Notes under the pieces: generated by a model
What the model saw: only the letters and a program-made list of their open reading frames with translations
What the model was told of the DNA's origin: nothing
Database searches by the model: none
Shown here: piece by piece, positions 1 through 64,000 of the stretch
Layout: every line of letters begins with the position of its first letter
Position numbering within the stretch: position 1 is the first letter of the stretch
Translations under genes and position numbers: made by a program
Assembly (NCBI GenBank): GCA_037143175.1
Contig: JBAWZF010000005.1
Location: 62,001 to 126,000 of the forward strand
Source of the DNA: a bacterium
GTDB lineage: Bacteria > Verrucomicrobiota > Kiritimatiellia > CAIKKV01 > CAITUY01
Length of the DNA stretch: 64,000 nt
Direction of reading: 5' to 3'

Positions 1-29
1 GCCATCCTCTTGAAGAGATAGATAACACC

Positions 30-2267
30 ATGCAAACCGGAGCCAACGCCACACAACTCGATACGATCCCTCCGCGAAACGCCACAGCGGGGCGGGACAC
101 GCCGACCCTCCTTGATATGAGTGGTGACCCATCGCCATCGCCCGAACTTCCAAACTCAGAAGCCTCTCCCTACCAGATACTGAACGAAATTGGACGTGGC
201 GGGATGAGCACCGTCTATCTGGCGAAAGACCTGAAACTGGGCCGTTTCGTCGCCATAAAGCGTCTTAGCCAGGCCTTCCTGACCGACAGCCCCATGCGCG
301 ACAGGTTCCTCCGTGAGGCACAGTTGATCGCTTCACTCAACCATATCTACATCGTCAAACTCTACGACTTTGACGTCAAACGCACCGAACCGCAGATTGT
401 CATGGAATATGTGGCTGGTCCCGGCAAAGCACCCGCCCCCAACTGGCCCCCTCTCTCGCTTAATCTGGAACAGAAACTGGAGCAAAACGAGGCCCCCCTC
501 TCCATGCGCGTCTCCGTCGTTCTGGTTAAGAAACTCTGCACCGCCATCGAATACGCCCACCGCCGCGGCGTCATTCACCGCGACCTTAAACCTTCCAACG
601 TCCTGCTCGACGAACATGGCGAACCCCGTATCGTGGATTTTGGCATCGCCCGCCAAACCACCTCCGACGCCGCCAAACTGACGATGACCGGGACGCGCAT
701 GCTCTCCCTCGGGTACGCCGCACCTGAGCAGGAAACCAATCCCGCAATCGCAGACGAACGTTCCGATGTCTACAGTCTCGGTGGGATCCTCTATTTCTGC
801 CTGACAGGCGAAAACCCGCGTTTTTTCCGGGACAGTCGCGTCCCCGATTGCCTGCGGCCCATTATTCTCAAGGCCATGGAGCAAGACCCCACCCAACGGT
901 GGAGCTCCGCTAAAGACTTTGCCGATGTTCTGGCCCAAACCGCAGGTGATTTTCTCTCTCCACTCACGGATCCAGGCATGTGGCGCTGCAAGTGGTGCAA
1001 CGCACTCAACCCCGTGGACAGCCGGTATTGTACCCACTGTAACTGGGACGGGATGGAGAGTTGTCCCGAATGTGCCGGAGAAACCCGGGTAGGTGTTCGT
1101 TTCTGCGGCCAGTGCTCCACAGACATCAAAACTTTTGAGGATATGAGAGCCCTGCTCAGCCGGTTACGTGAATACCGGCGCCAAAAGGATTTCGAACGGA
1201 TCAAGGACGCCGTTGATGCCGCCAACCGGTTCCAGCCCAAAGGGGCTAAGGGGCGAGAATTAATCCAGGACATCCAGGAACTGGGCAATACAGCCACATG
1301 GGCGCTCAATCGCAAGGATGAATTGACCCAGGCCATCACCACGAGCCTTGGCCAGCAGAACTACGAGGAAGTGCGGGAACGCCTCAACGAATACGGCGTG
1401 CTCGACGACGGCCCCGAATATAAGGAACTACGCGGCGAACTCCCCTGGCGTATTGCTGAACATAACATTATCGCCCTCCGCTCGGAGATGAATCATGCCC
1501 GGCAATTGCTGGCCGACAAGTTGCCCGGGCAGGCCCGGAACTGTCTTACCGAAATAGAGAATCGCCTCCTGTCTCTTGGTCAGTTGGAATCCCAATTTCC
1601 GACACTCAAAGGCGCGCTCATCCATGACAGCAATCAGCCTGATAGCGAACAAGGATCCTATGCAAAAGCGGTTATCTCGCTCTCCAAAGACACCGAGCAA
1701 CTGAAATCAGAACTGGACTCCATGCGCCAGTCGATCGAACGCCATATCCAGTCGGCCGCCCAGGCGCTTCAAGCACAGGATTACGAGGGCTGTCTTGCGA
1801 TTTGCATGACCATCAAAAACCTCACTGCAGAACCGTCGCCCGCCGATGTGCTGGAGGACAAGGCGTCGAAACAAATTGAACAAATTTCACGGTTGTTAAC
1901 CCGAGCCGACGATGCATTGCGAAAAAGAAGTCTGAACGCAGCGGAACGCGCCGCCAACGATGTGCTCACCCGGTTCAAAGCTGATTCGCTTCCAGCCCGG
2001 GATCTCCTCAGCCAAATTCGAAGGTTCCAGCGGCAACGCGCTGCCGTTTTATGGCTGTTGACGATCATGAGTGCTACCGTTCTTTATGTGCTCAGCATCG
2101 GGCCCACATTTCATTTCATGCTCGATCGCGGCCCCCTGTCGGTCAATACACGAGATACCCTGCGAACGATCTATCAACCTGTTTACTGGCTACATGCCCA
2201 CACCGTACTGCGGACTCCATTGGATCGCTACGCGAACCAATGGAATCCATCAATTTTTGAAAGATAG
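30..2267 (+). CDS. Membrane-anchored Ser/Thr protein kinase with zinc ribbons
   Basis: A 745-residue Hanks-type kinase. The glycine-rich loop GRGGMSTVY lies at about residues 55-63, the ATP-binding lysine is K77 (VAIK), the catalytic loop HRDLKPSN is at 183-190, DFG at 203-205 and an APE motif at 231-233, so it should be active. An insertion of about 25 residues (near 130-155) follows the hinge. After the kinase domain come paired zinc ribbons with CxxC pairs between C320 and C362. A long helical region with TPR-like or coiled-coil character follows, then a single membrane segment at about 671-690 and a short tail of about 55 residues. The kinase domain is therefore predicted to be cytoplasmic. 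The target is unknown and no phosphatase gene is adjacent. The upstream region is cut by the window edge. The start is the first ATG in frame. Confidence 0.9.
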   Translation: MQTGANATQLDTIPPRNATAGRDTPTLLDMSGDPSPSPELPNSEASPYQILNEIGRGGMSTVYLAKDLKLGRFVAIKRLSQAFLTDSPMRDRFLREAQLIASLNHIYIVKLYDFDVKRTEPQIVMEYVAGPGKAPAPNWPPLSLNLEQKLEQNEAPLSMRVSVVLVKKLCTAIEYAHRRGVIHRDLKPSNVLLDEHGEPRIVDFGIARQTTSDAAKLTMTGTRMLSLGYAAPEQETNPAIADERSDVYSLGGILYFCLTGENPRFFRDSRVPDCLRPIILKAMEQDPTQRWSSAKDFADVLAQTAGDFLSPLTDPGMWRCKWCNALNPVDSRYCTHCNWDGMESCPECAGETRVGVRFCGQCSTDIKTFEDMRALLSRLREYRRQKDFERIKDAVDAANRFQPKGAKGRELIQDIQELGNTATWALNRKDELTQAITTSLGQQNYEEVRERLNEYGVLDDGPEYKELRGELPWRIAEHNIIALRSEMNHARQLLADKLPGQARNCLTEIENRLLSLGQLESQFPTLKGALIHDSNQPDSEQGSYAKAVISLSKDTEQLKSELDSMRQSIERHIQSAAQALQAQDYEGCLAICMTIKNLTAEPSPADVLEDKASKQIEQISRLLTRADDALRKRSLNAAERAANDVLTRFKADSLPARDLLSQIRRFQRQRAAVLWLLTIMSATVLYVLSIGPTFHFMLDRGPLSVNTRDTLRTIYQPVYWLHAHTVLRTPLDRYANQWNPSIFER

Positions 2268-2331
2268 ACGCGATGAATCGTCGTAAGTTCAGACTTCCTG
2301 TTATATTGAGCTCAACATACCGAATAGCGTT

Positions 2332-2701
2332 TTATCCCTGGGGATAAAATGCAGTTGGACGGAGCCGCGAGACGCTGCAAAGGGCGCTATGGGATTTTGA
2401 AGGGGTGCTTTCCCGTTGTTGATGATGTTTGATCATGTACGTTCGTAACAACTCCAGAGAATGCCGAGACAAAAGCGTGTAGCGATCCTTCCGACCCTTG
2501 CCTTGCTCAACTCGCACCACCATACGGTCAGGAGCGCTCTCAATGTGAAATGGTTTCAGATGCACCACTTCGCTCACCCGCAATCCTGCCCCATATACCA
2601 ACAGTCAAATCCACCACAGCCCGTTCATAACTGTCCGACGTCTTCTGCGCAAACCCCTTCAACCTCATGTACTGCAAGAACTACTCTCGTACCACACTCA
2701 T
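2332..2701 (-). pseudogene. Decayed tyrosine recombinase (integrase) remnant
   Basis: Read on the minus strand from the ATG at 2701, the sequence encodes an N-terminal core-binding segment (LQYMRLKGFAQKTSDSY). An in-frame TAG interrupts it after six codons, and it then joins directly, in another frame, to the catalytic-domain segment YGAGLRVSEVVHL...GKGRKDRYTLL. That segment contains the first catalytic Arg and the beta-sheet Lys of XerC/D-type recombinases of the kind often found beside IS91 elements. The middle of the protein is missing, and the C-terminal H-x-x-R and Tyr motifs are not visible. It is a dead fragment left after deletion. The rest of the 2268-2835 gap holds no other recognisable gene, and no flanking repeat or attachment site was seen. 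Confidence 0.7.
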
Positions 2702-2835
2702 CGACGGACTCCTTAGTTCGGTCAGCACGGATCAAATAATCATCGCCTCAGTTTTCACTACAATTCGCTGCCGCCTGTTGACCGCCCTGCATTTTTCTTT
2801 TACTATGCGCCTCCAACAACTTGTTAAGGGGAATC

Positions 2836-3288
2836 ATGCGTTGTCCGCGATGCGGTCATAGTGAAGATAAGGTAATCGATAGCCGGGCCTCCCGTAATGG
2901 CGATGTCATTCGGCGTCGTCGTGTCTGCGTGAGTTGCGCGCATCGTTTTACCACCCGCGAGGAAGTGGTCAAAGTGGCCCTTCACATCATCAAGCGCGAT
3001 GGCCGTCACGAGGAGTTGTCTCGGGAGAAATTGATCAATGGTATCGCCCGCGCTTGCGAAAAACGCCCCGTCAGCATGGCGGATATCGAAACGATCGTCG
3101 ACAACATCATTACCGAACTGGGTAATGATTTCGAACGGGAAGTCACAAGCGACATCATCGGCGAAAAGGTGATGGAGCGGCTTGAGAAAATTGATGAAGT
3201 GGCTTACGTACGCTTCGCTTCCGTGTATCGTCGGTTCAAGGACGTGAACCAGTTTATCAACGCAATTCAGGGAATGGTCACCCGCTGA
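2836..3288 (+). CDS. nrdR: Transcriptional repressor NrdR
   Basis: NrdR represses ribonucleotide reductase genes by binding NrdR boxes when its ATP-cone senses (d)ATP. The 150-residue product has the N-terminal zinc ribbon (MRCPRCGHSEDKVIDSR, then CVSCAHRFTT) with Cys pairs at residues 3/6 and 31/34, followed by an ATP-cone domain of about 90 residues. The ATG at 2836 is chosen over the upstream TTG at 2821. AAGGGG lies about 7 bases before it, and the family always begins M-x-C-P-x-C. The stop codon overlaps the start of the next gene by one base, suggesting co-transcription. No nrd genes are in the window. Confidence 0.95.
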   Translation: MRCPRCGHSEDKVIDSRASRNGDVIRRRRVCVSCAHRFTTREEVVKVALHIIKRDGRHEELSREKLINGIARACEKRPVSMADIETIVDNIITELGNDFEREVTSDIIGEKVMERLEKIDEVAYVRFASVYRRFKDVNQFINAIQGMVTR

Positions 3289-3911
3289 TGATCTGGCAGG
3301 ATACTAACACCTCAGGCACCTCGCGTGAAAAAATTGCCGATCGCCTGCTGACCGACGTCCCCACTCTTTGCGGAAACACGGCATTGGCCTCGCACCCCAC
3401 ACTGGCGGAAGCAGCCCAGGGCGTCGCCCTTTATCTGGATCAAATCGAGGTCATCCCTGAAGAACTGGACCCCCGTCAGTCCCGCGAATTGCTCGCACAT
3501 GCTTTGGACGCTGCCGGAGAAGGGGCTTTAGCCAGACGTATCCGGCTATTCGGGAACCGGGTTATTTATCCGGCAACGTGGATCGCCTGCGGCCGGGAAA
3601 CCGTTTGGGTGCTGGATACCCGGCAACTCATGACCTCCCGCGACGCCGGCATGGAAATGATTTTTTTCGACCGGATCCGCATTGTCCTCGCCACTTTCGC
3701 CGATGTCTGGGATGCCACGTCAGGACGGGGGTTTCTGGGGCTCAAGGGCATGGAACTCTCGGCCTCCATCATTTTAGGCCCCGGCACATCAGGGCGAGCA
3801 CTCAGAGCACTTACCTTGGAACTCCGTTCCCTTGCCGCGCGGCATCTGGAACATTTTTGCACCCAACGAGGATGGGACGTTGCTCCCGCAATTCTCACGC
3901 TGCTCCCCTGA
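3288..3911 (+). CDS. Hypothetical protein downstream of nrdR
   Basis: The 207-residue product is not a family I recognise. It has no signal peptide, membrane segment or cysteine cluster, so it is probably a soluble cytoplasmic protein. The central part (about 85-150) alternates hydrophobic strands, including a VWVLDTRQLM-type segment, with FDRIRIVLATFADVWDA. The C-terminal third is helical. Its ATG shares one base with the nrdR stop, and purC follows after 43 bases, so the three genes likely form an operon. Coding is supported by the tight junction and by codon use like that of the neighbours. A nucleotide-metabolism role would be guesswork from context. Confidence 0.7.
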   Translation: MIWQDTNTSGTSREKIADRLLTDVPTLCGNTALASHPTLAEAAQGVALYLDQIEVIPEELDPRQSRELLAHALDAAGEGALARRIRLFGNRVIYPATWIACGRETVWVLDTRQLMTSRDAGMEMIFFDRIRIVLATFADVWDATSGRGFLGLKGMELSASIILGPGTSGRALRALTLELRSLAARHLEHFCTQRGWDVAPAILTLLP

Positions 3912-3954
3912 TTTATTAGCCCCCAGGATACCCGAATAAAGGAGAAAACAAACC

Positions 3955-4920
3955 ATGATCGCAGAAGAACGCATTCGAGCTGAACTCAAGAACACGTTGA
4001 ATGAAACCAACTTCCCCGGCCTTGGCGAGCGCCATCAGGGCAAGGTGCGGGAGAGTTACATCCAAAAAGACCAGCGGATCATCGTTACCACCGATCGGGT
4101 ATCAGCCTTTGACTGCATCATCGGCACAATCCCGTTCAAGGGGCAGGTATTAAATCAATTGGCGGCATTCTGGTTTGAAAAAACAAAACCCATTATCCCC
4201 AATCACATTATCTCGATCCCGGATCCCAACGTCATGGTTGTCCACGAATGCGAGCAACTCCCTCTTGAATTTATTGTCCGCGGCTACATCACCGGGGTCA
4301 CCAAGACTTCTGCCTGGTACAACTATGAGCGCGGCGTGCGCTATTTCTGCGGCAACACGCTCCCCGAGGGGTTGAAAAAAGATCAAAAGCTGGAGCGTCC
4401 CATTCTTACCCCTACCACGAAACATGAGAAGCATGACCGCCCCATCTCCCGCGAGGAAGCCATTCAGGAAGGCCTGATTGATGCCGAAACCTATGACGCC
4501 GCTGCCGCCCTGTGTTTCAAGCTTTTTGACGCAGGCGTAAAACATGCCGCCGCGCAGGGACTCATCCTCGTCGATACGAAATACGAAATCGGTAAACTGA
4601 ACGGGAAATTGGTGGTATCGGACGAGATACATACGCCCGATTCATCACGTTACTGGTTTGCCGACACCTACGACTCACTTTTCAAGGCAGGTAAGGAACA
4701 GCGCAAGATTGATAAGGAATATATCCGGGAATGGCTGGTATCGCAGGGATTCCGCGGCGATGGCACTCCTCCGGAGTTAACCGAAGAAGTCCGCGTCGAA
4801 GCCGCCAAACGGTATATTCAAGCTTACGAGCAGGTCACGGGCCTGAAATTCAACGTCACAGATGAACCTGTGGCGGCCCGTATCGCCAATAATCTGAGGC
4901 GGGCCGGTTGCTTGAAGTAG
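3955..4920 (+). CDS. purC: Phosphoribosylaminoimidazole-succinocarboxamide synthase (SAICAR synthetase)
   Basis: Catalyses ATP-dependent condensation of CAIR with aspartate in de novo purine synthesis. The 321-residue product shows the family motifs GKVRESY, the TTDRVSAFD substrate-binding segment, EFIVRGYITGV, and the late DEIHTPDSSRYW signature. It is longer than the short bacterial form of about 240 residues and resembles the long form also found in fungi, with extra segments in the middle and at the C-terminus. A Shine-Dalgarno sequence (AAAGGAG) precedes the ATG. The gene ends 5 bases before the stop of a convergent gene, leaving no space for a terminator. Confidence 0.96.
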   Translation: MIAEERIRAELKNTLNETNFPGLGERHQGKVRESYIQKDQRIIVTTDRVSAFDCIIGTIPFKGQVLNQLAAFWFEKTKPIIPNHIISIPDPNVMVVHECEQLPLEFIVRGYITGVTKTSAWYNYERGVRYFCGNTLPEGLKKDQKLERPILTPTTKHEKHDRPISREEAIQEGLIDAETYDAAAALCFKLFDAGVKHAAAQGLILVDTKYEIGKLNGKLVVSDEIHTPDSSRYWFADTYDSLFKAGKEQRKIDKEYIREWLVSQGFRGDGTPPELTEEVRVEAAKRYIQAYEQVTGLKFNVTDEPVAARIANNLRRAGCLK

Positions 4921-4925
4921 AGCCC

Positions 4926-5537
4926 TTACCCGCGGGCCAGCAAACCATCAATCTGGTCCAGACAGATTTGAGACCAGGTTTCCATGCGGTCGTACATGGC
5001 TTTCAGTTCAGCGACCGTCCGGAAACCTGATTCCGTAATCACACCCTCACGCTTCCGCACTTCTGAGGAGGGGGAGCGCAAAATATGAATGACGCCAAGA
5101 TGAACGCGCCCAACCGGCGTCAGGTCGTCATTTAGCAGGGCCACCACTTTATGTGTGTAGCCAGCAGGAAGCACGACTTCCTCCTCCAACTCTCTCATGG
5201 CCGCCCGGTCATAGATATTATCAAACAAATCCAGATCCTGATTGTTCATGTGTCCGCCGATACCCAGGGAGGCCTTCGCCACCAGCCGTTCCTCACCGGA
5301 TTTTTTCCCCCGGACATAACACCAGATCTGATCCTCATGGCAGATCAGAAAGTACGGAATCAACTGCTTCAGGGTGTCATCTTGCTCGGCTTTATGGCGC
5401 GGGACAAAACGATAATTTTCCGGACTCAACAATTCCGGCAGATATCGGGCTGTATCCAGCGTCAGCCCTTGAAACATACCCAACCGCTCGACCAAAGCCC
5501 GATCCACAACCAAAACTTCTTCAAGATCCTTATTCAT
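4926..5537 (-). CDS. Nudix-like phosphohydrolase
   Basis: The product of about 203 residues carries a recognisable Nudix box: GIGGHMN upstream, then RAAMRELEEEVVLP, which holds the REx2EE core that binds the divalent metal. Nudix enzymes cleave nucleoside diphosphates linked to other moieties, and the substrate here cannot be told. A long N-terminal extension of about 85 residues precedes the Nudix fold and contains PYFLICHEDQIWCYVRGKK, which looks like the first strands of the domain. The ATG at 5537 (MNKDLEEV) is chosen. A GTG at 5555 would add six residues, and neither has a strong ribosome site. The gene is convergent with purC and divergent from the next gene. Confidence 0.8.
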   Translation of the reverse strand: MNKDLEEVLVVDRALVERLGMFQGLTLDTARYLPELLSPENYRFVPRHKAEQDDTLKQLIPYFLICHEDQIWCYVRGKKSGEERLVAKASLGIGGHMNNQDLDLFDNIYDRAAMRELEEEVVLPAGYTHKVVALLNDDLTPVGRVHLGVIHILRSPSSEVRKREGVITESGFRTVAELKAMYDRMETWSQICLDQIDGLLARG

Positions 5538-5633
5538 AGACGGTGATGCTAGCACAGCGACCGGCCAGGGATAAACAGTAAATGCACCAAAAGAATTGGA
5601 AGTTCATATTTTTGTGTTACCTTACTTTCACAG

Positions 5634-6782
5634 ATGGAAACGGATCAAGAAAGTCATGGCGCAGCGGACATCCTCATTGTGGATGACACCCCCGCAAATC
5701 TTCAATTTCTAGCGGCCCTGCTCAAAATGAAAGGGTACAAAACGCGAGCCGCCCTGAACGGTGAACTTGCTCTTCTGGCTATTCAAACCCAGCCGCCAGA
5801 CCTCATTCTGCTGGATGTACACATGCCGGATATTGATGGAATCGAGGTCTGCCGGCGTATCAAAGCCAACCCGGCCTTTTCCGATATCCCTGTTATTTTT
5901 GTAAGCGGGGAACACAAAGCCCTTCATAAGATTAAAGCCTTCTCATCGGGAGGCGTTGATTTCGTCACCCGGCCCTTTCAGATTGATGAGGTGCTTTCAA
6001 GAGTTTCGATCCATCTTGACCTGCGAAAACAGCGGGAACAGTTGCGGGCCACCATGAAGCGCATGCAGACATTGGAGGCGTTACGAGACAACCTCATCCA
6101 CATGATTGTTCATGATCTCCGGAATCCCCTCGGGGTGATCGATGGTTATCTTGAACTCATTAAATCCGAGAAAGTGGTCTCGTTCTCGCCCAAAGTCGCC
6201 AACTACCTCTCCGAGACTCAAGCCCACACACGCAATATGGTTGACATGATCAACTCCATTCTGGATATCAACCGGATGGAAAATGGCACGTTGATACTTA
6301 ATCTGATGCCCTGCGACCTGGTTGATTTGTGCGGGCAGGTTATCACAAGCATGGAGCCTATCAGGCAGTCGCGCTCCCTACGGATGGCCACCGGGTTCTC
6401 GCCAATCCATGCCATGATCGACATTGGACTAATACGTCGCGTCCTCACCAACCTGATCGCCAATGCCATTCGGGCTACCCGGAACGAAGACGGACAAATC
6501 ACCCTGAGTGCCACCACCATAAATGACTTCATCCGCATTAACATTACAGACAACGGTCGCCCGATCACAGTCGAGGAGCATTCTGATATTTTCGAAAAGT
6601 ACGCCCAGGCCAACTCCGCTCTCAGCGGAAAGGGACGTTACGCTCCAGGGCTGGGCCTCCCGTTCTGCAAACTCGCGGTCGAGGCGCATGGGGGTAGGGT
6701 GGGCATCGAGCATGCACCTGATGCCAGCAATGTATTCTGGTTTGAACTCCCCCTCGCAGGCCCGCGCTCCAGGGTGCCCTAA
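5634..6782 (+). CDS. Receiver-histidine kinase hybrid
   Basis: The 382-residue cytoplasmic signalling protein has the receiver domain first and the kinase second. The receiver (about 12-125) has the acidic pair D17/D18 and the phospho-acceptor D61 in LLDVHMPDIDG. The usual Lys of the KP motif is an Arg (TRPF, R113). A helical linker leads to the H-box MIVHDLRNPLG with H160, followed by the N box (NLIANAIRA) and a G box (GLGLPFCKLAVEAHGG). There is no transmembrane segment or output domain, so it likely acts inside a phosphorelay. No good Shine-Dalgarno sequence is visible. A TTGGAA-16-TACCTT promoter candidate at 5596-5623 would start transcription within a few bases of the ATG. The stop overlaps the stop of convergent zwf by 4 bases. 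Confidence 0.88.
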   Translation: METDQESHGAADILIVDDTPANLQFLAALLKMKGYKTRAALNGELALLAIQTQPPDLILLDVHMPDIDGIEVCRRIKANPAFSDIPVIFVSGEHKALHKIKAFSSGGVDFVTRPFQIDEVLSRVSIHLDLRKQREQLRATMKRMQTLEALRDNLIHMIVHDLRNPLGVIDGYLELIKSEKVVSFSPKVANYLSETQAHTRNMVDMINSILDINRMENGTLILNLMPCDLVDLCGQVITSMEPIRQSRSLRMATGFSPIHAMIDIGLIRRVLTNLIANAIRATRNEDGQITLSATTINDFIRINITDNGRPITVEEHSDIFEKYAQANSALSGKGRYAPGLGLPFCKLAVEAHGGRVGIEHAPDASNVFWFELPLAGPRSRVP

Positions 6783-8230
6783 ACACCCCAGCGCTGGGCC
6801 AGAGCCCATCCAGCCTTTGGCCCAGAACTTCCATACGGATAAATGTCAGGAGCCATGTGCTGGGACTCCAACTGTTGAAGTACCGGAGTAAAAACATCCC
6901 AGGCAGCTTCAAGTTCATCAGCCCGGATAAATAAACTACGGTCCCCCTTGACCACATCCAGAAGCAGGCATTCATAGGCTTCCGGAATCAACGCCGAAAA
7001 GGCCGCTTGATAACGGAGATTCAACTCCGTAGGAGCTAAATCGAGGCCCAGGCCCGGCAATTTATTCATAATCCTCAATACGATGCTTTCATCCGGCTGG
7101 ATTCGCATGATGAGTTCATTCGAGTGAAGCACCGCCCCTGTCTTCCCAAATAGGCCGGCCGGAATTTTGCGGAATCGGATCCGTACTTCATTAATTTTTT
7201 GATCCAGCGCCTTTCCGGCTTCAATCAGAAAAGGAACGCCCTCCCAGCGCGGATTATGGATCTGGAGCACCGCTGCTGCATACGTCGGCGTTAATGAATC
7301 GGGCGGCACATTGGGGGCCGCAACATAGGCCCTTTGCTGGCCCGTCGTTGAGGTGCCATATTGCCCCACCACAAGCCGATCCAGCGTGATCGGGGAGATA
7401 TCCCGGAGCAACGCCACCTTCGCATTTCGCACAGCCGAAGCACTGTATTCACGCGGGCACTCCATCGCTAATAGGGCAAGGATCTGAAGCAGGTGATTCT
7501 GCATCACGTCGCGGATGATCCCAAATCCATCAAAATACCCCCCCCGCTGACCAACACCTATCGGCTCCGCCCACTTGATACTCACGCTTTCAATGTAGGC
7601 CTTGTTCCAGAGTGGCTCAAAGATCAGATTGGCAAATCTGAGGACCATCAGGTTCTGTACAATTTCTTTTCCCAGATAGTGATCAATCCGATAGGTCATT
7701 TCCTCGGTAAAAACCGTCTGCATTTCTTTAACAAGCCGATCAGAGGAATCCCGGTCGCGACCAAAAGGCTTCTCTACAACAATTCGAGACCAGCCCTCCG
7801 AATCATCGCAAGCCACTAGCCCGGAATTCCCCAGTGCTCTGGCCACGTCCTGAAATACGGAGGGAGGAATGGCCATGTAAAAAATCCGATTGATGGGCCC
7901 TACTCCCTCGACTTCACGCATCAACTGAAATAGATCCAAAAAAGAGTCAGTGGAAGAATATTGTCCCTGACAATAATAACACCGCTGCAGAAACTCTTCG
8001 GTGCGATCAGCGCAAGCCTCCCCCGGCACATAACGACAGGTCAGATTCTCCGCCACTTTCTTCCGGAACGCCGCATGATCCATTTCGGTTCGAGCCAAAC
8101 CATAGACATGAAAATCATCGGGTAGAAAATGCTGGCAGTACAACGCAAACAGCGCCGGGATTACTTTGGTTTGGGCCAGATCGCCAGAGGCGCCCACCAC
8201 CACTATTCCAAGTCTTTGGGGTTCACTCAT
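6779..8230 (-). CDS. zwf: Glucose-6-phosphate 1-dehydrogenase
   Basis: Oxidises glucose-6-phosphate to 6-phosphogluconolactone with NADP+ (or NAD+), feeding the oxidative pentose phosphate pathway and NADPH pools. The 483-residue length is typical. The nucleotide-binding motif GASGDLAQTKV is at residues 13-23, EKPFG at 153-157, and the active-site signature RIDHYLGKE at 181-189. The ATG is embedded in the stop of the 52-aa gene upstream (ATGA overlap), so translation is probably coupled to that gene and to the dsbD-like gene. This is an unusual neighbourhood for zwf, which normally sits with pgl, gnd or opcA. None of those is in the window. Confidence 0.97.
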   Translation of the reverse strand: MSEPQRLGIVVVGASGDLAQTKVIPALFALYCQHFLPDDFHVYGLARTEMDHAAFRKKVAENLTCRYVPGEACADRTEEFLQRCYYCQGQYSSTDSFLDLFQLMREVEGVGPINRIFYMAIPPSVFQDVARALGNSGLVACDDSEGWSRIVVEKPFGRDRDSSDRLVKEMQTVFTEEMTYRIDHYLGKEIVQNLMVLRFANLIFEPLWNKAYIESVSIKWAEPIGVGQRGGYFDGFGIIRDVMQNHLLQILALLAMECPREYSASAVRNAKVALLRDISPITLDRLVVGQYGTSTTGQQRAYVAAPNVPPDSLTPTYAAAVLQIHNPRWEGVPFLIEAGKALDQKINEVRIRFRKIPAGLFGKTGAVLHSNELIMRIQPDESIVLRIMNKLPGLGLDLAPTELNLRYQAAFSALIPEAYECLLLDVVKGDRSLFIRADELEAAWDVFTPVLQQLESQHMAPDIYPYGSSGPKAGWALAQRWGV

Positions 8231-8385
8231 TTTGATTTAACGGTGGCAGTTTTTTTTACAAGCCAACCCTTACACATTGCACAACGGGAATCGGAACACC
8301 AGTTACACATTTTGCATTCCGGACAGGGGTGCTTTTTTGCGCGGGTGGAGGACTTCTTAGGCCCGCACCCTCTTTTGCAACTCAT
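8227..8385 (-). CDS. 52-residue eight-cysteine protein between dsbD-like gene and zwf
   Basis: A short open frame with stops and starts interlocked with its neighbours. Its ATG (8385-8383) overlaps the stop of the dsbD-like gene as ATGA, and its TGA overlaps the zwf ATG the same way. The product starts MSCKRGCGPKK, has a basic stretch, then the cluster CPECKMCNWCSDSRCAMCKGW, and ends with a lysine-rich tail. Its eight cysteines (residues 3, 7, 21, 24, 27, 30, 35 and 38) are spaced mostly CxxC. That suggests binding of one or two zinc ions or another thiophilic metal, or a redox role. I do not recognise the family. The two 4-base overlaps argue strongly that it is translated. Confidence 0.7.
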   Translation of the reverse strand: MSCKRGCGPKKSSTRAKKHPCPECKMCNWCSDSRCAMCKGWLVKKTATVKSK

Positions 8386-10043
8386 TGCAAGGTGCTCCCC
8401 GCCTTGAGCACCACATAGGTAGGCAACCCTTTCACGCCGAAGAAATTGGCAAACTCACGGGTTCCCTTGTCGGCCAGATTTTCCGCCTGGAATTTCACAA
8501 CAATATATCCCGCCAAACGCTGCTTCACTTCCTGCGCGCGGAATGTAGTTAGCTCCATCGCTTCGCAATTCTTGCACCAGGTTGCCCAAAAATCGATAAA
8601 AACAGGCTTACCGGTTTTAGCGGAGTCCGCGACAACCGCTTGCCATGCGGCCGGATCCGAGCCCGTAATCTGATAGACCCCTGACTCAGCCTGCGCCACC
8701 ACCTTCTTACCCCACCACCCTTGATAGGCAAGGGAGAAGTAATACACGGCAAACAAAAGGATCAATACGCCAAACCCGGTTTTCACCCATGTCATCCAGG
8801 CACCCGGCTTGGGAAGAAACGATAACCCTGAGCCCGCAAAGGGCCACGGCAATGCCATACCAGCCCCCAGAATAAAGGGAAGCATCAACCCGATACTGGC
8901 CCCCTGCGCATAGAGATTACTGGACAAAAGCAACACGGCGATCACGACAGGCGCAACGCAGGCACCAGCAAGCAAAGCGGAAATCCCCCCCATGAACATT
9001 GCTGTCACCACTTTCCCCTGATTCCCATCGCTACCGGTTCCCGCCCTCTGGAATCGGGTCATATCAATGGAAAACACATCAAACATGGCGAGTGCCAGAA
9101 GGACAAACACCGAGGCTATGACCACGTTGAACCATGGCATGGAATTCAAAACCCCGAATTGCGACCCAGTCAACACCACAACCACCCCCAACACCCCATA
9201 TACCAAGGCAATTCCCACTCCATACGCTCCGCCCAGGAAAAACCCTTTGGCCTTGGTACCATTTTGAGCCCCCACCCCAATGATAGCCAAATTGATGGGG
9301 ATCATGGGAAGAACACAGGGCGTCAAATTCAACAGGAGGCCACCGGCAAGGATTATCATGACCGTCCACCACACCCCGTGAATCTTGAAAAACTCTAAAG
9401 GATTGGCGCTGAAAAGCAGGGAAGCTGCTTTCAGTCTAGCCGTAATACTTTCAGACTTTGCGGCAATATCCGCATGCCCTTCAGCCTTATTCAGAAAAGA
9501 CAGAAATTCCTTTGTGTTCAAATACCCTGATGCTGTGACCCTCCCCACCAGGGCCTGATTCCAACCTGCAATCCCTTCCGCCTTCGCCACTGATTTATCC
9601 GCCAGGGTGTCTCCAGATTGCTTCGAGGAAGAACTGACTGCGAATATTCTTGTTTTGGGAAAAAAGCATTGCTCTTCGCTGCACCCCTGATATGAAACCT
9701 TCAAAGCTTCATCTGACGCCACAGCAGTCCCCGAACGGAACAGCAACAAAACATTATTAGTATATGATAGACGTGCCCCGTCTGAAAAACTATCACGCAA
9801 AGTTACCGGTTGATCACCTCCGACAAGACTAAAAAGAGCGCCTGACCCAGACTCCACCCGCACTTGATCAGCATAAATGTGGTGATTCGGAGGGATCGTT
9901 ATACGCAGGGTGACAGTCAGATTGGAGCCATTTCCTTCCCTCGACAAATCAACTCCAAAAGGATCGGCTGCATAAACCCATGGGGATGCGCTCAGAATCA
10001 AAACCCATATCGAGAGGATACTTTTCAATATGGATTCCTTCAC
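8382..10043 (-). CDS. DsbD-like thiol:disulfide interchange protein
   Basis: The 553-residue membrane protein carries electrons from cytoplasmic thioredoxin to the periplasm. A signal peptide (about 1-26) is followed by a periplasmic DsbD-alpha-type domain with a Cys pair C121/C126 (GCSEEQC). The CcdA/DsbD transmembrane core has about eight helices and cysteines in NLTPCVLPM (C243) and GACVAPV (C362). A C-terminal thioredoxin-like domain has WCKNC (C490/C493). The start is the GTG at 10043. It overlaps the preceding stop as GTGA and has AGGAG about 7 bases upstream. The longer frame starting at 10064 lacks such a site. The gene is translationally linked to the Cys-rich gene upstream and to the 52-aa gene downstream. 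Confidence 0.9.
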   Translation of the reverse strand: MKESILKSILSIWVLILSASPWVYAADPFGVDLSREGNGSNLTVTLRITIPPNHHIYADQVRVESGSGALFSLVGGDQPVTLRDSFSDGARLSYTNNVLLLFRSGTAVASDEALKVSYQGCSEEQCFFPKTRIFAVSSSSKQSGDTLADKSVAKAEGIAGWNQALVGRVTASGYLNTKEFLSFLNKAEGHADIAAKSESITARLKAASLLFSANPLEFFKIHGVWWTVMIILAGGLLLNLTPCVLPMIPINLAIIGVGAQNGTKAKGFFLGGAYGVGIALVYGVLGVVVVLTGSQFGVLNSMPWFNVVIASVFVLLALAMFDVFSIDMTRFQRAGTGSDGNQGKVVTAMFMGGISALLAGACVAPVVIAVLLLSSNLYAQGASIGLMLPFILGAGMALPWPFAGSGLSFLPKPGAWMTWVKTGFGVLILLFAVYYFSLAYQGWWGKKVVAQAESGVYQITGSDPAAWQAVVADSAKTGKPVFIDFWATWCKNCEAMELTTFRAQEVKQRLAGYIVVKFQAENLADKGTREFANFFGVKGLPTYVVLKAGSTLQ

Positions 10044-10396
10044 GCAGCCTCTCCTTTGGGCCACTTCAGGACAATTTGCATAACTTCCCGCACGAAACTA
10101 CAGTCGCATTTTACGGGGCAAGATTTTAAATTATCGTTATGCAAACAATGACCAGGACATTTCAACGTTCCTGTCAATCGCTCATGATACTCTTCTCCCT
10201 GATACAAATCCCTGAAAAAGCCTGTTTGCATCGCCAGCGTTGTCAAACAACGCTGGTTCAGGTGATTAAACAGGAAATAACCCGTATCAAGTTTGTCGAA
10301 GTTAACCTGATAGCCAATCAGCTTAACCTGAGGATCGGACAAGAATTCCTCACGGCTGCCCCAATGATGGCCACAACATGTACATTTTTTAAACAT
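10040..10396 (-). CDS. Conserved Cys-rich hypothetical protein
   Basis: The product of about 118 residues begins MFKKCTCCGHHWGSREEFLSD. The centre contains LIGYQVNFDKLDTGYFLFNH. It ends with a second Cys cluster, CPGHCLHNDNLKSCPVKCDC, followed by VREVMQIVLKWP. From memory this pattern matches a small uncharacterised protein family seen in many bacteria. The N-terminal CxCCxxH and C-terminal CxxxC...CxxxCxC groups suggest bound zinc or iron-sulfur chemistry, which is inference. The ATG at 10396 is chosen over a TTG seven codons upstream because the family begins close to the first Cys motif. Its stop overlaps the GTG start of the dsbD-like gene by 4 bases. Confidence 0.75.
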   Translation of the reverse strand: MFKKCTCCGHHWGSREEFLSDPQVKLIGYQVNFDKLDTGYFLFNHLNQRCLTTLAMQTGFFRDLYQGEEYHERLTGTLKCPGHCLHNDNLKSCPVKCDCSFVREVMQIVLKWPKGEAA

Positions 10397-10435
10397 CACA
10401 TCTTTTTTCTGTATCAAGCATGAAAAAGGGCAAAA

Positions 10436-10475
10436 CTGTTAGACTATCTTTCCCGAGAGAAAAATAGTCTAACAG
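10436..10475 (-). terminator. Rho-independent terminator of the ferritin operon
   Basis: A perfect 12-bp inverted repeat (CTGTTAGACTAT / ATAGTCTAACAG) with an inner TTTC/GAAA pairing lies 13 bases after the ferritin stop. On the minus strand the hairpin is followed by a T-rich run (TTTTGCCCTTTTT). It should end the redox operon. It leaves only about 40 bases in which a separate promoter for the downstream Cys-rich/dsbD/zwf chain could lie, and none is convincing there, so partial read-through is possible. Confidence 0.8.
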
Positions 10476-10488
10476 CCAGCAGGCTCGC

Positions 10489-10989
10489 TCACCCTGCCTT
10501 AGCCCCACGCTTTCCGAGCTGCTTGTCCACCATAAACAAGGTGCCCGTGGAAGTCCCGGCCATCTTGATCATGGCAATGATATCTGCATCATTAGCCTCT
10601 TCCTCGATCTGCTCCGTAATGTACCACTGCAACAAAGCCTGAGTCGCATAATCCTTCTCCGAGACCGCGAGATCCATCAGGGCGTTAAGCGACTTCGTGA
10701 CCAGTTTTTCATGTTTCAGCGTGTCGACATACATGTCCAGCAGGGCCTTGTACCCAACGGTCGGCTTATCGATCGCTCCAAACTCAACAACCTCACCCTG
10801 GCTCAGGAGATAATTGTAGAATTTCAGGGCATGCTCCAACTCCTCCTGAAACTGAACCTTGAACCACGTACCGGCTCCTTTAAATCCAAGAGAGATCGCA
10901 TTTGCCGACATGGCAAGATACAGGTACGAGGAAAAAATCTCCTTGTTAACCTGATCGTTAATCGCCTTGGCCATCTGTTTTGATATCAT
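10489..10989 (-). CDS. ftnA: Bacterial non-haem ferritin
   Basis: The 166-residue ferritin stores iron as a 24-subunit shell and has ferroxidase activity. Characteristic residues are seen in the N-terminal helix (QVNKEIFSSYLYLAMS), in the second helix (FQEELEHALKFYNYL, with the E-x-x-H ferroxidase pair) and in YITEQIEEEANDAD. The start is the ATG at 10989 with GGAAGG 8 bases upstream, giving MISKQMAKAIN like other FtnA proteins. Only two bases separate it from the desulfoferrodoxin stop. It is the last gene before the hairpin at 10436-10475. Together with the superoxide reductase it would limit free ferrous iron and peroxide damage in an oxygen-sensitive cell. Confidence 0.95.
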   Translation of the reverse strand: MISKQMAKAINDQVNKEIFSSYLYLAMSANAISLGFKGAGTWFKVQFQEELEHALKFYNYLLSQGEVVEFGAIDKPTVGYKALLDMYVDTLKHEKLVTKSLNALMDLAVSEKDYATQALLQWYITEQIEEEANDADIIAMIKMAGTSTGTLFMVDKQLGKRGAKAG

Positions 10990-10991
10990 AA

Positions 10992-11369
10992 TCAGCCCTT
11001 CCACAATCCATGAAGATTACAAAACTCACGCGCAACGATATTGGTCGCCGTCACACCCTCGAATATGGCGATAGGCGGAACGCCAGGCTTGAGATACTGC
11101 CGAAGTAGGGTGTCGCCCACAAGAAGCTCAATCCACTCAATGTAATGCTTCTCTTCCATGGGATGAGCCACGCTCCCTACCGTCACCTTGATCCCGCCGG
11201 CTACATGCTCAATCACGGGAATATGCTTCTCTTTAGAAGCATCTACCGTATTCTCAGCCCGTAATTTCATTTCCTGCCCGCAGCAAACCAATTGTCCGGC
11301 AGAAGCATGAACCATCTCGACAATATTTCCGCATAACTCGCATTTGTAAACTTCTGAACGTTTCGTCAT
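10992..11369 (-). CDS. dfx: Desulfoferrodoxin (superoxide reductase)
   Basis: Reduces superoxide to hydrogen peroxide without forming oxygen, typical of anaerobes. The 125-residue product has the N-terminal desulforedoxin domain with YKCELCGN and the adjacent pair VCCGQEM. The catalytic iron site follows, with His ligands in EKHIPVIEH and EEKHYIEWI and the C-terminal CNLHG that supplies the Cys and last His. This is the two-domain class I form. A GGAGA Shine-Dalgarno sequence precedes the ATG. The rubredoxin immediately upstream is the usual electron donor, supporting the assignment and co-transcription. Confidence 0.97.
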
Positions 11370-11394
11370 ATAATTCTCCTAATAAATAAACCCA

Positions 11395-11553
11395 TCAACC
11401 CTGTGGGGAAAATTCATCCTTACCAACTCCACAATCCGGACACAGCCAACCAGCGGGAATATCCGCGAAACTTGTACCCGGCGCGACTCCGTGATCAGGA
11501 TCACCTTTAGCGGGGTCATAAACATAACCACACACATTACATATATACGTCAT
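11395..11553 (-). CDS. Rubredoxin
   Basis: A 52-residue iron protein. Two CxxC-G pairs, [14 protein letters not shown] at the N-terminus and [13 protein letters not shown] at the C-terminus, bind a single iron through four cysteines, with the conserved aromatic residues between them. It transfers electrons, here most likely to the desulfoferrodoxin encoded next. AAGGAG lies 6 bases before the ATG. The length and sequence are canonical. Confidence 0.97.
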
Positions 11554-11562
11554 CCCTGCTCC

Positions 11563-12066
11563 TTATTTGTTTCTTTTATTCTTCAACAGTTTTCTCAAAT
11601 GCGTAACATAATTCTCGCCCCCACCGGCCAAATAACTGGTCCGTTCCAGTAATTTTCCCTCTGCATCAAGCAGCAGAATCGTGGGGAATCCCTGAATCCC
11701 GTACTTTTCAGACAAATCATTGTTTTGTTTTTTAAGCTCATCCGACTGCGGCTTGCTTCGAGGGAAATCAACCAGCAGTAACACTAGATTTTCTGCGGCA
11801 TATTTCTTGAAAACATCTGTAGAAAAAACCTCTTTATCAAGTTTTATGCACCAGCCGCACCAGTCAGATCCGGAAAAATCCGCAAGAATCGGAACATTCC
11901 GCCTGGCCGCTTCTGCTTTCGCCTCTGAAAGTGAGGTTAGCCACACCGCTTTTTCGAGAACAACAGCTTTCACGACCGCGCTTCCTTCACTCTTCGGCAC
12001 CTCAGCCGAATATCCGACGATCCCCGACAAATACATCAATACCACTAAACTTAATTTAATTTTCAT
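11563..12066 (-). CDS. Secreted thioredoxin-like protein (thioredoxin_7 type)
   Basis: The 167-residue product has an N-terminal signal peptide (KIKLSLVVLMYLSGIVGYSA) and a thioredoxin fold of the DUF255/thioredoxin_7 kind with active site SDWCGWCIKLD. The cis-proline segment is GIQGFPTILLLD. It probably works in the periplasm as a disulfide reductase or isomerase and could accept electrons from the DsbD-like protein encoded 2 kb downstream, which is inference. The ATG at 12066 is chosen because it starts directly at the signal peptide and AAAGGTG precedes it. ATGs at 12090 and 12081 would only add a hydrophilic leader. The rubredoxin gene follows after 9 bases. Confidence 0.88.
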   Translation of the reverse strand: MKIKLSLVVLMYLSGIVGYSAEVPKSEGSAVVKAVVLEKAVWLTSLSEAKAEAARRNVPILADFSGSDWCGWCIKLDKEVFSTDVFKKYAAENLVLLLVDFPRSKPQSDELKKQNNDLSEKYGIQGFPTILLLDAEGKLLERTSYLAGGGENYVTHLRKLLKNKRNK

Positions 12067-12095
12067 CCTGTCACCTTTCATGTTACTCACCAGTT

Positions 12096-12296
12096 TTAAC
12101 CCACTCCACGCTTTACCTCGTGCGCCTCAAACTCACGCCGCGCTGCAGTCCTTATCCTATATCCACAGTCTTTTGTTAACCCATATAAAGACATGCAATT
12201 TTCATCAGTACATTCAGCTTGCCCCTTATCAGCAACAATTATCAATTCCGTTGCGACCTGAATTAACGCCCTGATGTTTTCATTGTAGTCATCCAT
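12096..12296 (-). CDS. 66-residue protein, first gene of the redox operon
   Basis: The product starts MDDYNENIRALIQVATELI, is mostly helical, and contains three cysteines in AECTDENCMSLYGLTKDCGYRIR. It has no signal peptide or membrane segment and I do not recognise it. Translation is supported by a GGAG about 10 bases before the ATG. It also sits about 25 bases downstream of a sigma-54 promoter and 29 bases ahead of the thioredoxin gene. The Cys spacing might bind a metal or serve as a redox switch, but that is a guess. Confidence 0.62.
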   Translation of the reverse strand: MDDYNENIRALIQVATELIIVADKGQAECTDENCMSLYGLTKDCGYRIRTAARREFEAHEVKRGVG

Positions 12297-12331
12297 GCAT
12301 TCTTCTCCAATAAATTTCTTGATGATTACTG

Positions 12332-12348
12332 ATGCAGGATGCGTGCCC
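12332..12348 (-). promoter_or_regulatory. Sigma-54 (-24/-12) promoter of the redox operon
   Basis: On the minus strand the sequence GGGCACGCATCCTGCAT matches the consensus TGGCACG-N4-TTGCA with two mismatches. It has the invariant GG and GC with exactly 10 bases between them. The predicted start point is near 12320, just upstream of the 66-aa gene. The adjacent upstream gene encodes a sigma-54 activator, which fits. Confidence 0.72.
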
Positions 12349-12376
12349 AGTGCGGAGCTTTTGATCGAATTGTTAT

Positions 12377-12401
12377 TAACGTATTCGTAGTGAATACGTT
12401 A
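12377..12401. promoter_or_regulatory. Perfect 10-bp palindrome, candidate activator site
   Basis: TAACGTATTC and GAATACGTTA flank a 5-base spacer. The centre is about 65-70 bases upstream of the predicted sigma-54 start point, in the only gap between the redox operon and its neighbouring activator gene. A dimeric Fis-type helix-turn-helix protein would bind such a site. An operator for another repressor cannot be excluded. Confidence 0.55.
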
Positions 12402-12463
12402 CAGCCATGAGGCAACAGCGCAACAATTGAAGGATGTGTCTCAAATCACATGTAAAGAATGTC

Positions 12464-14227
12464 TCACGCCTCAGGCGTGATAGATTCTTCCATGAAACGA
12501 TACAGTGTCGCACGAGACACTCCCAGAGCCTTGGCGGCTTCAACTTTGTTGCCCCCCACCCGCTCAAGAGTCTCACGAACGATCTGCTGAGTCAGGCGTT
12601 GTTTCCCTTTGGAAGGGGGAGCCAGAGCGGCTGCCACCCCATGCGTCGGCTGCGCCTTAAGTGCAATGGGCGGCAAATGCTCTTGCAAAATTGTACCGCC
12701 CTTACATTTGATCAGGGCAAACTGAATCCAATTCTGGAGTTCACGTACATTGCCGGGCCAGTTGTAGCCCAACATGAAATCCAAGGCATCAGGCGAAAAC
12801 GTGATTGGCTTGCCACCTGCATACAGCTTCAAAAAATGATTGGCCAGCAGGGGGATGTCGGTTCGCCGCTCTCTCAACGGCGGCAACGTAAGCGGAACGA
12901 CGCTGAGCCGGTAGAATAAATCTTCACGAAACTTGCCTGCAGCCATTTCTTGAATCAGGTCGCGATGAGTGGCACTAATAACCCTGACATTGACCTTGAT
13001 GGTCTTCTCGCTCCCGACCTGTTCAAAGCGGCCTTCTTGCAGCACCCGGAGCAACTTAACCTGCATGGCGGGCGAAATATCACCAATTTCATCGAGGAAA
13101 ATGGTGCCCCCGTCCGCCAGCTCAAAACGCCCTTTCTTATCGCGAATAGCCCCTGTGAAAGCGCCCTTTACATGCCCGAACAACTCGCTTTCAAGCAAGC
13201 CTTCCGGCAAGGCCCCGCAATTCACGGGTACAAACATTTTATTCGCACGAGGCCCTTCATTGTGAAGCGCGACCGCAATCAGTTCCTTACCCGTCCCACT
13301 TTCGCCCTGCACAAGAATCGGTGCCGAGGATTCCGCTAACTCGGGTATGATATCGTAGAGCGCCTGCATCTTGGGGTCACGCCCGATAATGCCGCTAAAC
13401 TGTTCAATCTCACCCAAACGACGGGCCAACTGCACCTCAAGTGTTAAATCCCGAAAACAAGCTAATAATCCCAACGGATGGCCTTGATCATTCTTCATGA
13501 CATTAAGATTCATATGAATCCGCCGTCGTTCACCTGTACGGGTAACGATCTCGAGATCTTTGCTGGCGGGATATTCCGGCAGAGCGTTCCCCTCACAAAA
13601 CGAACACTTCGCGCCGCATAACCCACTGGGCAAGGCTTCGTGACAGTCACGATTCAACAAGTCTTCACGCTTATACCCGGTGATCCGCTCTGCTGCCGCA
13701 TTGAAATAAAATATCCGCCGATTCAAATCATGAGCAATCACACCCTCGGAGATATTATCCAATATCAGATCATATTCATGTTTTGAGGCAAGAAAGGCCG
13801 ACAGATATCCCCTCGCATAAAAATCGTCTACCAAGCGCTTGATCATATCACGCGTCTCACGGAATGCCTGCAAGCGCCATTCCACATCCCCCTTCAAGGA
13901 GGCTGGCTCCGGGATATTCCAAAGCAGTTTCTGGGGATTTCCCGGCAACATCCGACCTGCTTCAGCGGCCTCTTCAGATAAAGCCACCATCACATCAAAA
14001 GCACAATTACCCAGATCAGCCACCCGCATGCCAACCGAACCGTCACCCGAAAGATGTACCTCTGACAAAACCCGCCACACCAACGGGTCGACCGTACCGG
14101 AAAGCACACCGGCATAACGGGCAACAACATTTTTCCGACAAATTGCATTGGCAAAGGCCGCCGCCATGGCGCCACAACTGGCATCAGATCCCCCCACAAA
14201 CAAAAGTTGATCCACCTTCTCAGTCAT
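12464..14227 (-). CDS. Sigma-54-dependent regulator with degenerate LMW-phosphatase/ArsC-like sensor and PAS domain
   Basis: The 587-residue product has four parts. Residues 5-138 follow the low-molecular-weight phosphatase/ArsC fold (QLLFVGG at the P-loop, VALSEEAAEAG, LLWNIPEPAS, AFRETRDMIKRL). The catalytic Cys and Arg of CX5R are replaced (Gly and Cys), and the general-acid Asp of the DP motif is Glu, so it is probably a sensor rather than an enzyme. A PAS domain (about 152-265) carries extra cysteines (CHEALPSGLCGAKCSFC). The AAA+ domain has Walker A GESGTGKE at 308-315, the sigma-54 contact loop GAFTGA at 355-360 and Walker B GGTIFLDE at 373-380. The C-terminus is a Fis-type helix-turn-helix. 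It likely activates the redox operon downstream. The signal is unknown. Confidence 0.88.
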   Translation of the reverse strand: MTEKVDQLLFVGGSDASCGAMAAAFANAICRKNVVARYAGVLSGTVDPLVWRVLSEVHLSGDGSVGMRVADLGNCAFDVMVALSEEAAEAGRMLPGNPQKLLWNIPEPASLKGDVEWRLQAFRETRDMIKRLVDDFYARGYLSAFLASKHEYDLILDNISEGVIAHDLNRRIFYFNAAAERITGYKREDLLNRDCHEALPSGLCGAKCSFCEGNALPEYPASKDLEIVTRTGERRRIHMNLNVMKNDQGHPLGLLACFRDLTLEVQLARRLGEIEQFSGIIGRDPKMQALYDIIPELAESSAPILVQGESGTGKELIAVALHNEGPRANKMFVPVNCGALPEGLLESELFGHVKGAFTGAIRDKKGRFELADGGTIFLDEIGDISPAMQVKLLRVLQEGRFEQVGSEKTIKVNVRVISATHRDLIQEMAAGKFREDLFYRLSVVPLTLPPLRERRTDIPLLANHFLKLYAGGKPITFSPDALDFMLGYNWPGNVRELQNWIQFALIKCKGGTILQEHLPPIALKAQPTHGVAAALAPPSKGKQRLTQQIVRETLERVGGNKVEAAKALGVSRATLYRFMEESITPEA

Positions 14228-14239
14228 AACTCAGGCTTT

Positions 14240-14890
14240 CTACTTATGCATTTCCCGGGACATGCCAGCCCGCGATTCCACCCATTCGACAATCCGCTCG
14301 CCCACCTCCCGCTTCGTCATCAGTGGCAGCGGCAGGCGATCCGTTGTCGTGATCAATACGACTCGATTCGTTTCCACATCAAATCCGGCATCCGACTGGG
14401 TCACGTCATTGGCCACAATCAGATCAAGCCCCTTGGCCGCCAACTTTCGACGCGCCTCGGATTCAACCTCTGTGGTTTCGGCAGCAAACCCGACCACTAC
14501 CCGGCCCCCTTTTCGCGGCCTGATCGTCAGCAGGATATCCGCCGTCGGCTCAAGCATCAGCTCCATCCGGGCATTCTGCTTCTTCATCTTCTGCTGACTC
14601 ACAACAGCGGGCCGCCAATCTGAAACAGCCGCCGCCATAATGAGCGCATCACATGCCTCAAAATGACTTTCAACGGCAGGTAACATGTCTGCCGCCGACA
14701 CAACAGGCACCACCTTAACACCCGCAGGGGCCGTTAGCGCTACCGGCCCACTGATCAGGACCACCTCATGACCGCGCGCACAAGCCGCCGCGGCAATCGC
14801 GTAGCCCATTTTCCCGGAGGATCGATTGCTGATATATCGCACCGGATCCATGAACTCACGGGTCGGCCCTGCTGTGACTAATATTCTCAT
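14240..14890 (-). CDS. coaB: Phosphopantothenate-cysteine ligase (stand-alone CoaB)
   Basis: Joins 4'-phosphopantothenate with cysteine in coenzyme A synthesis. The 216-residue product contains only the CoaB domain: RILVTAGPTREFMDPVRYISN, the SSGKMGYAIA segment, the AAAVSDWRP motif and VGFAAET. The usual bacterial protein is a CoaBC fusion of about 400 residues, so a separate coaC decarboxylase gene should lie elsewhere. The ATG at 14890 is used, 4 bases after the stop of the gene upstream. An in-frame GTG six codons earlier is possible. The sigma-54 regulator gene follows in the same direction. Confidence 0.93.
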   Translation of the reverse strand: MRILVTAGPTREFMDPVRYISNRSSGKMGYAIAAAACARGHEVVLISGPVALTAPAGVKVVPVVSAADMLPAVESHFEACDALIMAAAVSDWRPAVVSQQKMKKQNARMELMLEPTADILLTIRPRKGGRVVVGFAAETTEVESEARRKLAAKGLDLIVANDVTQSDAGFDVETNRVVLITTTDRLPLPLMTKREVGERIVEWVESRAGMSREMHK

Positions 14891-14894
14891 AACC

Positions 14895-15779
14895 TCAGCG
14901 CGCGTCAAATTCGCGAATCTTCTCCCGCACAGTGGCTTCCGCCTCGTTATAGATTTCCTGAATCATGGAATCATGAAAGCAATAGACGCGATCTTCAAAA
15001 GCGGTGGTCTTGATGCGATCAAACAGACGTTGGCGGGCGACATCAATATCCTTGCCGTAAATATGGAATGAATCCGCCTGCCAGTTGAGCCGACCCAACT
15101 TCACCGTCTTCCCGGCCCGGCGCGAAATTTCGGCGGCAATGACGTCCCTGTTAAACAGGGTCAAGCCGAACATGTTCATGAAGTTGGCGCCCCAGGCGTC
15201 ATTACTCCTGAACCGGATGTTGCAATTCAGCCACCAGACCCCGTCCTTGTCCTCAAGTATTCGATACCAGAGCGACTGCAAACAAGGCGGATCATAGCAG
15301 TCCAAATCCACATGCGGCATCCAGGTAATCATCTGGGCCTGCCGGGTGAACGGCTGCTTCACCAGCTTATTCACAACAGCATCAATCTGATTGATTTTAA
15401 AGAAACCGGCCTCTACCGATTCATAACTCCGTAATTCCTTGATGGCGCCGTAATTTGCCAGGCGTCCATGGTAGGTGTACTCCCAGCGCGTATCGGCCGC
15501 ATCATTCATGTTTTTCACCCAATGATCCTTGGCCCCCTGCAATTCCATGACGTATTCCCGCAAATCCTCAATCCCCCCGGGGAAAGCCTTGTGGATCATG
15601 GGGTCGGCTAAGGGATCAAGCACCGTGATGTTCATGGTGGAGTCGAGGCTGGCAGGGTCCCCCGGTTTATCGTACTGGGTGCGGAACCGTGTTCCGCCCT
15701 CATTCAACGCACACAAGGCCTTTTCATAGGCTTCAGCCAGGGATTTCCCAGACACATGGAGAACCGGAATATTTTCCAT
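14895..15779 (-). CDS. Thymidylate synthase family protein, archaeal-like
   Basis: The 294-residue product shows the thymidylate synthase/hydroxymethylase core. A TRQAQM arginine segment is followed by PHVDLDCYDPPCLQSLWY with the candidate nucleophile C166. Then come NIRFRSNDAWGANF (about 187-200), matching the RSND/RSWDLWG motif, and DSFHIYGKD (H239, Y241), matching the dUMP-binding HxY. The W-x-P-H-x-D-L wording and RSxDxWG pattern are closer to the methanogen-type proteins than to E. coli ThyA. It may methylate dUMP or a related pyrimidine. AAAGGAG precedes the ATG. It is co-oriented with coaB, 4 bases apart, and divergent from the glycosyltransferase. Confidence 0.75.
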   Translation of the reverse strand: MENIPVLHVSGKSLAEAYEKALCALNEGGTRFRTQYDKPGDPASLDSTMNITVLDPLADPMIHKAFPGGIEDLREYVMELQGAKDHWVKNMNDAADTRWEYTYHGRLANYGAIKELRSYESVEAGFFKINQIDAVVNKLVKQPFTRQAQMITWMPHVDLDCYDPPCLQSLWYRILEDKDGVWWLNCNIRFRSNDAWGANFMNMFGLTLFNRDVIAAEISRRAGKTVKLGRLNWQADSFHIYGKDIDVARQRLFDRIKTTAFEDRVYCFHDSMIQEIYNEAEATVREKIREFDAR

Positions 15780-15869
15780 TCTTACGACTCCTTTAATGAA
15801 TTACTCAATCTCTCAGAATCAGCCCGGATTATGGCGAGTCTTTTCGAAATGAAAAGCTCTTTCAGGACT

Positions 15870-15898
15870 TTGACTGCCGGCAGGCTTTCCCCTACACT
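15870..15898 (+). promoter_or_regulatory. Sigma-70-type promoter positioned for a leaderless mRNA
   Basis: TTGACT (15870-15875) and TACACT (15893-15898) are separated by 17 bases. The predicted start of transcription falls at about 15904-15906, on the ATG of the glycosyltransferase gene. No Shine-Dalgarno sequence is present. Confidence 0.5.
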
Positions 15899-15905
15899 CT
15901 TACCC

Positions 15906-17201
15906 ATGAAGGTGGTGCATATAATCCCCGGTACAGCCGATGTGTTCTATTGCCAGAATTGCATGCGTGACAAGGAACTGATCCTGGAGCTCAGAGCCCT
16001 GGGGCATGAGGTTGTTCTGGTTCCAATGTATCTGCCTCTTTTCTCCGAAGGCGAAGCATTGGGCTCCGCTGAAGTACCCATCTTTTACGGCGCCGTTGGC
16101 GTCTATCTCGCCCAGCATTTTCCGACCCTGAACAACGCCCCGCGCTGGCTGAAAGACCTGCTGGATTCACGCCAATTGCTCAGATGGGTGGCTAAAAAAT
16201 CCGCCACCACCCGCGCCAGCGGACTCGAAACCATGACCCTATCTGTCTTACGCGGGGAAAAAGGCGGTCAGAAGGCGGAACTGGATCACCTGATGTCCTG
16301 GCTGCTCCATCACGCCAAGCCGGACATCGTGCACCTATCCAATGCCCTCCTGCTGGGCTTGGCGGGCCGTATTAAACGGGAACTGGGTATTCCCGTGATT
16401 TGCACCCTTCAGGACGAGGATTCCTGGATCGATTCCATGGAACCAGGCGCCGCTGCCGAAGCCTGGCAAATCATGTCAGAAAAAGCCCGTGATATTGCCG
16501 CCTTCATTCCCGTCAGCAGTTACTACAACCACCTCATGCAAACACGCCTGAAGGGAGTACCGTCCGACCGCTTCCACCAGATTCCTATTGGAATCTCCCC
16601 GGACGAATACGGGCCGGCACTCACTCCCCCGCAAAATCCGACCATCGGCTTCCTTTCCAAAATGACAGAGTCACTGGGCCTGGATGTCCTGGTAGACGCC
16701 TATATCGAACTCAAAAGGGAGCCCGCCCTGAGGACTCTCAAGTTTAAAATTATGGGCGGCCAGACACCTGATGACACTCCGTTCCTTCAACGCTTGCGCC
16801 ATAAACTCAACGCCCAGGGAATGCTGGGCGATGTGGAGTTTTGTGAGGGACTAACCAGAGAGCGCCGTCTTGAATTTCTCCAATCGCTTTCTGTGCTGTC
16901 AGTCCCCATGCCGCACCCCGAGGCGTTCGGCATGTTTATACTGGAAGCACTGGCTTGCGCCGTTCCCGTGGTTCAACCTCGAATCGGAGCCTTCCCGGAA
17001 ATTATTACGGCAACAGGGGGCGGCCTCTGTTACGACCCCGCTGATCCGACCGGATTGACCATGGCACTAAAAAGCCTGCTCCAGGATCCCAAGGCAGCAC
17101 AACGACTGGGGCGTAATGGATGCGATAATGTTCGCAAGGAATTTAATATCAAAGGAATGGCCACCCGGATCCTGGCCGTGTATCATAAATGTATTCAATA
17201 A
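15906..17201 (+). CDS. Family 4-type glycosyltransferase
   Basis: The 431-residue product has the GT-B fold of retaining glycosyltransferases. The N-terminal Rossmann part begins MKVVHIIPGTADVFYCQNCMRD. The C-terminal nucleotide-sugar domain has the EX7E motif in PEAFGMFILEALACAVPVV. It transfers a sugar from a nucleotide donor to an unknown acceptor. The ATG at 15906 is chosen because the protein family starts with this strand. The open frame extends 50 codons upstream, but that part lies in the divergent promoter region. The stop overlaps the PQQ-repeat gene by 13 bases, so the two genes and the ABC pair after them probably form one operon. Confidence 0.88.
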   Translation: MKVVHIIPGTADVFYCQNCMRDKELILELRALGHEVVLVPMYLPLFSEGEALGSAEVPIFYGAVGVYLAQHFPTLNNAPRWLKDLLDSRQLLRWVAKKSATTRASGLETMTLSVLRGEKGGQKAELDHLMSWLLHHAKPDIVHLSNALLLGLAGRIKRELGIPVICTLQDEDSWIDSMEPGAAAEAWQIMSEKARDIAAFIPVSSYYNHLMQTRLKGVPSDRFHQIPIGISPDEYGPALTPPQNPTIGFLSKMTESLGLDVLVDAYIELKREPALRTLKFKIMGGQTPDDTPFLQRLRHKLNAQGMLGDVEFCEGLTRERRLEFLQSLSVLSVPMPHPEAFGMFILEALACAVPVVQPRIGAFPEIITATGGGLCYDPADPTGLTMALKSLLQDPKAAQRLGRNGCDNVRKEFNIKGMATRILAVYHKCIQ

Positions 17202-18322
17202 CACCAATAGTCCTGTTGCTAGCCAACCTAGCCTGCCGGGCAGCAGACTTGCCGGTGACCTCCAACTGGCCGACCTACCACGGTGAGGCTAGCCTGCAAG
17301 GGATCTCCTCAACCTCCATTCTGCCCCCGCTAACCATCGGCTGGCGATTTAAGATCGGCGCACCTGTGACCCAGCCCCCCACCATCTACAATGGAGCCAT
17401 CTACGCAGTCTCCTCCCGCGGCGAACTGATCGCCCTGGGCCTGGATGGCGTGAAGCGCTGGACAGCCAGCCTGCCCCAAACATCTCAGCAGGAGTCTTTT
17501 TCAACGCCCCCGCTCTGTGTCGAAAACATCGTTCTCGCAGGGACAGACAAAGGAGCCCTTTATGCGTTTGAGGCCGCAACCGGTTCTCAAAAATGGAAAA
17601 CAAAAATCGGCGAGGACCTTTATGGAGCGCTCAACTGGCTGGAACCAGAAGGATCCAATAGCGTCTCCGTATTGGCGCTCTCACGCAATACTGGCAGCCT
17701 GCTCCGTCTGGATTTGGCAACAGGGCGGATGATATGGTCCTCCAAGCCTGCCGGCCGCTCCGATTGCTCACCCGCTGTTGGTCATGGCATTATTGTGTTT
17801 GGCGCCTGTGATTCCGCCCTGCACTTCATCTCTGTCTCAACAGGCACAACACTGGCCAAAACGGAATTCACGGAACACGGCCCCATGGCAGGCGGAACGG
17901 CCTTGGAGGGGATTCGGGCCTATACCGGGGCGCGTGACGGCTCTGTCTTTTGCGTCAATACCACCACCTTCACGCCTCTTTGGACCAGACAGGTGGCAAG
18001 TAACGAAATATTCACAACCCCCGCCGTCACACCCAATCGGATCCTGGCCGGCTCCAGTGATGGCTTCATGTATTGCCTCAACCGGGAAGATGGCGCAAAA
18101 GTCTGGAGCACGCTCACTCCCGGAAATCCCACTTCTCCTGTAGTCGCTGGCAATACCGTCATCGTAACCTCAGACGGCCTGCTGTCATTGTTGAATCTGG
18201 AAGATGGCAAAACTTTATGGTCAGACAAACCCTGCGACGTCCTGACCTCTCCGGCAATATCAGCCAATAAAATTATTGTCGGGACCGATGATGGGTACAT
18301 TATCCTCTATCAACCAAAATGA
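17189..18322 (+). CDS. Secreted PQQ-type beta-propeller protein
   Basis: The 377-residue product has an N-terminal signal peptide (SITPIVLLLANLACRA) and about seven PQQ/pyrrolo-quinoline-like blades, visible as repeats of the form GxLYALxxxTGxxxW (for example KGALYAFEAATGSQKW and DGFMYCLNREDGAKVW). BamB and many periplasmic scaffolds share this fold. There are no signs of cofactor use. It overlaps the glycosyltransferase before it and the ABC ATPase after it (ATGA), so it is probably part of one envelope-directed export or assembly unit. BamB is a possibility, but no other Bam gene is nearby. Confidence 0.85.
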   Translation: MYSITPIVLLLANLACRAADLPVTSNWPTYHGEASLQGISSTSILPPLTIGWRFKIGAPVTQPPTIYNGAIYAVSSRGELIALGLDGVKRWTASLPQTSQQESFSTPPLCVENIVLAGTDKGALYAFEAATGSQKWKTKIGEDLYGALNWLEPEGSNSVSVLALSRNTGSLLRLDLATGRMIWSSKPAGRSDCSPAVGHGIIVFGACDSALHFISVSTGTTLAKTEFTEHGPMAGGTALEGIRAYTGARDGSVFCVNTTTFTPLWTRQVASNEIFTTPAVTPNRILAGSSDGFMYCLNREDGAKVWSTLTPGNPTSPVVAGNTVIVTSDGLLSLLNLEDGKTLWSDKPCDVLTSPAISANKIIVGTDDGYIILYQPK

Positions 18323-19005
18323 ATACGCCACACCCGCTCTTGACCCTCGAGAAAATCAATAAAACCTATCCTTCGCCAGCCGAGGGGGGACTGCAGGTGC
18401 TCAGAGACATTAACCTGACTGTAATAGCGGGAGAAACCATCGCTATTATTGGTCCCTCCGGCTCCGGGAAAAGCACCCTACTGAACATCATCGGCACACT
18501 GGACACCCCCACTTCAGGCCATGTACGGTTAGAAGGTATCGAACTCAATTCCCTCCCCATCCGGGGGCAGGCAAGGATCCGAAATGAAAAAATCGGAATG
18601 ATCTTCCAGATGCACCATCTGCTGAAGCAGTGCCATGTGTTGGAAAATGTCCTGATCCCGGCGCTGGTGAACCCCCATCCGGCGGGAGCGGAGCAACGGG
18701 CTCGAAGTCTTCTGGACAAGGTCGGCTTGTCCCATCGTCTCACTCACCGGCCCGGCCAATTGTCCGTCGGCGAGCAACTCAGGGTCGCAGTGGCAAGAGC
18801 CATGATCAATCGGCCGCACCTGCTTCTGGCGGATGAACCCACAGGCTCACTCAACCATTCCGGCGCCGAACATCTCGCAGATCTGATGCTCACCTTGAAC
18901 CAGCAGGAGGGCACGGCCCTTATCGTCGTCACCCACTCCCTGTCTCTGGCCAACCGGATGGATAAGGTTTATGAACTTCTCGACGGCCAACTGGTAGCAA
19001 AATAA
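18319..19005 (+). CDS. ABC transporter ATP-binding protein (MacB/LolD type)
   Basis: The 228-residue ATPase has Walker A GPSGSGKST, a Q-loop in MIFQMHHLLKQ, a signature LSVGEQLRVAVARA (the usual LSGGQ Gly is Val), Walker B LLLADEPTG and the switch His in VVTHS. It follows the MacB/LolD/FtsE-type subfamily that pairs with FtsX-like permeases, and the next gene is one, 1 base later. It should energise mechanotransmission or lipoprotein release rather than solute import. The start ATG overlaps the preceding stop by 4 bases. Confidence 0.93.
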   Translation: MNTPHPLLTLEKINKTYPSPAEGGLQVLRDINLTVIAGETIAIIGPSGSGKSTLLNIIGTLDTPTSGHVRLEGIELNSLPIRGQARIRNEKIGMIFQMHHLLKQCHVLENVLIPALVNPHPAGAEQRARSLLDKVGLSHRLTHRPGQLSVGEQLRVAVARAMINRPHLLLADEPTGSLNHSGAEHLADLMLTLNQQEGTALIVVTHSLSLANRMDKVYELLDGQLVAK

Positions 19006-19006
19006 C

Positions 19007-22000
19007 ATGACGCTTTTCAAACTCACTTTGCGCAGTACGATCTTCTACCATCGAGCGCATGCCCTGGTACTGGCGGGCACCCTTCTTGCGTCCGCCATCT
19101 TTGTCGGATCCCTGCTCATTGGCGACTCGATTAAATTCAGTCTCACACAGTCGGCCCTGCTCCGCCTTGGCAATATTCAGTGGGCACTGGAAAGTCGAGG
19201 CCGCTTCTTCTCGGACGCCCTCGCGCCCCGCATACAACACGAAACCGGTGCCAGAGTCGCTCCCGCATTACTCTTCCGTGGAATCGCCCTGAGCTCAAAA
19301 GGTACCGGAACTGAGCCGCTGCAAATTAATAACATTCAATTACTGGGGGTGCAGGAGTCATTCTGGACCTTCGCCATAGGCCCAAAACCCACCCTTACGA
19401 AGGATGTGATTGCGATCAATGAAACGCTGGCTGCCGCCCTTCAAGTCCAGTGCGGAGACCAAATTTCCATCCGCTTCAGCAAACCGTCCCTGATGTCCAA
19501 AGACGCCCCGCTCTCATCCCAGGAAAAGAATGACACCCTCCGGGCAACCTTTACCGTTGAAGTCATTGTCAGCAACAGTCAAATGGGCCGTTTTAATCTT
19601 GCCGCAAATCAGCAAGTTCCCTGCACTGCTTTCGTCAGCCTGCCATGGCTTCAACAAACCGCAGGCTTGAATCATCAGGCCAATCTCTTGCTGGCAGGGA
19701 GTCCGGATAGCCACGCCACATCTGGCATGCCCCCGAATGGAAAGACTCTGAACCGGGCCATACGTAAAGTCTGGCAGCTTACAGATGCCGGCTTAACACT
19801 AAAAACCACCGCTGGCGAAGGTGTGATTCAGCTCGAATGTAACCGGGTGCTTATGGATCCGCCCATCGGCCTTGCATTGGCGAGTCTTAGTAATACGGTC
19901 GGCGCCTTGACGTATCTCGTCAACTCCATCGCCCGTACGGATGTCCCCCTCCGGGCAACCCCTTACTCTTTCGTGATTGCCCTTTCTCCTTCCGCAGATC
20001 CATCACTTGGGCTGGTGCCGCCTGAAATGAAAGATGATGAGATCATCATCAACCGCTGGCTCGCCGATCAATTGACCGTTCAACCCGGTGATTTTGTAAA
20101 GTTATCTTATTACGAACTGGATGCCGGAAACAAATTCATCGAAACAAACCGGCCGTTCAAGATTTGCCGCGTAGTTGAGATGCGTGACTTACAAGAAGAA
20201 AAAGAGCTAAGTCCTGATTTTCCGGGACTGACCGATGCCGGAAAATGTACTGACTGGGATATCGGGATGCCGCTTCAAAAGGATAAGATGGAGGACCCCG
20301 CAAACGAAACTTATTGGAACGAATTTCGTGCCACCCCGAAAGCATTGATTACCTTAAAAGCAGGCCAGGAAATGTGGGCTAACCACTTTGGCAACCTTAC
20401 AGCGGCTCGCTTCCATGCCCATCGTGATGGAGGCAAGGCCATTGCAGAGACTGTTTTAAAGCACCTAAACCCTTCGGATCTGGGCCTCGCTTTTCTACCC
20501 GTCCGCCAAACCGCACTTAAGGCGGCGGACGAGTCCATGGATTTCGGGCAACTATTCCTGGGAATGAGTTTTTTCCTGATTGTCGCCAGCCTGATGCTGA
20601 CAGGGCTGTTATTTGCATTTGGGATCCAGCAGCGCGCTGAGGAAACCGGGCTCATGCTGGCCGTTGGTTTTCAGCCAAGACAAATTCGTAAATTATGGAT
20701 CCAGGAATGCACCCTGATTGCCGCCACAGGAACGATGGCAGGGGCTTTACTTGGGACCTATTATACCCGGGTGATGATCTGGGGCCTGAGCCACTTCTGG
20801 CAGGGAGCCGTGGCGCAGGCAGAAATCCAGTACCATGCCACTCCTGCGACCACAGCCATTGGAGCCTTAATGAGTTTCATCTTTGCCATGGGGTCACTCA
20901 TCTTTGCTATTCGACGACAAACCCATAAATCAGCGGCAGAACTGCTTTCAGGGGAGGCCCCCTCAGACGACCAACAGGCCCCCAGTCGGAAATGGATCCC
21001 TTGTGTCAGCCTCGCCATTGCCTTGGGACTCGTCGGGCATGGAGCCTTGGGTGATACCCAGAACCTGGCCGCATATTTTTTCGCTTCAGGATGTATGCTC
21101 CTGTTTTCAATCCTTGGACTTGCCCGCCTCCTCCTGGTCCGGCTGGCGAAGGCCGGAGGCCGCCTCACTCCCCTGATGCTGGGTATACGCAATGCGGGAC
21201 GTCAGCCCGCACGCAGCCTGACGGTCGCCAGCCTGCTGGCCTGTGGCTCCTTTTTGGTCATTGCCATAACCGCCATGCAGGAGGACATCGGACACGACGC
21301 CATACACCGTGACTCCGGAACGGGGGGCTTTGCACTATTCGGCGATTCGACATTTCCGATTCAAGCCGACCTGAACACCCCGGAAGGGCGAAAAAAGTTT
21401 AAACTCGACCAGCATCCTGATTTAAAAACCACCCAGATTGTCTCCATGAAAGTCCGGGAAGGCGATGATGCCAGTTGCCTGAATCTCAACCGCGCCCAAA
21501 TCCCAACGCTGATCGGCGTTGAGCCGGGCGAATTTACAAAACGGAAAGCGTTTCAATCCCTGGATACGGAAAGCAGTTTTTGGACTCTCCTGGATATGCC
21601 CGACACCAACGGCACCATTCCCGGATTGGTGGGCGATACCAATACTGCTGAGTGGGGTTTAAAAAAGAAAACGGGGACAAACGGCGATATCCTGACTTTT
21701 CGTGATGAACGCGGAGAAACATTCCGCGTCAAACTTATCGGCACTCTGCCCATGCGCCTATCGGTCTTTCAAGGCTCCATCCTGATTTCCGCCCAGGCTT
21801 TTGCCACACACTTCCCCTCCGAAAGTGGAACCCGCCTGTTCTTGATTGACACTCCCCGTGGCCATGAATCTCAAGCCAGAAACGCGCTCTCAAGCACATT
21901 GGGGAAATGGGGGATGAATATTACCTCGACCACCGACCGACTGAAATCTTTTTACGCCGTGGAATCGGCCTATATGGCCGTGTTTCTGGTACTTGGGGGA

Positions 22001-22348
22001 CTGGGCATGCTTTTGGGGAGTGCGGGAATAACGATTGTTATTCTACGCAATATTCAAGAACGCCGTAATGAACTAGCCTTGTTATCCGCCACAGGATATT
22101 CCTATGGGCAGATCCTCATGGTTGTGCTGGTGGAACAGGCGTTCATTCTAGGAATAGGCCTTACAGCAGGTATTGCGGCCTCATTGATGGCAATGTGGCC
22201 GGCACTCCGGGCGCCGGGGGTTCACCCTCCCTGGGGAACCCTGACACTTCTTATCTGCGGAATGCTTCTCTTCCAGATCTTATGGATCTTGCTGGCAACC
22301 CGACTAGCACTTCGCGCCCCCCTGCTAAGCGCCTTACGCAATCAATAA
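19007..22348 (+). CDS. Large FtsX-like ABC permease
   Basis: The 1113-residue membrane protein has an N-terminal membrane segment (ALVLAGTLLASAIFVGSLLIGDS). A very large periplasmic region of about 480 residues follows, then a cluster of three FtsX helices near 515-635 (MSFFLIVASLMLTGLLFAFG and so on). Two more segments lead to a second periplasmic domain and a C-terminal FtsX cluster (about 985-1100). This duplicated layout resembles the lipoprotein-release or MacB-like permeases of two fused halves. With the ATPase 1 base upstream it forms a complete transporter, possibly handling an envelope lipid or lipoprotein. Its stop overlaps the stop of the convergent response regulator gene by 7 bases. 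Confidence 0.9.
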   Translation: MTLFKLTLRSTIFYHRAHALVLAGTLLASAIFVGSLLIGDSIKFSLTQSALLRLGNIQWALESRGRFFSDALAPRIQHETGARVAPALLFRGIALSSKGTGTEPLQINNIQLLGVQESFWTFAIGPKPTLTKDVIAINETLAAALQVQCGDQISIRFSKPSLMSKDAPLSSQEKNDTLRATFTVEVIVSNSQMGRFNLAANQQVPCTAFVSLPWLQQTAGLNHQANLLLAGSPDSHATSGMPPNGKTLNRAIRKVWQLTDAGLTLKTTAGEGVIQLECNRVLMDPPIGLALASLSNTVGALTYLVNSIARTDVPLRATPYSFVIALSPSADPSLGLVPPEMKDDEIIINRWLADQLTVQPGDFVKLSYYELDAGNKFIETNRPFKICRVVEMRDLQEEKELSPDFPGLTDAGKCTDWDIGMPLQKDKMEDPANETYWNEFRATPKALITLKAGQEMWANHFGNLTAARFHAHRDGGKAIAETVLKHLNPSDLGLAFLPVRQTALKAADESMDFGQLFLGMSFFLIVASLMLTGLLFAFGIQQRAEETGLMLAVGFQPRQIRKLWIQECTLIAATGTMAGALLGTYYTRVMIWGLSHFWQGAVAQAEIQYHATPATTAIGALMSFIFAMGSLIFAIRRQTHKSAAELLSGEAPSDDQQAPSRKWIPCVSLAIALGLVGHGALGDTQNLAAYFFASGCMLLFSILGLARLLLVRLAKAGGRLTPLMLGIRNAGRQPARSLTVASLLACGSFLVIAITAMQEDIGHDAIHRDSGTGGFALFGDSTFPIQADLNTPEGRKKFKLDQHPDLKTTQIVSMKVREGDDASCLNLNRAQIPTLIGVEPGEFTKRKAFQSLDTESSFWTLLDMPDTNGTIPGLVGDTNTAEWGLKKKTGTNGDILTFRDERGETFRVKLIGTLPMRLSVFQGSILISAQAFATHFPSESGTRLFLIDTPRGHESQARNALSSTLGKWGMNITSTTDRLKSFYAVESAYMAVFLVLGGLGMLLGSAGITIVILRNIQERRNELALLSATGYSYGQILMVVLVEQAFILGIGLTAGIAASLMAMWPALRAPGVHPPWGTLTLLICGMLLFQILWILLATRLALRAPLLSALRNQ

Positions 22349-23094
22349 AGCACGGATTGCAGGGCCTTTAAAAGATCCTTGGGATGATTGGTGGACAAAT
22401 GCAGCTTCACACATTTGGCAACGACCGGATTCACGCCCTCCACCTTGGCGCCATAAAGAACAACTGAAAGGCCACTCAGACTGGGCATCACGTCAATGAG
22501 TCGCGCAACGGCAGAACCGTTAAGCCGGGGAAGCACATCCTTCATCACCACGACATCCGGTGTAAGCGTCACCGCCTTATCCAAAACATCCGGTCCGTTT
22601 TCCACATTCACTACATTATAACCCGCCGCAACAAATACATCCGTCATGCCCTGCGCCAACAAGGGCTCATCCTCTGCCAAAAGCACCGTAAGCTTCTGCC
22701 CGGAGCTGCGGGCGGGCTGCTTTTGGTGAGTCGCCAATATTTTACGGATGGTGCGCAACAACTTGTTTTCATCACAAGGCTTCGTGAGAAAACCCGCCAC
22801 GGCTACAGAGTCAAAAAAGTTTTCAAGCATCGAACGGGCCGTCAGCACCAGTACCGGATAGAGGGGCTTACCTTCGCCCGAGGTAATCTGCCGGAGAAAA
22901 CCGAGCCCCCCCATCCCGGGCATACTGATATCCAGCACAATCAGATCCGGCCGGGTCTCCTCCAGTTTCCTGAGGGCGTCTTCACCGCTACTTGCCGTGA
23001 CAACATCAAAGCGCTCACTGACAAGATAGTCCGCAAGGGAGATCAATAAATGAGGCTCATCATCAACCAATAGAATTCGCTGCGCTGTTTTAGT
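22342..23094 (-). CDS. Double-receiver response regulator, second receiver degenerate
   Basis: The 250-residue product consists of two receiver domains and no output domain. The first has the acidic pair (VDDEP) and the phospho-acceptor Asp in LIVLDISMPGMGG, with Lys in FLTKPCD. In the second, the acceptor position of VVVMKDVLPRLNG is Lys and the KP motif is lost, so it cannot be phosphorylated in the usual way. The start is the ATG at 23094, with AAGGAG about 9 bases upstream. It lies 23 bases after the stop of the PAS kinase, which is the probable partner. Confidence 0.87.
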   Translation of the reverse strand, partial: TKTAQRILLVDDEPHLLISLADYLVSERFDVVTASSGEDALRKLEETRPDLIVLDISMPGMGGLGFLRQITSGEGKPLYPVLVLTARSMLENFFDSVAVAGFLTKPCDENKLLRTIRKILATHQKQPARSSGQKLTVLLAEDEPLLAQGMTDVFVAAGYNVVNVENGPDVLDKAVTLTPDVVVMKDVLPRLNGSAVARLIDVMPSLSGLSVVLYGAKVEGVNPVVAKCVKLHLSTNHPKDLLKALQSVLY

Positions 23095-23117
23095 CATTTC
23101 GATCTGCTCCTTGTATT

Positions 23118-24836
23118 TCAAAAATCCAACCGTTTCCGTCCCACCACCAACTCTTCCACACACATCCACAATTCCTCTTTGCTGACGGTGGGGGTGAGTC
23201 GTGGAATTTCAAATCCGTCCAATATTTCCCTTTTCACAACCGGAGGTTCCTCATCCGTTATTGAAAAAACGGGAACACGTGCCAATGCCTCGTTGCCCTT
23301 CACCATCGATATCACTACGCCCCCGTCCATACCCCCATGCATCCATTCCAGGATAATAAGATCCGGCCGCTCTCCCTTCAACGCTGAAGCCAGCGAACCA
23401 TCAGAAAGTTTGCCAGCCGTCACACAATAACCATACTCCTCCAACCACGCCGTGACCGAGCCCATCATGGCATCATCTTCATAGGCCAGTATGGCCGAAG
23501 GGGCAGGTACCACGGGGAGGAACAGGGACACTTGGGTCCCTTTACCATACCCCACAGGCGGACTGGTCACATCAATCATCCCCCCATGCCGCACAAGCAG
23601 ATCCTGACAGATGGCCAAGCCTAATCCCGCGCCACTCACATACTCCCCCACTCGGAAAAAACGCTCGGTGATACGGGGAAGATACTTCGCCTCAATGCCG
23701 ATGCCGCTGTCAATCACCTCAACAACGTGCTGCCCCCCTTCTTTTCCATCGGAGCAAAGTTGCACTTTGATAAAGCCGTTGGTCGTATTGTATTTTATGG
23801 CATTTTTTACGACATTAAAAATGACCCGCTCCATTTTCTGGGGATCACATGCGGCAAACCCGGTTCCCTCCGCCCTCACTTCCAGACTCAACCCCTGCTC
23901 CTCGATCTGCATTCGCAGCGCTTCGACAGTTCGGGTCAGGAAACGGCTGAAATTCACCTTTACCAGATTCAAGCGAAGTGTATTCGATTCGATACGGCTC
24001 ATGTCCAGAATATCATCAACGGTTCTCTGTAACCGCTGGCAATCCTCCCGAATCATGTTCAGATAGCCCTTGCCCTGCTCTGACATCGGCCCGGCAATAC
24101 CTTTGAACATATTGCCCGCCATATAGTTAATGGAAGAAAGCGGGGTTTTCAGCTCATGCGACACATTTGAAACAAACTGCGATTTCGCCCGGTCATGTTT
24201 TTGCAGTTGTTCGATGGCGAGATTCAACTCTGCTGCAATACGCGTTCTTTCGGCAATCTCAAGGCTCAGTTCTTCATTGATCCGGGTACGTTTACGCACC
24301 TCCTCCGCCAGGGAGTCATGCGCCGCTTGCAAGGCATCTTCCGCCTCCTTACGAGCACTTATATCCCTGATGAAAAAGCATAAATATGCCTTTCCGGAAA
24401 GATTGATCTTACACGTGGAGATTTCAGACGGGATCACCGTTCCGTCCTGTCGTACACATTCAGCCTGAATGAGGGTGAACCGGTCGTTCTGCAGATTCTC
24501 GCCAATGGTTGCAAGAACCTCTTCGGTCATCCCCTGCACAATATCCGTGATCATCCCCTGCTTGAACTGATCTTGCGAATAATAGAACGATTGCGTCGCC
24601 CGGACATTCGCATCCACAATTTTCCCGTTAAGCTCCGTGATGAAGGCCGAATCATAGACATTCTGAAACAGCTCACTGAGATCCGAATTCCGAACAGCAA
24701 TCTCCCCGAACGTCATTCGCTGTCGGGGGCTATCCGCGACCTGAGTCCTGGGGACGCCACGCGTCTGCCGGCCGGCATGACCTGCAGACGGAATATCAAT
24801 CCGCATCGTCTTCGATAATTGATTATGAGCAGCCAT
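23118..24836 (-). CDS. PAS-histidine kinase with degenerate C-terminal receiver
   Basis: The 572-residue protein has no clear membrane segment. A PAS domain (about 50-170) is followed by a coiled coil with RxRxxEEL repeats. The kinase core has the H-box FVSNVSHELKTPLSS, an N box with NVVKNAIKYN, and GAGLGLAICQDLLVRHGG. The C-terminal domain resembles a receiver (SAILAYEDDAMMGS), but the acceptor Asp is Glu (LIILEWMHGG) and the Lys is lost, giving a fixed state or a protein-binding role. It forms an operon with the double receiver downstream and with apgM, folE, folB and the hybrid kinase upstream. Confidence 0.88.
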   Translation of the reverse strand: MAAHNQLSKTMRIDIPSAGHAGRQTRGVPRTQVADSPRQRMTFGEIAVRNSDLSELFQNVYDSAFITELNGKIVDANVRATQSFYYSQDQFKQGMITDIVQGMTEEVLATIGENLQNDRFTLIQAECVRQDGTVIPSEISTCKINLSGKAYLCFFIRDISARKEAEDALQAAHDSLAEEVRKRTRINEELSLEIAERTRIAAELNLAIEQLQKHDRAKSQFVSNVSHELKTPLSSINYMAGNMFKGIAGPMSEQGKGYLNMIREDCQRLQRTVDDILDMSRIESNTLRLNLVKVNFSRFLTRTVEALRMQIEEQGLSLEVRAEGTGFAACDPQKMERVIFNVVKNAIKYNTTNGFIKVQLCSDGKEGGQHVVEVIDSGIGIEAKYLPRITERFFRVGEYVSGAGLGLAICQDLLVRHGGMIDVTSPPVGYGKGTQVSLFLPVVPAPSAILAYEDDAMMGSVTAWLEEYGYCVTAGKLSDGSLASALKGERPDLIILEWMHGGMDGGVVISMVKGNEALARVPVFSITDEEPPVVKREILDGFEIPRLTPTVSKEELWMCVEELVVGRKRLDF

Positions 24837-24863
24837 ACCACGACGCGATCAGACTCTTTTGAT

Positions 24864-26072
24864 TTAGCCAAACAGAACTCTCATCAACGCGTCCCCCTGC
24901 ATCGCTCCAAGTTTGCCGCGCAGGCAATCCACCTCATTGAACTCCGTGACACCATCAGGGGGCACGCCAGGACTGAGCACCGAGACAGGAACTGGAGTAC
25001 GGGTATGCTTTCCCAGACAGATTGGCACCGGATGATCCGGCAAGACGGCGTAATTGGCCTCCGGCCCCACAGCCGCCATCACCGGGCAAATGATTCGAGC
25101 GTCAAAATCCTCTATGGCCTTAATCTTAAGCGCCAGGTTCTGTTCATGAGACACTTCATCAATCGCCTCAAGATGCAGGTATACAAAATCATGGGTCTTG
25201 ATGGCTTCCACCGCCGCCGCCGCTTTTCCCTCATAATTGGTATCAATATACCCCGTCGCGCCCGGAACCGGCACCACGTCCAACCCCAAGCAGCGCCCTA
25301 GGCCGGTGATCACATCCACCGCCGAAATCACAGCTCCCGTGATCCCGTATTTGTCCTTAAGCGATTTCAGAGCCCCCGCACGCCCACCGCTCCAAGGCCA
25401 TATGCCATTGGCCATCGCCAGACCTGCAGTCAGCTGTCGCTGATTGATGGGATGATTGGTCAACACCGCCGTGGCCTCCTGCATCAGTCGTCTTAACACC
25501 TCTGCCGTGACCTCACCTTCCGCGCTCAAAGCGCGCGGCAAATGTTCAGCAATCCGCTGCCCGTGATTATCATCCGGCTTATCCGTTTTAACCTGTGCGC
25601 TGAACTCAGAGCCAGAGCAAATCAAAATGTTGCGATAGCTCAGCCCCGTATAAAATCGGATCTTACTGCTACCCAATTGCTCATTCAGGGCCTGGATGAG
25701 CAGGGCAGCGTCGGGAGAACCTATGCGCCCCCCTGAAAAGTCGCGAAGCACCCCCTCCTCCACAGTGGTCAGATTAACACGGAATGCGACATCACTGGGC
25801 ACCAGGGGAATCCCCCGCCCCGCCGCCTCCAAAGCACCACGACCGCAATATTCCGTGGGCAGATCACACCCCATGACCGACATGTTGGCGACTTCACTAC
25901 TGGTGGGAAACCCTTCCGGTAAGGTCAAGAGAGTGCCCGAGCGCCCCTCCCTCGCAATGCGATCCATACCCGGCGTGTGGGCGACCTGCAAAGGAGTTTT
26001 TCCACCCAACTCCGCCATCGGTTCATCAGCCATGCCGTCACCTAGAAAAATAATCGTCTTCCCTTTACTCAT
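24864..26072 (-). CDS. ApgM-family phosphotransferase (cofactor-independent phosphoglycerate mutase or homoserine kinase)
   Basis: The 402-residue alkaline-phosphatase-superfamily enzyme begins KTIIFLGDGMADEPMAELGG, the metal-binding start of archaeal-type 2,3-bisphosphoglycerate-independent mutases. The nucleophilic serine segment is PTSSEVANMSVMGCD, and late metal ligands lie in HLEAIDEVSHEQ and VLPDHPVP. Bacterial members of this length are also annotated as a proposed alternative homoserine kinase of the threonine pathway, and the sequence alone does not decide between the two. No other glycolytic or threonine gene is adjacent. It is 2 bases from folE and inside the signalling-folate operon. 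Confidence 0.85.
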   Translation of the reverse strand: MSKGKTIIFLGDGMADEPMAELGGKTPLQVAHTPGMDRIAREGRSGTLLTLPEGFPTSSEVANMSVMGCDLPTEYCGRGALEAAGRGIPLVPSDVAFRVNLTTVEEGVLRDFSGGRIGSPDAALLIQALNEQLGSSKIRFYTGLSYRNILICSGSEFSAQVKTDKPDDNHGQRIAEHLPRALSAEGEVTAEVLRRLMQEATAVLTNHPINQRQLTAGLAMANGIWPWSGGRAGALKSLKDKYGITGAVISAVDVITGLGRCLGLDVVPVPGATGYIDTNYEGKAAAAVEAIKTHDFVYLHLEAIDEVSHEQNLALKIKAIEDFDARIICPVMAAVGPEANYAVLPDHPVPICLGKHTRTPVPVSVLSPGVPPDGVTEFNEVDCLRGKLGAMQGDALMRVLFG

Positions 26073-26074
26073 AA

Positions 26075-26629
26075 TTACCGCAGCAGGCTAAGGAATTCAG
26101 AACGGGTCGATGAATCGTTGTGGAAACTACCCAGCACGGAAGAAGTCGTCATAACAGAATCCTGTTTCTCGACTCCCCTCATAATCATGCAGAGATGGCG
26201 GCATTCCATGACCACCCCGACCCCCTCCGGCTTAATATAATCCATAATATCCTCGGCAATTTGCGCGGTCAGCCGTTCCTGGATCTGCAAGCGGCGTGCA
26301 TGGCAATCTACGATACGCGCCAACTTACTGACCCCCAACACCTTCTTACGGGGGATATAGCCAATGTGGCACCGCCCGAAAAAAGGCAGCATATGATGCT
26401 CACAGAGACTGTAAACCTCGATGTTTTTGAGCAACACCATATTGTTGGCCTCAACCGTGAAAACGGCACCATTAACAATATGTTTAACAGACATCCTGTA
26501 CCCGGACGTCAGAAATTCATAGGATGACGCCACACGTTCCGGGGTCTTGATCAAGCCTTCCCGAGTGGGATCTTCACCAATCTCCTTCAACAACTCCTTG
26601 ATCAAACTCGCCACACGTTTCTTATTCAT
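26075..26629 (-). CDS. folE: GTP cyclohydrolase I
   Basis: Converts GTP to 7,8-dihydroneopterin triphosphate, the first step of folate synthesis. The 184-residue product has the zinc ligands C76 and H79 in [13 protein letters not shown]147 in MECRHLCM, and the signature [12 protein letters not shown]. The family length is normal. Its ATG overlaps the folB stop by 4 bases, and the two act consecutively in the pathway (with a phosphatase step between). Confidence 0.97.
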
Positions 26630-27003
26630 GACAGTCCTTCATTTTCATTCCTTACCCGCGTAATCTCCACTTCACTACAGTGCGCAAACCGGAGCGCCCC
26701 CAGCTTTTGAATCAGGACGTCCACTTGCTGCACCAGGGGCGATTGCTGGGACAGTTCGGCTATCCGTTGCGCCAGCCGCTCGATGAGCTTAAAGGATTTT
26801 GATTCACTTTCCGCCAGAATGGCCTTTTTCAAAATACTGTAATCCACGGTGTGCCGCAAATCATCCGTCCGGCCAGCCCGCCGCAAGTCGACATGAAGGG
26901 TCACCGTAATCAGAAGCTCCTGAGGCAGGCGACGTTCCAGCGACGTCACCCCCACCCTGCTCCGTACACGAAGATCTCGGATTCGAATTTTATCAAGAGA
27001 CAT
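26626..27003 (-). CDS. folB: Dihydroneopterin aldolase
   Basis: Releases 6-hydroxymethyl-7,8-dihydropterin and glycolaldehyde in folate synthesis. The 125-residue product shows the FolB core: [21 protein letters not shown] at the N-terminus, the [20 protein letters not shown] segment (substrate pocket), and EITRVR at the end. An active-site Lys is expected in [10 protein letters not shown]. It starts 14 bases after the hybrid kinase stop and overlaps folE by 4 bases. Confidence 0.93.
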
Positions 27004-27017
27004 TTACATCTTCCCCG

Positions 27018-28985
27018 CTACGCCACCTTTGCCGAGGCCAATACCTCACGAATCACACTCAATAACCGCGAAGGCGAGTGCGGTTTTGGAAGGAAGGGAA
27101 ATCCCCGATCTTGAATCGTCTGCCAGCGCGAACGCTCATCGGTATAGCCGCTGGTGATCAGCACGCCCAACTTTGGATTACGTTCCAGCGCACTCTCAAT
27201 CAATTCAACACCGTTCCCATCCGGCAGCACAACATCACTGAACACCAGGTCAAAAGAAGACCCATCCTGACGAAGCGCAGCGTCCCCATCCGCGAAGGTG
27301 CCCACCGCGACCACCTGATATCCCGCCGACAAAAGGACGCGTGACGTAAGCACACGCACTTCAGGCTCATCCTCGATCAACAAAATACGTTCACCTTTTC
27401 CCGTCACACTGACAGGCGCGTCCACACTCGATATCAACTTGTCTCCTTCCCGAACCGGTAGATAAAAGGTAAAGGTTGATCCCTTCCCCACTTGGCTTTT
27501 AACAGTCATCCAGCCATCATGCTGCTTGGCAATCCCGTAGGCTACCGAAAGGCCAAGGCCACTCCCATGGCCGACACCTTTCGTGCTGAAAAACGGCTCA
27601 AAAACATGCTGCAGAATTTCACTATCCATTCCCATCCCGGTATCCGCCACTGAAACGCAAACAAAATTCCCCGGTCGCGCCCCGGGCATTGCAGCCGCCT
27701 GTGCCGCCATCAACGTCACCTCATCCGCTATGATGGCGAGGCGCCCGCCCGACGGCATGGCATCTCTCGCATTAACAACCAGGTTCAAAATTAGCTGCTC
27801 CAACTGACTGGCGTCGGCATAGACTGAAGGGAGTTGCGCAGGACACTGAATGCTCAGACTGACATCTTCGCCCAACAGATGCTTGATCAGGGCGTGCACA
27901 TTTTCAATCACACTATTCATCCCCAAAATAGCGGGCAACGCCATCTGCCTCCGGCTGAACACCAGCAATTGACGTGTTAACATGGCGGCCCGTTGGGCGG
28001 CCTGATAGACATTCTCAACCCCCTCGGTAACGAATTCAGGATTAGAGCTATTACGCATGATCACTTCGGCATACCCGATAATCACCTGCAGAATATTATT
28101 AAAGTCATGAGCCACCCCACCAGCCAACTGGCCAATTGCCTCCATTTTCTGCGACAGAATCACCTGTTCCTGAAGGCGCTTATGCTCACTGATATCCACC
28201 ACGCTCTCGATTAACTGCTGGCGCCCATTAATTGCCACCTGCCGCACAGTCTTGAGAACCGGAATCTGCGTACCGTCCGCCCTGAGCAAATGGTGTTCCG
28301 AATGATCAATCAATTGTCCAAAATCCGTAATGGGGCACTGCCCCTTGACCGCTGGGCAGACAAAATTATGGCACAGACTACCCACAATCTGATGGGCCGG
28401 CAACCCCACCATCCGGGCCAGTTCGCTATTGACCTCCAGGATGATGTGACTTTCCGGATCAACAATCATGACTCCGGTTTGGACAGACTCCAGAATGACC
28501 CGCAACCGGGCCTCACTTACCCGGAGTGCTTCGTCGGCACGGTCGCGGTCGCGCTGGACTCGCCGGTACTCACGCCGATTCACCGCATCCTTCAGGGCGC
28601 GCTGGACTACCGGCACCAGGCGCGCCAGCCGATCCTTTAAAACATAATCCTGCGCGCCAGCCTTCAACGTCTCAACCGCGCATTCCTCACCAATGGCCCC
28701 TGACACAATAATAAAGGGGACATCCTGCTTCCAGGTTTTGAATTCCGCCAAGGCATCAAGCCCGCTAAACCGGGGCATTTTATAGTCGACCAGGATAAGA
28801 TCCCATTCCCAGTGCAGCAACGCACGCATGGACTCCAAAGTGTCCACCCGTTCATAAACCAGGGCATATCCCGCGCGACGTAATTCCCGCACAATCATCT
28901 CGGCATCTTCCGCCGAATCCTCGACGATAAGCAACCTCAACAAGGAAGCAGGATCTTGGTCACACTTTTTAATGTTATCCGGCAT
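27018..28985 (-). CDS. Hybrid histidine kinase (receiver-PAS-kinase-receiver)
   Basis: The 655-residue soluble protein starts with a receiver (DSAEDAE, phospho-acceptor in LILVDYKMPRFSG, Lys in VLKDR). A PAS domain follows (about 160-270), with a Cys pair in NFVCPAVKGQC. Then comes a kinase core of the NtrB-like type, with the H-box LAGGVAHDFNNILQ and the ATPase boxes NLVVNARDAMP and GSGLGLSVAYG. The C-terminal receiver has LVFSDVVLPDGNG and LPKPHS. It is complete and should autophosphorylate and pass the phosphate on. The ATG at 28985 with AAGGGA upstream is chosen over an ATG 11 codons earlier. It heads the operon with folB, folE, apgM and the PAS kinase. Confidence 0.9.
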   Translation of the reverse strand: MPDNIKKCDQDPASLLRLLIVEDSAEDAEMIVRELRRAGYALVYERVDTLESMRALLHWEWDLILVDYKMPRFSGLDALAEFKTWKQDVPFIIVSGAIGEECAVETLKAGAQDYVLKDRLARLVPVVQRALKDAVNRREYRRVQRDRDRADEALRVSEARLRVILESVQTGVMIVDPESHIILEVNSELARMVGLPAHQIVGSLCHNFVCPAVKGQCPITDFGQLIDHSEHHLLRADGTQIPVLKTVRQVAINGRQQLIESVVDISEHKRLQEQVILSQKMEAIGQLAGGVAHDFNNILQVIIGYAEVIMRNSSNPEFVTEGVENVYQAAQRAAMLTRQLLVFSRRQMALPAILGMNSVIENVHALIKHLLGEDVSLSIQCPAQLPSVYADASQLEQLILNLVVNARDAMPSGGRLAIIADEVTLMAAQAAAMPGARPGNFVCVSVADTGMGMDSEILQHVFEPFFSTKGVGHGSGLGLSVAYGIAKQHDGWMTVKSQVGKGSTFTFYLPVREGDKLISSVDAPVSVTGKGERILLIEDEPEVRVLTSRVLLSAGYQVVAVGTFADGDAALRQDGSSFDLVFSDVVLPDGNGVELIESALERNPKLGVLITSGYTDERSRWQTIQDRGFPFLPKPHSPSRLLSVIREVLASAKVA

Positions 28986-29127
28986 AAGCTTCCCTTCAAA
29001 AATCTGCCGCTTATTCACAGCGAAACAAACTGCGCGTTTACATTGCGACTATACAACTTATGAACAAAGAGTAAAGCAAAAGGCAAAATGATATTCATTC
29101 TATTTCGCCACTTCACGGAGGAATGCA

Positions 29128-31278
29128 TTACCGGTATAGGGCCGTTTGCGGGCGATCAGTCAGGGTATTATAATGCCGCATGGCCAAACGCCACCAAGGC
29201 GAAAGACTCGACTCAGGCATCCGCCACACGTGATCATGCAAATCGGCCACAGCCTGCACATTCATTAACACCGCCATCTGCTCACGGCGATTCAAGGCCG
29301 CCGGCCCTTTAGCCAGCAGACGGACTTGAAGTTCATGAAGATCACGCGTGACATACTGCCCCACCTTGGGCTTATGACGCAGCAGGGAACTGTGCGCGGC
29401 ATTCAAATAGGGGTCGAGCACCACCTGCATAATTCCATAATGCGGGGCCAGCCAGTCTGGCGGATCCATCCTGTGTCGGATGGCTCTTAAATTTTTATCC
29501 AGATGGCGCACCACTGCCGATGGTTTTGTTTCGATCGGAATCGTAAATAACTTCATCTGGCGTAACCGTTTCCCCAATCCGGGTGCACTCAACATCGCGG
29601 AAATCGGAATCGAACCCATCAGGCCAAAGGTCACCGGACTTAGCCACCAGAAGAAAATCGGATTGATTAAAAAGGCTATCAAAGCCCACGTCACCCCGAT
29701 CACTGTATGTCCCATATGCGCCGTGATAATAGCCTCCCAGTCAATGCCGGCTGAGGCATCCCGGGACTGAGGATTCCAAGGAACATCGCGCCCGCTGAGA
29801 ATCTCAACCACAAACCGGGAATTGAACATCATCTGAACGGGTGCCATCAGCGCCGAAAGCGTGTGTTCCGTCAGGAACCCCAGCACAATCCGCCAACCGC
29901 CCCCGAACTTCTCGCGACTCTCCTTGTTCTTAAAGACCAACAAGACGGCCAGCATTTTCGGAACTGTCAGCATCCCCAGCGTCACAAAGAACAGCAATAA
30001 GGCCAAGCGCCCGCCACCAATATCCAAAAACGATGAGAAGCCGACATCGGAATCAAAAGTGATAATGGTCCCCCCTGCCCAAAACACCCACGCCGAGAAA
30101 GAGCCCAAAATAAGAAAAATCAACCACAACGGAGAGGCCACATACGAGAGGATGCCGAGGAATAAATGCAGGCGGTTGATGGGATGCAACCCCTTGGCGG
30201 TGATCAACCATGCGTGCTGCAAGTTACCTCGACACCACCTCCGGTCGCGGCTGGCATGATCCAATGGCGTCGGCGGCAGATTTTCAAAACTGCCCCCAAC
30301 CTCATAATCCATCCAGACTTCATAGTTGGCCCGCCGCATCAGGGCGGCCTCTACGTAATCGTGACTCATAAAGCGGGTATTAGCACCCGCCGTCAACATG
30401 GGAAGGGCGCAATGCTCCATAAAAGGCGCCACCCGGATAATGGCGTTATGCCCCCAGAAATTGCCGCAGCCCGCCTGCCAGTAATTCAAACCCGCCTGAA
30501 AAATCGGACCATAAAGCGTCCCGGCAAACTGCATGAGCCGCGCAAAAAAGGTTCGCCCCTGAATGGGCGCGGGCACCGTCTGAATAATGCCAGCCTGCGG
30601 ATTCACCTCCATCAATTGAACCAGCCGGGCCAGGGTATTGGCTTCCATCAGGCTATCGGCATCCAGCACCACCATATACCGGTACTTCCGCCCCCAGCGC
30701 CGCAAAAAGTCACTGATATTTCCACTTTTTCGATTCAATCCAAGCCGCCGCTTGCGATAGAAAATGCGACCAAAACCCTTCACCTGCTTACATAGATCTA
30801 TCCAGGCGACTTCTTCCTCAATCCACTTGTTGGGATTATTGGAATCGCTCAAAATAAAGATGTCAAAGCGGCTGATATACCCGGACCGGACCAGATCCAG
30901 ATAAATGGTTCGCAACCCCTCATAGACCCGACTGACATCTTCGTTGTAGATGGGGATCGCAATCGCAGTCGCTGGCATTTCATCAGGCCGGGGCATGGCA
31001 TCAGGAATGGTTCGCGAAATACTAAAGGGATCTTTTTTTCCCAGCAGAATGAAAAACCCATAAACGGCCTGCACGAATCCCAGCGTCACCATTCCAAACA
31101 GCGGCACAAAGAAAAACAGCACCGCCATCTCGATGCCGCTCAAGCCGCCCCGCCAGAGAATATCAGCCAGCACCCAGGTCGCAATACCCGTCAACACCAC
31201 CACGGTGGTAAAGAAAAACGCCTGACGCAAACCGGAACGACGTAACCCAGGGATTGGCATGGAAGTGGATTCACTCAT
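29128..31278 (-). CDS. opgH: Periplasmic glucan glucosyltransferase OpgH (MdoH)
   Basis: Inner-membrane family 2 glucosyltransferase that polymerises beta-glucan from UDP-glucose for osmoregulated periplasmic glucans. The product of about 716 residues has two N-terminal helices, a cytosolic catalytic domain with TAIAIPIYNEDV, ILSDSNN and VVLDADSLME (DxD-like), the RDRRWCRGNLQH motif (QxxRW equivalent), and a block of at least five C-terminal helices. E. coli OpgH has 847 residues. The missing N-terminal 130 or so residues correspond in position to the separate gene just upstream. The ATG at 31278 is used. A TTG at 31290 is closer to the preceding stop. Confidence 0.9.
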   Translation of the reverse strand: MSESTSMPIPGLRRSGLRQAFFFTTVVVLTGIATWVLADILWRGGLSGIEMAVLFFFVPLFGMVTLGFVQAVYGFFILLGKKDPFSISRTIPDAMPRPDEMPATAIAIPIYNEDVSRVYEGLRTIYLDLVRSGYISRFDIFILSDSNNPNKWIEEEVAWIDLCKQVKGFGRIFYRKRRLGLNRKSGNISDFLRRWGRKYRYMVVLDADSLMEANTLARLVQLMEVNPQAGIIQTVPAPIQGRTFFARLMQFAGTLYGPIFQAGLNYWQAGCGNFWGHNAIIRVAPFMEHCALPMLTAGANTRFMSHDYVEAALMRRANYEVWMDYEVGGSFENLPPTPLDHASRDRRWCRGNLQHAWLITAKGLHPINRLHLFLGILSYVASPLWLIFLILGSFSAWVFWAGGTIITFDSDVGFSSFLDIGGGRLALLLFFVTLGMLTVPKMLAVLLVFKNKESREKFGGGWRIVLGFLTEHTLSALMAPVQMMFNSRFVVEILSGRDVPWNPQSRDASAGIDWEAIITAHMGHTVIGVTWALIAFLINPIFFWWLSPVTFGLMGSIPISAMLSAPGLGKRLRQMKLFTIPIETKPSAVVRHLDKNLRAIRHRMDPPDWLAPHYGIMQVVLDPYLNAAHSSLLRHKPKVGQYVTRDLHELQVRLLAKGPAALNRREQMAVLMNVQAVADLHDHVWRMPESSLSPWWRLAMRHYNTLTDRPQTALYR

Positions 31279-31290
31279 TAGTTTTATCAA

Positions 31291-31893
31291 TTAACTCCGG
31301 GTATACCAGAAAAGCACCACCAAAAAAATGGCAAATACAGTCCACAGAAACAAGGTCCGCAACATGGGAAGCCGATCAAAGGTATCCATCGCCGAACCCG
31401 CCCATCCTTGAATCAACCCACGATCCATCGCTCGCGGCACCATACTGCTGACCTCCAACTCAGGCCCGGTCTTCACTAATCGGGCGTGCAGGGTGTCGGC
31501 AAAACCCGGGGGTTCCTGCTGCGGGTTCAAAAAGGCATTGGGCCATCGCATCGGAGCATCACACAGATAAAGGGACAAAAACCCCTCAGCCATCGAATAG
31601 GGCCTTTCATTTTCACGAGGAGGAAGCAACCCGGTCATCCAGCGATTAATCAAATCACGCGCCTCATCAATCGCCAATGTGGCCAACGGAATATCGAGAT
31701 TGCTTGATCGCCGATTTAACGCCCGTTGCAATATGAGTGCCGTCAGACGGGCCCGATGCAACCGGCTGGCCACGCGACAGGCACGCAGATAGTTCTCAAC
31801 TTTTCCGAATGCTTCATCCCATGCCAGCGCATCATCGGGATTCCACGCCGGTAAGGTTATGGCATCCAGAGATAAGTCCATGTTTCGGTGCAA
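31291..31893 (-). CDS. Small membrane protein between opgG and opgH, possibly split OpgH N-terminus
   Basis: The 200-residue product has a soluble, helical part rich in Arg and Leu (about 1-170) and one C-terminal membrane helix (LRTLFLWTVFAIFLVVLFWYT). I do not recognise it by motif. It sits exactly where E. coli OpgH carries its cytoplasmic N-terminal region ahead of the first membrane helix, so a split-gene relationship is plausible but unproved. Its start overlaps the end of opgG by about 37 bases. The annotated start is a TTG behind GGATGGAG, with the ATG at 31881 as an alternative. It ends 12 bases before the opgH ATG. Confidence 0.7.
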   Translation of the reverse strand: MHRNMDLSLDAITLPAWNPDDALAWDEAFGKVENYLRACRVASRLHRARLTALILQRALNRRSSNLDIPLATLAIDEARDLINRWMTGLLPPRENERPYSMAEGFLSLYLCDAPMRWPNAFLNPQQEPPGFADTLHARLVKTGPELEVSSMVPRAMDRGLIQGWAGSAMDTFDRLPMLRTLFLWTVFAIFLVVLFWYTRS

Positions 31894-33380
31894 GGGGCTC
31901 CATCCTTTCGAATCACTGCACGGAGTTCCACCGGCGCAGATGCCTTTTCAGGCGTAACATCAAACGCCACACGCCACGTCCGGTCATAGGGGTTAAACTC
32001 ATCCGAGACCCCCGAGAGCTGCCCCCCTCCTGCATTCACTACGACTTCGGGCTTTACCGACGCGCCATCCCGGGCCAATGACGGCCACACAAAATCTAGG
32101 ACAAACTTGCGCGCATTGGACTGGTTTAAGGTGAGACCGGAGCGCATTGACACAAGGCGACCCAGCGCGGGGATATTCTGATTCTCCTCATACCAGGTCA
32201 AATCATAGGCGAATTCGGCCGATTCCCCCGGCTTTAACGCCTTGGCGGGCTGCCAATATGCAACAATGTTATCATGGAACTCCGACCAGGTTCCGATTTC
32301 CACCAGGCGTACAGCACCTTCACCCCATGCGCCCACCGGCTTGACCCAGGCGGACGGACGGCGATGGTACATCGTCTCCAAATCCTCGTAGCAGGCAAAA
32401 TTCCGTTCCCGCTGAATGAGCCCGAACCCTTTTGGATTAGTGTCTGTAAACGCACTCAACCGCAGTGGCCCCGTATTCTCAAGCGTCCGCCATAACCACT
32501 CGTTTTTTCCCGTCAGGATCGACAGTCCATCCGAATCATGCACTTCCGGACGGAACTCATCAAACCGCCGGGCATTGTTTTTGCCAAACCAGTACATACT
32601 CGTCAGGGGAGCAATCCCATAGTTAACCAGATTGGTGCGGGCAAACAGGGCGACACGCATGTGAATGATCGTCTCAACTCCGGGTTCAATCAGGAATGAT
32701 ACGGCACCGGCCACGCTGGGACCATCTAGCAGACCAAAGAGCTGAATGGAACGCCCTTCCTTATCAGGGCGGACAACCCAGAAATCCTGGAAACGCGGAA
32801 ACTCTTCCGGCCGGTCCGAGGCGCAGTTAATCACCACCGTCCGCGCCGAGAGCCCGTAGATCAACCCCTTGGGCAAGGCCCGAAAATACGTGGCTCCTTG
32901 AAAAACAATCAACTCATCCAGATATTCAGTTGTATTGAGTGGATAATGAATGCGGAACCCCGAATACTTGATACCCCTCAGATCAAACCAACTCAGGTCG
33001 TTCTTCCCATAATCAAACAGGTCGCGATCAAACGGGAAATCCTTAACGTTTTCCCCGTCCACCAGATGCATGTCAATCTGATCTTTCTGTCCTCCACCAG
33101 GATGGAAGAACTGAAGCTGGAAAGGAAGATGTTCCCGCCGCCATACAGATTCTTTTACATTAAAGCGGATGTCACGCGTCTGGTCATAGGAAAGCGTCTC
33201 AAGGGTTTTGGAGAGCGGCACGCGCGTATCTTTATAGGGTGCCAAAGCGAGATCTCTTGCCATCTCTTTGATGCGCTCGAACGTCGGTGCCGGACCTCGC
33301 GTCGCAGCCCCCCCATCCGTTAACTGAAAAATCCAAAGAATGGCCCCGACAGCAAGGAACTTGGTGATTCGTTGATTCAT
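31857..33380 (-). CDS. opgG: Periplasmic glucan biosynthesis protein OpgG (MdoG)
   Basis: Periplasmic partner of OpgH that processes nascent glucan chains. The 507-residue product has a signal peptide (KFLAVGAILWIFQLTDGGAA) and the MdoG domain (FERIKEMARDLA near residue 40, the DIRFN segment, the beta-sandwich with GLSARTVVINCAS, and a C-terminal immunoglobulin-like part). The length matches E. coli MdoG (511). The ATG at 33380 is chosen because it starts the signal peptide. It heads the opgG, small membrane protein and opgH cluster, and the 130 bases upstream include the divergent OmpA-like gene's promoter. Confidence 0.94.
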   Translation of the reverse strand: MNQRITKFLAVGAILWIFQLTDGGAATRGPAPTFERIKEMARDLALAPYKDTRVPLSKTLETLSYDQTRDIRFNVKESVWRREHLPFQLQFFHPGGGQKDQIDMHLVDGENVKDFPFDRDLFDYGKNDLSWFDLRGIKYSGFRIHYPLNTTEYLDELIVFQGATYFRALPKGLIYGLSARTVVINCASDRPEEFPRFQDFWVVRPDKEGRSIQLFGLLDGPSVAGAVSFLIEPGVETIIHMRVALFARTNLVNYGIAPLTSMYWFGKNNARRFDEFRPEVHDSDGLSILTGKNEWLWRTLENTGPLRLSAFTDTNPKGFGLIQRERNFACYEDLETMYHRRPSAWVKPVGAWGEGAVRLVEIGTWSEFHDNIVAYWQPAKALKPGESAEFAYDLTWYEENQNIPALGRLVSMRSGLTLNQSNARKFVLDFVWPSLARDGASVKPEVVVNAGGGQLSGVSDEFNPYDRTWRVAFDVTPEKASAPVELRAVIRKDGAPCTETWTYLWMP

Positions 33381-33530
33381 AAGTGATTGCAATTAATGAA
33401 CAGCTTATTAACCTTCCTCATAACGACCTCAATACCTATTAATCATTACCCGACAAACCTTTACCCTGCAAGGGAAAAGGCTGTTTGCTATCTTCCGGCT
33501 ATTTGTTAGTGTTCTTAGATCTGGTGCCAA

Positions 33531-34757
33531 GTGAAACCATTTTCTGCCAAAACTCGTAAAGATATTCAGGATCCACTCCAATTGGATTTCCTGACTGCTG
33601 TCCAGCCCCCTACTCCTCCCATGAAACCTATTGAATCCAGCCCTGATGGGACACTCCCGTTACCTCTGTTGACCGTCCCTGCCGCCGATGTCTTTGAATC
33701 TGATCCGTTTTTTAATCCACTTCCTCCTGCCCCGGATGACTCAGATAGGGAGAGCGCTGAGCCAGTCGCCGCCCCTTCCACAGCTGAGGAACGGCTGCTT
33801 GAAACCATCGTGGGCGAGCCCCCCGAAACCAAAGCCCCCCTGGAACTCCAGACTCTAAAAACCCGCCTCTCTGCGCTTGCAGTTGAGCTTGCAGCCGCTC
33901 AGGAACAAAATTCCCGGGCCAATCAGCTTCGCAGCCAAACAGAAGTCCGTTTTGCAGAAGCCGAAAAACAGTGGACGGAAAAATTGAACCAGCTCCGCCA
34001 TATGCTTGACGAAGTCGAAGATACGCGTGATGAAGTATTCCGGAAACGGGTATCAAAATCTCTGTTCACCGGGACCGTGATTACCGCAATTGTCGCCGTC
34101 ATTTTTGCGTATCTGATTGGATCCAGACAGTCCGCACCCCCTCCGGCAATCGCCGAAAATGTGCCCACACCTAAAGTCTTTGAACCCCATCCGGAACCCG
34201 CCATCGACAACCAACAACCCAACAACTCAGAACCAATTCCCCCCCCGCCGCCTGCCCCGCCCCTTATCATTGCACCCATAGAACCGGAGGTGCCCGTTAC
34301 GCCCCGCCCACCGAAACCAATCGTTCGCGCCCCTGAGAAGAAAACCATCTGGCCATCCCTTTCAGGAAGTCGATGGAGCACCACTACCTCGCCGAACGAA
34401 CTGAAGGTGGTTTTTCATTATGGGACTTTTTCCCATGGCGTCGATCTCTCAAACACGGCTCAGCAGGATCTGAAAGCCATCGCCTCAAATCTCAAGGGGA
34501 AATCGTTCCGGATTGAAGTCGAAGGCCACACAGATTCCACCAAGGTCAGCAAGGCGAAAGCGTATGGCCATGACAACCATGCAGTCGGCCTGGCAAGGGC
34601 AAAAGCGGTCGCCGGATATCTGACCGGCTCATGCGGGCTCCTCGCGTCCATGGTCACCACGTCATCGGCGGGTGAATCCAATCCCCCCTACCCCAACACA
34701 ACGGCGGCGAACAAGCAGAAAAACCGCACCGTAATCCTCAAAATCACGGCGCGATAA
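33531..34757 (+). CDS. OmpA/MotB-type peptidoglycan-binding protein with N-terminal cytosolic region
   Basis: The 408-residue product has a proline-rich N-terminus, a coiled coil (about 105-175), one membrane helix (FTGTVITAIVAVIFAYLIG near 180-200) and a Pro/Glu-rich spacer (about 215-265). A C-terminal OmpA domain holds the DLSNTAQQDLKAIA and VEGHTDSTK motifs and ends in NRTVILKI. It should span the inner membrane and bind diaminopimelate-peptidoglycan. The GTG at 33531 is the annotated start; MKPIESS at 33621 is an alternative. No Shine-Dalgarno sequence is seen. It ends 1 base before the stop of the convergent lipoprotein gene. Confidence 0.82.
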   Translation: MKPFSAKTRKDIQDPLQLDFLTAVQPPTPPMKPIESSPDGTLPLPLLTVPAADVFESDPFFNPLPPAPDDSDRESAEPVAAPSTAEERLLETIVGEPPETKAPLELQTLKTRLSALAVELAAAQEQNSRANQLRSQTEVRFAEAEKQWTEKLNQLRHMLDEVEDTRDEVFRKRVSKSLFTGTVITAIVAVIFAYLIGSRQSAPPPAIAENVPTPKVFEPHPEPAIDNQQPNNSEPIPPPPPAPPLIIAPIEPEVPVTPRPPKPIVRAPEKKTIWPSLSGSRWSTTTSPNELKVVFHYGTFSHGVDLSNTAQQDLKAIASNLKGKSFRIEVEGHTDSTKVSKAKAYGHDNHAVGLARAKAVAGYLTGSCGLLASMVTTSSAGESNPPYPNTTAANKQKNRTVILKITAR

Positions 34758-34758
34758 A

Positions 34759-35202
34759 TCAACGCTTTATGCGTTCAACGGCTTTGAGTTTGTCCCCCAC
34801 AAACTCCAGTTTTAGCACAGGATAATCCTCATACCAACCCCGATTGACCCACATGGTGTCATAGGAACGGTTCAACCGTCCTGCGCGATCGCGGTACCAG
34901 TAACCGGTATTCAAGGGTTCATAGCTGCTGATATATCGGGAGCCCGTGTAAGTCCAGATTTCGGCTTCACCGGATTCCACGGTTCGTATCGTTACCTGTC
35001 GGGGGAGACCGAGCGCCAAGCGGACCATATCCCTGCTGAACCCGATTCCAATTTCACCCTTCTGAATCTTCACCTGAATTTCCGGCGCAAAGGCCGCAAA
35101 CGTTTGGGGCTCTTTTTTAATCCGGCTCGCGGGCGTGCTGACACATCCCGACACCAACACCATAAGGCCCATCGCTGACAAGATACTGATCCTGAGTTTC
35201 AT
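34759..35202 (-). CDS. Hypothetical lipoprotein
   Basis: The 147-residue product begins with a lipoprotein signal, SILSAMGLMVLVSGC, where the lipobox is LVSGC and the mature protein starts at the Cys. The mature part contains GFSRDMVRLALGLPRQVTIR and EIWTYTG, a short SmpA/OmlA-like pattern of small lipoproteins, followed by YDTMWVNRGWYED. The function is unknown. The ATG at 35202 gives the proper signal. The longer frame from 35289 would put a hydrophilic stretch in front of the signal. It is the last gene of the large directon, 32 bases after the DUF4010 gene. Confidence 0.72.
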   Translation of the reverse strand: MKLRISILSAMGLMVLVSGCVSTPASRIKKEPQTFAAFAPEIQVKIQKGEIGIGFSRDMVRLALGLPRQVTIRTVESGEAEIWTYTGSRYISSYEPLNTGYWYRDRAGRLNRSYDTMWVNRGWYEDYPVLKLEFVGDKLKAVERIKR

Positions 35203-35234
35203 ATAATCACGTCCTGCCTTTCTATGCTGACTCG

Positions 35235-36479
35235 CTACCATAACCACATCAAGGGCACATGACAGGCGGCCCAAACCATATACCGCCACATGGACTGGAA
35301 CCGGTTCCCCCGGCTCAACACGGTGAAATAGATCCCCTTGGCCAGGGTATTCACCATGACCGCCAATAACAACGCCTGTATCATCAGGCGCCCGGACAAG
35401 GTTCCCTGGACCAGAGACAAAACGAAGGGATCCACATCCACAACCCCGGAAAAGACGCCCAACCCCAGTACCCCCGCCTGTCCAAAATACTCTTTTGCGA
35501 GGGCCACGCCCACCTTGATCACCACAAACATCAACGCGAAACCGACAGCCACCCGGATCTCAACGGGATTCTGAATGGACGGGAACTCACCCGGCGCCTC
35601 TCCCCCCGTGGTTCCCTTACGCACCGTCAGGGCCAATAGCAACCCCACAACACACAAGACCTCCATCCGCCAATCCAGCCGCAATGAAAATCCACTGCCA
35701 AAAACGGCGATCAGCACCAGCAAGCGCAAATACATGACACTACTCGCCAGCAAACTCGCCTGGAGTGCCGCCCCCGCAAATGCCGGCACCTCGCGTGCCA
35801 AGCGCCCCGTCGCCACGCTTACCGCCGTACTGGAGGCAATCCCGCCCAGTAACCCGGAGAGGGGTAACCCCAGCCGCGCTCCCCATTTTTTCGAAAGAAT
35901 GTACCCCGCAAATCCGATTGCCGATACCATGACGACAATCTGCCAGATACGGGCCGGATTAAGGTGATATCGCGTGTAGTCTTCATTCGGCAGGGCCGGG
36001 TAAATCACCAATGCCAGAAGCAGAAATTTCAAGGTGGCCAGGAACTCGTTCCGATTCAAGCGGGCCACATAGCTTTCCAGGGCGGACTTCTCAGAAAGCA
36101 GGATGGTGTTCACGACCCCTAACGCAATCGGGAACCTGACATCGGCCAACAGGGAAAGCGCCCCGATCATGTAAGTCACCAATACAGAGACTTCACTGGT
36201 CGCCCCAAACCGACCCGCTTTAATCTTCTGGATATACGCCACCACCGCCAACGTCGTGACGGCGATGAGGCCCGCTGGCAGCATGAACGGAAGTCCATTG
36301 GAAAAAAACCAGGCACAGGCAAACCCGAACAGACTGACTATCGGGAACGTCCGAACCCCACCAAAGAAAAACGGGGTATGCTCTTTGCGACCGGTCTCAC
36401 GCTCCAACCCGACCAGAAAGCCCATGGCCAGCGCCACGATAAACCGGAGCCCGAGAGTCCATTCGAAGGGAATGTTCAT
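35235..36479 (-). CDS. MgtC/SapB and DUF4010 membrane protein
   Basis: The 414-residue integral membrane protein has about twelve hydrophobic segments. The first 120 or so residues show the MgtC/SapB signature (RFIVALAMGFLVGLERE, then FGGVRTFPIVSLFG). The rest corresponds to DUF4010, which is usually fused behind it (GGIASSTAVSVATGRLA). MgtC proteins act in magnesium or ATP-synthase regulation in some pathogens, and the role here is unknown. It overlaps the dapF stop by 4 bases. Confidence 0.85.
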   Translation of the reverse strand: MNIPFEWTLGLRFIVALAMGFLVGLERETGRKEHTPFFFGGVRTFPIVSLFGFACAWFFSNGLPFMLPAGLIAVTTLAVVAYIQKIKAGRFGATSEVSVLVTYMIGALSLLADVRFPIALGVVNTILLSEKSALESYVARLNRNEFLATLKFLLLALVIYPALPNEDYTRYHLNPARIWQIVVMVSAIGFAGYILSKKWGARLGLPLSGLLGGIASSTAVSVATGRLAREVPAFAGAALQASLLASSVMYLRLLVLIAVFGSGFSLRLDWRMEVLCVVGLLLALTVRKGTTGGEAPGEFPSIQNPVEIRVAVGFALMFVVIKVGVALAKEYFGQAGVLGLGVFSGVVDVDPFVLSLVQGTLSGRLMIQALLLAVMVNTLAKGIYFTVLSRGNRFQSMWRYMVWAACHVPLMWLW

Positions 36480-37291
36480 ACCGACGGAGTTTCGAGTTCG
36501 CCCGCAAACACATAGACAGCAGGCCCCAGAAGTGTGACCTCCTGAGCGCCATCAGCGGTCAGTGTATAATTCACTTCCAGCACATCACCCCCGGCACACG
36601 TGATCTTCACCGGCGGCTTCACCCACCCCATACGCCCGGCAATCAGGCCGGAAGCCACGATGCCGGTCCCACACGCCAAAGTCTCTGCCTCCACGCCACG
36701 CTCATAGGTTCGGATGCGCAACGCATCGGGACCCGTCACATGAATAAAATTCGCATTGGTCCCCTTGGGCGCAAAATCCTGATGATAGCGGATGGCGGCC
36801 CCAGTCCTGGCAACATCTTCCTTATCCAGATCCTCCAACGGCATCACCACATGGGGCACGCCGCTATTCACAAAACCATAGGGCCGCTTTACCCCGTCAA
36901 TATCCAGCACCTGGTTCAAGCGCCAATCTCTGGGTATGGTCATCCCCAACCGGACTTGATCCCCTACCATCTTGGCAAAAATGACCCCTGCACCGGTTTC
37001 AAATGACATGGACGACGACGCCACCTTAAGATCATAAGCCAACCGGGCCACACAGCGCGCCCCGTTGCCACACATATCCACTTCACTCCCATCGGGATTG
37101 AAAAACCGCATGGTGAAGTCAGCTTTCTTCGAAGGCTGAATCAGAATGATCCCTTCACAACCCACTCCCGTACGTCGCGTTCCAATGGATGCAAGCCAAG
37201 TTCCATTTGTTGTCGGAGCCGTCAGCTTGCGATCATCAATCAGAACAAAATCATTTCCAGCTCCATGCATTTTCCAGAACGGAATCTTCAT
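36476..37291 (-). CDS. dapF: Diaminopimelate epimerase
   Basis: Interconverts LL- and meso-diaminopimelate for peptidoglycan and lysine. The 271-residue product has both catalytic cysteine motifs, MCGNGARC (about residue 75) and ACGTGIVASG (about residue 220). Its N-terminal signature is FWKMHGAGNDFVLID. It overlaps the ctp protease gene upstream by 41 bases and the DUF4010 gene downstream by 4. Its presence supports meso-DAP peptidoglycan. Confidence 0.97.
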   Translation of the reverse strand: MKIPFWKMHGAGNDFVLIDDRKLTAPTTNGTWLASIGTRRTGVGCEGIILIQPSKKADFTMRFFNPDGSEVDMCGNGARCVARLAYDLKVASSSMSFETGAGVIFAKMVGDQVRLGMTIPRDWRLNQVLDIDGVKRPYGFVNSGVPHVVMPLEDLDKEDVARTGAAIRYHQDFAPKGTNANFIHVTGPDALRIRTYERGVEAETLACGTGIVASGLIAGRMGWVKPPVKITCAGGDVLEVNYTLTADGAQEVTLLGPAVYVFAGELETPSV

Positions 37292-39461
37292 TTTTAAACT
37301 TCCTCTCTTTCCATACGCCCATCAGGTCTGTCAGTATTTTTGAGGACTCCCTCAGCACCAGATCTTTGTCCGCCCCCTTGGCGACCACCCCTTCGCCATC
37401 CGATTCATTCTCCCCCAGCGCCTCGTCCTGAGCCTTGTCCAAATTTTTCTCTTCCTGGGCCAAAGCCACACGATCCTTGAGGTTTAACGAGATCCCCGAA
37501 ATCAACTGATGATTCTTAATTCGCTCGATCACATCATGCTGGGCCGCAAACCGGTGGTCCTTGCTGCGCCGTGTCTCAGAGGCCAGCCGCAGTTTCGGAA
37601 TAATCTCCGAAAGATCAGTCACCGGATTGTAGCGCGCCATACTGATCACCGTCCAGGGCATCGCATGGGGTAGATATTCTTCACCCACCTCCAGAACATC
37701 CAGCACGGAAGGAATATGAATATCAGGCACAACCCCTTTTAACTGGGTTGAACCACCCGCCACCCGGTAGAAGGAATGAGTCGTCACCTTAATCGAGCCA
37801 AGTGCCGCTTTACGTTCTTCCAGGGGCTGCCACGATTGAACCGTCCCCTTCCCATGCGTCTTCGAGTCACCGACAATAACGGCACGTCCGTAATCCTGCA
37901 GGGCCGCCGCCAGAATCTCGGACGCCGAGGCACTCCGGCGGTTCACCAACACCACCAGGGGCCCGCGGTACAACACATCCGGATCAGGGTCCTGAAGCAC
38001 CTGTACTCCCCGACTTTCCCGAACCTGGACAACGGGACCGGAAGTAAAGAATAATCCCGTCATCTCAACAGCCTCGGCCAATGAGCCGCCACCATTATTA
38101 CGCAAATCCAACACGAGCCCATCGATATTTTTGGCCTTCATATCGGTAATGATGCGCGCGATATCACGGGTGGAACTTTTAAATTCAGCCCCCCCGCTGA
38201 CCCGGTTCTTCATGTCGGCATAAAACGCCGGTAACCGGATCACCCCGACCAGATTCGTCGAACCCTCATCGCCAATGACCGTGACCATCTCTCCCTTGGC
38301 TTCCTGGTCTTCCAACTTCACCTCATCGCGCACCAGGGTAATCTTTGTGGTTCTGGCCCCGGTGATATCCGATGCGGGAATGACCGTCAGCGTCACCTTA
38401 CTCCCCTTCTTACCGCGAATAATTCCCACCGCCTTGTACAGGGGCCAGTGCAGGATATCCTGGGTCTCCCCCTTATCCTGGGCCACCCCAATGATCTTAT
38501 CACCAGGTTTGAGGCGGCCATCACGGGCTGCCGGGCCACCGGGGATCACCTTCTCGATTTTCGCCGCACCATCCTCACTCTGCAGCAAAGCCCCGATGCC
38601 ACCCAACGACAACTTCATCCCAATTTCAAAATCATCACTGGAACTCGGCGTCATGTATTCCGAATGCGGATCGTAGGCTTGCGTAAAGGATGTAAAGTAG
38701 CGCTGGAGCACAAACTCCGCATCGCTGTCCTCGAGCACCATCAGGAACTGCTTGTAACGTTTCCTGAAGAAGACTTCGGGGCTCAACTGCGCATCCGCAT
38801 CCGAGGCCCGGGCCACAGCCGCCCCATTGGTTGCCAGCACCTCGCCCTTGGCCGTGCCGGAATCCGCCTTGGCCACCGCATTCGTCTTCTCGCTGTCCGC
38901 CAACTCCTTGGCGACCAGACGCGCCACATACTCATTTTTTACTTTTTTGCGCCAGAGTTCATTCCACGCTGCTTCATCCGCCGGCCAGGGAACATCCTTC
39001 CGTTTCCAGGTATAGGTTTCCCGGGTGGTGCAATCAAAGCCTTTCCCGATAAGCGAATCGGCGTATTCCACCCGGTTGCGCACACGCTCCTTGAACCGCT
39101 CAAAAATCCTGAACGCCAACGAGACATCGCCCTGGTGCAGGCGTTCGACTTGTGACGCCGCTTCCTTTGTAAATTCCTCAATATCAGATGCCAGAAAAAA
39201 GGTGCGATCATAATCCAGCATGGCGAGATACAGCGTCATGGCATTGGTCGCAATGCCGATATCCAGCGGCTGATGGGATAAATGCAACTGGGGCATCACC
39301 TTTTCAAAGGATTTCGCCACCTCCGCCGCCTGCACGCCCGGTTCCATGAGTTTCGAAGCCGCACAAGCCGGTATGGCATACCACCACACCCAGCCCACCA
39401 GGCCCGCCAAACTGAGCATGATCACTCCCCCAACAACTGCTACTCCACGTTTTATCGTCAT
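37251..39461 (-). CDS. C-terminal processing (tail-specific) protease with PDZ domain
   Basis: The 736-residue periplasmic serine protease resembles Prc/Tsp. An N-terminal anchor or signal (GGVIMLSLAGLVGWVWW) is followed by a helical domain, a PDZ domain (about 270-360, GIGALLQ...IEKVIPGGPAA) and the S41 catalytic domain. The Ser is in RRSASASEILAAAL and the Lys in GDSKTHGKGTV. A DUF3340-like C-terminal extension completes it. Prc cleaves proteins by recognising C-terminal tails and, in E. coli, also acts in peptidoglycan hydrolase turnover. The gene overlaps lolD (ATGA) and dapF (41 bases), so cell-wall roles fit. Confidence 0.9.
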   Translation of the reverse strand: MTIKRGVAVVGGVIMLSLAGLVGWVWWYAIPACAASKLMEPGVQAAEVAKSFEKVMPQLHLSHQPLDIGIATNAMTLYLAMLDYDRTFFLASDIEEFTKEAASQVERLHQGDVSLAFRIFERFKERVRNRVEYADSLIGKGFDCTTRETYTWKRKDVPWPADEAAWNELWRKKVKNEYVARLVAKELADSEKTNAVAKADSGTAKGEVLATNGAAVARASDADAQLSPEVFFRKRYKQFLMVLEDSDAEFVLQRYFTSFTQAYDPHSEYMTPSSSDDFEIGMKLSLGGIGALLQSEDGAAKIEKVIPGGPAARDGRLKPGDKIIGVAQDKGETQDILHWPLYKAVGIIRGKKGSKVTLTVIPASDITGARTTKITLVRDEVKLEDQEAKGEMVTVIGDEGSTNLVGVIRLPAFYADMKNRVSGGAEFKSSTRDIARIITDMKAKNIDGLVLDLRNNGGGSLAEAVEMTGLFFTSGPVVQVRESRGVQVLQDPDPDVLYRGPLVVLVNRRSASASEILAAALQDYGRAVIVGDSKTHGKGTVQSWQPLEERKAALGSIKVTTHSFYRVAGGSTQLKGVVPDIHIPSVLDVLEVGEEYLPHAMPWTVISMARYNPVTDLSEIIPKLRLASETRRSKDHRFAAQHDVIERIKNHQLISGISLNLKDRVALAQEEKNLDKAQDEALGENESDGEGVVAKGADKDLVLRESSKILTDLMGVWKERKFKNEDSVLENAWSWK

Positions 39462-40168
39462 GAAACACCTGTCTCCTTAACATCCACCACACAACCATCT
39501 TTCATATGAATGATACGATCGCATCGCTTTGCAACCTCATCATTATGCGTCACCAAAATCAAAGTATGCCGCCGCTCCTGCGTCATGGCGAACAGGCATT
39601 TCAAAATCGATTCACCCGTCACGCTGTCCAAATTCCCGGTAGGCTCATCGGCCAGCACCAATTCCGGCTCATTCATCAACGCCCGGGCCAGCGCCACACG
39701 CTGCTGCTCGCCCCCGGAAAGCTCCAACGGCGTATGCCCCATCCGGTCGGAGAGTCCCACCGTCTCCAACAAGGCCTCGGCACGTTGCCGGTGTGCGGCA
39801 CGCTGTCGTCGCATCTTCCAGAACGCCATGGTGGGTAGCAGCACATTTTCAAGCACATCCAATTCCGGCAGCAGGTGGTAGGATTGAAATACAAACCCGA
39901 TATGCCGGGCCCGGATCAACGTTCTTTCACGTGGAGTCATCCCGTACAACGTCTGCTCTTTAAACCAAACCGTCCCCTCCGTGGGTTGATCCAATCCGCC
40001 CAGGGCGTGCAGCAGCGTACTTTTTCCAGCGCCGCTCGGACCGATGATGGCGACCGTTTCGCCGGGCTGTACCGACACCGAGACCTTCTTCAACACCGTC
40101 AGGGGTCGTCCGCCCATGAGGTAGGTCTTGGTGATCGCATCCGTTTTGACTATGGGTTGCTCATTCAT
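39458..40168 (-). CDS. lolD: Lipoprotein-releasing ABC ATPase LolD
   Basis: The 236-residue ATPase has Walker A GPSGAGKST, signature LSGGEQQRVALARAL, Walker B LVLADEPTG and a switch His in VTHN. With the permease upstream it should release lipoproteins from the inner membrane for transfer to the outer membrane. The ATG at 40168 is embedded in the permease stop region (ATGAATGA), which fits coupled translation. The longer frame from 40192 is not favoured. Its own stop overlaps the protease start. Confidence 0.93.
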   Translation of the reverse strand: MNEQPIVKTDAITKTYLMGGRPLTVLKKVSVSVQPGETVAIIGPSGAGKSTLLHALGGLDQPTEGTVWFKEQTLYGMTPRERTLIRARHIGFVFQSYHLLPELDVLENVLLPTMAFWKMRRQRAAHRQRAEALLETVGLSDRMGHTPLELSGGEQQRVALARALMNEPELVLADEPTGNLDSVTGESILKCLFAMTQERRHTLILVTHNDEVAKRCDRIIHMKDGCVVDVKETGVS

Positions 40169-41384
40169 GCCGCAATGCCTCAACAGGATCAAGCCGCGCC
40201 GCCCGCCACGCTGGAATCAGGCCCGCCAGGGTACAAATCAATACCACTGAACCCGCCACCACAATGACGTCCAACGGCGCGGTCCGCGCAGGAATTTCAC
40301 TCAGGCGGTAGAGTTCTTTGGGAAACAACTCCAGATTGAAAGTATCGGACAACCACCGGAGCAAATCATTCCGGTAATGCAGGATCAACAGGGCCGCCCC
40401 CACTCCGGATAAGGTTCCCACCATGCCTTCGATCCAGCCCTGCCAGAAGAATATCCGCATAATGCTGCCCGAGGGAAAACCTATCGCCTTGAGCAAGCCG
40501 ATCTCGCGGGTCTTCTGAACCGTCACGGTGATCAGCGTATTGGTAATCCCGAATGCCGCCACAATGGTGATGAAAATCAACAGGAAGAACATCATGTTTT
40601 TCTCAACCCGGAGCGCACTGAAGATCTGCCGGTTTTGCTCCATCCAGGTGGTCACATAATAGTCCGGCCCCAACTGGCTGCGAATCTGCCGGGCCACTTC
40701 CTGGGCGCGATAGGGATCCTTCGCCATCAGCCGTACGGCCCCGACCCCGCTTTCATACCCGAACAGGGTCCGCGCCTTCTCGGTTGAGCAGAACACAAAC
40801 CCGGAATCATACTCCCACATCCCCACACTAAAGATTCCGGCCACCCGGAACTCTTCAGGCAGGGTGATTTCATCCTTGTTGACGAAACTGGCGGGGGAAT
40901 TAATCAGCAGTTTATCGCCCACCCCCACCCCGATGCGCCGGGCGAGATCAATTCCGATCACCACATCCTGCCCCTTCACACTGAACAGTCCCTGGGTGAC
41001 ACTGGCGGGAATCTGACTGACGGCACCTTCACGGGCGGGATCAATACCGCGCAATACGGGCGTGTAGATGCTGCGCCCATGCTGAACCACCACCTGCCCC
41101 TCCGTGGAGGGAGCCACCCCGGCGACGCCTTCCAGACGGGCCAGCTGCTTCATCACATCCTCTTCCTCGGTCACGCCACCCTGGGCCGTCACGGTCAGAT
41201 GGGCATTGAACCCGAGGATTTTCTCGCGCCACATGTCATCAAACCCGGTCATCACGGATAACACAATAATCAGGACAGCCACCCCGAGCAATACCCCCAA
41301 GACCGAAATGATCGTGACCACCGAGAAATAGGTCCGCTTCGGCTTCAGGTACTTGAGTGCTAGAAATAGGGAAAAGGGCATCAT
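40161..41384 (-). CDS. LolC/LolE-type lipoprotein-releasing permease
   Basis: The 407-residue permease has the N-terminal LolC/E segment ALKYLKPKRTYFSVVTIISVLGVLLGV, a periplasmic MacB-like domain (about 45-255) and three C-terminal FtsX helices. It matches the family length. Only one permease gene is present, so the transporter may be a homodimer as in LolF-type systems, or the second subunit lies elsewhere. It ends inside lolD and starts 16 bases after lysS, across a heptamer repeat (41387-41421). Confidence 0.92.
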   Translation of the reverse strand: MMPFSLFLALKYLKPKRTYFSVVTIISVLGVLLGVAVLIIVLSVMTGFDDMWREKILGFNAHLTVTAQGGVTEEEDVMKQLARLEGVAGVAPSTEGQVVVQHGRSIYTPVLRGIDPAREGAVSQIPASVTQGLFSVKGQDVVIGIDLARRIGVGVGDKLLINSPASFVNKDEITLPEEFRVAGIFSVGMWEYDSGFVFCSTEKARTLFGYESGVGAVRLMAKDPYRAQEVARQIRSQLGPDYYVTTWMEQNRQIFSALRVEKNMMFFLLIFITIVAAFGITNTLITVTVQKTREIGLLKAIGFPSGSIMRIFFWQGWIEGMVGTLSGVGAALLILHYRNDLLRWLSDTFNLELFPKELYRLSEIPARTAPLDVIVVAGSVVLICTLAGLIPAWRAARLDPVEALRHE

Positions 41385-41400
41385 ACTGAAATCTCAAATC

Positions 41401-42858
41401 TCATATTTCAGATTTCAAATCTTCTTTGGGCTTCAACTGGGGGAATAGAATCACATCACGAATCGCTTCACTTCCCGTCAACGTCATGACCAGGCGATCT
41501 ATCCCGATGCCCATCCCGCCGGCGGGCGGCATTCCATGCTCCAGCGCTGCAAGGAAATCTTCATCCACTTTCTGGGCGTCTTCCCCGGCCTGCGCCTCGA
41601 AGCGGCGTCGCTGCTCGAGGGGATCGTTCAACTCCGAGTACCCCGGCGCAATCTCCTTGCCGCCAATCACCAATTCAAACACATCCACAACCGAGGGGTC
41701 ATCCTCACAGCGCTTGGCAAGGGGCACCAACTCCGCGGGGAGGCGGGTCACAAAGGTGGGATTCTGCAGGGTTTTCTCGATCAGCTTGGAATAGACTTCC
41801 TGGGTAATCTCATCGACGCCCCAGGCCGGATCCACATACAAGGCATGTTCCTCGGCCTTGAGCCGCATGGCCTGTTTATCCAGCGAGAACCAATCAGCCC
41901 CCATACGCTCCATCACGAGATCACGATACGGCACCTCGCGCCAGGGGCGTACAAGATCGATGGGCGCTTCGGCACTCCCCACGATCAGGGTACCCATCAC
42001 CGTCTGGGCGACTTGCGTAATCAGCTCCTCAACCAGGTCCTTCATGCCCCGCATGTCGGAATAGGCCTCATAAACCTCCATCATCGTAAATTCGGGATTG
42101 TGGGTCCGGGACAGTCCCTCATTCCGGAAATTGCGATTGAGCTCAAACACCTTGTCGAAGCCGCCCACCAGCAGCCGCTTGAGATAGAGCTCGGGCGCGA
42201 TACGCAGATACATTTTGCAATCCAAGGCATCATAGTGCGTGGCGAAGGGCTTGGCCGTCGCCCCCCCGGGCTGCGGCTGCATCATGGGTGTTTCCACCTC
42301 CTGAAATTGGCGCGCACACAGCTGGTTCCGGATTTCACGGACAATCTGAATACGTTTGTTGAAAACTTCGCGCACGCCGGGGTTCGCGATCAAGTCGAGA
42401 TACCGTTGGCGATAACGCTGGTCAGTATCTTTCAAGCCATGCCATTTTTCAGGGAGTGGCAACAAGGCCTTGGATAACATGGTCCAGTTCGCAATTTTAA
42501 GGGTCGGCTCACCTGTACGGGTGGTGAACAAGGAACCCTCCACCCCTACATGATCCCCGAGATCCAGCAATTTAAACGCGTCAAAGGCGTCATCCCCGAT
42601 CGTGTTTTTTTGCGCATAAATCTGAAAGCGATCAGACCCATCCCGAAGATCCGCGAAAATGCTTTTTCCCATATCACGAAAGGTAGTGATGCGTCCGGCG
42701 ATGGCAACCTGCTTATTCTCCTCGAATCCGGCGCGGATTTCCGCAAGCCGGCCTGTACGCTTAAAGGCCCGGCCAAAGGGTGCAATCCCCTTGCCAACCA
42801 AAGCCCCCATATTTAATTTTCTCTGCTCGACAAACTCATTATCAACATGTTCCGACAT
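41401..42858 (-). CDS. lysS: Lysyl-tRNA synthetase, class II
   Basis: Charges tRNA-Lys. The 485-residue protein has the OB-fold anticodon-binding domain (GRITTFRDMGKSIFADLRDG) and the three class II motifs: motif 2 FRNEGLSRTHNPEFT, PMMQPQPGGATAKPF, and motif 3 GMGIGIDRLVMTLTGS near the C-terminus. The ATG at 42858 is chosen because GGGAG lies about 8 bases upstream. The alternative at 42867 would add three residues. A LolA-like gene precedes it by 5 bases and the lolC/E gene follows by 16. Confidence 0.97.
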   Translation of the reverse strand: MSEHVDNEFVEQRKLNMGALVGKGIAPFGRAFKRTGRLAEIRAGFEENKQVAIAGRITTFRDMGKSIFADLRDGSDRFQIYAQKNTIGDDAFDAFKLLDLGDHVGVEGSLFTTRTGEPTLKIANWTMLSKALLPLPEKWHGLKDTDQRYRQRYLDLIANPGVREVFNKRIQIVREIRNQLCARQFQEVETPMMQPQPGGATAKPFATHYDALDCKMYLRIAPELYLKRLLVGGFDKVFELNRNFRNEGLSRTHNPEFTMMEVYEAYSDMRGMKDLVEELITQVAQTVMGTLIVGSAEAPIDLVRPWREVPYRDLVMERMGADWFSLDKQAMRLKAEEHALYVDPAWGVDEITQEVYSKLIEKTLQNPTFVTRLPAELVPLAKRCEDDPSVVDVFELVIGGKEIAPGYSELNDPLEQRRRFEAQAGEDAQKVDEDFLAALEHGMPPAGGMGIGIDRLVMTLTGSEAIRDVILFPQLKPKEDLKSEI

Positions 42859-42863
42859 GACTA

Positions 42864-43832
42864 TCACTCCCTGCTTTCAATCTTCTCAACGACCTTGGGG
42901 TCATTTTTTTCTTTCATAACAGACGGTGCCGGCATCTCTACGCCCTTTTCGTCTTCCCCTTCAAAAAGCGAATCGATCTTGTGCGCCCCCGGGGGTGGCA
43001 CAAATTCAAAGGTGTCAGCCGGCAACACCCCATCCACCACCCAGCCGGTAAACCTGTTCAACACCACCATTTTCATTCCCTTGGGGGGAGATACCTCACC
43101 ACTCATTCCGGAAAAACTCTTTGCCATATCACTCAGCACCTGAATCACGACGGGCTTGGGCCCGGAACTCACCCATAAATCCCAGTCAAATTGCTCCTGC
43201 ACGAACCGCACATGCTCACAATCCACCCCGTCAACGCGTTCTTTGCCGACATAGGTGGCCGAGGACACTCCATCCATGATGGCGGCGTAGATGTCGTTCA
43301 CCAGCAGATTATCCACAAACAGCATATTGCCCGCCATCGGGCCAACCCCTTCAGCTAACTGCTCGACAAGTTTGGGCGCCTCCCGTTCCTCAAACCGGTT
43401 CAAACTCAACGCATAAATATACAGCTTTTTCCCGTTACACACCACCGTATTGCCGGTCATCCCCTTGACATAACGTAACGCAAGCCGGTTGGGCTTTTCA
43501 GCGGCAAGCTCATACACGGCGGAAATCTCCTGCTTCATCCCCTCCATCTCCGTATTGACCTGGAGCGAAACCGAACATTTGAATGATTTTGCGCCCTGCA
43601 GATAGGCCGCCATCCCCATCAACACTTTCCCCACCTGCGGATCAGGGACGAGCGCCTCAGAGGCTGCCATATTGGTCGCCACCAAGGTATTGGTGGTTAC
43701 CGTCAGGTTGTTGGTGGATGCCGTAGCGACGACCACCGCATTGGTTGGCACCGCATTGGTCTCGCCGGAAACCATCGCAACAGCAGCCGTCAAGGCGGCC
43801 ATGGACAACATGATCATGATGCTATTCTTCAT
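42864..43832 (-). CDS. Periplasmic LolA/DUF2092-like protein
   Basis: The 322-residue product has a signal peptide (KNSIMIMLSMAALTAAVAMVSG) and then a low-complexity Thr/Asn/Val/Ala stretch (about 25-60). A LolA/LppX-type fold follows, with KSFKCSVSLQVNTEMEG, an EVSPPKGMKMVVLNRFTGWVV strand and the final EFVPPPGAHKI. DUF2092 members are predicted outer-membrane lipoprotein-sorting-like proteins. It lies directly upstream of lysS and the Lol transporter genes, which fits a role in lipoprotein transfer, but the carrier function is inference. The start at 43832 lies 9 bases after the thioesterase gene. Confidence 0.75.
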   Translation of the reverse strand: MKNSIMIMLSMAALTAAVAMVSGETNAVPTNAVVVATASTNNLTVTTNTLVATNMAASEALVPDPQVGKVLMGMAAYLQGAKSFKCSVSLQVNTEMEGMKQEISAVYELAAEKPNRLALRYVKGMTGNTVVCNGKKLYIYALSLNRFEEREAPKLVEQLAEGVGPMAGNMLFVDNLLVNDIYAAIMDGVSSATYVGKERVDGVDCEHVRFVQEQFDWDLWVSSGPKPVVIQVLSDMAKSFSGMSGEVSPPKGMKMVVLNRFTGWVVDGVLPADTFEFVPPPGAHKIDSLFEGEDEKGVEMPAPSVMKEKNDPKVVEKIESRE

Positions 43833-43841
43833 ATTCCCTCG

Positions 43842-44342
43842 TCATTCTTTGTCCTGCAAAAAAGGCAGATAGATTGCCCCGGGACTTTCGACAAAATCTT
43901 TTAAACACAGGCGGAGTCCTTCACCCGACATGGGGACATATTTCCCTACAGCCGTCGCCAGCACGACCTGGCGGGAATCCACAATCCGTCCGCCCGCCTC
44001 GACCAGTCGCGCCTTGGCCCTGGTAATCCAGCCTTCCACACGAATGGATTGCCCCACCAGAATCGGTTGTTGTAAACGCACAGTCAGTTCCGCTGCCACA
44101 CAAGCCCGCTTAAAAGTCAATATAGCGGCCCACGTCATCACCTCATCCAGCAGCGTCATCGAGATGCCGCCATGGACCAGGTGCCGATACCCCAGATCCG
44201 CCGCGCGGGTCACATGGGTCAGCACGACACGATCGCCCTCAACACAGGAATGCCCGCGCAACCCATGCGGATTATCCTCCCCGCAAACAAAACAGGTCTT
44301 CGTCCAGGGCAGGGTTCCTTCTGTATACTCCCAATTACTCAT
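43842..44342 (-). CDS. Hot-dog fold acyl-CoA thioesterase (PaaI-like)
   Basis: The 166-residue product begins with CFVCGEDNPHGLRG, a motif common to small hot-dog thioesterases. The central helix is RHLVHGGISMTLLDEVMTWAA, with the HGG-x(7)-DE arrangement of the catalytic site. The long C-terminal strands follow. It probably hydrolyses a medium- or long-chain acyl-CoA. It sits 3 bases after the lemA stop and 9 bases before the DUF2092 gene. Confidence 0.85.
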   Translation of the reverse strand: MSNWEYTEGTLPWTKTCFVCGEDNPHGLRGHSCVEGDRVVLTHVTRAADLGYRHLVHGGISMTLLDEVMTWAAILTFKRACVAAELTVRLQQPILVGQSIRVEGWITRAKARLVEAGGRIVDSRQVVLATAVGKYVPMSGEGLRLCLKDFVESPGAIYLPFLQDKE

Positions 44343-44345
44343 GCC

Positions 44346-44852
44346 TCAAAACAACTCCGCAAACTTGACCACACCCAATGACGCCAGCATCCGGCCGGCG
44401 CCACGGCGCTGGAGCGCATTAAATAATTCCACCTGCCGGTTATAAATCCCTTTCAGCAACTCAATCCGCATGTCCTGGACCTTAATCTGATCACGCAATG
44501 CCGCCAGCATACCGAGCGTCTCGGCCGAGGCCTCCGTATCAAGTTGCGCAAAGACCCGCCCAATGGCGGCGGATAGCCTGGCCTCCGCCTGCGAACACTC
44601 CGGAACCCCCTCCACATTGGCCGCCAAATCACAGGCGTTTCCCAGCACATCCAACACCGGAGCGACACTCGTTGGAATGGCCGCGACAATATAGGGAATC
44701 ATTTCCCGTCTTGCCAACAGCGCCTCCCTGAACTCCAGCCAGGCGTCCCGCATCTGCCCTCTTGCCACCTGCAAAAGACGGTACCCCTGAGCCGCCCACA
44801 GAGCACCGCCCAGGATCACCATCGTCAAGATTATCAGCAGAACCGGACGCAT
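44346..44852 (-). CDS. lemA: LemA-family membrane protein
   Basis: The 168-residue product has an N-terminal membrane helix (VLLIILTMVILGGALWAAQG). A helical bundle typical of LemA follows, with RDAWLEFREALLARREMIPYIV where family members usually have N-x-x-D-L-x-x-R-x-x-L-I-P-x-L. The function of LemA is not known. It lies 17 bases downstream of the UDP-sugar pyrophosphorylase and 3 bases before the thioesterase. Confidence 0.75.
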   Translation of the reverse strand: MRPVLLIILTMVILGGALWAAQGYRLLQVARGQMRDAWLEFREALLARREMIPYIVAAIPTSVAPVLDVLGNACDLAANVEGVPECSQAEARLSAAIGRVFAQLDTEASAETLGMLAALRDQIKVQDMRIELLKGIYNRQVELFNALQRRGAGRMLASLGVVKFAELF

Positions 44853-44869
44853 ATCGTTTGCCCTGAATC

Positions 44870-46255
44870 TTATTTCAACAGCACATCGCCCTTGATATCA
44901 AATCCCTTAGGCAGCCGTGCCGCCAGGGTTTCGGCATTATAGGCATATACCGGATCAATCTCAATTTTTACAGTCACGCGCCCTGCAGCATCACGCGGAA
45001 CCTTCACCCCGCAACGGGTCAGCCAGCCGGCAAATTTTTCAATCATGGCCGCCCGGGACGATTCCGGGGAGTCATTCCCTTCGGCGTTTTTCACGGGAGC
45101 AAACTCGTCTTGCCGCAGAAACTCCAATATCAACGACTCTTTCGCGTCGGGGAGCGCATCGAAGATGAACTTTTCAAACTTGTACGCATTGGGCTTCTCC
45201 GGCTTAACCGTGCTGCCCGCCTCGTCGCAGAAGGCCACCTTCTTATGGGCCTGATGTAGCGGAAGCCCCGCAGAGGTCTCGCGCACAAGGAAGTCCAGGG
45301 AGAAAATATGGATGGCCACACTGCCGAATTTCAACACCAGCTCCCCGTCGGGCTGCCGGGCGTTTTTCTGGCCCTCGGTCAACTCGATATATTCCACCAC
45401 TGAACAAACCCCGTTACGGATGACCGTAACCCCCAACCCTTCGCCCGCATCACGCTTGGCACATACCTTCAGGGACATGTCCGCCTTGCGTTGAATGTGT
45501 AGACCCACAAAAACCGGATCCGCAATATCCACCAGCGGATTATCCACCTGGAAATAATAGAGTGTTGTCAGCTTGCGCGCCTTCATGTCGGCCAGCATGC
45601 CCCGCCGTTCCAGGGCCGACAGTATTCCGCCATGCCCATCCGGCGCCGCAAACAGCTTATCCGGCGCCTCCAGCACGATTTGACCGTTCGGGAGAAATGC
45701 AGGAAGGGTGCCCTGGATAAAAAACTTCACCCGCTCGGGGTTCAGTCCGAAATATCGATTGGCCTCAAAAAAGACCCGGGTATCCTCATCATTCCCTTCG
45801 CTCGTCATGATGTAAAAGGGAATCGCGGCCTGATAATGCTGCTCCAAGGCAAGAATTTTACGGGAGTGAATCTCGAACAGCGAAGCCTGCGTCAACGGTG
45901 CCAGGCGATAGGTCCCCTTCGGACCATCATAGCCCAAACGGGTTCCTTGCCCGCCCGCCACCAGAATGACCCCGACCTGTCCAGCCTGGAGGGCTTTCTC
46001 ACCCACAGTACGGGGCGCAGCCACCTGGTCCGGTTTGAGCGAAACCACCGGCGCAGGCAGGGTATCGCCCGTCGTAGCCGCCGCTTCCCCGCCCGCTTTC
46101 AAAAGCCCCTGAATACGGACAATGGTCTTGAAATCCAACGCCTCAATCTGGCTCAATAATGACTTCTGCTGAGCCTCATTCAACCGCTCCCAGAACTTCA
46201 GTACATGCCCCTGCCCGTATTGGTCCAAAACCTGCCCTGCTTCCTGATAGATCAT
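44870..46255 (-). CDS. UDP-sugar pyrophosphorylase (UAP1/UGP2-like)
   Basis: The 461-residue nucleotidyltransferase has the core VGVILVAGGQGTRLGYDGPKG, the substrate segments SEGNDEDTRVFF and PDGHGGILSALERRG, and VDNPLVDIADP. The family is the eukaryote-like UDP-N-acetylhexosamine/UDP-glucose pyrophosphorylase, which makes UDP-GlcNAc or UDP-glucose from UTP. UDP-glucose supply for OpgH is a plausible use, though the sugar cannot be assigned from sequence. It starts a long co-directional gene string that ends at 34759. Confidence 0.88.
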   Translation of the reverse strand: MIYQEAGQVLDQYGQGHVLKFWERLNEAQQKSLLSQIEALDFKTIVRIQGLLKAGGEAAATTGDTLPAPVVSLKPDQVAAPRTVGEKALQAGQVGVILVAGGQGTRLGYDGPKGTYRLAPLTQASLFEIHSRKILALEQHYQAAIPFYIMTSEGNDEDTRVFFEANRYFGLNPERVKFFIQGTLPAFLPNGQIVLEAPDKLFAAPDGHGGILSALERRGMLADMKARKLTTLYYFQVDNPLVDIADPVFVGLHIQRKADMSLKVCAKRDAGEGLGVTVIRNGVCSVVEYIELTEGQKNARQPDGELVLKFGSVAIHIFSLDFLVRETSAGLPLHQAHKKVAFCDEAGSTVKPEKPNAYKFEKFIFDALPDAKESLILEFLRQDEFAPVKNAEGNDSPESSRAAMIEKFAGWLTRCGVKVPRDAAGRVTVKIEIDPVYAYNAETLAARLPKGFDIKGDVLLK

Positions 46256-46292
46256 TTATCCTCCTGATGCTTAATCAAATTTTACACTCGAC

Positions 46293-49200
46293 TCATTTTT
46301 GACTGTAACGGCGGCTGATTTGTCGTAACTCCGCCTGCTCCTCGGGCGTCAACCCCTCCGGCCGCACCAACAGATTATCCGCCAATTCCGCAGCCTTGCG
46401 GGACTCGCCCTTTTTCTCATACGTGACAGCCATATGGTATTGCGCCGACAGGGCTTCAGGTGTCAAGGCCAGAGCTTTCCTGAACATCTCTTCCGCTTCC
46501 GCTAACTTTCCGCGCTTCATCAGAACCACCCCCAGCGTATCCCAGGCCGTCCCCATTTTCTCATTCGCCTTCAGGGCCGCGCGAACCAGGGCTTCCGCCT
46601 CATCCAACTGTCCCTTTTCCTGCAGAACCCAGGCCAGATCATTCATCGTCCCGGGATCACTCTTGCGGGCCAGACTTTTCCGCAATGAGTTCTCCGCTTG
46701 TGTGTATTCCTTGCGTTCAAGCTGCATGGAGGCCAGAACCTGATTGGCGAAAGGATGGCCGGGATCCAACAGCAACAGGGATCGGATATGGCCGCCCGCC
46801 CAATCACGACGTCCCTCCTGAACATCCAGCCGCAACAGCAGATCCAGCAAGAGAGGCGTGCTGGGCCGGATGGCCAGTGCCTGATCCAAATAGGTCCGGG
46901 CCTCGACAATGCGTGAACGACGCAGGGCGATCTGGGCCAGCACAACCGTGGTGATGAAATCCTGCCCCTTTGCCCGGGTGAGCTTGCGCTCACATTCATC
47001 CAGCCCCTTCTCATCGTTCTCCATCATAAATACCCCGGCCAGCAAGGCCCAGGCCGAAGTCAGATTGGGATTCAAGTCCACCAACTCCTGCAGAATAATC
47101 CGGGCTTTACCGGGTTCGCCCGCCGCCAGATGCATCACGGCATATTCCATCGCGATCCGATCCTTGGGGACTCCCGCCTTTTGCGCCCGATCCAACAGCA
47201 TCCCCGCCTCATCAAACCTGCTCTTCTGCGCCGCCATGCGCGCCAACGAAAGCAGAACCCCTTTATTGTTAGGATCCTTATCGATCAGTTGCCGCAGAAT
47301 TTCCTCACCCTCCGCCGACTGATCCTGCGCCAGATACGCCATGGCCAACCCCTGGCTCAATTGATCCTTGCGGTCCGGGGCCAATTCAATCGCCCGTTTA
47401 TATCCGGCGACCGCCATGCCGGGCTGTCCGGAAAAGGCCCAGCTCATCCCCAGATTTGCATAGGCCTCTGGCATCCGCACATATCCGTAAATCCGGGAGA
47501 GGGACCAGATCTGGAATTTCTGCTTAAGGTTTTTAAGGAACACCTTGAACTCCGCCCTGACCTTGTCCGCATCCGCTGCCGCATAACCCCGATCCAGCAT
47601 AGTCATTTGATTCAACAGGGCACTGATATTCCCCTCATCAAGCTCCCGGGCTTTGACATAGGATTCATAGGCCTGCTTGCGCTGCCCGAGATCTTCCAGC
47701 ACCACGCCCAGGTTATTGGCCACCATACTGAGATGCCGCAGCACATTCGCCGCAGGATAGGCCAGCAGGGGATCTTTTTGAGTTAGCCCCGCCAGTTCTT
47801 TGATGAAGGGCTGACTCCAGAATTCCTGATGCCGCTTCCACAGCGCTTCCGCATCGACTTCCGTCATCGCGTGCACGCCGTTGAAAAGAACACAGTCGGG
47901 AACCGGCTGCAGGGACGCCGCAAGCCACAGGTCCGGGAAACTCATGAACGAGACCTGCCGGGCAAAATTAGTTTCAGAGTCCATCCATTCCCGGATGAAG
48001 GCCAGCCCATCCACTTCGGCCAGACTTTTCAGCCGCACGTTATCAAAGGATCGGGCCACATGCCGCATATACAACGCGCTGCTCCCCTGCTGGAGATTCA
48101 GCAGCTGCAGGGGAAGCCCCTGCTCCTTGGCCGCCAATTGAATATTACTATCGAGAATTCCATCGGTCACCAGCCAGGTCCGCGTCGTCATCGCCTTGAC
48201 CACCGCATGGGCGTACTGATTCAGGACTCCGGCCGGGCGGGCGTCTGCGTTGGGAAAATTCAGGACTCCCGCACCAATCGCCACGGACAGAAGCAGGGCG
48301 CCCGGAACAATTCCGCCATATTCCCGGAACCACAGTTTGCCCCGCTCGTCCTCCTCTGCATTCTGAAAGAACAAACGCGGAAACTGAATCCAATAGGCGG
48401 CAAGATACCCATAGCAGAAGGCCAACAGAACATAGGGCGTCACTAACACCCGCCAGGATCCCAAAATACGCCAGGGCGAAAAGGGGACATTAAACATGAC
48501 CGCAATCACCACGGCGGTGAGAATCAGGTGCAGCCAATACAAGCCCCAGTCCCGCTCCTCGTTCAACCCGCGCCGCGCGACCAGCAATACCGCCAGCCAC
48601 GGCACAATGCCCACAATAATGACCAGGAGCCAACCGATTTGGGGCAAGCTGGAGGAGATCAATTGATATTGGCTTTTCAGAACATAGTAGAGCGCCTGCC
48701 AGAAGCCATGGCCCTGGCTCAACTGAAAGACATCGCTATTCCGCATAGTCCATGCCGCCGGAATATACATCAGCAGCCCCAACAGCACACAACCGGCAAG
48801 CACGAGCACTCGGCTCCACCGGAGCTCACCGTTCATCCAAAGGATAAAGAGAATGGCGGCCAGAACCAGAGGCGCGAACACGATCAGCGTCGCAAACTCC
48901 ACGGCAAAGGCCCCGTATAAAAAGACAAACAACACGCCCGCCCACTGAGCGGAACGACGTGAAAAGGTCATCAGGAGCTTTGCCAGCACCATGAGCAAAA
49001 GCAAGTCAAACGCACCCGGATGGAAGCGATTGGCAACATACCAGAAGGGCATCGCGCCCATCAGCGCCACACTTGCCACCACTCCCGCCCAAAGGGAGGC
49101 GCGGTTGGCAACCCCCACATTCTGATCGGTGACCGGAATGACAGCCCACACGGCATCCGCCACAACCCGGAAAAAGAGAGCAATGACACCCGCCGCACAA

Positions 49201-49457
49201 ACGGCACTCAAAAGGTTCAGACGGAAGATAAGAGAACCAAATGGCAGACCCGCAACCAGATTGACCACCCAACTCCAGATCAGATGCGAGGAATTTCCCA
49301 GAGGATTAAGCCCCAATTCTATTACCATCAGACTGGCGGATTCTCCTGGATATGCCCCCCGGCTCAACGTGATGACATATAACACCAACGCCAGAATCCC
49401 CAACAACGGGCCCAGCCCCACATATAGCTTATTTCGCGTGTTTGTCATAAGTCTCAT
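46293..49457 (-). CDS. DUF2723-type membrane protein with C-terminal TPR array
   Basis: The product of about 1054 residues has an N-terminal multi-spanning part (about 11 hydrophobic segments up to residue 430), beginning KLYVGLGPLLGILALVLYVITLSRG as in DUF2723 glycosyltransferase-like proteins. The C-terminal half carries at least ten TPR repeats (for example AYANLGMSWAFSGQPGMAVAG and TAWDTLGVVLMKRGKLAEAE). The topology suggests a lipid-linked sugar transferase with an exposed scaffold, which is inference. The ATG at 49457 is used. The longer frame to 49541 adds a charged leader ahead of the first helix. Confidence 0.8.
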   Translation of the reverse strand: MRLMTNTRNKLYVGLGPLLGILALVLYVITLSRGAYPGESASLMVIELGLNPLGNSSHLIWSWVVNLVAGLPFGSLIFRLNLLSAVCAAGVIALFFRVVADAVWAVIPVTDQNVGVANRASLWAGVVASVALMGAMPFWYVANRFHPGAFDLLLLMVLAKLLMTFSRRSAQWAGVLFVFLYGAFAVEFATLIVFAPLVLAAILFILWMNGELRWSRVLVLAGCVLLGLLMYIPAAWTMRNSDVFQLSQGHGFWQALYYVLKSQYQLISSSLPQIGWLLVIIVGIVPWLAVLLVARRGLNEERDWGLYWLHLILTAVVIAVMFNVPFSPWRILGSWRVLVTPYVLLAFCYGYLAAYWIQFPRLFFQNAEEDERGKLWFREYGGIVPGALLLSVAIGAGVLNFPNADARPAGVLNQYAHAVVKAMTTRTWLVTDGILDSNIQLAAKEQGLPLQLLNLQQGSSALYMRHVARSFDNVRLKSLAEVDGLAFIREWMDSETNFARQVSFMSFPDLWLAASLQPVPDCVLFNGVHAMTEVDAEALWKRHQEFWSQPFIKELAGLTQKDPLLAYPAANVLRHLSMVANNLGVVLEDLGQRKQAYESYVKARELDEGNISALLNQMTMLDRGYAAADADKVRAEFKVFLKNLKQKFQIWSLSRIYGYVRMPEAYANLGMSWAFSGQPGMAVAGYKRAIELAPDRKDQLSQGLAMAYLAQDQSAEGEEILRQLIDKDPNNKGVLLSLARMAAQKSRFDEAGMLLDRAQKAGVPKDRIAMEYAVMHLAAGEPGKARIILQELVDLNPNLTSAWALLAGVFMMENDEKGLDECERKLTRAKGQDFITTVVLAQIALRRSRIVEARTYLDQALAIRPSTPLLLDLLLRLDVQEGRRDWAGGHIRSLLLLDPGHPFANQVLASMQLERKEYTQAENSLRKSLARKSDPGTMNDLAWVLQEKGQLDEAEALVRAALKANEKMGTAWDTLGVVLMKRGKLAEAEEMFRKALALTPEALSAQYHMAVTYEKKGESRKAAELADNLLVRPEGLTPEEQAELRQISRRYSQK

Positions 49458-49524
49458 AGTTTCGCCGATTTGCTCAAAAGAGGCAAGAGTGAAGCAGGGC
49501 AGATCGAAGTCAAGGCGGCGTAAC

Positions 49525-49561
49525 AAAAAAAGGCGTGGCACGCTTACGTACCACGCCTTTT
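49525..49561 (-). terminator. Rho-independent terminator after fabF
   Basis: On the minus strand, AAAAGGCGTGG pairs with CCACGCCTTTT around an ACG/CGT inner stem, and the hairpin runs into seven T residues. It lies 26 bases beyond the fabF stop and marks the end of the fatty-acid operon. Confidence 0.85.
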
Positions 49562-49586
49562 ACATGTCTTATCTATTGGCCCGTGA

Positions 49587-50825
49587 TTAGACCCGCTTCA
49601 GCAGCAATGAGGCGTTATGTCCGCCAAAGCCGAGGGAGTTGTTCAAGCAGGCGCGAATCTTGAAGTCACGTGCCTGGTTCGGGACGTAGTCCAGATCCAG
49701 CTCGGGATCCGGTGTTGTGTAATTCATGGTCGGCGGCACCACACCCTTTTGAATGGCCAAAGCGCAGATAATGGTTTCCAGCCCGCCTGCCGCACCGAGT
49801 AAATGACCGGTCACAGATTTTGTGGAACTGACCATGACCTTCTTGGACGCCTCACCGAACGCCACCTTCACCGCATCCGTCTCACTCTTATCACCCACAG
49901 GAGTACTGGTACCGTGCGCATTGATATAATCGATCATATCGGGAGTCAGACCGGCTTCATTCATGGCCTTCACCATCGCCCTGGCTCCACCTTCGCCACC
50001 CGGAGAGGGGGCGGTGATATGATTGGCATCGCAGGTGGCACCATAACCGCCGACTTCGGCGTAAATCTTGGCCCCACGCTTCTTGGCGTGCTCATATTCT
50101 TCCAAAACAACAATACCGGCGCCTTCGCCCATGACGAACCCATCGCGATCCTTGTCAAACGGCCGGCTCGCATGCGTCGGGTCATCGTTCCGCGTGCTCA
50201 TGGCGCGCATCGCCGAGAAACCGGCAATACCCAGCGGACAAACAACGGCTTCGGTACCACCGGCCAGCATGATATCCGCATCACCGTACTGGATTTGACG
50301 CGCGGCTTCACCAATCGAGTGGGTGCCGCTGGCGCAAGCGGATACTACACAGAAATTCGGACCTTTCAGGCCATGTTCAATCGCAACCAACCCTGAGGCC
50401 ATATTCACAATCATCATCGGGATCATAAAGGGAGAACTGCGATCCGGACCTCGGGTCAGCAACACGTTGTGCTGGTCTTCCATGGTGATCAAGCCCCCTA
50501 CCCCCGAACCCACCATACAACCGGCCCGATAGAGATCTTCGGAAGCAAACTGAATGCCGGAATCATCAACGGCCATCTTGGCGGCCGCCACGGCATAATG
50601 ACAGAAGGGGTCCATGCGGCGCTGTTCTTTTTTAGGAATGAACTTGTCAATTTCGAAGTCAACAACTTCACCAGCGATCTGAGTAGCCATGGCAGAAGCG
50701 TCGAATTTCGTGATGCGGCGAATGCCAGAAGCCCCTTCAATCAGCCTCTGCCAAAAGACATTGAGGTCTGACCCCAACGGCGACACCATACCCAAACCCG
50801 TAATAACCACTCTTCTTTTTTCCAT
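49587..50825 (-). CDS. fabF: 3-oxoacyl-ACP synthase II
   Basis: Elongates acyl-ACP in fatty-acid synthesis. The 412-residue product has the catalytic Cys in VVSACASGTHSIG and the two His in NAHGTSTPVGDKSE and SVTGHLLGAAGG. The N-terminal strand is VVITGLGMVSPLGS. It is the last gene of the fab operon, 92 bases after acpP across a hairpin (50869-50897). AAAGGAG precedes the ATG. Confidence 0.98.
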   Translation of the reverse strand: MEKRRVVITGLGMVSPLGSDLNVFWQRLIEGASGIRRITKFDASAMATQIAGEVVDFEIDKFIPKKEQRRMDPFCHYAVAAAKMAVDDSGIQFASEDLYRAGCMVGSGVGGLITMEDQHNVLLTRGPDRSSPFMIPMMIVNMASGLVAIEHGLKGPNFCVVSACASGTHSIGEAARQIQYGDADIMLAGGTEAVVCPLGIAGFSAMRAMSTRNDDPTHASRPFDKDRDGFVMGEGAGIVVLEEYEHAKKRGAKIYAEVGGYGATCDANHITAPSPGGEGGARAMVKAMNEAGLTPDMIDYINAHGTSTPVGDKSETDAVKVAFGEASKKVMVSSTKSVTGHLLGAAGGLETIICALAIQKGVVPPTMNYTTPDPELDLDYVPNQARDFKIRACLNNSLGFGGHNASLLLKRV

Positions 50826-50868
50826 AGCCTACTCCTTTAAAAATTCCTTCCGCCTCAAAATTCAAGAC

Positions 50869-50897
50869 AAAAACGGGGAGATGTTGCCATCTCCCCG
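50869..50897 (-). terminator. Hairpin between acpP and fabF
   Basis: CGGGGAGAT and ATCTCCCCG form a perfect 9-bp stem with a 6-base loop, and on the minus strand TTTTTG follows. It looks like an attenuating or partial terminator that would make acpP transcripts more abundant than fabF transcripts, which suits the high demand for ACP. Confidence 0.7.
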
Positions 50898-50917
50898 ATT
50901 CTTCGTAACGTCAGAAC

Positions 50918-51157
50918 TTAGGCCGTGATGCCCTTGCTCTTCAAGTACTCAATGACACCGCCAACGGTGGTCAACTTCTCGGCATCCTCATCCGGGATTT
51001 CAGCGCCGAATTCCTCTTCGAACGCCATCACGAGTTCGACTGTATCAAGGGAATCCGCACCCAAATCTTCAATAAATGATGCTTCGGGTGTGACTTGCTC
51101 GGCATTCACGCCCAACTGTTCAACGATGATATCTTTGACTTTATCTTCAAGTGCCAT
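50918..51157 (-). CDS. acpP: Acyl carrier protein
   Basis: The 79-residue acidic protein carries acyl chains on 4'-phosphopantetheine attached to the serine in [19 protein letters not shown]. The helix I sequence is [16 protein letters not shown]. The ATG at 51157 is chosen because AAGGAG lies about 7 bases upstream. The ATG two codons earlier sits too close to it. It lies between fabG and fabF, as in many bacteria. Confidence 0.98.
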
Positions 51158-51181
51158 GTTCATTCTCCTTACTTTATTTAC

Positions 51182-51928
51182 TTACTGCATCACCATTCCA
51201 CCGCAGATCGGAAGAACCTGCCCTGTCATGTACGAGGACATATCGCTCGCCAGGAACAGAACCACGTTCGCCACATCCTCCGGCTGACCAAACCGTCCCA
51301 TCGGGATGGCCCCCAACATTTTCGTCCGGACTTCTTCTGGCAACGCTTCGGTCATCTTTGTCTCGATGAACCCGGGCGCAACCGCATTAACCCGCACATT
51401 CCTAGCCGCCAGTTCTTTTGCCGCCGACTTGGTCAGGGCAATCACTCCAGCTTTTGAGGCTGCGTAATTACACTGCCCCGCATTGCCAATCAAGCCAATA
51501 ATTGAGGCCACGTTGACAATCGCCCCCGTGCGCTGCTTCATCATGGGACGGGCAACCGCCTTGGTAAACAAAAATGTCCCCTTCAAATTGACGGTGAGAA
51601 CGGCATCCCAGTCCTGCTCCGACATGCGGATCATCAGGGTATCCTTGGTAATCCCGGCGTTGTTGACGAGAATGTCGATCTTGCCGAATTCCTTCACAGC
51701 CCCGTTCACAGCGGCATCCACGGCGGCCGCATTACCCACATCAACCTCAAAACATTTCACTTTACGGCCCATCGCCTCGATCAAACCGACGGTTTCGGTC
51801 AACCATTCAGCCTTGAGGTCACAAAGGGCAACATCGCACCCCTCCCCGGCCAATTTCTTCGCAATCGCCTGCCCGATCCCACGTGCCGCGCCGGTCACTA
51901 ACGCCACTTTACCTGTCATAGTCGCCAT
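51182..51928 (-). CDS. fabG: 3-oxoacyl-ACP reductase
   Basis: The 248-residue short-chain dehydrogenase reduces 3-ketoacyl-ACP with NADPH. It has [13 protein letters not shown] for cofactor binding, NNAGITKD, and the catalytic Ser-Tyr-Lys in [21 protein letters not shown]. The ATG at 51928 is used. Two earlier ATGs lie inside or next to the GGAG ribosome site. It follows fabD by 43 bases. Confidence 0.97.
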
Positions 51929-51971
51929 AGTCATGCTCCTGAACACCCTCTAAGGAAGAGGGCTTATAATC

Positions 51972-52901
51972 TTACGCTTTCAACACCGCCACGGCCTTTT
52001 CCAATGTCGGCACATCCTGAATGCTCACAGAGGACGCATCCTTATCAATCCGTTTGATCAGCCCGGCCAGAACCTTACCGGGGCCACATTCGATATATTC
52101 GGTCACGCCCATCGCCTTGAAGGTCTCAATACTGGCGACCCACTGAACCGAAGAGGTCACCTGCTGAAGCATCCGGGCTTTGATTTCTGCCGGGCCGCCG
52201 TGGGGCTTGCCCGTGACATTGGAAAGGACCGGAATCGTGGGGACCTGGAGTGCCATCCCGCCCAATACCTGCTCCAATTTACCGACCGCCGAGGCCATCA
52301 AGGGCGAATGGAAGGCCCCCGCCACCGGCAGAACGACCGTCTTTTTCGCTCCAGCTGCCTGAGCCAGCTTCTCGGCTTCAGCGATTTTATCCTTATCGCC
52401 AGACAACACAATTTGCTCAGTCGAATTGATGTTCGCCATCTGCACGCCGACCGCCTCACAAACCTTGGCCAGTTCCGCCATGGGGAGGCCCATCACGCTC
52501 ACCATGCCGCCGGGACGTTCGGTGCAGGCTTCCTGCATGGCTTTTCCGCGAACCTGAAGAATTTTGACAGCCTCTTCAAAAGTAACCACACCCGCAGCCC
52601 AAAGCGCGGTCCACTCGCCCAGACTGAGCCCGGCTGTACCGGCCACCTGGAGTTCAGGATAAAGCTTCTTGAGGGCGGTGAAACAGGCGGCACTGGTCAC
52701 AAAGATTGCCGGCTGACATTTATCCGACTTGGTGATTTCTTCAATCGGGCCTTCTGCGCAAAGCTTGGCGAGATCATAGCCGAGCACGGCGCTCGCGCGA
52801 TCGAAAAGGTCTTTGCACTCGGGATAGGCCGCTGCCAGATCCTTACCCATGCCGACAAACTGAGCACCCTGTCCTGCAAATACTACCGCTCTTGTTTTCA
52901 T
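51972..52901 (-). CDS. fabD: Malonyl-CoA:ACP transacylase
   Basis: Loads malonate onto ACP. The 309-residue product has VFAGQGAQFVGMGKDL, the nucleophile motif GLSLGEWTAL (GxSxG, with Leu where E. coli has His), the Arg in KAMQEA with its loop, and the catalytic His in VAGAFHSPLM. GGGAG lies about 7 bases before the ATG at 52901. Between it and fabH lies a run of heptamer repeats. Confidence 0.97.
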   Translation of the reverse strand: MKTRAVVFAGQGAQFVGMGKDLAAAYPECKDLFDRASAVLGYDLAKLCAEGPIEEITKSDKCQPAIFVTSAACFTALKKLYPELQVAGTAGLSLGEWTALWAAGVVTFEEAVKILQVRGKAMQEACTERPGGMVSVMGLPMAELAKVCEAVGVQMANINSTEQIVLSGDKDKIAEAEKLAQAAGAKKTVVLPVAGAFHSPLMASAVGKLEQVLGGMALQVPTIPVLSNVTGKPHGGPAEIKARMLQQVTSSVQWVASIETFKAMGVTEYIECGPGKVLAGLIKRIDKDASSVSIQDVPTLEKAVAVLKA

Positions 52902-52918
52902 CTTCATCTCCCTTGTTC

Positions 52919-52966
52919 GCGTCTCACGCCTTCACATCTCACATCTCACGTCTCACGTCTCACGTC
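52919..52966. repeat. Heptanucleotide tandem repeat between fabH and fabD
   Basis: On the minus strand the spacer is built of imperfect 7-base units, GTGAGAC, GTGAGAC, GTGAGAT, GTGAGAT and GTGAAGG, between the fabH stop and the fabD ribosome site. No hairpin potential is obvious. A related AT-rich heptamer run lies at 41387-41421. Confidence 0.75.
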
Positions 52967-53962
52967 TTACATCTTCACAACCATGGCGCCCCAGGTGAGC
53001 CCACCACCAAAGGCGACCAGAACCACATTGTCACCCTTCTTAATCCGCCCGCACTGCAGCGCTTCATCCAGCGCCACCGGGATCGAGGCCGAGGACATAT
53101 TTCCATATTTATCGAGGTTGATGAAAAACTTCTCCGGGCCAACCTCCAAACGCGAACGGATGGCCTCCACGATACGCATATTGGCCTGATGCGGCACCAC
53201 GCAGGCGATATCCGCCATGGTTAACCCGCTTTTCTCCAGGGCACGCCGGGCTGATTCCCCCATGGCGCGCACTGCATGTTTGAAGATTTCCTTGCCTTCC
53301 ATCCGCATGTAATGCTTGCGACTCTCGACGGTCTCCGCGGAAGCAGGGGTTCGGCTGCCACCGGCCGGGAGATTCAACAAGCCGGTCAGGGCGCCATCGG
53401 ACCCGGTTACGGTCGAGAGGATCCCCTCCCCCGTCTCGCGAACCTGCACCACCACGGCTCCAGCCCCATCACCAAACAAAACGCAGGTGGTACGATCCTG
53501 CCAATCCACGATCGTACTCATCTTTTCGGCCCCGATCACCAACGCGGTCTTAAACCGGCCGGTCAACAGGTATTGGCTCGCCGCATCCAGGGCGTAAAGA
53601 AAGCCGGTACAGGCCGCTTCCAGCCCGATACAGGTGGCGTTTTTGGCGCCAATCAAATTCTGGACAAAACAGGCGGTATTAGGGAAAGGCATGTCAGGCG
53701 TAATCGTTGCCACAATAATCAGATCGATCTCTTCGGGCTTGACCCCCGCCGACGCCATCGCGCGACGTGACGCCTCTGCCGCCAAATCCGAGGTGGCCTG
53801 ATCCTCACGGGCAATGTGACGCTCCCGGATTCCGCTGCGGGTGACAATCCACTCATCCGTGGTATCAACCATTTTCTCCAAATCGGCATTTGTCAAAATG
53901 CGCTCGCCGACGTAGTGACCCGTTCCAATAATGGCAACATGACGTGTGGTGGTGGTACTCAT
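52967..53962 (-). CDS. fabH: 3-oxoacyl-ACP synthase III
   Basis: Starts fatty-acid chains from acetyl-CoA and malonyl-ACP. The 331-residue product has the Cys in LEAACTGFLYALD, the His in CVVPHQANMRIVE, and the Asn in GNMSSASIPVAL. The final FGGGLTWGAMVVK is typical. Its start overlaps the plsX stop by 4 bases, as in many plsX-fabH-fabD operons. Confidence 0.97.
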   Translation of the reverse strand: MSTTTTRHVAIIGTGHYVGERILTNADLEKMVDTTDEWIVTRSGIRERHIAREDQATSDLAAEASRRAMASAGVKPEEIDLIIVATITPDMPFPNTACFVQNLIGAKNATCIGLEAACTGFLYALDAASQYLLTGRFKTALVIGAEKMSTIVDWQDRTTCVLFGDGAGAVVVQVRETGEGILSTVTGSDGALTGLLNLPAGGSRTPASAETVESRKHYMRMEGKEIFKHAVRAMGESARRALEKSGLTMADIACVVPHQANMRIVEAIRSRLEVGPEKFFINLDKYGNMSSASIPVALDEALQCGRIKKGDNVVLVAFGGGLTWGAMVVKM

Positions 53963-54966
53963 GATTTATTATGTAACTTCCTTGCTTCTTCAATAATCCG
54001 GTCGTTTACATGATGTCCAACCGATTCACAGGCAACCCGCACAGCGTGATAGATAGCCGTACGCGAAGACGATCCGTGCGTGATGATACAGACCCCGTTC
54101 ACACCCAACAGCGGCGCTCCGCCAAACATTTCAGGATCCATTTTTTTCTTGATGGACTTCAAGGCCCCACGCAACAACAGCGCGCCCAGAATTCGGATGG
54201 GGTTAGCCTTGAACTCTTTTTTCAACCAGGCCCCGATAGTGTGCGCCACACTCTCGCTCGTCTTCAACACAACATTGCCGACAAACCCATCGCACACCAC
54301 GACATCCGTCTCGCCCAGAAACAGATCATGACCCTCGACGTTCCCCCTGAAATTAACCGGGGCGGCGCTCAGAAGCCGGAACGCCTCCTTGGTGGTCTCA
54401 TTCCCTTTGGAATCCTCTCCACCAATACTCATCAGGCCGACAACAGGATTAGGCTGCCCCAGGATTTCCCGGGCATACACACTCCCCATGATTCCGAATT
54501 CGGCCAGAAGCTCCGGCGAACAATCCGTATTCGCACCAGCGTCAATCAGGACAATCGGACGCCCCATCGTCGGCATCACCGTCGCAATAGCCGGCCGCTG
54601 TATGCCCGCCAAGGTACGCAATTTCAGAGTAGCCGCCACCACCATCGCGCCGGTATTACCCGCCGAAACAGCAGCATCAACCTCCCCCGCATTGATCATG
54701 TCCATCATCCGACTGATGGAATTATCCTTTTTCTTGCGGATCGCTAAAGCAGGCGTCTCCTCCATGCCGATTATTTCGGAGGCATGACGGATCACCAGCT
54801 TCGGGGGAATAGGACCATAAGCCTTAAGCTCCTGACAGATTACCTCTTCCTGGCCAACCAGGACGAGGGACGTCAAGTCTTTCAGCTCCCGTGCCGCTAA
54901 CACGGCACCGGCCACAATTTCTCTGGGGGCAAAATCGCCCCCCATCGCGTCAACGGCGATACGCAT
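53959..54966 (-). CDS. plsX: Phosphate acyltransferase PlsX
   Basis: Makes acyl-phosphate from acyl-ACP for phospholipid synthesis. The 335-residue product starts IAVDAMGGDFAPREIVAGA and contains SAGNTGAMVVAA and GVNGVCIITHGSS. It lies 4 bases after rpmF and overlaps fabH by 4. Confidence 0.97.
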   Translation of the reverse strand: MRIAVDAMGGDFAPREIVAGAVLAARELKDLTSLVLVGQEEVICQELKAYGPIPPKLVIRHASEIIGMEETPALAIRKKKDNSISRMMDMINAGEVDAAVSAGNTGAMVVAATLKLRTLAGIQRPAIATVMPTMGRPIVLIDAGANTDCSPELLAEFGIMGSVYAREILGQPNPVVGLMSIGGEDSKGNETTKEAFRLLSAAPVNFRGNVEGHDLFLGETDVVVCDGFVGNVVLKTSESVAHTIGAWLKKEFKANPIRILGALLLRGALKSIKKKMDPEMFGGAPLLGVNGVCIITHGSSSRTAIYHAVRVACESVGHHVNDRIIEEARKLHNKS

Positions 54967-54970
54967 AGGC

Positions 54971-55153
54971 TTAGTCGGCCTGTACGCTCACAACTTGACG
55001 CCCGCGATAGTAGCCGCATGAACGGCATACCCGGTGCGGCTCTTGAGAAGCCCCACACTGCGGACAGTTTTTGATCGTCATCACACGAGCCTTGATACAT
55101 GCCCGGCGCGTGCGAATCTTAGCTTTCGATTTTTTTCTTTTTGGAACTGCCAT
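54971..55153 (-). CDS. rpmF: Ribosomal protein bL32
   Basis: The 60-residue basic protein AVPKRKKSKAKIRTRRACIK has the zinc-binding pair CPQCG and CRSCG. Its start lies 35 bases inside the end of the YceD gene. The yceD-rpmF-plsX order is conserved in many bacteria. Confidence 0.97.
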   Translation of the reverse strand: MAVPKRKKSKAKIRTRRACIKARVMTIKNCPQCGASQEPHRVCRSCGYYRGRQVVSVQAD

Positions 55154-55628
55154 TTTTCACCTCAATATTGTCCAGACCGCTAAATGCCGTCCAACACTTT
55201 TCCTTAAGCGGCGTACACCCGCACTTCACCCGATTCAGGTTTGCTCCGCACACGGGACACAACCCGTGACACGATTCCTGACACAACGGATAATTTGGAA
55301 AGGCGAGGATAATAGTTTCGCGGACCTCATCCGTCAAGTCTAGCGTCTCATGAAGATTTGGGACCTCTTGTTCAAAGAAAAACGCCGGATCCGACACCTC
55401 CTCCACAAAGGAGTCGGCACATCGTGAACAAATGAATTTTACCTCGGTACTCACCTGCCCCGTGACAAGTAATTCATGCTCCAAACACTGAACATGCAAC
55501 TCATAGTCGATCGGACCTGAAACCGGAGCAGACTTATCCTCTTTAAGCGCAACGACTTCTGCCGGAACCTGTCCCTCGACGTCCAGTCCGTCCTCGGGAA
55601 TTCGCCATGGCTCAATTTTGATAGACAT
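55119..55628 (-). CDS. yceD: YceD/DUF177 protein
   Basis: The 169-residue product belongs to the DUF177 family that is nearly always encoded before rpmF and is linked to 23S rRNA or large-subunit assembly in some organisms. It has two Cys pairs: ICSRC in the centre and CPVCGANLNRVKCGC near the end, probably zinc ligands. The lysine-rich C-terminus overlaps rpmF. It starts 2 bases after the coaD stop. Confidence 0.88.
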   Translation of the reverse strand: MSIKIEPWRIPEDGLDVEGQVPAEVVALKEDKSAPVSGPIDYELHVQCLEHELLVTGQVSTEVKFICSRCADSFVEEVSDPAFFFEQEVPNLHETLDLTDEVRETIILAFPNYPLCQESCHGLCPVCGANLNRVKCGCTPLKEKCWTAFSGLDNIEVKNGSSKKKKIES

Positions 55629-55630
55629 GA

Positions 55631-56113
55631 TTACCCTTTCATCTTTTTCTCAAGAAATCGCTTCACGGGGGGGGGCACAAATGGAGTGACATCTCCGCCC
55701 CGTTCTGAAATTTCCCGCACCGTACTGGAACTGATATAGCTGAAAGTCTCCTTCGGCATCAGAAAAATCATCTCGATTTCAGGAGCCATCTTGCGATTGG
55801 CCAGCGCCATCTGAAATTCATATTCGAAGTCTGAAAACGCGCGCAACCCTCTTAACAGAACATGAATGTCTTTGGCACGGGCATAATTAACCAGCAATCC
55901 GTCAAATGCATCCACTTTCACATTTTTCATGCCTTTAACCGAAGCTTTCACCATCGCAATCCGCTCATCTGCACTGAAAACAGTCTTTTTGCGGGAATTC
56001 ACACCCACCGCGACAATGACTTCTTGAAAAATATGGGAGGCCCGTTCAATCAAATCCAAATGGCCCAACGTCAAGGGGTCAAACGACCCGGGATATATGG
56101 CTGAATGTTTCAT
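55631..56113 (-). CDS. coaD: Phosphopantetheine adenylyltransferase
   Basis: Transfers AMP to phosphopantetheine in coenzyme A synthesis. The 160-residue product has the T/HxGH-like motif in YPGSFDPLTLGHLDLIERA and the ISSSTVREI motif. It overlaps the rsmD stop by one base (TAATG). With coaB at 14.2 kb the window holds two enzymes of the same pathway. Confidence 0.97.
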   Translation of the reverse strand: MKHSAIYPGSFDPLTLGHLDLIERASHIFQEVIVAVGVNSRKKTVFSADERIAMVKASVKGMKNVKVDAFDGLLVNYARAKDIHVLLRGLRAFSDFEYEFQMALANRKMAPEIEMIFLMPKETFSYISSSTVREISERGGDVTPFVPPPVKRFLEKKMKG

Positions 56114-56697
56114 TATTTCCTCAATTTCTTATACATCGTCACCCGCGTTCCGCCATACACCTTCGAAGCTGTGATCTCCCAGGCATAGTGTCGGGCTTCA
56201 ACTTCCTCGCGGGACTGCTCCATCACAAAAATTCCTTCTTCAGTTAAAAGCCCGCCGATTGACAGGATATTCAGCAACCGCGTCGCCCACCGGGCAGTCC
56301 CGGGCCGGTCATAAGGCGGATCGGCAAAAATGATATCATAAGATTGCGTGCCCTTTAACCCCTCAATAAAACGAAAAACATCGCTACGATTAGCCTTCCA
56401 CTCCTGATCGGCCGTCTTCCCTGATTCTCCGCCACACAAGGTCTCGAGATTGGATTTCAATACAGGAAAAACCTGGGCCCCGCCCTCAACCCAGTCTATA
56501 CGGGCAGCCCCCCGGCTCCAAGCCTCAAGGCCCACGGCACCGGTTCCGGCAAACAGATCAAGAAAAGAAGCCCCGGGAATCCGTTCCGCCAAAGAGGAAA
56601 ATACCGCCTGCCGGACCATGTCCTGTGTCGGCCTTACCTCATCCCCCTTCGGCGACTTGATCAGTCGCCCCCGTAATATGCCTCCCGTAACTCTCAT
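56113..56697 (-). CDS. rsmD: 16S rRNA guanine-N2-methyltransferase RsmD
   Basis: Methylates 16S rRNA at G966 (E. coli numbering). The 194-residue product begins RVTGGILRGRLIKSPKG, has the SAM-binding FLDLFAGTGAVGLEA, and the NPPY-like DPPYD. The start at 56697 is used because family members begin with this strand. Longer starts up to 56772 are open. It heads the coaD-yceD-rpmF-plsX-fab operon. Confidence 0.92.
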   Translation of the reverse strand: MRVTGGILRGRLIKSPKGDEVRPTQDMVRQAVFSSLAERIPGASFLDLFAGTGAVGLEAWSRGAARIDWVEGGAQVFPVLKSNLETLCGGESGKTADQEWKANRSDVFRFIEGLKGTQSYDIIFADPPYDRPGTARWATRLLNILSIGGLLTEEGIFVMEQSREEVEARHYAWEITASKVYGGTRVTMYKKLRK

Positions 56698-56803
56698 GTC
56701 TGGCACTATAGCCATTGATCCGCGGAGATGCAACAGCATCAGGGTTTCCCTCTTTATGACCTGCCCCACCACGTCATCACCCGGAATATCGGCCTCCTAA
56801 CCC

Positions 56804-57628
56804 TCAACCAGGTAGGACCTTTGCCCTGAACCCGCGCGGACTCACACCATAATGCTTCCGGAAAAGACGCGAGAAGTAGTAGAGGTCCTCGTACCCCACC
56901 CGCTGGGCCACTTCCGATACCCTCAGGTTACGATCCTTCATCAGGTAGGCCGCCTGATGCATCCGCTGCCGGATGAGATAATCCTTGGCCGACGTTCCAA
57001 AATAACGCTTGAACTCCGTGCAGAAGTGCGGAACGGAGAGATTCACCCGCTTCGCCAGTTCCGGCAACTTTATCGGCCGTTCATATTCCGACTCGATGAA
57101 ATGCCGCAACGCCAGGAACTGCGAGGGGATTCCCGGCACCTCCTCCCTCTGGGCCACCATCCGTGCCGTTTCCCTTAGCCAGTTCTCCAGAAAGTTACGC
57201 ACGATCACCCCGTCCGGACGGGCATGGAGCGTCAACTCCTCGTGAATCGCCAGCAGATTCCTCTCCATGACAGCCGGATCAGGCACCACAAACGGACGGT
57301 TGCAAGGCAATCCCGTTTTCCGGAGCAGGGATCGGATGAACGTTCCATCGCAATGGATCCAGGTATGAGTGAAGGGGCGCGTCCGGTCACCGTAGTAGTG
57401 CCCTTGTCCGGAGGGCCAGATCATCATCGTGTTGCGGGGCTGGCCCACCGGTTTCCCGGCCACCCCCACCGTGATGTCTCCATAAAATAACATCAACAAG
57501 TAGTCTCCCGTTCCGGTCGGTCGGTCAATCATGCCGGGGGGCATGTGTTCCTGAATACCCATGCCCCGTATGGTCAGTTCCGCCGTCCGTAGAGGCGGGA
57601 CTGGAAAAAAGTGTTTGATGCCTCTCAT
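56804..57628 (-). CDS. AraC-family transcriptional regulator
   Basis: The 274-residue product has an N-terminal cupin-like sensor (about 20-110; MIDRPTGTGDYLLML, MMIWPSGQGHYY) and a C-terminal AraC pair of helix-turn-helix motifs. These are IKLPELAKRVNLSVPHFCTEFKRYF and VSEVAQRVGYEDLYYFSRLFRKHYG. It is divergent from the GH172 gene with about 100 bases between, so it probably controls that gene in response to a sugar. It is not part of the fab operon. Confidence 0.9.
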   Translation of the reverse strand: MRGIKHFFPVPPLRTAELTIRGMGIQEHMPPGMIDRPTGTGDYLLMLFYGDITVGVAGKPVGQPRNTMMIWPSGQGHYYGDRTRPFTHTWIHCDGTFIRSLLRKTGLPCNRPFVVPDPAVMERNLLAIHEELTLHARPDGVIVRNFLENWLRETARMVAQREEVPGIPSQFLALRHFIESEYERPIKLPELAKRVNLSVPHFCTEFKRYFGTSAKDYLIRQRMHQAAYLMKDRNLRVSEVAQRVGYEDLYYFSRLFRKHYGVSPRGFRAKVLPG

Positions 57629-57731
57629 GATGTCACCATAAGAAAATACATCTTTTCCATAATTCTGCCTATTCCAATCAGTGCCCGCCCCGGACTAGGA
57701 TCACTCCATCAAGAATACAGGAAAGGCATCC

Positions 57732-58868
57732 ATGAATACGACTTTCAACGGACTCGGAATGAACCTCGGTAACCTCTCCCGCCTCTCGGCGGCACAATCC
57801 CGCTCGATTTCGGCGGAGAATCCCACCGGCGCCAAGGGCCAGGGGGGACGCCACGTTGACCCGGACCATGGATGCTCGCGTGATCTCGGCACCGGTTGGA
57901 AGGTGCGCCCCTGCACCAGCATCCAACCGGGAGAGACCCTGGTGCTGGCCGATGTAGATGGTCCCGGCGCCATCCAGCAGATCTGGATGACCCCGACCGG
58001 AAACTACCGTTTCACCATCCTCCGTTTCTACTGGGACGGAGAGACAACCCCTTCCGTCGAGGTTCCGGTTGGCGACTTCTTCGCCAGCACCTACACCAAC
58101 TTCAACACCTTCCGTCCGATCGACTCCCTTCCCATCTGCGTCAATCCGGGCAACGCCTTCAACTGCTACTGGGAGATGCCCTTCCGCAAGCACTGCAAGA
58201 TCACCATGGAGAACATCGGCTTCGAGGCCATGACCATTTTCTACCAGATCAACTACACCCTCACAGAGGTGCCTGCTGACGCGGCATACTTCCATGCCCA
58301 GTTCCGCCGCACCAACCCTCTGCCTTACAAGGAAGTTTATACCCTCCTTGACGGGGTGCAGGGCCAGGGTCACTACGTGGGCACCTACATGGCCTGGCAG
58401 GTGAACAACAACGGATGGTGGGGCGAAGGCGAGATCAAGTTCTACATGGATGGCGACCTGCCCGGCGGGGTTGCCGGCCGCAACATCAAGGAGCATGGCG
58501 GCGAGTGCTATCCCACGATCTGCGGCACCGGGACAGAGGACTACTTCTGCGGCTCATACAACTTCGAGAACAAGGGGACCAAGCAATACCAGGAATTCTC
58601 CACCGCCTATGCCGGCATGCCTCACGTGGTGCGCCCCGATGGAACCTACCAGTCGAACACGCGCTTCAGCCTCTACCGCTGGCACATCATGGATCCCGTG
58701 CGATTCCAGAAGGATCTGGGCGTGACCATCCAATCGCTCGGATGGCGGGCCGGCGGTCGCTACCTACCCAATCAGGACGACATGTCCTCCGTCGCCTTCT
58801 GGTACCAGAGCGAACCCCACGTCTCATTCCCGAAACTGCCGGAGCGCGACCAGTTGGAAATCATCTAA
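57732..58868 (+). CDS. GH172 (DUF2961) glycoside hydrolase
   Basis: The 378-residue product matches DUF2961, now known as GH172, whose members cleave or rearrange alpha-linked arabinofuranosyl and fructofuranosyl residues. It starts GMNLGNLSRLSAAQSRSISA and contains ENPTGAKGQGG, DGPGAIQQIWMT, CGTGTEDYFCGSYNF and SLYRWHIMDPVRF. No signal peptide is seen, so it is cytosolic and probably works on imported oligosaccharides. AGGAAAGG lies upstream of the ATG. The AraC gene is divergent. The gene faces a broken serine-hydrolase gene 24 bases on. Confidence 0.87.
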   Translation: MNTTFNGLGMNLGNLSRLSAAQSRSISAENPTGAKGQGGRHVDPDHGCSRDLGTGWKVRPCTSIQPGETLVLADVDGPGAIQQIWMTPTGNYRFTILRFYWDGETTPSVEVPVGDFFASTYTNFNTFRPIDSLPICVNPGNAFNCYWEMPFRKHCKITMENIGFEAMTIFYQINYTLTEVPADAAYFHAQFRRTNPLPYKEVYTLLDGVQGQGHYVGTYMAWQVNNNGWWGEGEIKFYMDGDLPGGVAGRNIKEHGGECYPTICGTGTEDYFCGSYNFENKGTKQYQEFSTAYAGMPHVVRPDGTYQSNTRFSLYRWHIMDPVRFQKDLGVTIQSLGWRAGGRYLPNQDDMSSVAFWYQSEPHVSFPKLPERDQLEII

Positions 58869-58892
58869 GGAGCCGGGGGAATATCGGCTTGC

Positions 58893-59342
58893 CTATTGGG
58901 GGCTCCCTGCCGGATCCGAAGATGTGTAGCGAGTGCGAAGGCCGACGGCGCGGTAGATGTCGCCGCGGAGGTCCCAGGGTTTGCCGGTCGCGGTGGCGGA
59001 GATGGCGCAGGTGTAGCCGATGCAGATCCGGTTGTGGAAATCGCAGAAACCCTCGCTGCCGCCCAGGCCGCCGCTGCTGAAGCGCGTTCCGGAGCGTTTC
59101 GGGCCGGAGAAGCGGTGTGCGGCCGTCCTGCGGTAGCAGGCCTTGTTCATGTTCTCGAAGTTGTAGTTCTCCTTGCCGTCGTAGACGGTGACAATGCGTT
59201 TCATCTCGCTCTCGGGCACGCCGAAGAAGAAGTCGCTGTCGCATTCCTGCTCTTCGGACACCTCCGCCCGATTCACCGATCCCGGGAGCCCCGTGCGGTG
59301 GCCGAGCATTTCAAAATAACCAATGCTCAACAGTTTGAGCAA
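58893..59342 (-). pseudogene. C-terminal remnant of a serine hydrolase (beta-lactamase family)
   Basis: The reading frame encodes about 149 residues including FSSGGLGGSEGFCDFHN and RICIGYTCAISATATGKPWD, which resemble the conserved C-terminal GxGG box and following strands of class C beta-lactamase-like serine hydrolases. The catalytic SxxK and YxN segments, which belong in the first two thirds, are absent. The region upstream up to 59405 has no matching sequence. It is a truncated gene, probably cut by insertion or deletion of the neighbouring toxin-antitoxin genes. The homology is judged from memory of motifs. Confidence 0.5.
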
Positions 59343-59405
59343 CGTGTCACAGCCACACCATGCACCCGGCCCGATTCTGCAACCTGAAGTCGCTCCTCCT
59401 TACCT

Positions 59406-60188
59406 TTACAAGGAATGGATGAAGTCGCGAAAGTGCAGGATGCGCTTGCTGTTGTCACGCTGGAACAGCAAATGTTCGAAATCTTTCTGCTTCTGTGCCA
59501 AATCGACCGATTGCAGTGACTTATCAACCGCCGCCTTCAGTTCAGCCAAGTCATGAATACCGCACCGTGCCGCTAGAAACGAATAGTCCGGAGGCGTCTG
59601 CGAGAGCAAAAAGATGACATCGTAATAATCGCGGCCCTTGCCCCGGTTCAACATGGCGGAGATCTTCATGGCACACAGCACCTCATCGGAAGGGACCGGG
59701 AAGGAAAAGAATAAACCACATCCCTTGATAAATCCGAGGGTCGACTCATACGGAATCCCCTGATCCTGAGATTCGAGTTTCAACATGAACCGCTCGTCCT
59801 TATGTCCGGAAAGTCCCAATTCAAACAACAACTGGGGAAAATGGAGACTGCGGCGGAAGGCCATCAATCTACTCTTATCCTTGTCGCGGGCCTCCACTTT
59901 GAACCCACTGCGGTTAAGGAACATGAGGACGTCATCGGTCATCCCGTCAAACTCTTTCTCGGAAAGATTCTTGCAATCAAAATCCAAATCCTCGGAAAAC
60001 CGGTCAATCCCCTTGACCAGACGCAAATTCGTCTCCCCGATAAACGTCATTTTCCGAACATGATGCGTCGCGGAAAGATAGTCGAGAACCAGCAACTGAA
60101 CATACTCTTTGAGGATATGTTTGATAAATATCGCATTCCCACTGAGGGTGGCCGGATAGAAATTCTTAATCTGGTCGATTGAAATCAT
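59406..60188 (-). CDS. AbiEii-type nucleotidyltransferase toxin
   Basis: The 260-residue product begins MISIDQIKNFYPA. It has the nucleotidyltransferase core TFIGETNLRLVKGIDRFSED followed by LDFD, with the catalytic Asp pair. A Lys/Asp-rich helix ALRLH-like segment and KISAMLNRGKGRDYYDVIFLL follow, as in AbiEii proteins of type IV toxin-antitoxin and phage-abortive systems. GxS/GxT is GET here. The start at 60188 is used because its ATG overlaps the antitoxin stop (ATGA). Confidence 0.85.
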   Translation of the reverse strand: MISIDQIKNFYPATLSGNAIFIKHILKEYVQLLVLDYLSATHHVRKMTFIGETNLRLVKGIDRFSEDLDFDCKNLSEKEFDGMTDDVLMFLNRSGFKVEARDKDKSRLMAFRRSLHFPQLLFELGLSGHKDERFMLKLESQDQGIPYESTLGFIKGCGLFFSFPVPSDEVLCAMKISAMLNRGKGRDYYDVIFLLSQTPPDYSFLAARCGIHDLAELKAAVDKSLQSVDLAQKQKDFEHLLFQRDNSKRILHFRDFIHSL

Positions 60189-60802
60189 AAGCCATACACC
60201 TTGAATAATAGTCGCCGGCGCTTTTCGAGTGCTGCAGAATGAAAGCGCGCCGCAAACGTTTCCCATTCAGCGCGATTCAAATCCTCGCGAAGAACATCCC
60301 CATCAAGTCGGAGGTTGGTAAGTTCCTGTTCCGTGTTGTAGAACGGATACAGGTAGAGCAGATCCAGCAACGCCTTTTCACGGGTGGCATACGCGGTCGC
60401 ACGACCATCCGCAAGCGGCCGCAGGACATAACCGAACATCAGGTCATCCCGAACGCTCTTATACGAATATTCGCCAAAACTGTTCTTGAATAAAGCCGTC
60501 TTCAGTGAGGTCACACTGGTAATCTGGACAACGGATTCTGGAATCAACCCGTAAAATGCCAGCGCTGAGTGCAGGCTTATGTACGACGGATTGTAAATCT
60601 TCCCCGCAAAATACGCCGCGATATCCGGCTTGTCCCTGTACTCAGGAAATGCGTATACCCCCTGGCGCAAACGCACCAGATACCCTTTCTGTGTCCAGCG
60701 AACAAAGTTATTGCGGTCAAACCCCGGCCGCCACGCATACACCTGATGAATGCTAAAACAGCCGAGTTCGAACATCTTATTTCTGAATTCAATCCAACTC
60801 AT
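60185..60802 (-). CDS. AbiEi-type antitoxin
   Basis: The 205-residue product has an N-terminal winged-helix region (CFSIHQVYAWRPGFDRNNF and LVRLRQGVYAFPEY). The AbiEi core follows (YNPSYISLHSALAFYGLIPE, ITSVTSLKT, ATREKALLDLLYLYPF). Such proteins bind their own operator and counteract the cognate AbiEii. It is translated first and overlaps the toxin start. The promoter is at 60825-60852. Confidence 0.85.
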   Translation of the reverse strand: MSWIEFRNKMFELGCFSIHQVYAWRPGFDRNNFVRWTQKGYLVRLRQGVYAFPEYRDKPDIAAYFAGKIYNPSYISLHSALAFYGLIPESVVQITSVTSLKTALFKNSFGEYSYKSVRDDLMFGYVLRPLADGRATAYATREKALLDLLYLYPFYNTEQELTNLRLDGDVLREDLNRAEWETFAARFHSAALEKRRRLLFKVYGL

Positions 60803-60824
60803 ATTATATTTCCTAAACGCACTA

Positions 60825-60852
60825 AATATAATGCATTACAGAAATATAACAA
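60825..60852 (-). promoter_or_regulatory. Promoter and palindrome of the AbiE operon
   Basis: On the minus strand, TTGTTA and TATATT are separated by 16 bases. The palindrome TAATGCATTA (60829-60838) covers the end of the spacer and the start of the -10 box. An antitoxin dimer bound there would block RNA polymerase, giving autoregulation. The ATG follows about 20 bases downstream. Confidence 0.5.
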
Positions 60853-60973
60853 CAAAAATCAAGCCATTTTCTTAACCGAAATCCCTCATATTTCTTGCTC
60901 ATTGATTTACGTATCATCCCCAGAGCGGTCAGCTGGTTTGTTTCCGGTCATCCAGCAGCCGAATGACCGTGGA

Positions 60974-63283
60974 TTACAACCCCAACGATCCAAATGGGTT
61001 TGAATTAAACGCAGGCCGTGAGGAGGGACGCGGGCCATTGTTCGATGGGCCACGCCGTTCACCGGGTTTGCCAGCCCCAGGAGAGCCGGTTCCGGAGCCG
61101 GACCGGCTGCCGCTCTTGGCGCTTAAGGCAATCCGCTTACGCTGGGCATCCACATCCTTGACCCACACCTTGATCCGATCCCCCGCCTGAACCACCTCGG
61201 CAGGATCAGTAATGTACCGGTCGGCCAATTCGGACACGTGCACCAAACCATCCTGATGCACACCCACATCCACAAACGCACCGAAAGCAGTCACATTGGT
61301 GACAATCCCCATCAACTCCATGCCCGGCTTGAGATCCTCGATGGTATTGACGTCATCCCGGAAACAGGGCGCCTCAAACGTCTCACGGGGATCACGCCCC
61401 GGCTTCTTCAGCTCCGCAATAATGTCCTTCAAGGTCGGCTCACCCACATCCGCACTCACATATTTGCGGATATCAATCTTGTCCGCCAGCGTGGCATTGC
61501 CAACCAACTCCTTCAGCTCGACACCGAGGTCTGCCGCCATCTTTTCAACCAGGGCATATCGCTCCGGATGAACCGCGGAGGCATCCAACAGATGGGCCCC
61601 ACCCCGGATACGCAAAAACCCGGCCGCCTGTTCAAAGACCTTGGGCCCCAGGCTCGGGACCTTCAGCAGTGCCGCCCGACTGGTAAACGCACCATGCTTA
61701 TCGCGATACGCGACAATCTTTTTGGCCAGACTGTTACCAACACCCGACACCCGGGCCAGCAGAAAAGCACTGGCCGTATTCATCTCAACCCCGACGTGAT
61801 TCACGCAACTGACGACCACATCTTCCAGCTTTTGCGCCAACAGCGGCTGATGCACATCATGCTGGTACTGCCCCACCCCGATGGATTTGGGATCCAGCTT
61901 CACCAATTCCGCCAGCGGATCCTGAAGCCGGCGTCCAATCGAAATCGCCCCTCGCACGGTCAGATCGAGATCGGGGAACTCTTCACGCGCCACTTCGGAG
62001 GCACTGTAGATACTCGCACCCGACTCATTGACCTGAATCACCATGATATTCGAAATATTGGCCTTCTTCAGGGTCTCCCGGATAAAGGCCTCGGTTTCAC
62101 GCCCGCCGGTGCCATTACCCACCGCGATGGCGGCCGGCTGCACTTTGGCGATCAGCTTGGCTAGATCAATCCGGGCTTCCATTCCGGAACGCTCCCCCTG
62201 ACTCAAATACAACGTCGTATTCTCAAGGAATTTACCCGTGGCATCCAGGGCCGCCACTTTGCAGCCCGTCCGGATCCCCGGATCCACCGCGATCACCGCA
62301 CGCCCACCCAGAGGCGAAGCCAGCAGCAGACTCCGCAGATTCTTGGCAAAGATTTCAACAGCCGCACGATCCGCCTTCATCTTCAGATCCACCGATACAT
62401 CCGTCTCAACACTCGGCGCAATCAGGCGCTTGTAACTATCTTCAATCGCAGTGCGCAGGTGCACGGCAAATGGTGACCGCTCATTGACCTTCATGATTTC
62501 CCCGATCCGGCGCAGCACCGGTTCGGACTCGACGGTGAAGGAGCGCTTCAGTACCCCTTCGTTTTCGCCACGGCGAATCGCCAGATAGCGATGCGAGGGA
62601 ATATCGACGGCTTTTTCCTTGAAGTCATAATACTGCTCGAACTTGGTCGGCTCCTGCGTCTTCTCCTTGACCGCCTCGGAAACAATCATGCCATTGGCGG
62701 CATAATACTGACGGCCCAGGGCGCGGATATCGGCATTTTCCGAGATCAGTTCAGCCACAATGTCACGGGCACCCGACAACGCGTCGGCCTCCGACTCCAC
62801 CTTCTTTTCGGCATCAATAAAGGCTTTGGCTTCCTCATCGGGGTTACCGGACGCAGGTTGTGCCAGAATCATCAGCGCCAGGGGCTCCAATCCTTTTTCC
62901 CGGGCGATCATGGCGCGGGTACGGCGCTTCGGCTTGAAGGGCAGATAGAGATCTTCCAGCACGTTCTTGGTGGTACAGGCCAGGATCTTGGCCTTGAGTT
63001 CGTCGGTCAGCTTGCCCTGCTCCCCGATGGAGTCGAGAACGGTCTGGCGGCGCTCCTCCAGGTCCTTGTAATACTGGAGCCGCTCCTGAATCTTGCCGAT
63101 CTGAACTTCATCCAGATTCTCCGTCACTTCCTTGCGGTAACGGGCAATAAAGGGAATGGTACTGCCCTCCCATAAAAGTTTGGCAACAGCCAGCACCTGC
63201 CGGGGCGAAATCGACAACTCCGTCGCCAACCGGGGAATTGACGAGGCATCCAACGCATCATTCTGATCAACTTCAGCAACCAT
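60974..63283 (-). CDS. tex: Tex family RNA-binding protein
   Basis: The 769-residue product has the Tex N-terminal helical domain (SPRQVLAVAKLLWEGSTIPFIARYRKE), a YqgF/RuvC-like domain (AVDPGIRTGCKVAALD), helix-hairpin-helix motifs (VPSLGPKVFEQAAGFLRI) and a C-terminal S1 domain (GIVTNVTAFGAFVDVGVHQDGLVH). The tail is rich in Gly, Ser, Arg and Pro. Tex is a conserved nucleic-acid-binding protein that affects transcription. GGAG lies 6 bases before the ATG. Confidence 0.96.
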   Translation of the reverse strand: MVAEVDQNDALDASSIPRLATELSISPRQVLAVAKLLWEGSTIPFIARYRKEVTENLDEVQIGKIQERLQYYKDLEERRQTVLDSIGEQGKLTDELKAKILACTTKNVLEDLYLPFKPKRRTRAMIAREKGLEPLALMILAQPASGNPDEEAKAFIDAEKKVESEADALSGARDIVAELISENADIRALGRQYYAANGMIVSEAVKEKTQEPTKFEQYYDFKEKAVDIPSHRYLAIRRGENEGVLKRSFTVESEPVLRRIGEIMKVNERSPFAVHLRTAIEDSYKRLIAPSVETDVSVDLKMKADRAAVEIFAKNLRSLLLASPLGGRAVIAVDPGIRTGCKVAALDATGKFLENTTLYLSQGERSGMEARIDLAKLIAKVQPAAIAVGNGTGGRETEAFIRETLKKANISNIMVIQVNESGASIYSASEVAREEFPDLDLTVRGAISIGRRLQDPLAELVKLDPKSIGVGQYQHDVHQPLLAQKLEDVVVSCVNHVGVEMNTASAFLLARVSGVGNSLAKKIVAYRDKHGAFTSRAALLKVPSLGPKVFEQAAGFLRIRGGAHLLDASAVHPERYALVEKMAADLGVELKELVGNATLADKIDIRKYVSADVGEPTLKDIIAELKKPGRDPRETFEAPCFRDDVNTIEDLKPGMELMGIVTNVTAFGAFVDVGVHQDGLVHVSELADRYITDPAEVVQAGDRIKVWVKDVDAQRKRIALSAKSGSRSGSGTGSPGAGKPGERRGPSNNGPRPSSRPAFNSNPFGSLGL

Positions 63284-63316
63284 ATGTATCTCCTAATCTT
63301 ATTCGTAATCGTAATC

Positions 63317-63338
63317 CCCTCCCGCAAGGAAGGGAGGG
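63317..63338. repeat. Short inverted repeat upstream of tex
   Basis: CCCTCCC and GGGAGGG form a 7-bp stem with an 8-base loop. It lies 34 bases upstream of the tex start codon and 15 bases from the larger palindrome. It could be part of the same repeated element or a regulatory hairpin. Confidence 0.5.
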
Positions 63339-63352
63339 CAGACGCATCTAAT

Positions 63353-63466
63353 TTTTGGAGTGCGGCGGCTTGACGCCGCTTTTTCAAGGCCTGGCTTGAC
63401 AGGCCGCCCGTACGGCGCGTCAAGCCGCGCCTAAGAATAGCGGCGTCAAGCCGCCGCACTCCAAAA
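63353..63466. repeat. 114-bp palindromic REP/MITE-like element
   Basis: Outer arms of 28 bp are perfect inverted repeats (63353-63380 and 63439-63466; TTTTGGAGTGCGGCGGCTTG at the start). The interior holds two smaller hairpins, GGCCTG...CAGGCC and GGCGCG...CGCGCC, each around a TCAAGC/GCTTGA-type loop. The whole could fold into a cloverleaf. It lies between the tex promoter side and the beta-galactosidase end. No second copy was seen in the window. Confidence 0.75.
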
Positions 63467-63493
63467 CTTTGAGCTAAAATAAAGAACTAATTT

Positions 63494-64000
63494 TTACAAT
63501 TTGACCACTGCCACACCGAACACGTCCAGCGTGAGGGTGTCTTTGGTAAGGGTTTTTGTGATCAATTCTTTCTTGCCGGCCGGCACTTTGACTGCTTGCG
63601 CCTGCTCGGTGTGATTGATCAGGAACAGATACTTGCGCCCACGGGCCTGTCGGATGGAGACTTCCACCCCTGGCGGCGGCGTGACAACAGGCCGGATCGC
63701 CGCATCCCGTAACACCTTTGTGATAAGAAGATCATAGAACGAATCTTCCTGCACCACCGTGCCGACATAATAGGCCGTCCCCTTCCCAAACTGATTCCGC
63801 GTCGCGGCCGCAAATGCCTTCATGTGCCAGGACTCGAAGCCAGCCAGCTTCTCGGCCGTACGCACCTTGGTCCAATCCGCATAATGCAGCGCATTGAATG
63901 TTCCCGCCATCCCGGCCAATCCCGTCACAACGCACGCCTCGTTTTCGGGCAACGCATCATATTCGGGAATCGAAATGCCCAGCGCCTCACTGAGCAAGCC
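63494..64000 (-). CDS. C-terminal part of GH42-like beta-galactosidase (runs off window)
   Basis: The visible 168 residues match the C-terminal trimerisation and beta-sandwich domains of family 42 beta-galactosidases. They include GISIPEYDALPENE, the TRNQFGKGTAYYVGTV strand and YLFLINHTEQAQAVKVP, ending LDVFGVAVVKL. The catalytic barrel would lie beyond the window edge. A carbohydrate use near the GH172 region is suggested. Direction is minus, the same as tex. Confidence 0.85.
   Translation of the reverse strand, partial: GLLSEALGISIPEYDALPENEACVVTGLAGMAGTFNALHYADWTKVRTAEKLAGFESWHMKAFAAATRNQFGKGTAYYVGTVVQEDSFYDLLITKVLRDAAIRPVVTPPPGVEVSIRQARGRKYLFLINHTEQAQAVKVPAGKKELITKTLTKDTLTLDVFGVAVVKL

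Follow-up and report, generated by a model that had tools for sequence, protein, structure and literature searches.

The 64-kb stretch of DNA analysed here (the window) contains a candidate three-part sigma-54 promoter which, at a probability we place at about 0.78, drives the oxygen-defence operon of an anaerobe of the Kiritimatiellia through a TGAGACA-bound activator, a DNABII-induced bend at a dyad and a -24/-12 box. Based on sequence comparisons, the operon is very probably switched on by the neighbouring sigma-54 activator reading TGAGACA. The operon served would comprise p66 (a 66-aa protein), thioredoxin, rubredoxin, superoxide reductase, ferritin, p125 (a 125-aa protein) and DsbD. In the proposed mechanism, the activator, encoded directly upstream on the same strand, would bind TGAGACA words near -118 and -141, and a DNABII protein resembling IHF and probably homodimeric would bind the symmetric dyad near -67 and bend the DNA, thus allowing the activator hexamer to reach the sigma-54 polymerase. 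The hexamer would then open the promoter through ATP hydrolysis. Redox stress may be sensed via a cysteine cluster in the PAS domain of the activator and, in relatives, perhaps also via its ArsC-like domain.

The promoter region occupies a 167-base gap (12297-12463) between the activator gene (12464-14227) and the p66 ORF (12096-12296), both located on the minus strand. The features that the initial annotation had described in this gap, namely a minus-strand box with exact GG-N10-GC spacing and a perfect 10+5+10 palindrome, are all present. The box (TGGGCACGCATCCTGCA, 12333-12349, minus strand) corresponds to a sigma-54 -24/-12 promoter and agrees with 10 of 12 consensus letters. Its -12 C is found at 12334, placing the predicted start near 12322 and leaving a predicted leader of 26 nt before p66. 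By itself, such a box has a p of ~0.025 in 450 bases. Sigma-54 (rpoN) is encoded in the genome as one copy (PF04552, 5.9e-58).

Homologues of p66 were identified in 13 of 57 relatives, and a profile search with a cut-off of E <= 0.001 detected them in 36 of 288 class genomes, ~31 of these being strong matches. The named records of the group are Kiritimatiellia; p66 also occurs in Lentisphaerae/Victivallales, Planctomycetota, Deltaproteobacteria, Sumerlaeota, Fibrobacter, Chitinivibrionales and Acidobacteria. Many of the compared genomes are incomplete drafts, and the counts given here are raw, without tree correction. The best sigma-54 match ahead of p66 scores 17-21 of 22 in 30 class genomes including that of the window; among the 29 others, most boxes score 18-21, G159 scores 17 and G114 is doubtful, with no convincing promoter arrangement upstream of its p66. 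Most p66 boxes are individually unusual when compared with shuffled sequences, exceptions including G159 (p 0.56), G119 (0.20) and G042 (0.16), and the combined p over the 30 genomes is ~3e-21, ignoring kinship. Boxes were picked by best score before distances were taken, which biases the distances reported below towards agreement. Boxes of the same kind precede p66 in several other phyla, and several deltaproteobacterial and Fibrobacter p66 loci were found without the promoter architecture. Homologues of the activator (E <= 1e-150) are encoded in 34 of the 288 class genomes and co-occur with p66 in 28 (activator 34, p66 31; Fisher p 9e-30, ignoring kinship). Sigma-54 control by a matching adjacent activator, as initially proposed, is thus supported at the sequence level by the conserved box, the co-occurrence of activator and p66 and the presence of rpoN.

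Two TGAGACA words, absent from the initial annotation, are found further upstream in the window, in direct orientation and 23 bp apart. The candidate promoter-proximal activator site (UAS) is located at 12437-12443 (minus strand, centre ~-118), and the candidate distal UAS, which overlaps the activator stop codon, at 12460-12466 (minus strand, centre ~-141). Among the 7-mers in 165-base stretches ahead of 45 boxes, TGAGACA (27) and TGTCTCA (20) rank first and second. In 23 of 45 regions the exact word starts between -99 and -89, counted from the T of TGGCAC, and allowing up to one mismatch it is found at the fixed position in 31 of 44; about half of the 45 regions lack the exact word there, some carrying TGATACA or TGACACA and others neither. 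In relatives, a second word lies further upstream, often inverted, at spacings of ~21-23, 29-33, 40-43 or 52-53 bp. Across the window's own genome, the pattern TGAGACA-N78-94-GGCAY-N7-GC matches once, at the p66 promoter. Six genomes (G006, G008, G029, G053, G107 and G119) carry p66 and the activator on different contigs, and in all six the p66 promoter retains at least one of TGAGACA and TGTCTCA, with neither word found at the activator loci. TGAGACA is therefore a conserved, operon-specific upstream word that is kept where the activator gene is unlinked, and the TGAGACA words are likely the binding sites of the activator. The regulatory arrangement had been called complete and self-contained, a description that fits the window's genus and fails for the six genomes with unlinked activators; regulation probably also depends on an IHF-like protein. 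Separately, the exact word combined with the box was considered as a class-wide marker and rejected: a hand tally gave 27 of 34 activator-bearing genomes vs 52 of 254 others, a background of ~20%.

The palindrome (TAACGTATTC/GAATACGTTA, 12377-12386 and 12392-12401) is 100% complementary with a 5-base loop and has its centre at 12389, near -67 from the predicted start and within the 65-70 bases first estimated. Only 2 of 2000 shuffles of the 167-base gap contain one perfect 10-base inverted repeat. Across the window, three such repeats with loops of up to 10 bases are found vs 0-4 in ten shuffles, so that the palindrome by itself is not remarkable at this scale and comparative support was needed. 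Relatives keep only the outer arms (RTAAC-N17-GTTRC), and the inner arms are not conserved in the aligned p66 upstream regions. The promoter-palindrome pair that the initial annotation proposed to look for in relatives is hence found in part, as a conserved box with dyad outer arms at a fixed distance, the perfect palindrome itself not being conserved. In the window, the corresponding dyad GTAAC-N17-GTTAA (12376-12402) encloses the palindrome and represents a candidate IHF/HU-family (DNABII) bend site centred near -67. The N17 dyad reaches 9 or more matches out of 10 in 13 of 45 p66 regions, whereas other spacings from 6 to 30 give 0-2 and the shuffle mean is 0.28. At least 8 of 10 matches are found in 23 of the 45 regions, and in nearly all of these the distance between the dyad centre and the T of TGGCAC is 39-43 bases.

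The dyad is not confined to p66. A combined dyad and box pattern yields 53 matches in 28 genomes vs 0 for the reversed control, and the gap between the two elements is 28-32 in 50 of 52 among the matches listed; gaps of 34-64 give 6 matches vs 4 in the control. The 44 listed matches not associated with p66 have a T before GG in 42 cases and a T before GC in 42, both letters lying outside the search pattern. Genes downstream include those for ammonium transporters (amtB), glutamine synthetase III, DnaK and Hsp20, and these promoters carry words other than TGAGACA upstream. The presence of dyad and box at many unrelated sigma-54 genes identifies the dyad as a shared element of the sigma-54 promoters of the class; in a phylum sample, matches outside the class are few and little above control. 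Within the window's own genome, dyad and box are found ahead of dnaK (G000:C12:1396-1466, L198), and dnaK-like genes of six relatives show the same arrangement, with GCGACA/TGTCGC-like words upstream in several, together suggesting a probable sigma-54 chaperone regulon. The loci with dyad and box ahead of ammonium transporters and type III glutamine synthetase (L181, L185, L188, L191, L201 and L186), several of which carry an ATACAT/ATGTAT-like word upstream, serve as a built-in positive control for sigma-54.

These observations bear directly on what the palindrome is. It had been taken as the operator of the adjacent activator, in which case TGAGACA would serve something else, and its location next to the activator gene, its perfect symmetry in the window's genome and the frequent binding of palindromes by Fis-type activators would agree with such a role. 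However, the inner arms are unconserved, the dyad is found ahead of amtB, glutamine synthetase, dnaK and hsp20 as well, without TGAGACA in the upstream stretches examined there, and the operon-specific word is TGAGACA and not the dyad. We reject an operator function as improbable because only the outer arms are conserved and these are common to other regulons. A role in RNA, as terminator of the activator transcript, appears more remote still: although a transcript could form the hairpin 63-87 bases beyond the stop codon of the activator gene, the stem is AT-rich with no T run following, a terminator scan picks another hairpin (12464-12480) which is itself within shuffle expectation, and the position of the dyad relative to the promoter is kept at other genes too.

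Somewhat stronger, if still unlikely, is the possibility that the dyad is bound at many sigma-54 promoters by another global regulator outside the IHF/HU family, such as a repressor or a co-activator. A dimeric helix-turn-helix protein would fit equally well to symmetric half-sites of 5 bp separated by two helical turns, and the dyad is indeed common to many promoters. However, the dyad is located between UAS and box, the usual position for IHF, and its inner AR/YT steps at 9 bp with TTR four bases further correspond to the IHF core. In 22 aligned dyads, YT and AR positions are 9 bp apart and lie four bases inside TAA and TTR, so that the dyad consensus holds ARNNNNTTR on each side, equivalent to a symmetric IHF consensus; with respect to the full WATCAR inner consensus, the inner positions are weakly biased. 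The 9 bp between the AR steps equal the spacing of the intercalations in IHF (PMC8421141). Four DNABII proteins are encoded in the window's genome (G000), one of them IHF-beta-like, and the candidate partner of the dyad is the protein encoded on contig C13. This IHF-beta-like protein is widespread, with a close relative in 25 of 28 genomes and no close match to the DNABII query in the other 3. Its E-F/L-R motif matches E44/R46 of E. coli IHF-beta, residues with a role at TTR. We infer that the dyad is an IHF/HU-family bending site bound by a DNABII homodimer.

The genes following the promoter are all encoded on the minus strand. Pfam confirms the initial assignments of sigma-54 activator, thioredoxin, rubredoxin, desulfoferrodoxin and ferritin, the 66-aa ORF being without family. 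p66 (12096-12296), the first operon gene, belongs to a conserved orphan family with the signature DDGC...RDCAYKIR...ERE...H, for which Pfam and PDB sequence searches returned no relative. Its predicted fold is a two-helix hairpin (AlphaFold2 mean pLDDT 92), and a structure search gave no match below E 0.66; the insignificant fold matches include encapsulated ferritin-like EncB/EncC. The thioredoxin-like protein (11563-12072; Thioredoxin_7, 4.8e-15) carries a WCGWC motif and an N-terminus which, judged by eye, resembles a signal peptide, and its gene adjoins p66 in most relatives. It is followed by rubredoxin (11395-11553; PF00301, 2.7e-24), a two-domain desulfoferrodoxin/superoxide reductase (10992-11369; PF01880 and PF06397) and ferritin (10489-11004; PF00210, 2.4e-37). 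The cysteine-rich p125 (10040-10417), encoded between ferritin and DsbD, has no family in a Pfam search and is likely part of the same operon, its synteny being kept in L015, L022, L023 and L027. A DsbD-like thiol transporter with a thioredoxin domain (8382-10064), assigned by Pfam and syntenic in relatives, is likely the last gene. As the gene run from p66 to DsbD is syntenic in relatives, we treat it as one presumably co-transcribed operon. In G090, a second TGAGACA word with dyad and box is located ahead of a desulfoferrodoxin-like gene (G090:C74:7470-7578, L146), which suggests that the regulon is divided among several operons in this genome.

The activator (12464-14227, minus strand, 587 aa) shows an ArsC-PAS(Cys4)-AAA+-Fis architecture according to Pfam, NCBIfam, PDB profile and Foldseek searches, with an ArsC-like domain at ~1-140, PAS at 151-262, AAA+ at 280-446 and a Fis-type HTH at 548-577. 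The AAA+ sigma-54 interaction domain (PF00158, 2.4e-70) contains the GAFTGA motif in the translation ELFGHVKGAFTGA. The C-terminal Fis-type HTH (PF02954, 1.9e-08) has a recognition helix, SRATLYRFL, that is almost invariant among homologues. At the N-terminus, the ArsC-like domain is similar to thioredoxin-coupled ArsC (NCBIfam 1.4e-10), with 1jl3 as the best match both in the profile search and in Foldseek (E 6e-10; AlphaFold2 model, mean pLDDT 84). The ArsC triad positions are cysteine in 21, 22 and 19 of 41 aligned sequences, i.e. in about half, and are occupied by G, S and G in the window's activator, which lacks all three catalytic cysteines; a sensing role for the ArsC-like domain is therefore doubtful here. 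The PAS domain carries C195-X8-C204-X3-C208-X2-C211, and these four positions are cysteine in 36, 35, 38 and 29 of 41 sequences. We infer that this cluster senses redox.

Together, these results provide a testable oxygen-defence regulon with a named candidate activator site for poorly studied anaerobes, suggest a symmetric bend element common to the sigma-54 promoters of the class and, in several phyla, link superoxide reductase operons to a redox-type activator family. In Kiritimatiellia genomes, the dyad could help to predict promoters and regulons of sigma-54. A broader generalization has roughly even odds: a class-wide layout, perhaps extending to related phyla, in which a homodimeric IHF-beta-like protein occupies a symmetric site near-fixed from the box in many regulons, together with an undescribed ArsC-PAS(Cys4) activator family controlling oxygen defence across several phyla. 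The initial annotation held that sigma-54 control of superoxide reductase is described in few bacteria; no earlier account of it or of this regulon was found in the open-access literature, searched mostly by words in main texts, most subscription journals lying outside that scope.

Sigma-54 promoters at which IHF assists enhancer-binding proteins are known from the nif and Pu type. The promoter described here resembles them in having upstream activator sites, an intervening putative bend site and a -24/-12 box. In contrast to these systems, the putative bend site is symmetric and does not follow the one-sided IHF consensus, and the dyad keeps a nearly constant distance to the box and reappears in different regulons of the class. 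Background on IHF-assisted promoters is given in the background section of PMC4641369, which reports the comparative reconstruction of activators, UAS and promoters of the sigma-54 regulome in another anaerobe, Desulfovibrio vulgaris; a word search of its main text returned no rubredoxin, superoxide reductase, desulfoferrodoxin or TGAGAC. The predicted N-terminal fold of the activator is that of thioredoxin-coupled ArsC (pI258/B. subtilis type), with the cysteine triad present in many relatives, but unlike these enzymes it forms a domain of a transcription activator and has lost the triad in the window's protein. NreB is a PAS sensor with an Fe-S cluster. Similar to NreB, the PAS domain of the activator has four conserved cysteines, here with the spacing C-X8-C-X3-C-X2-C.
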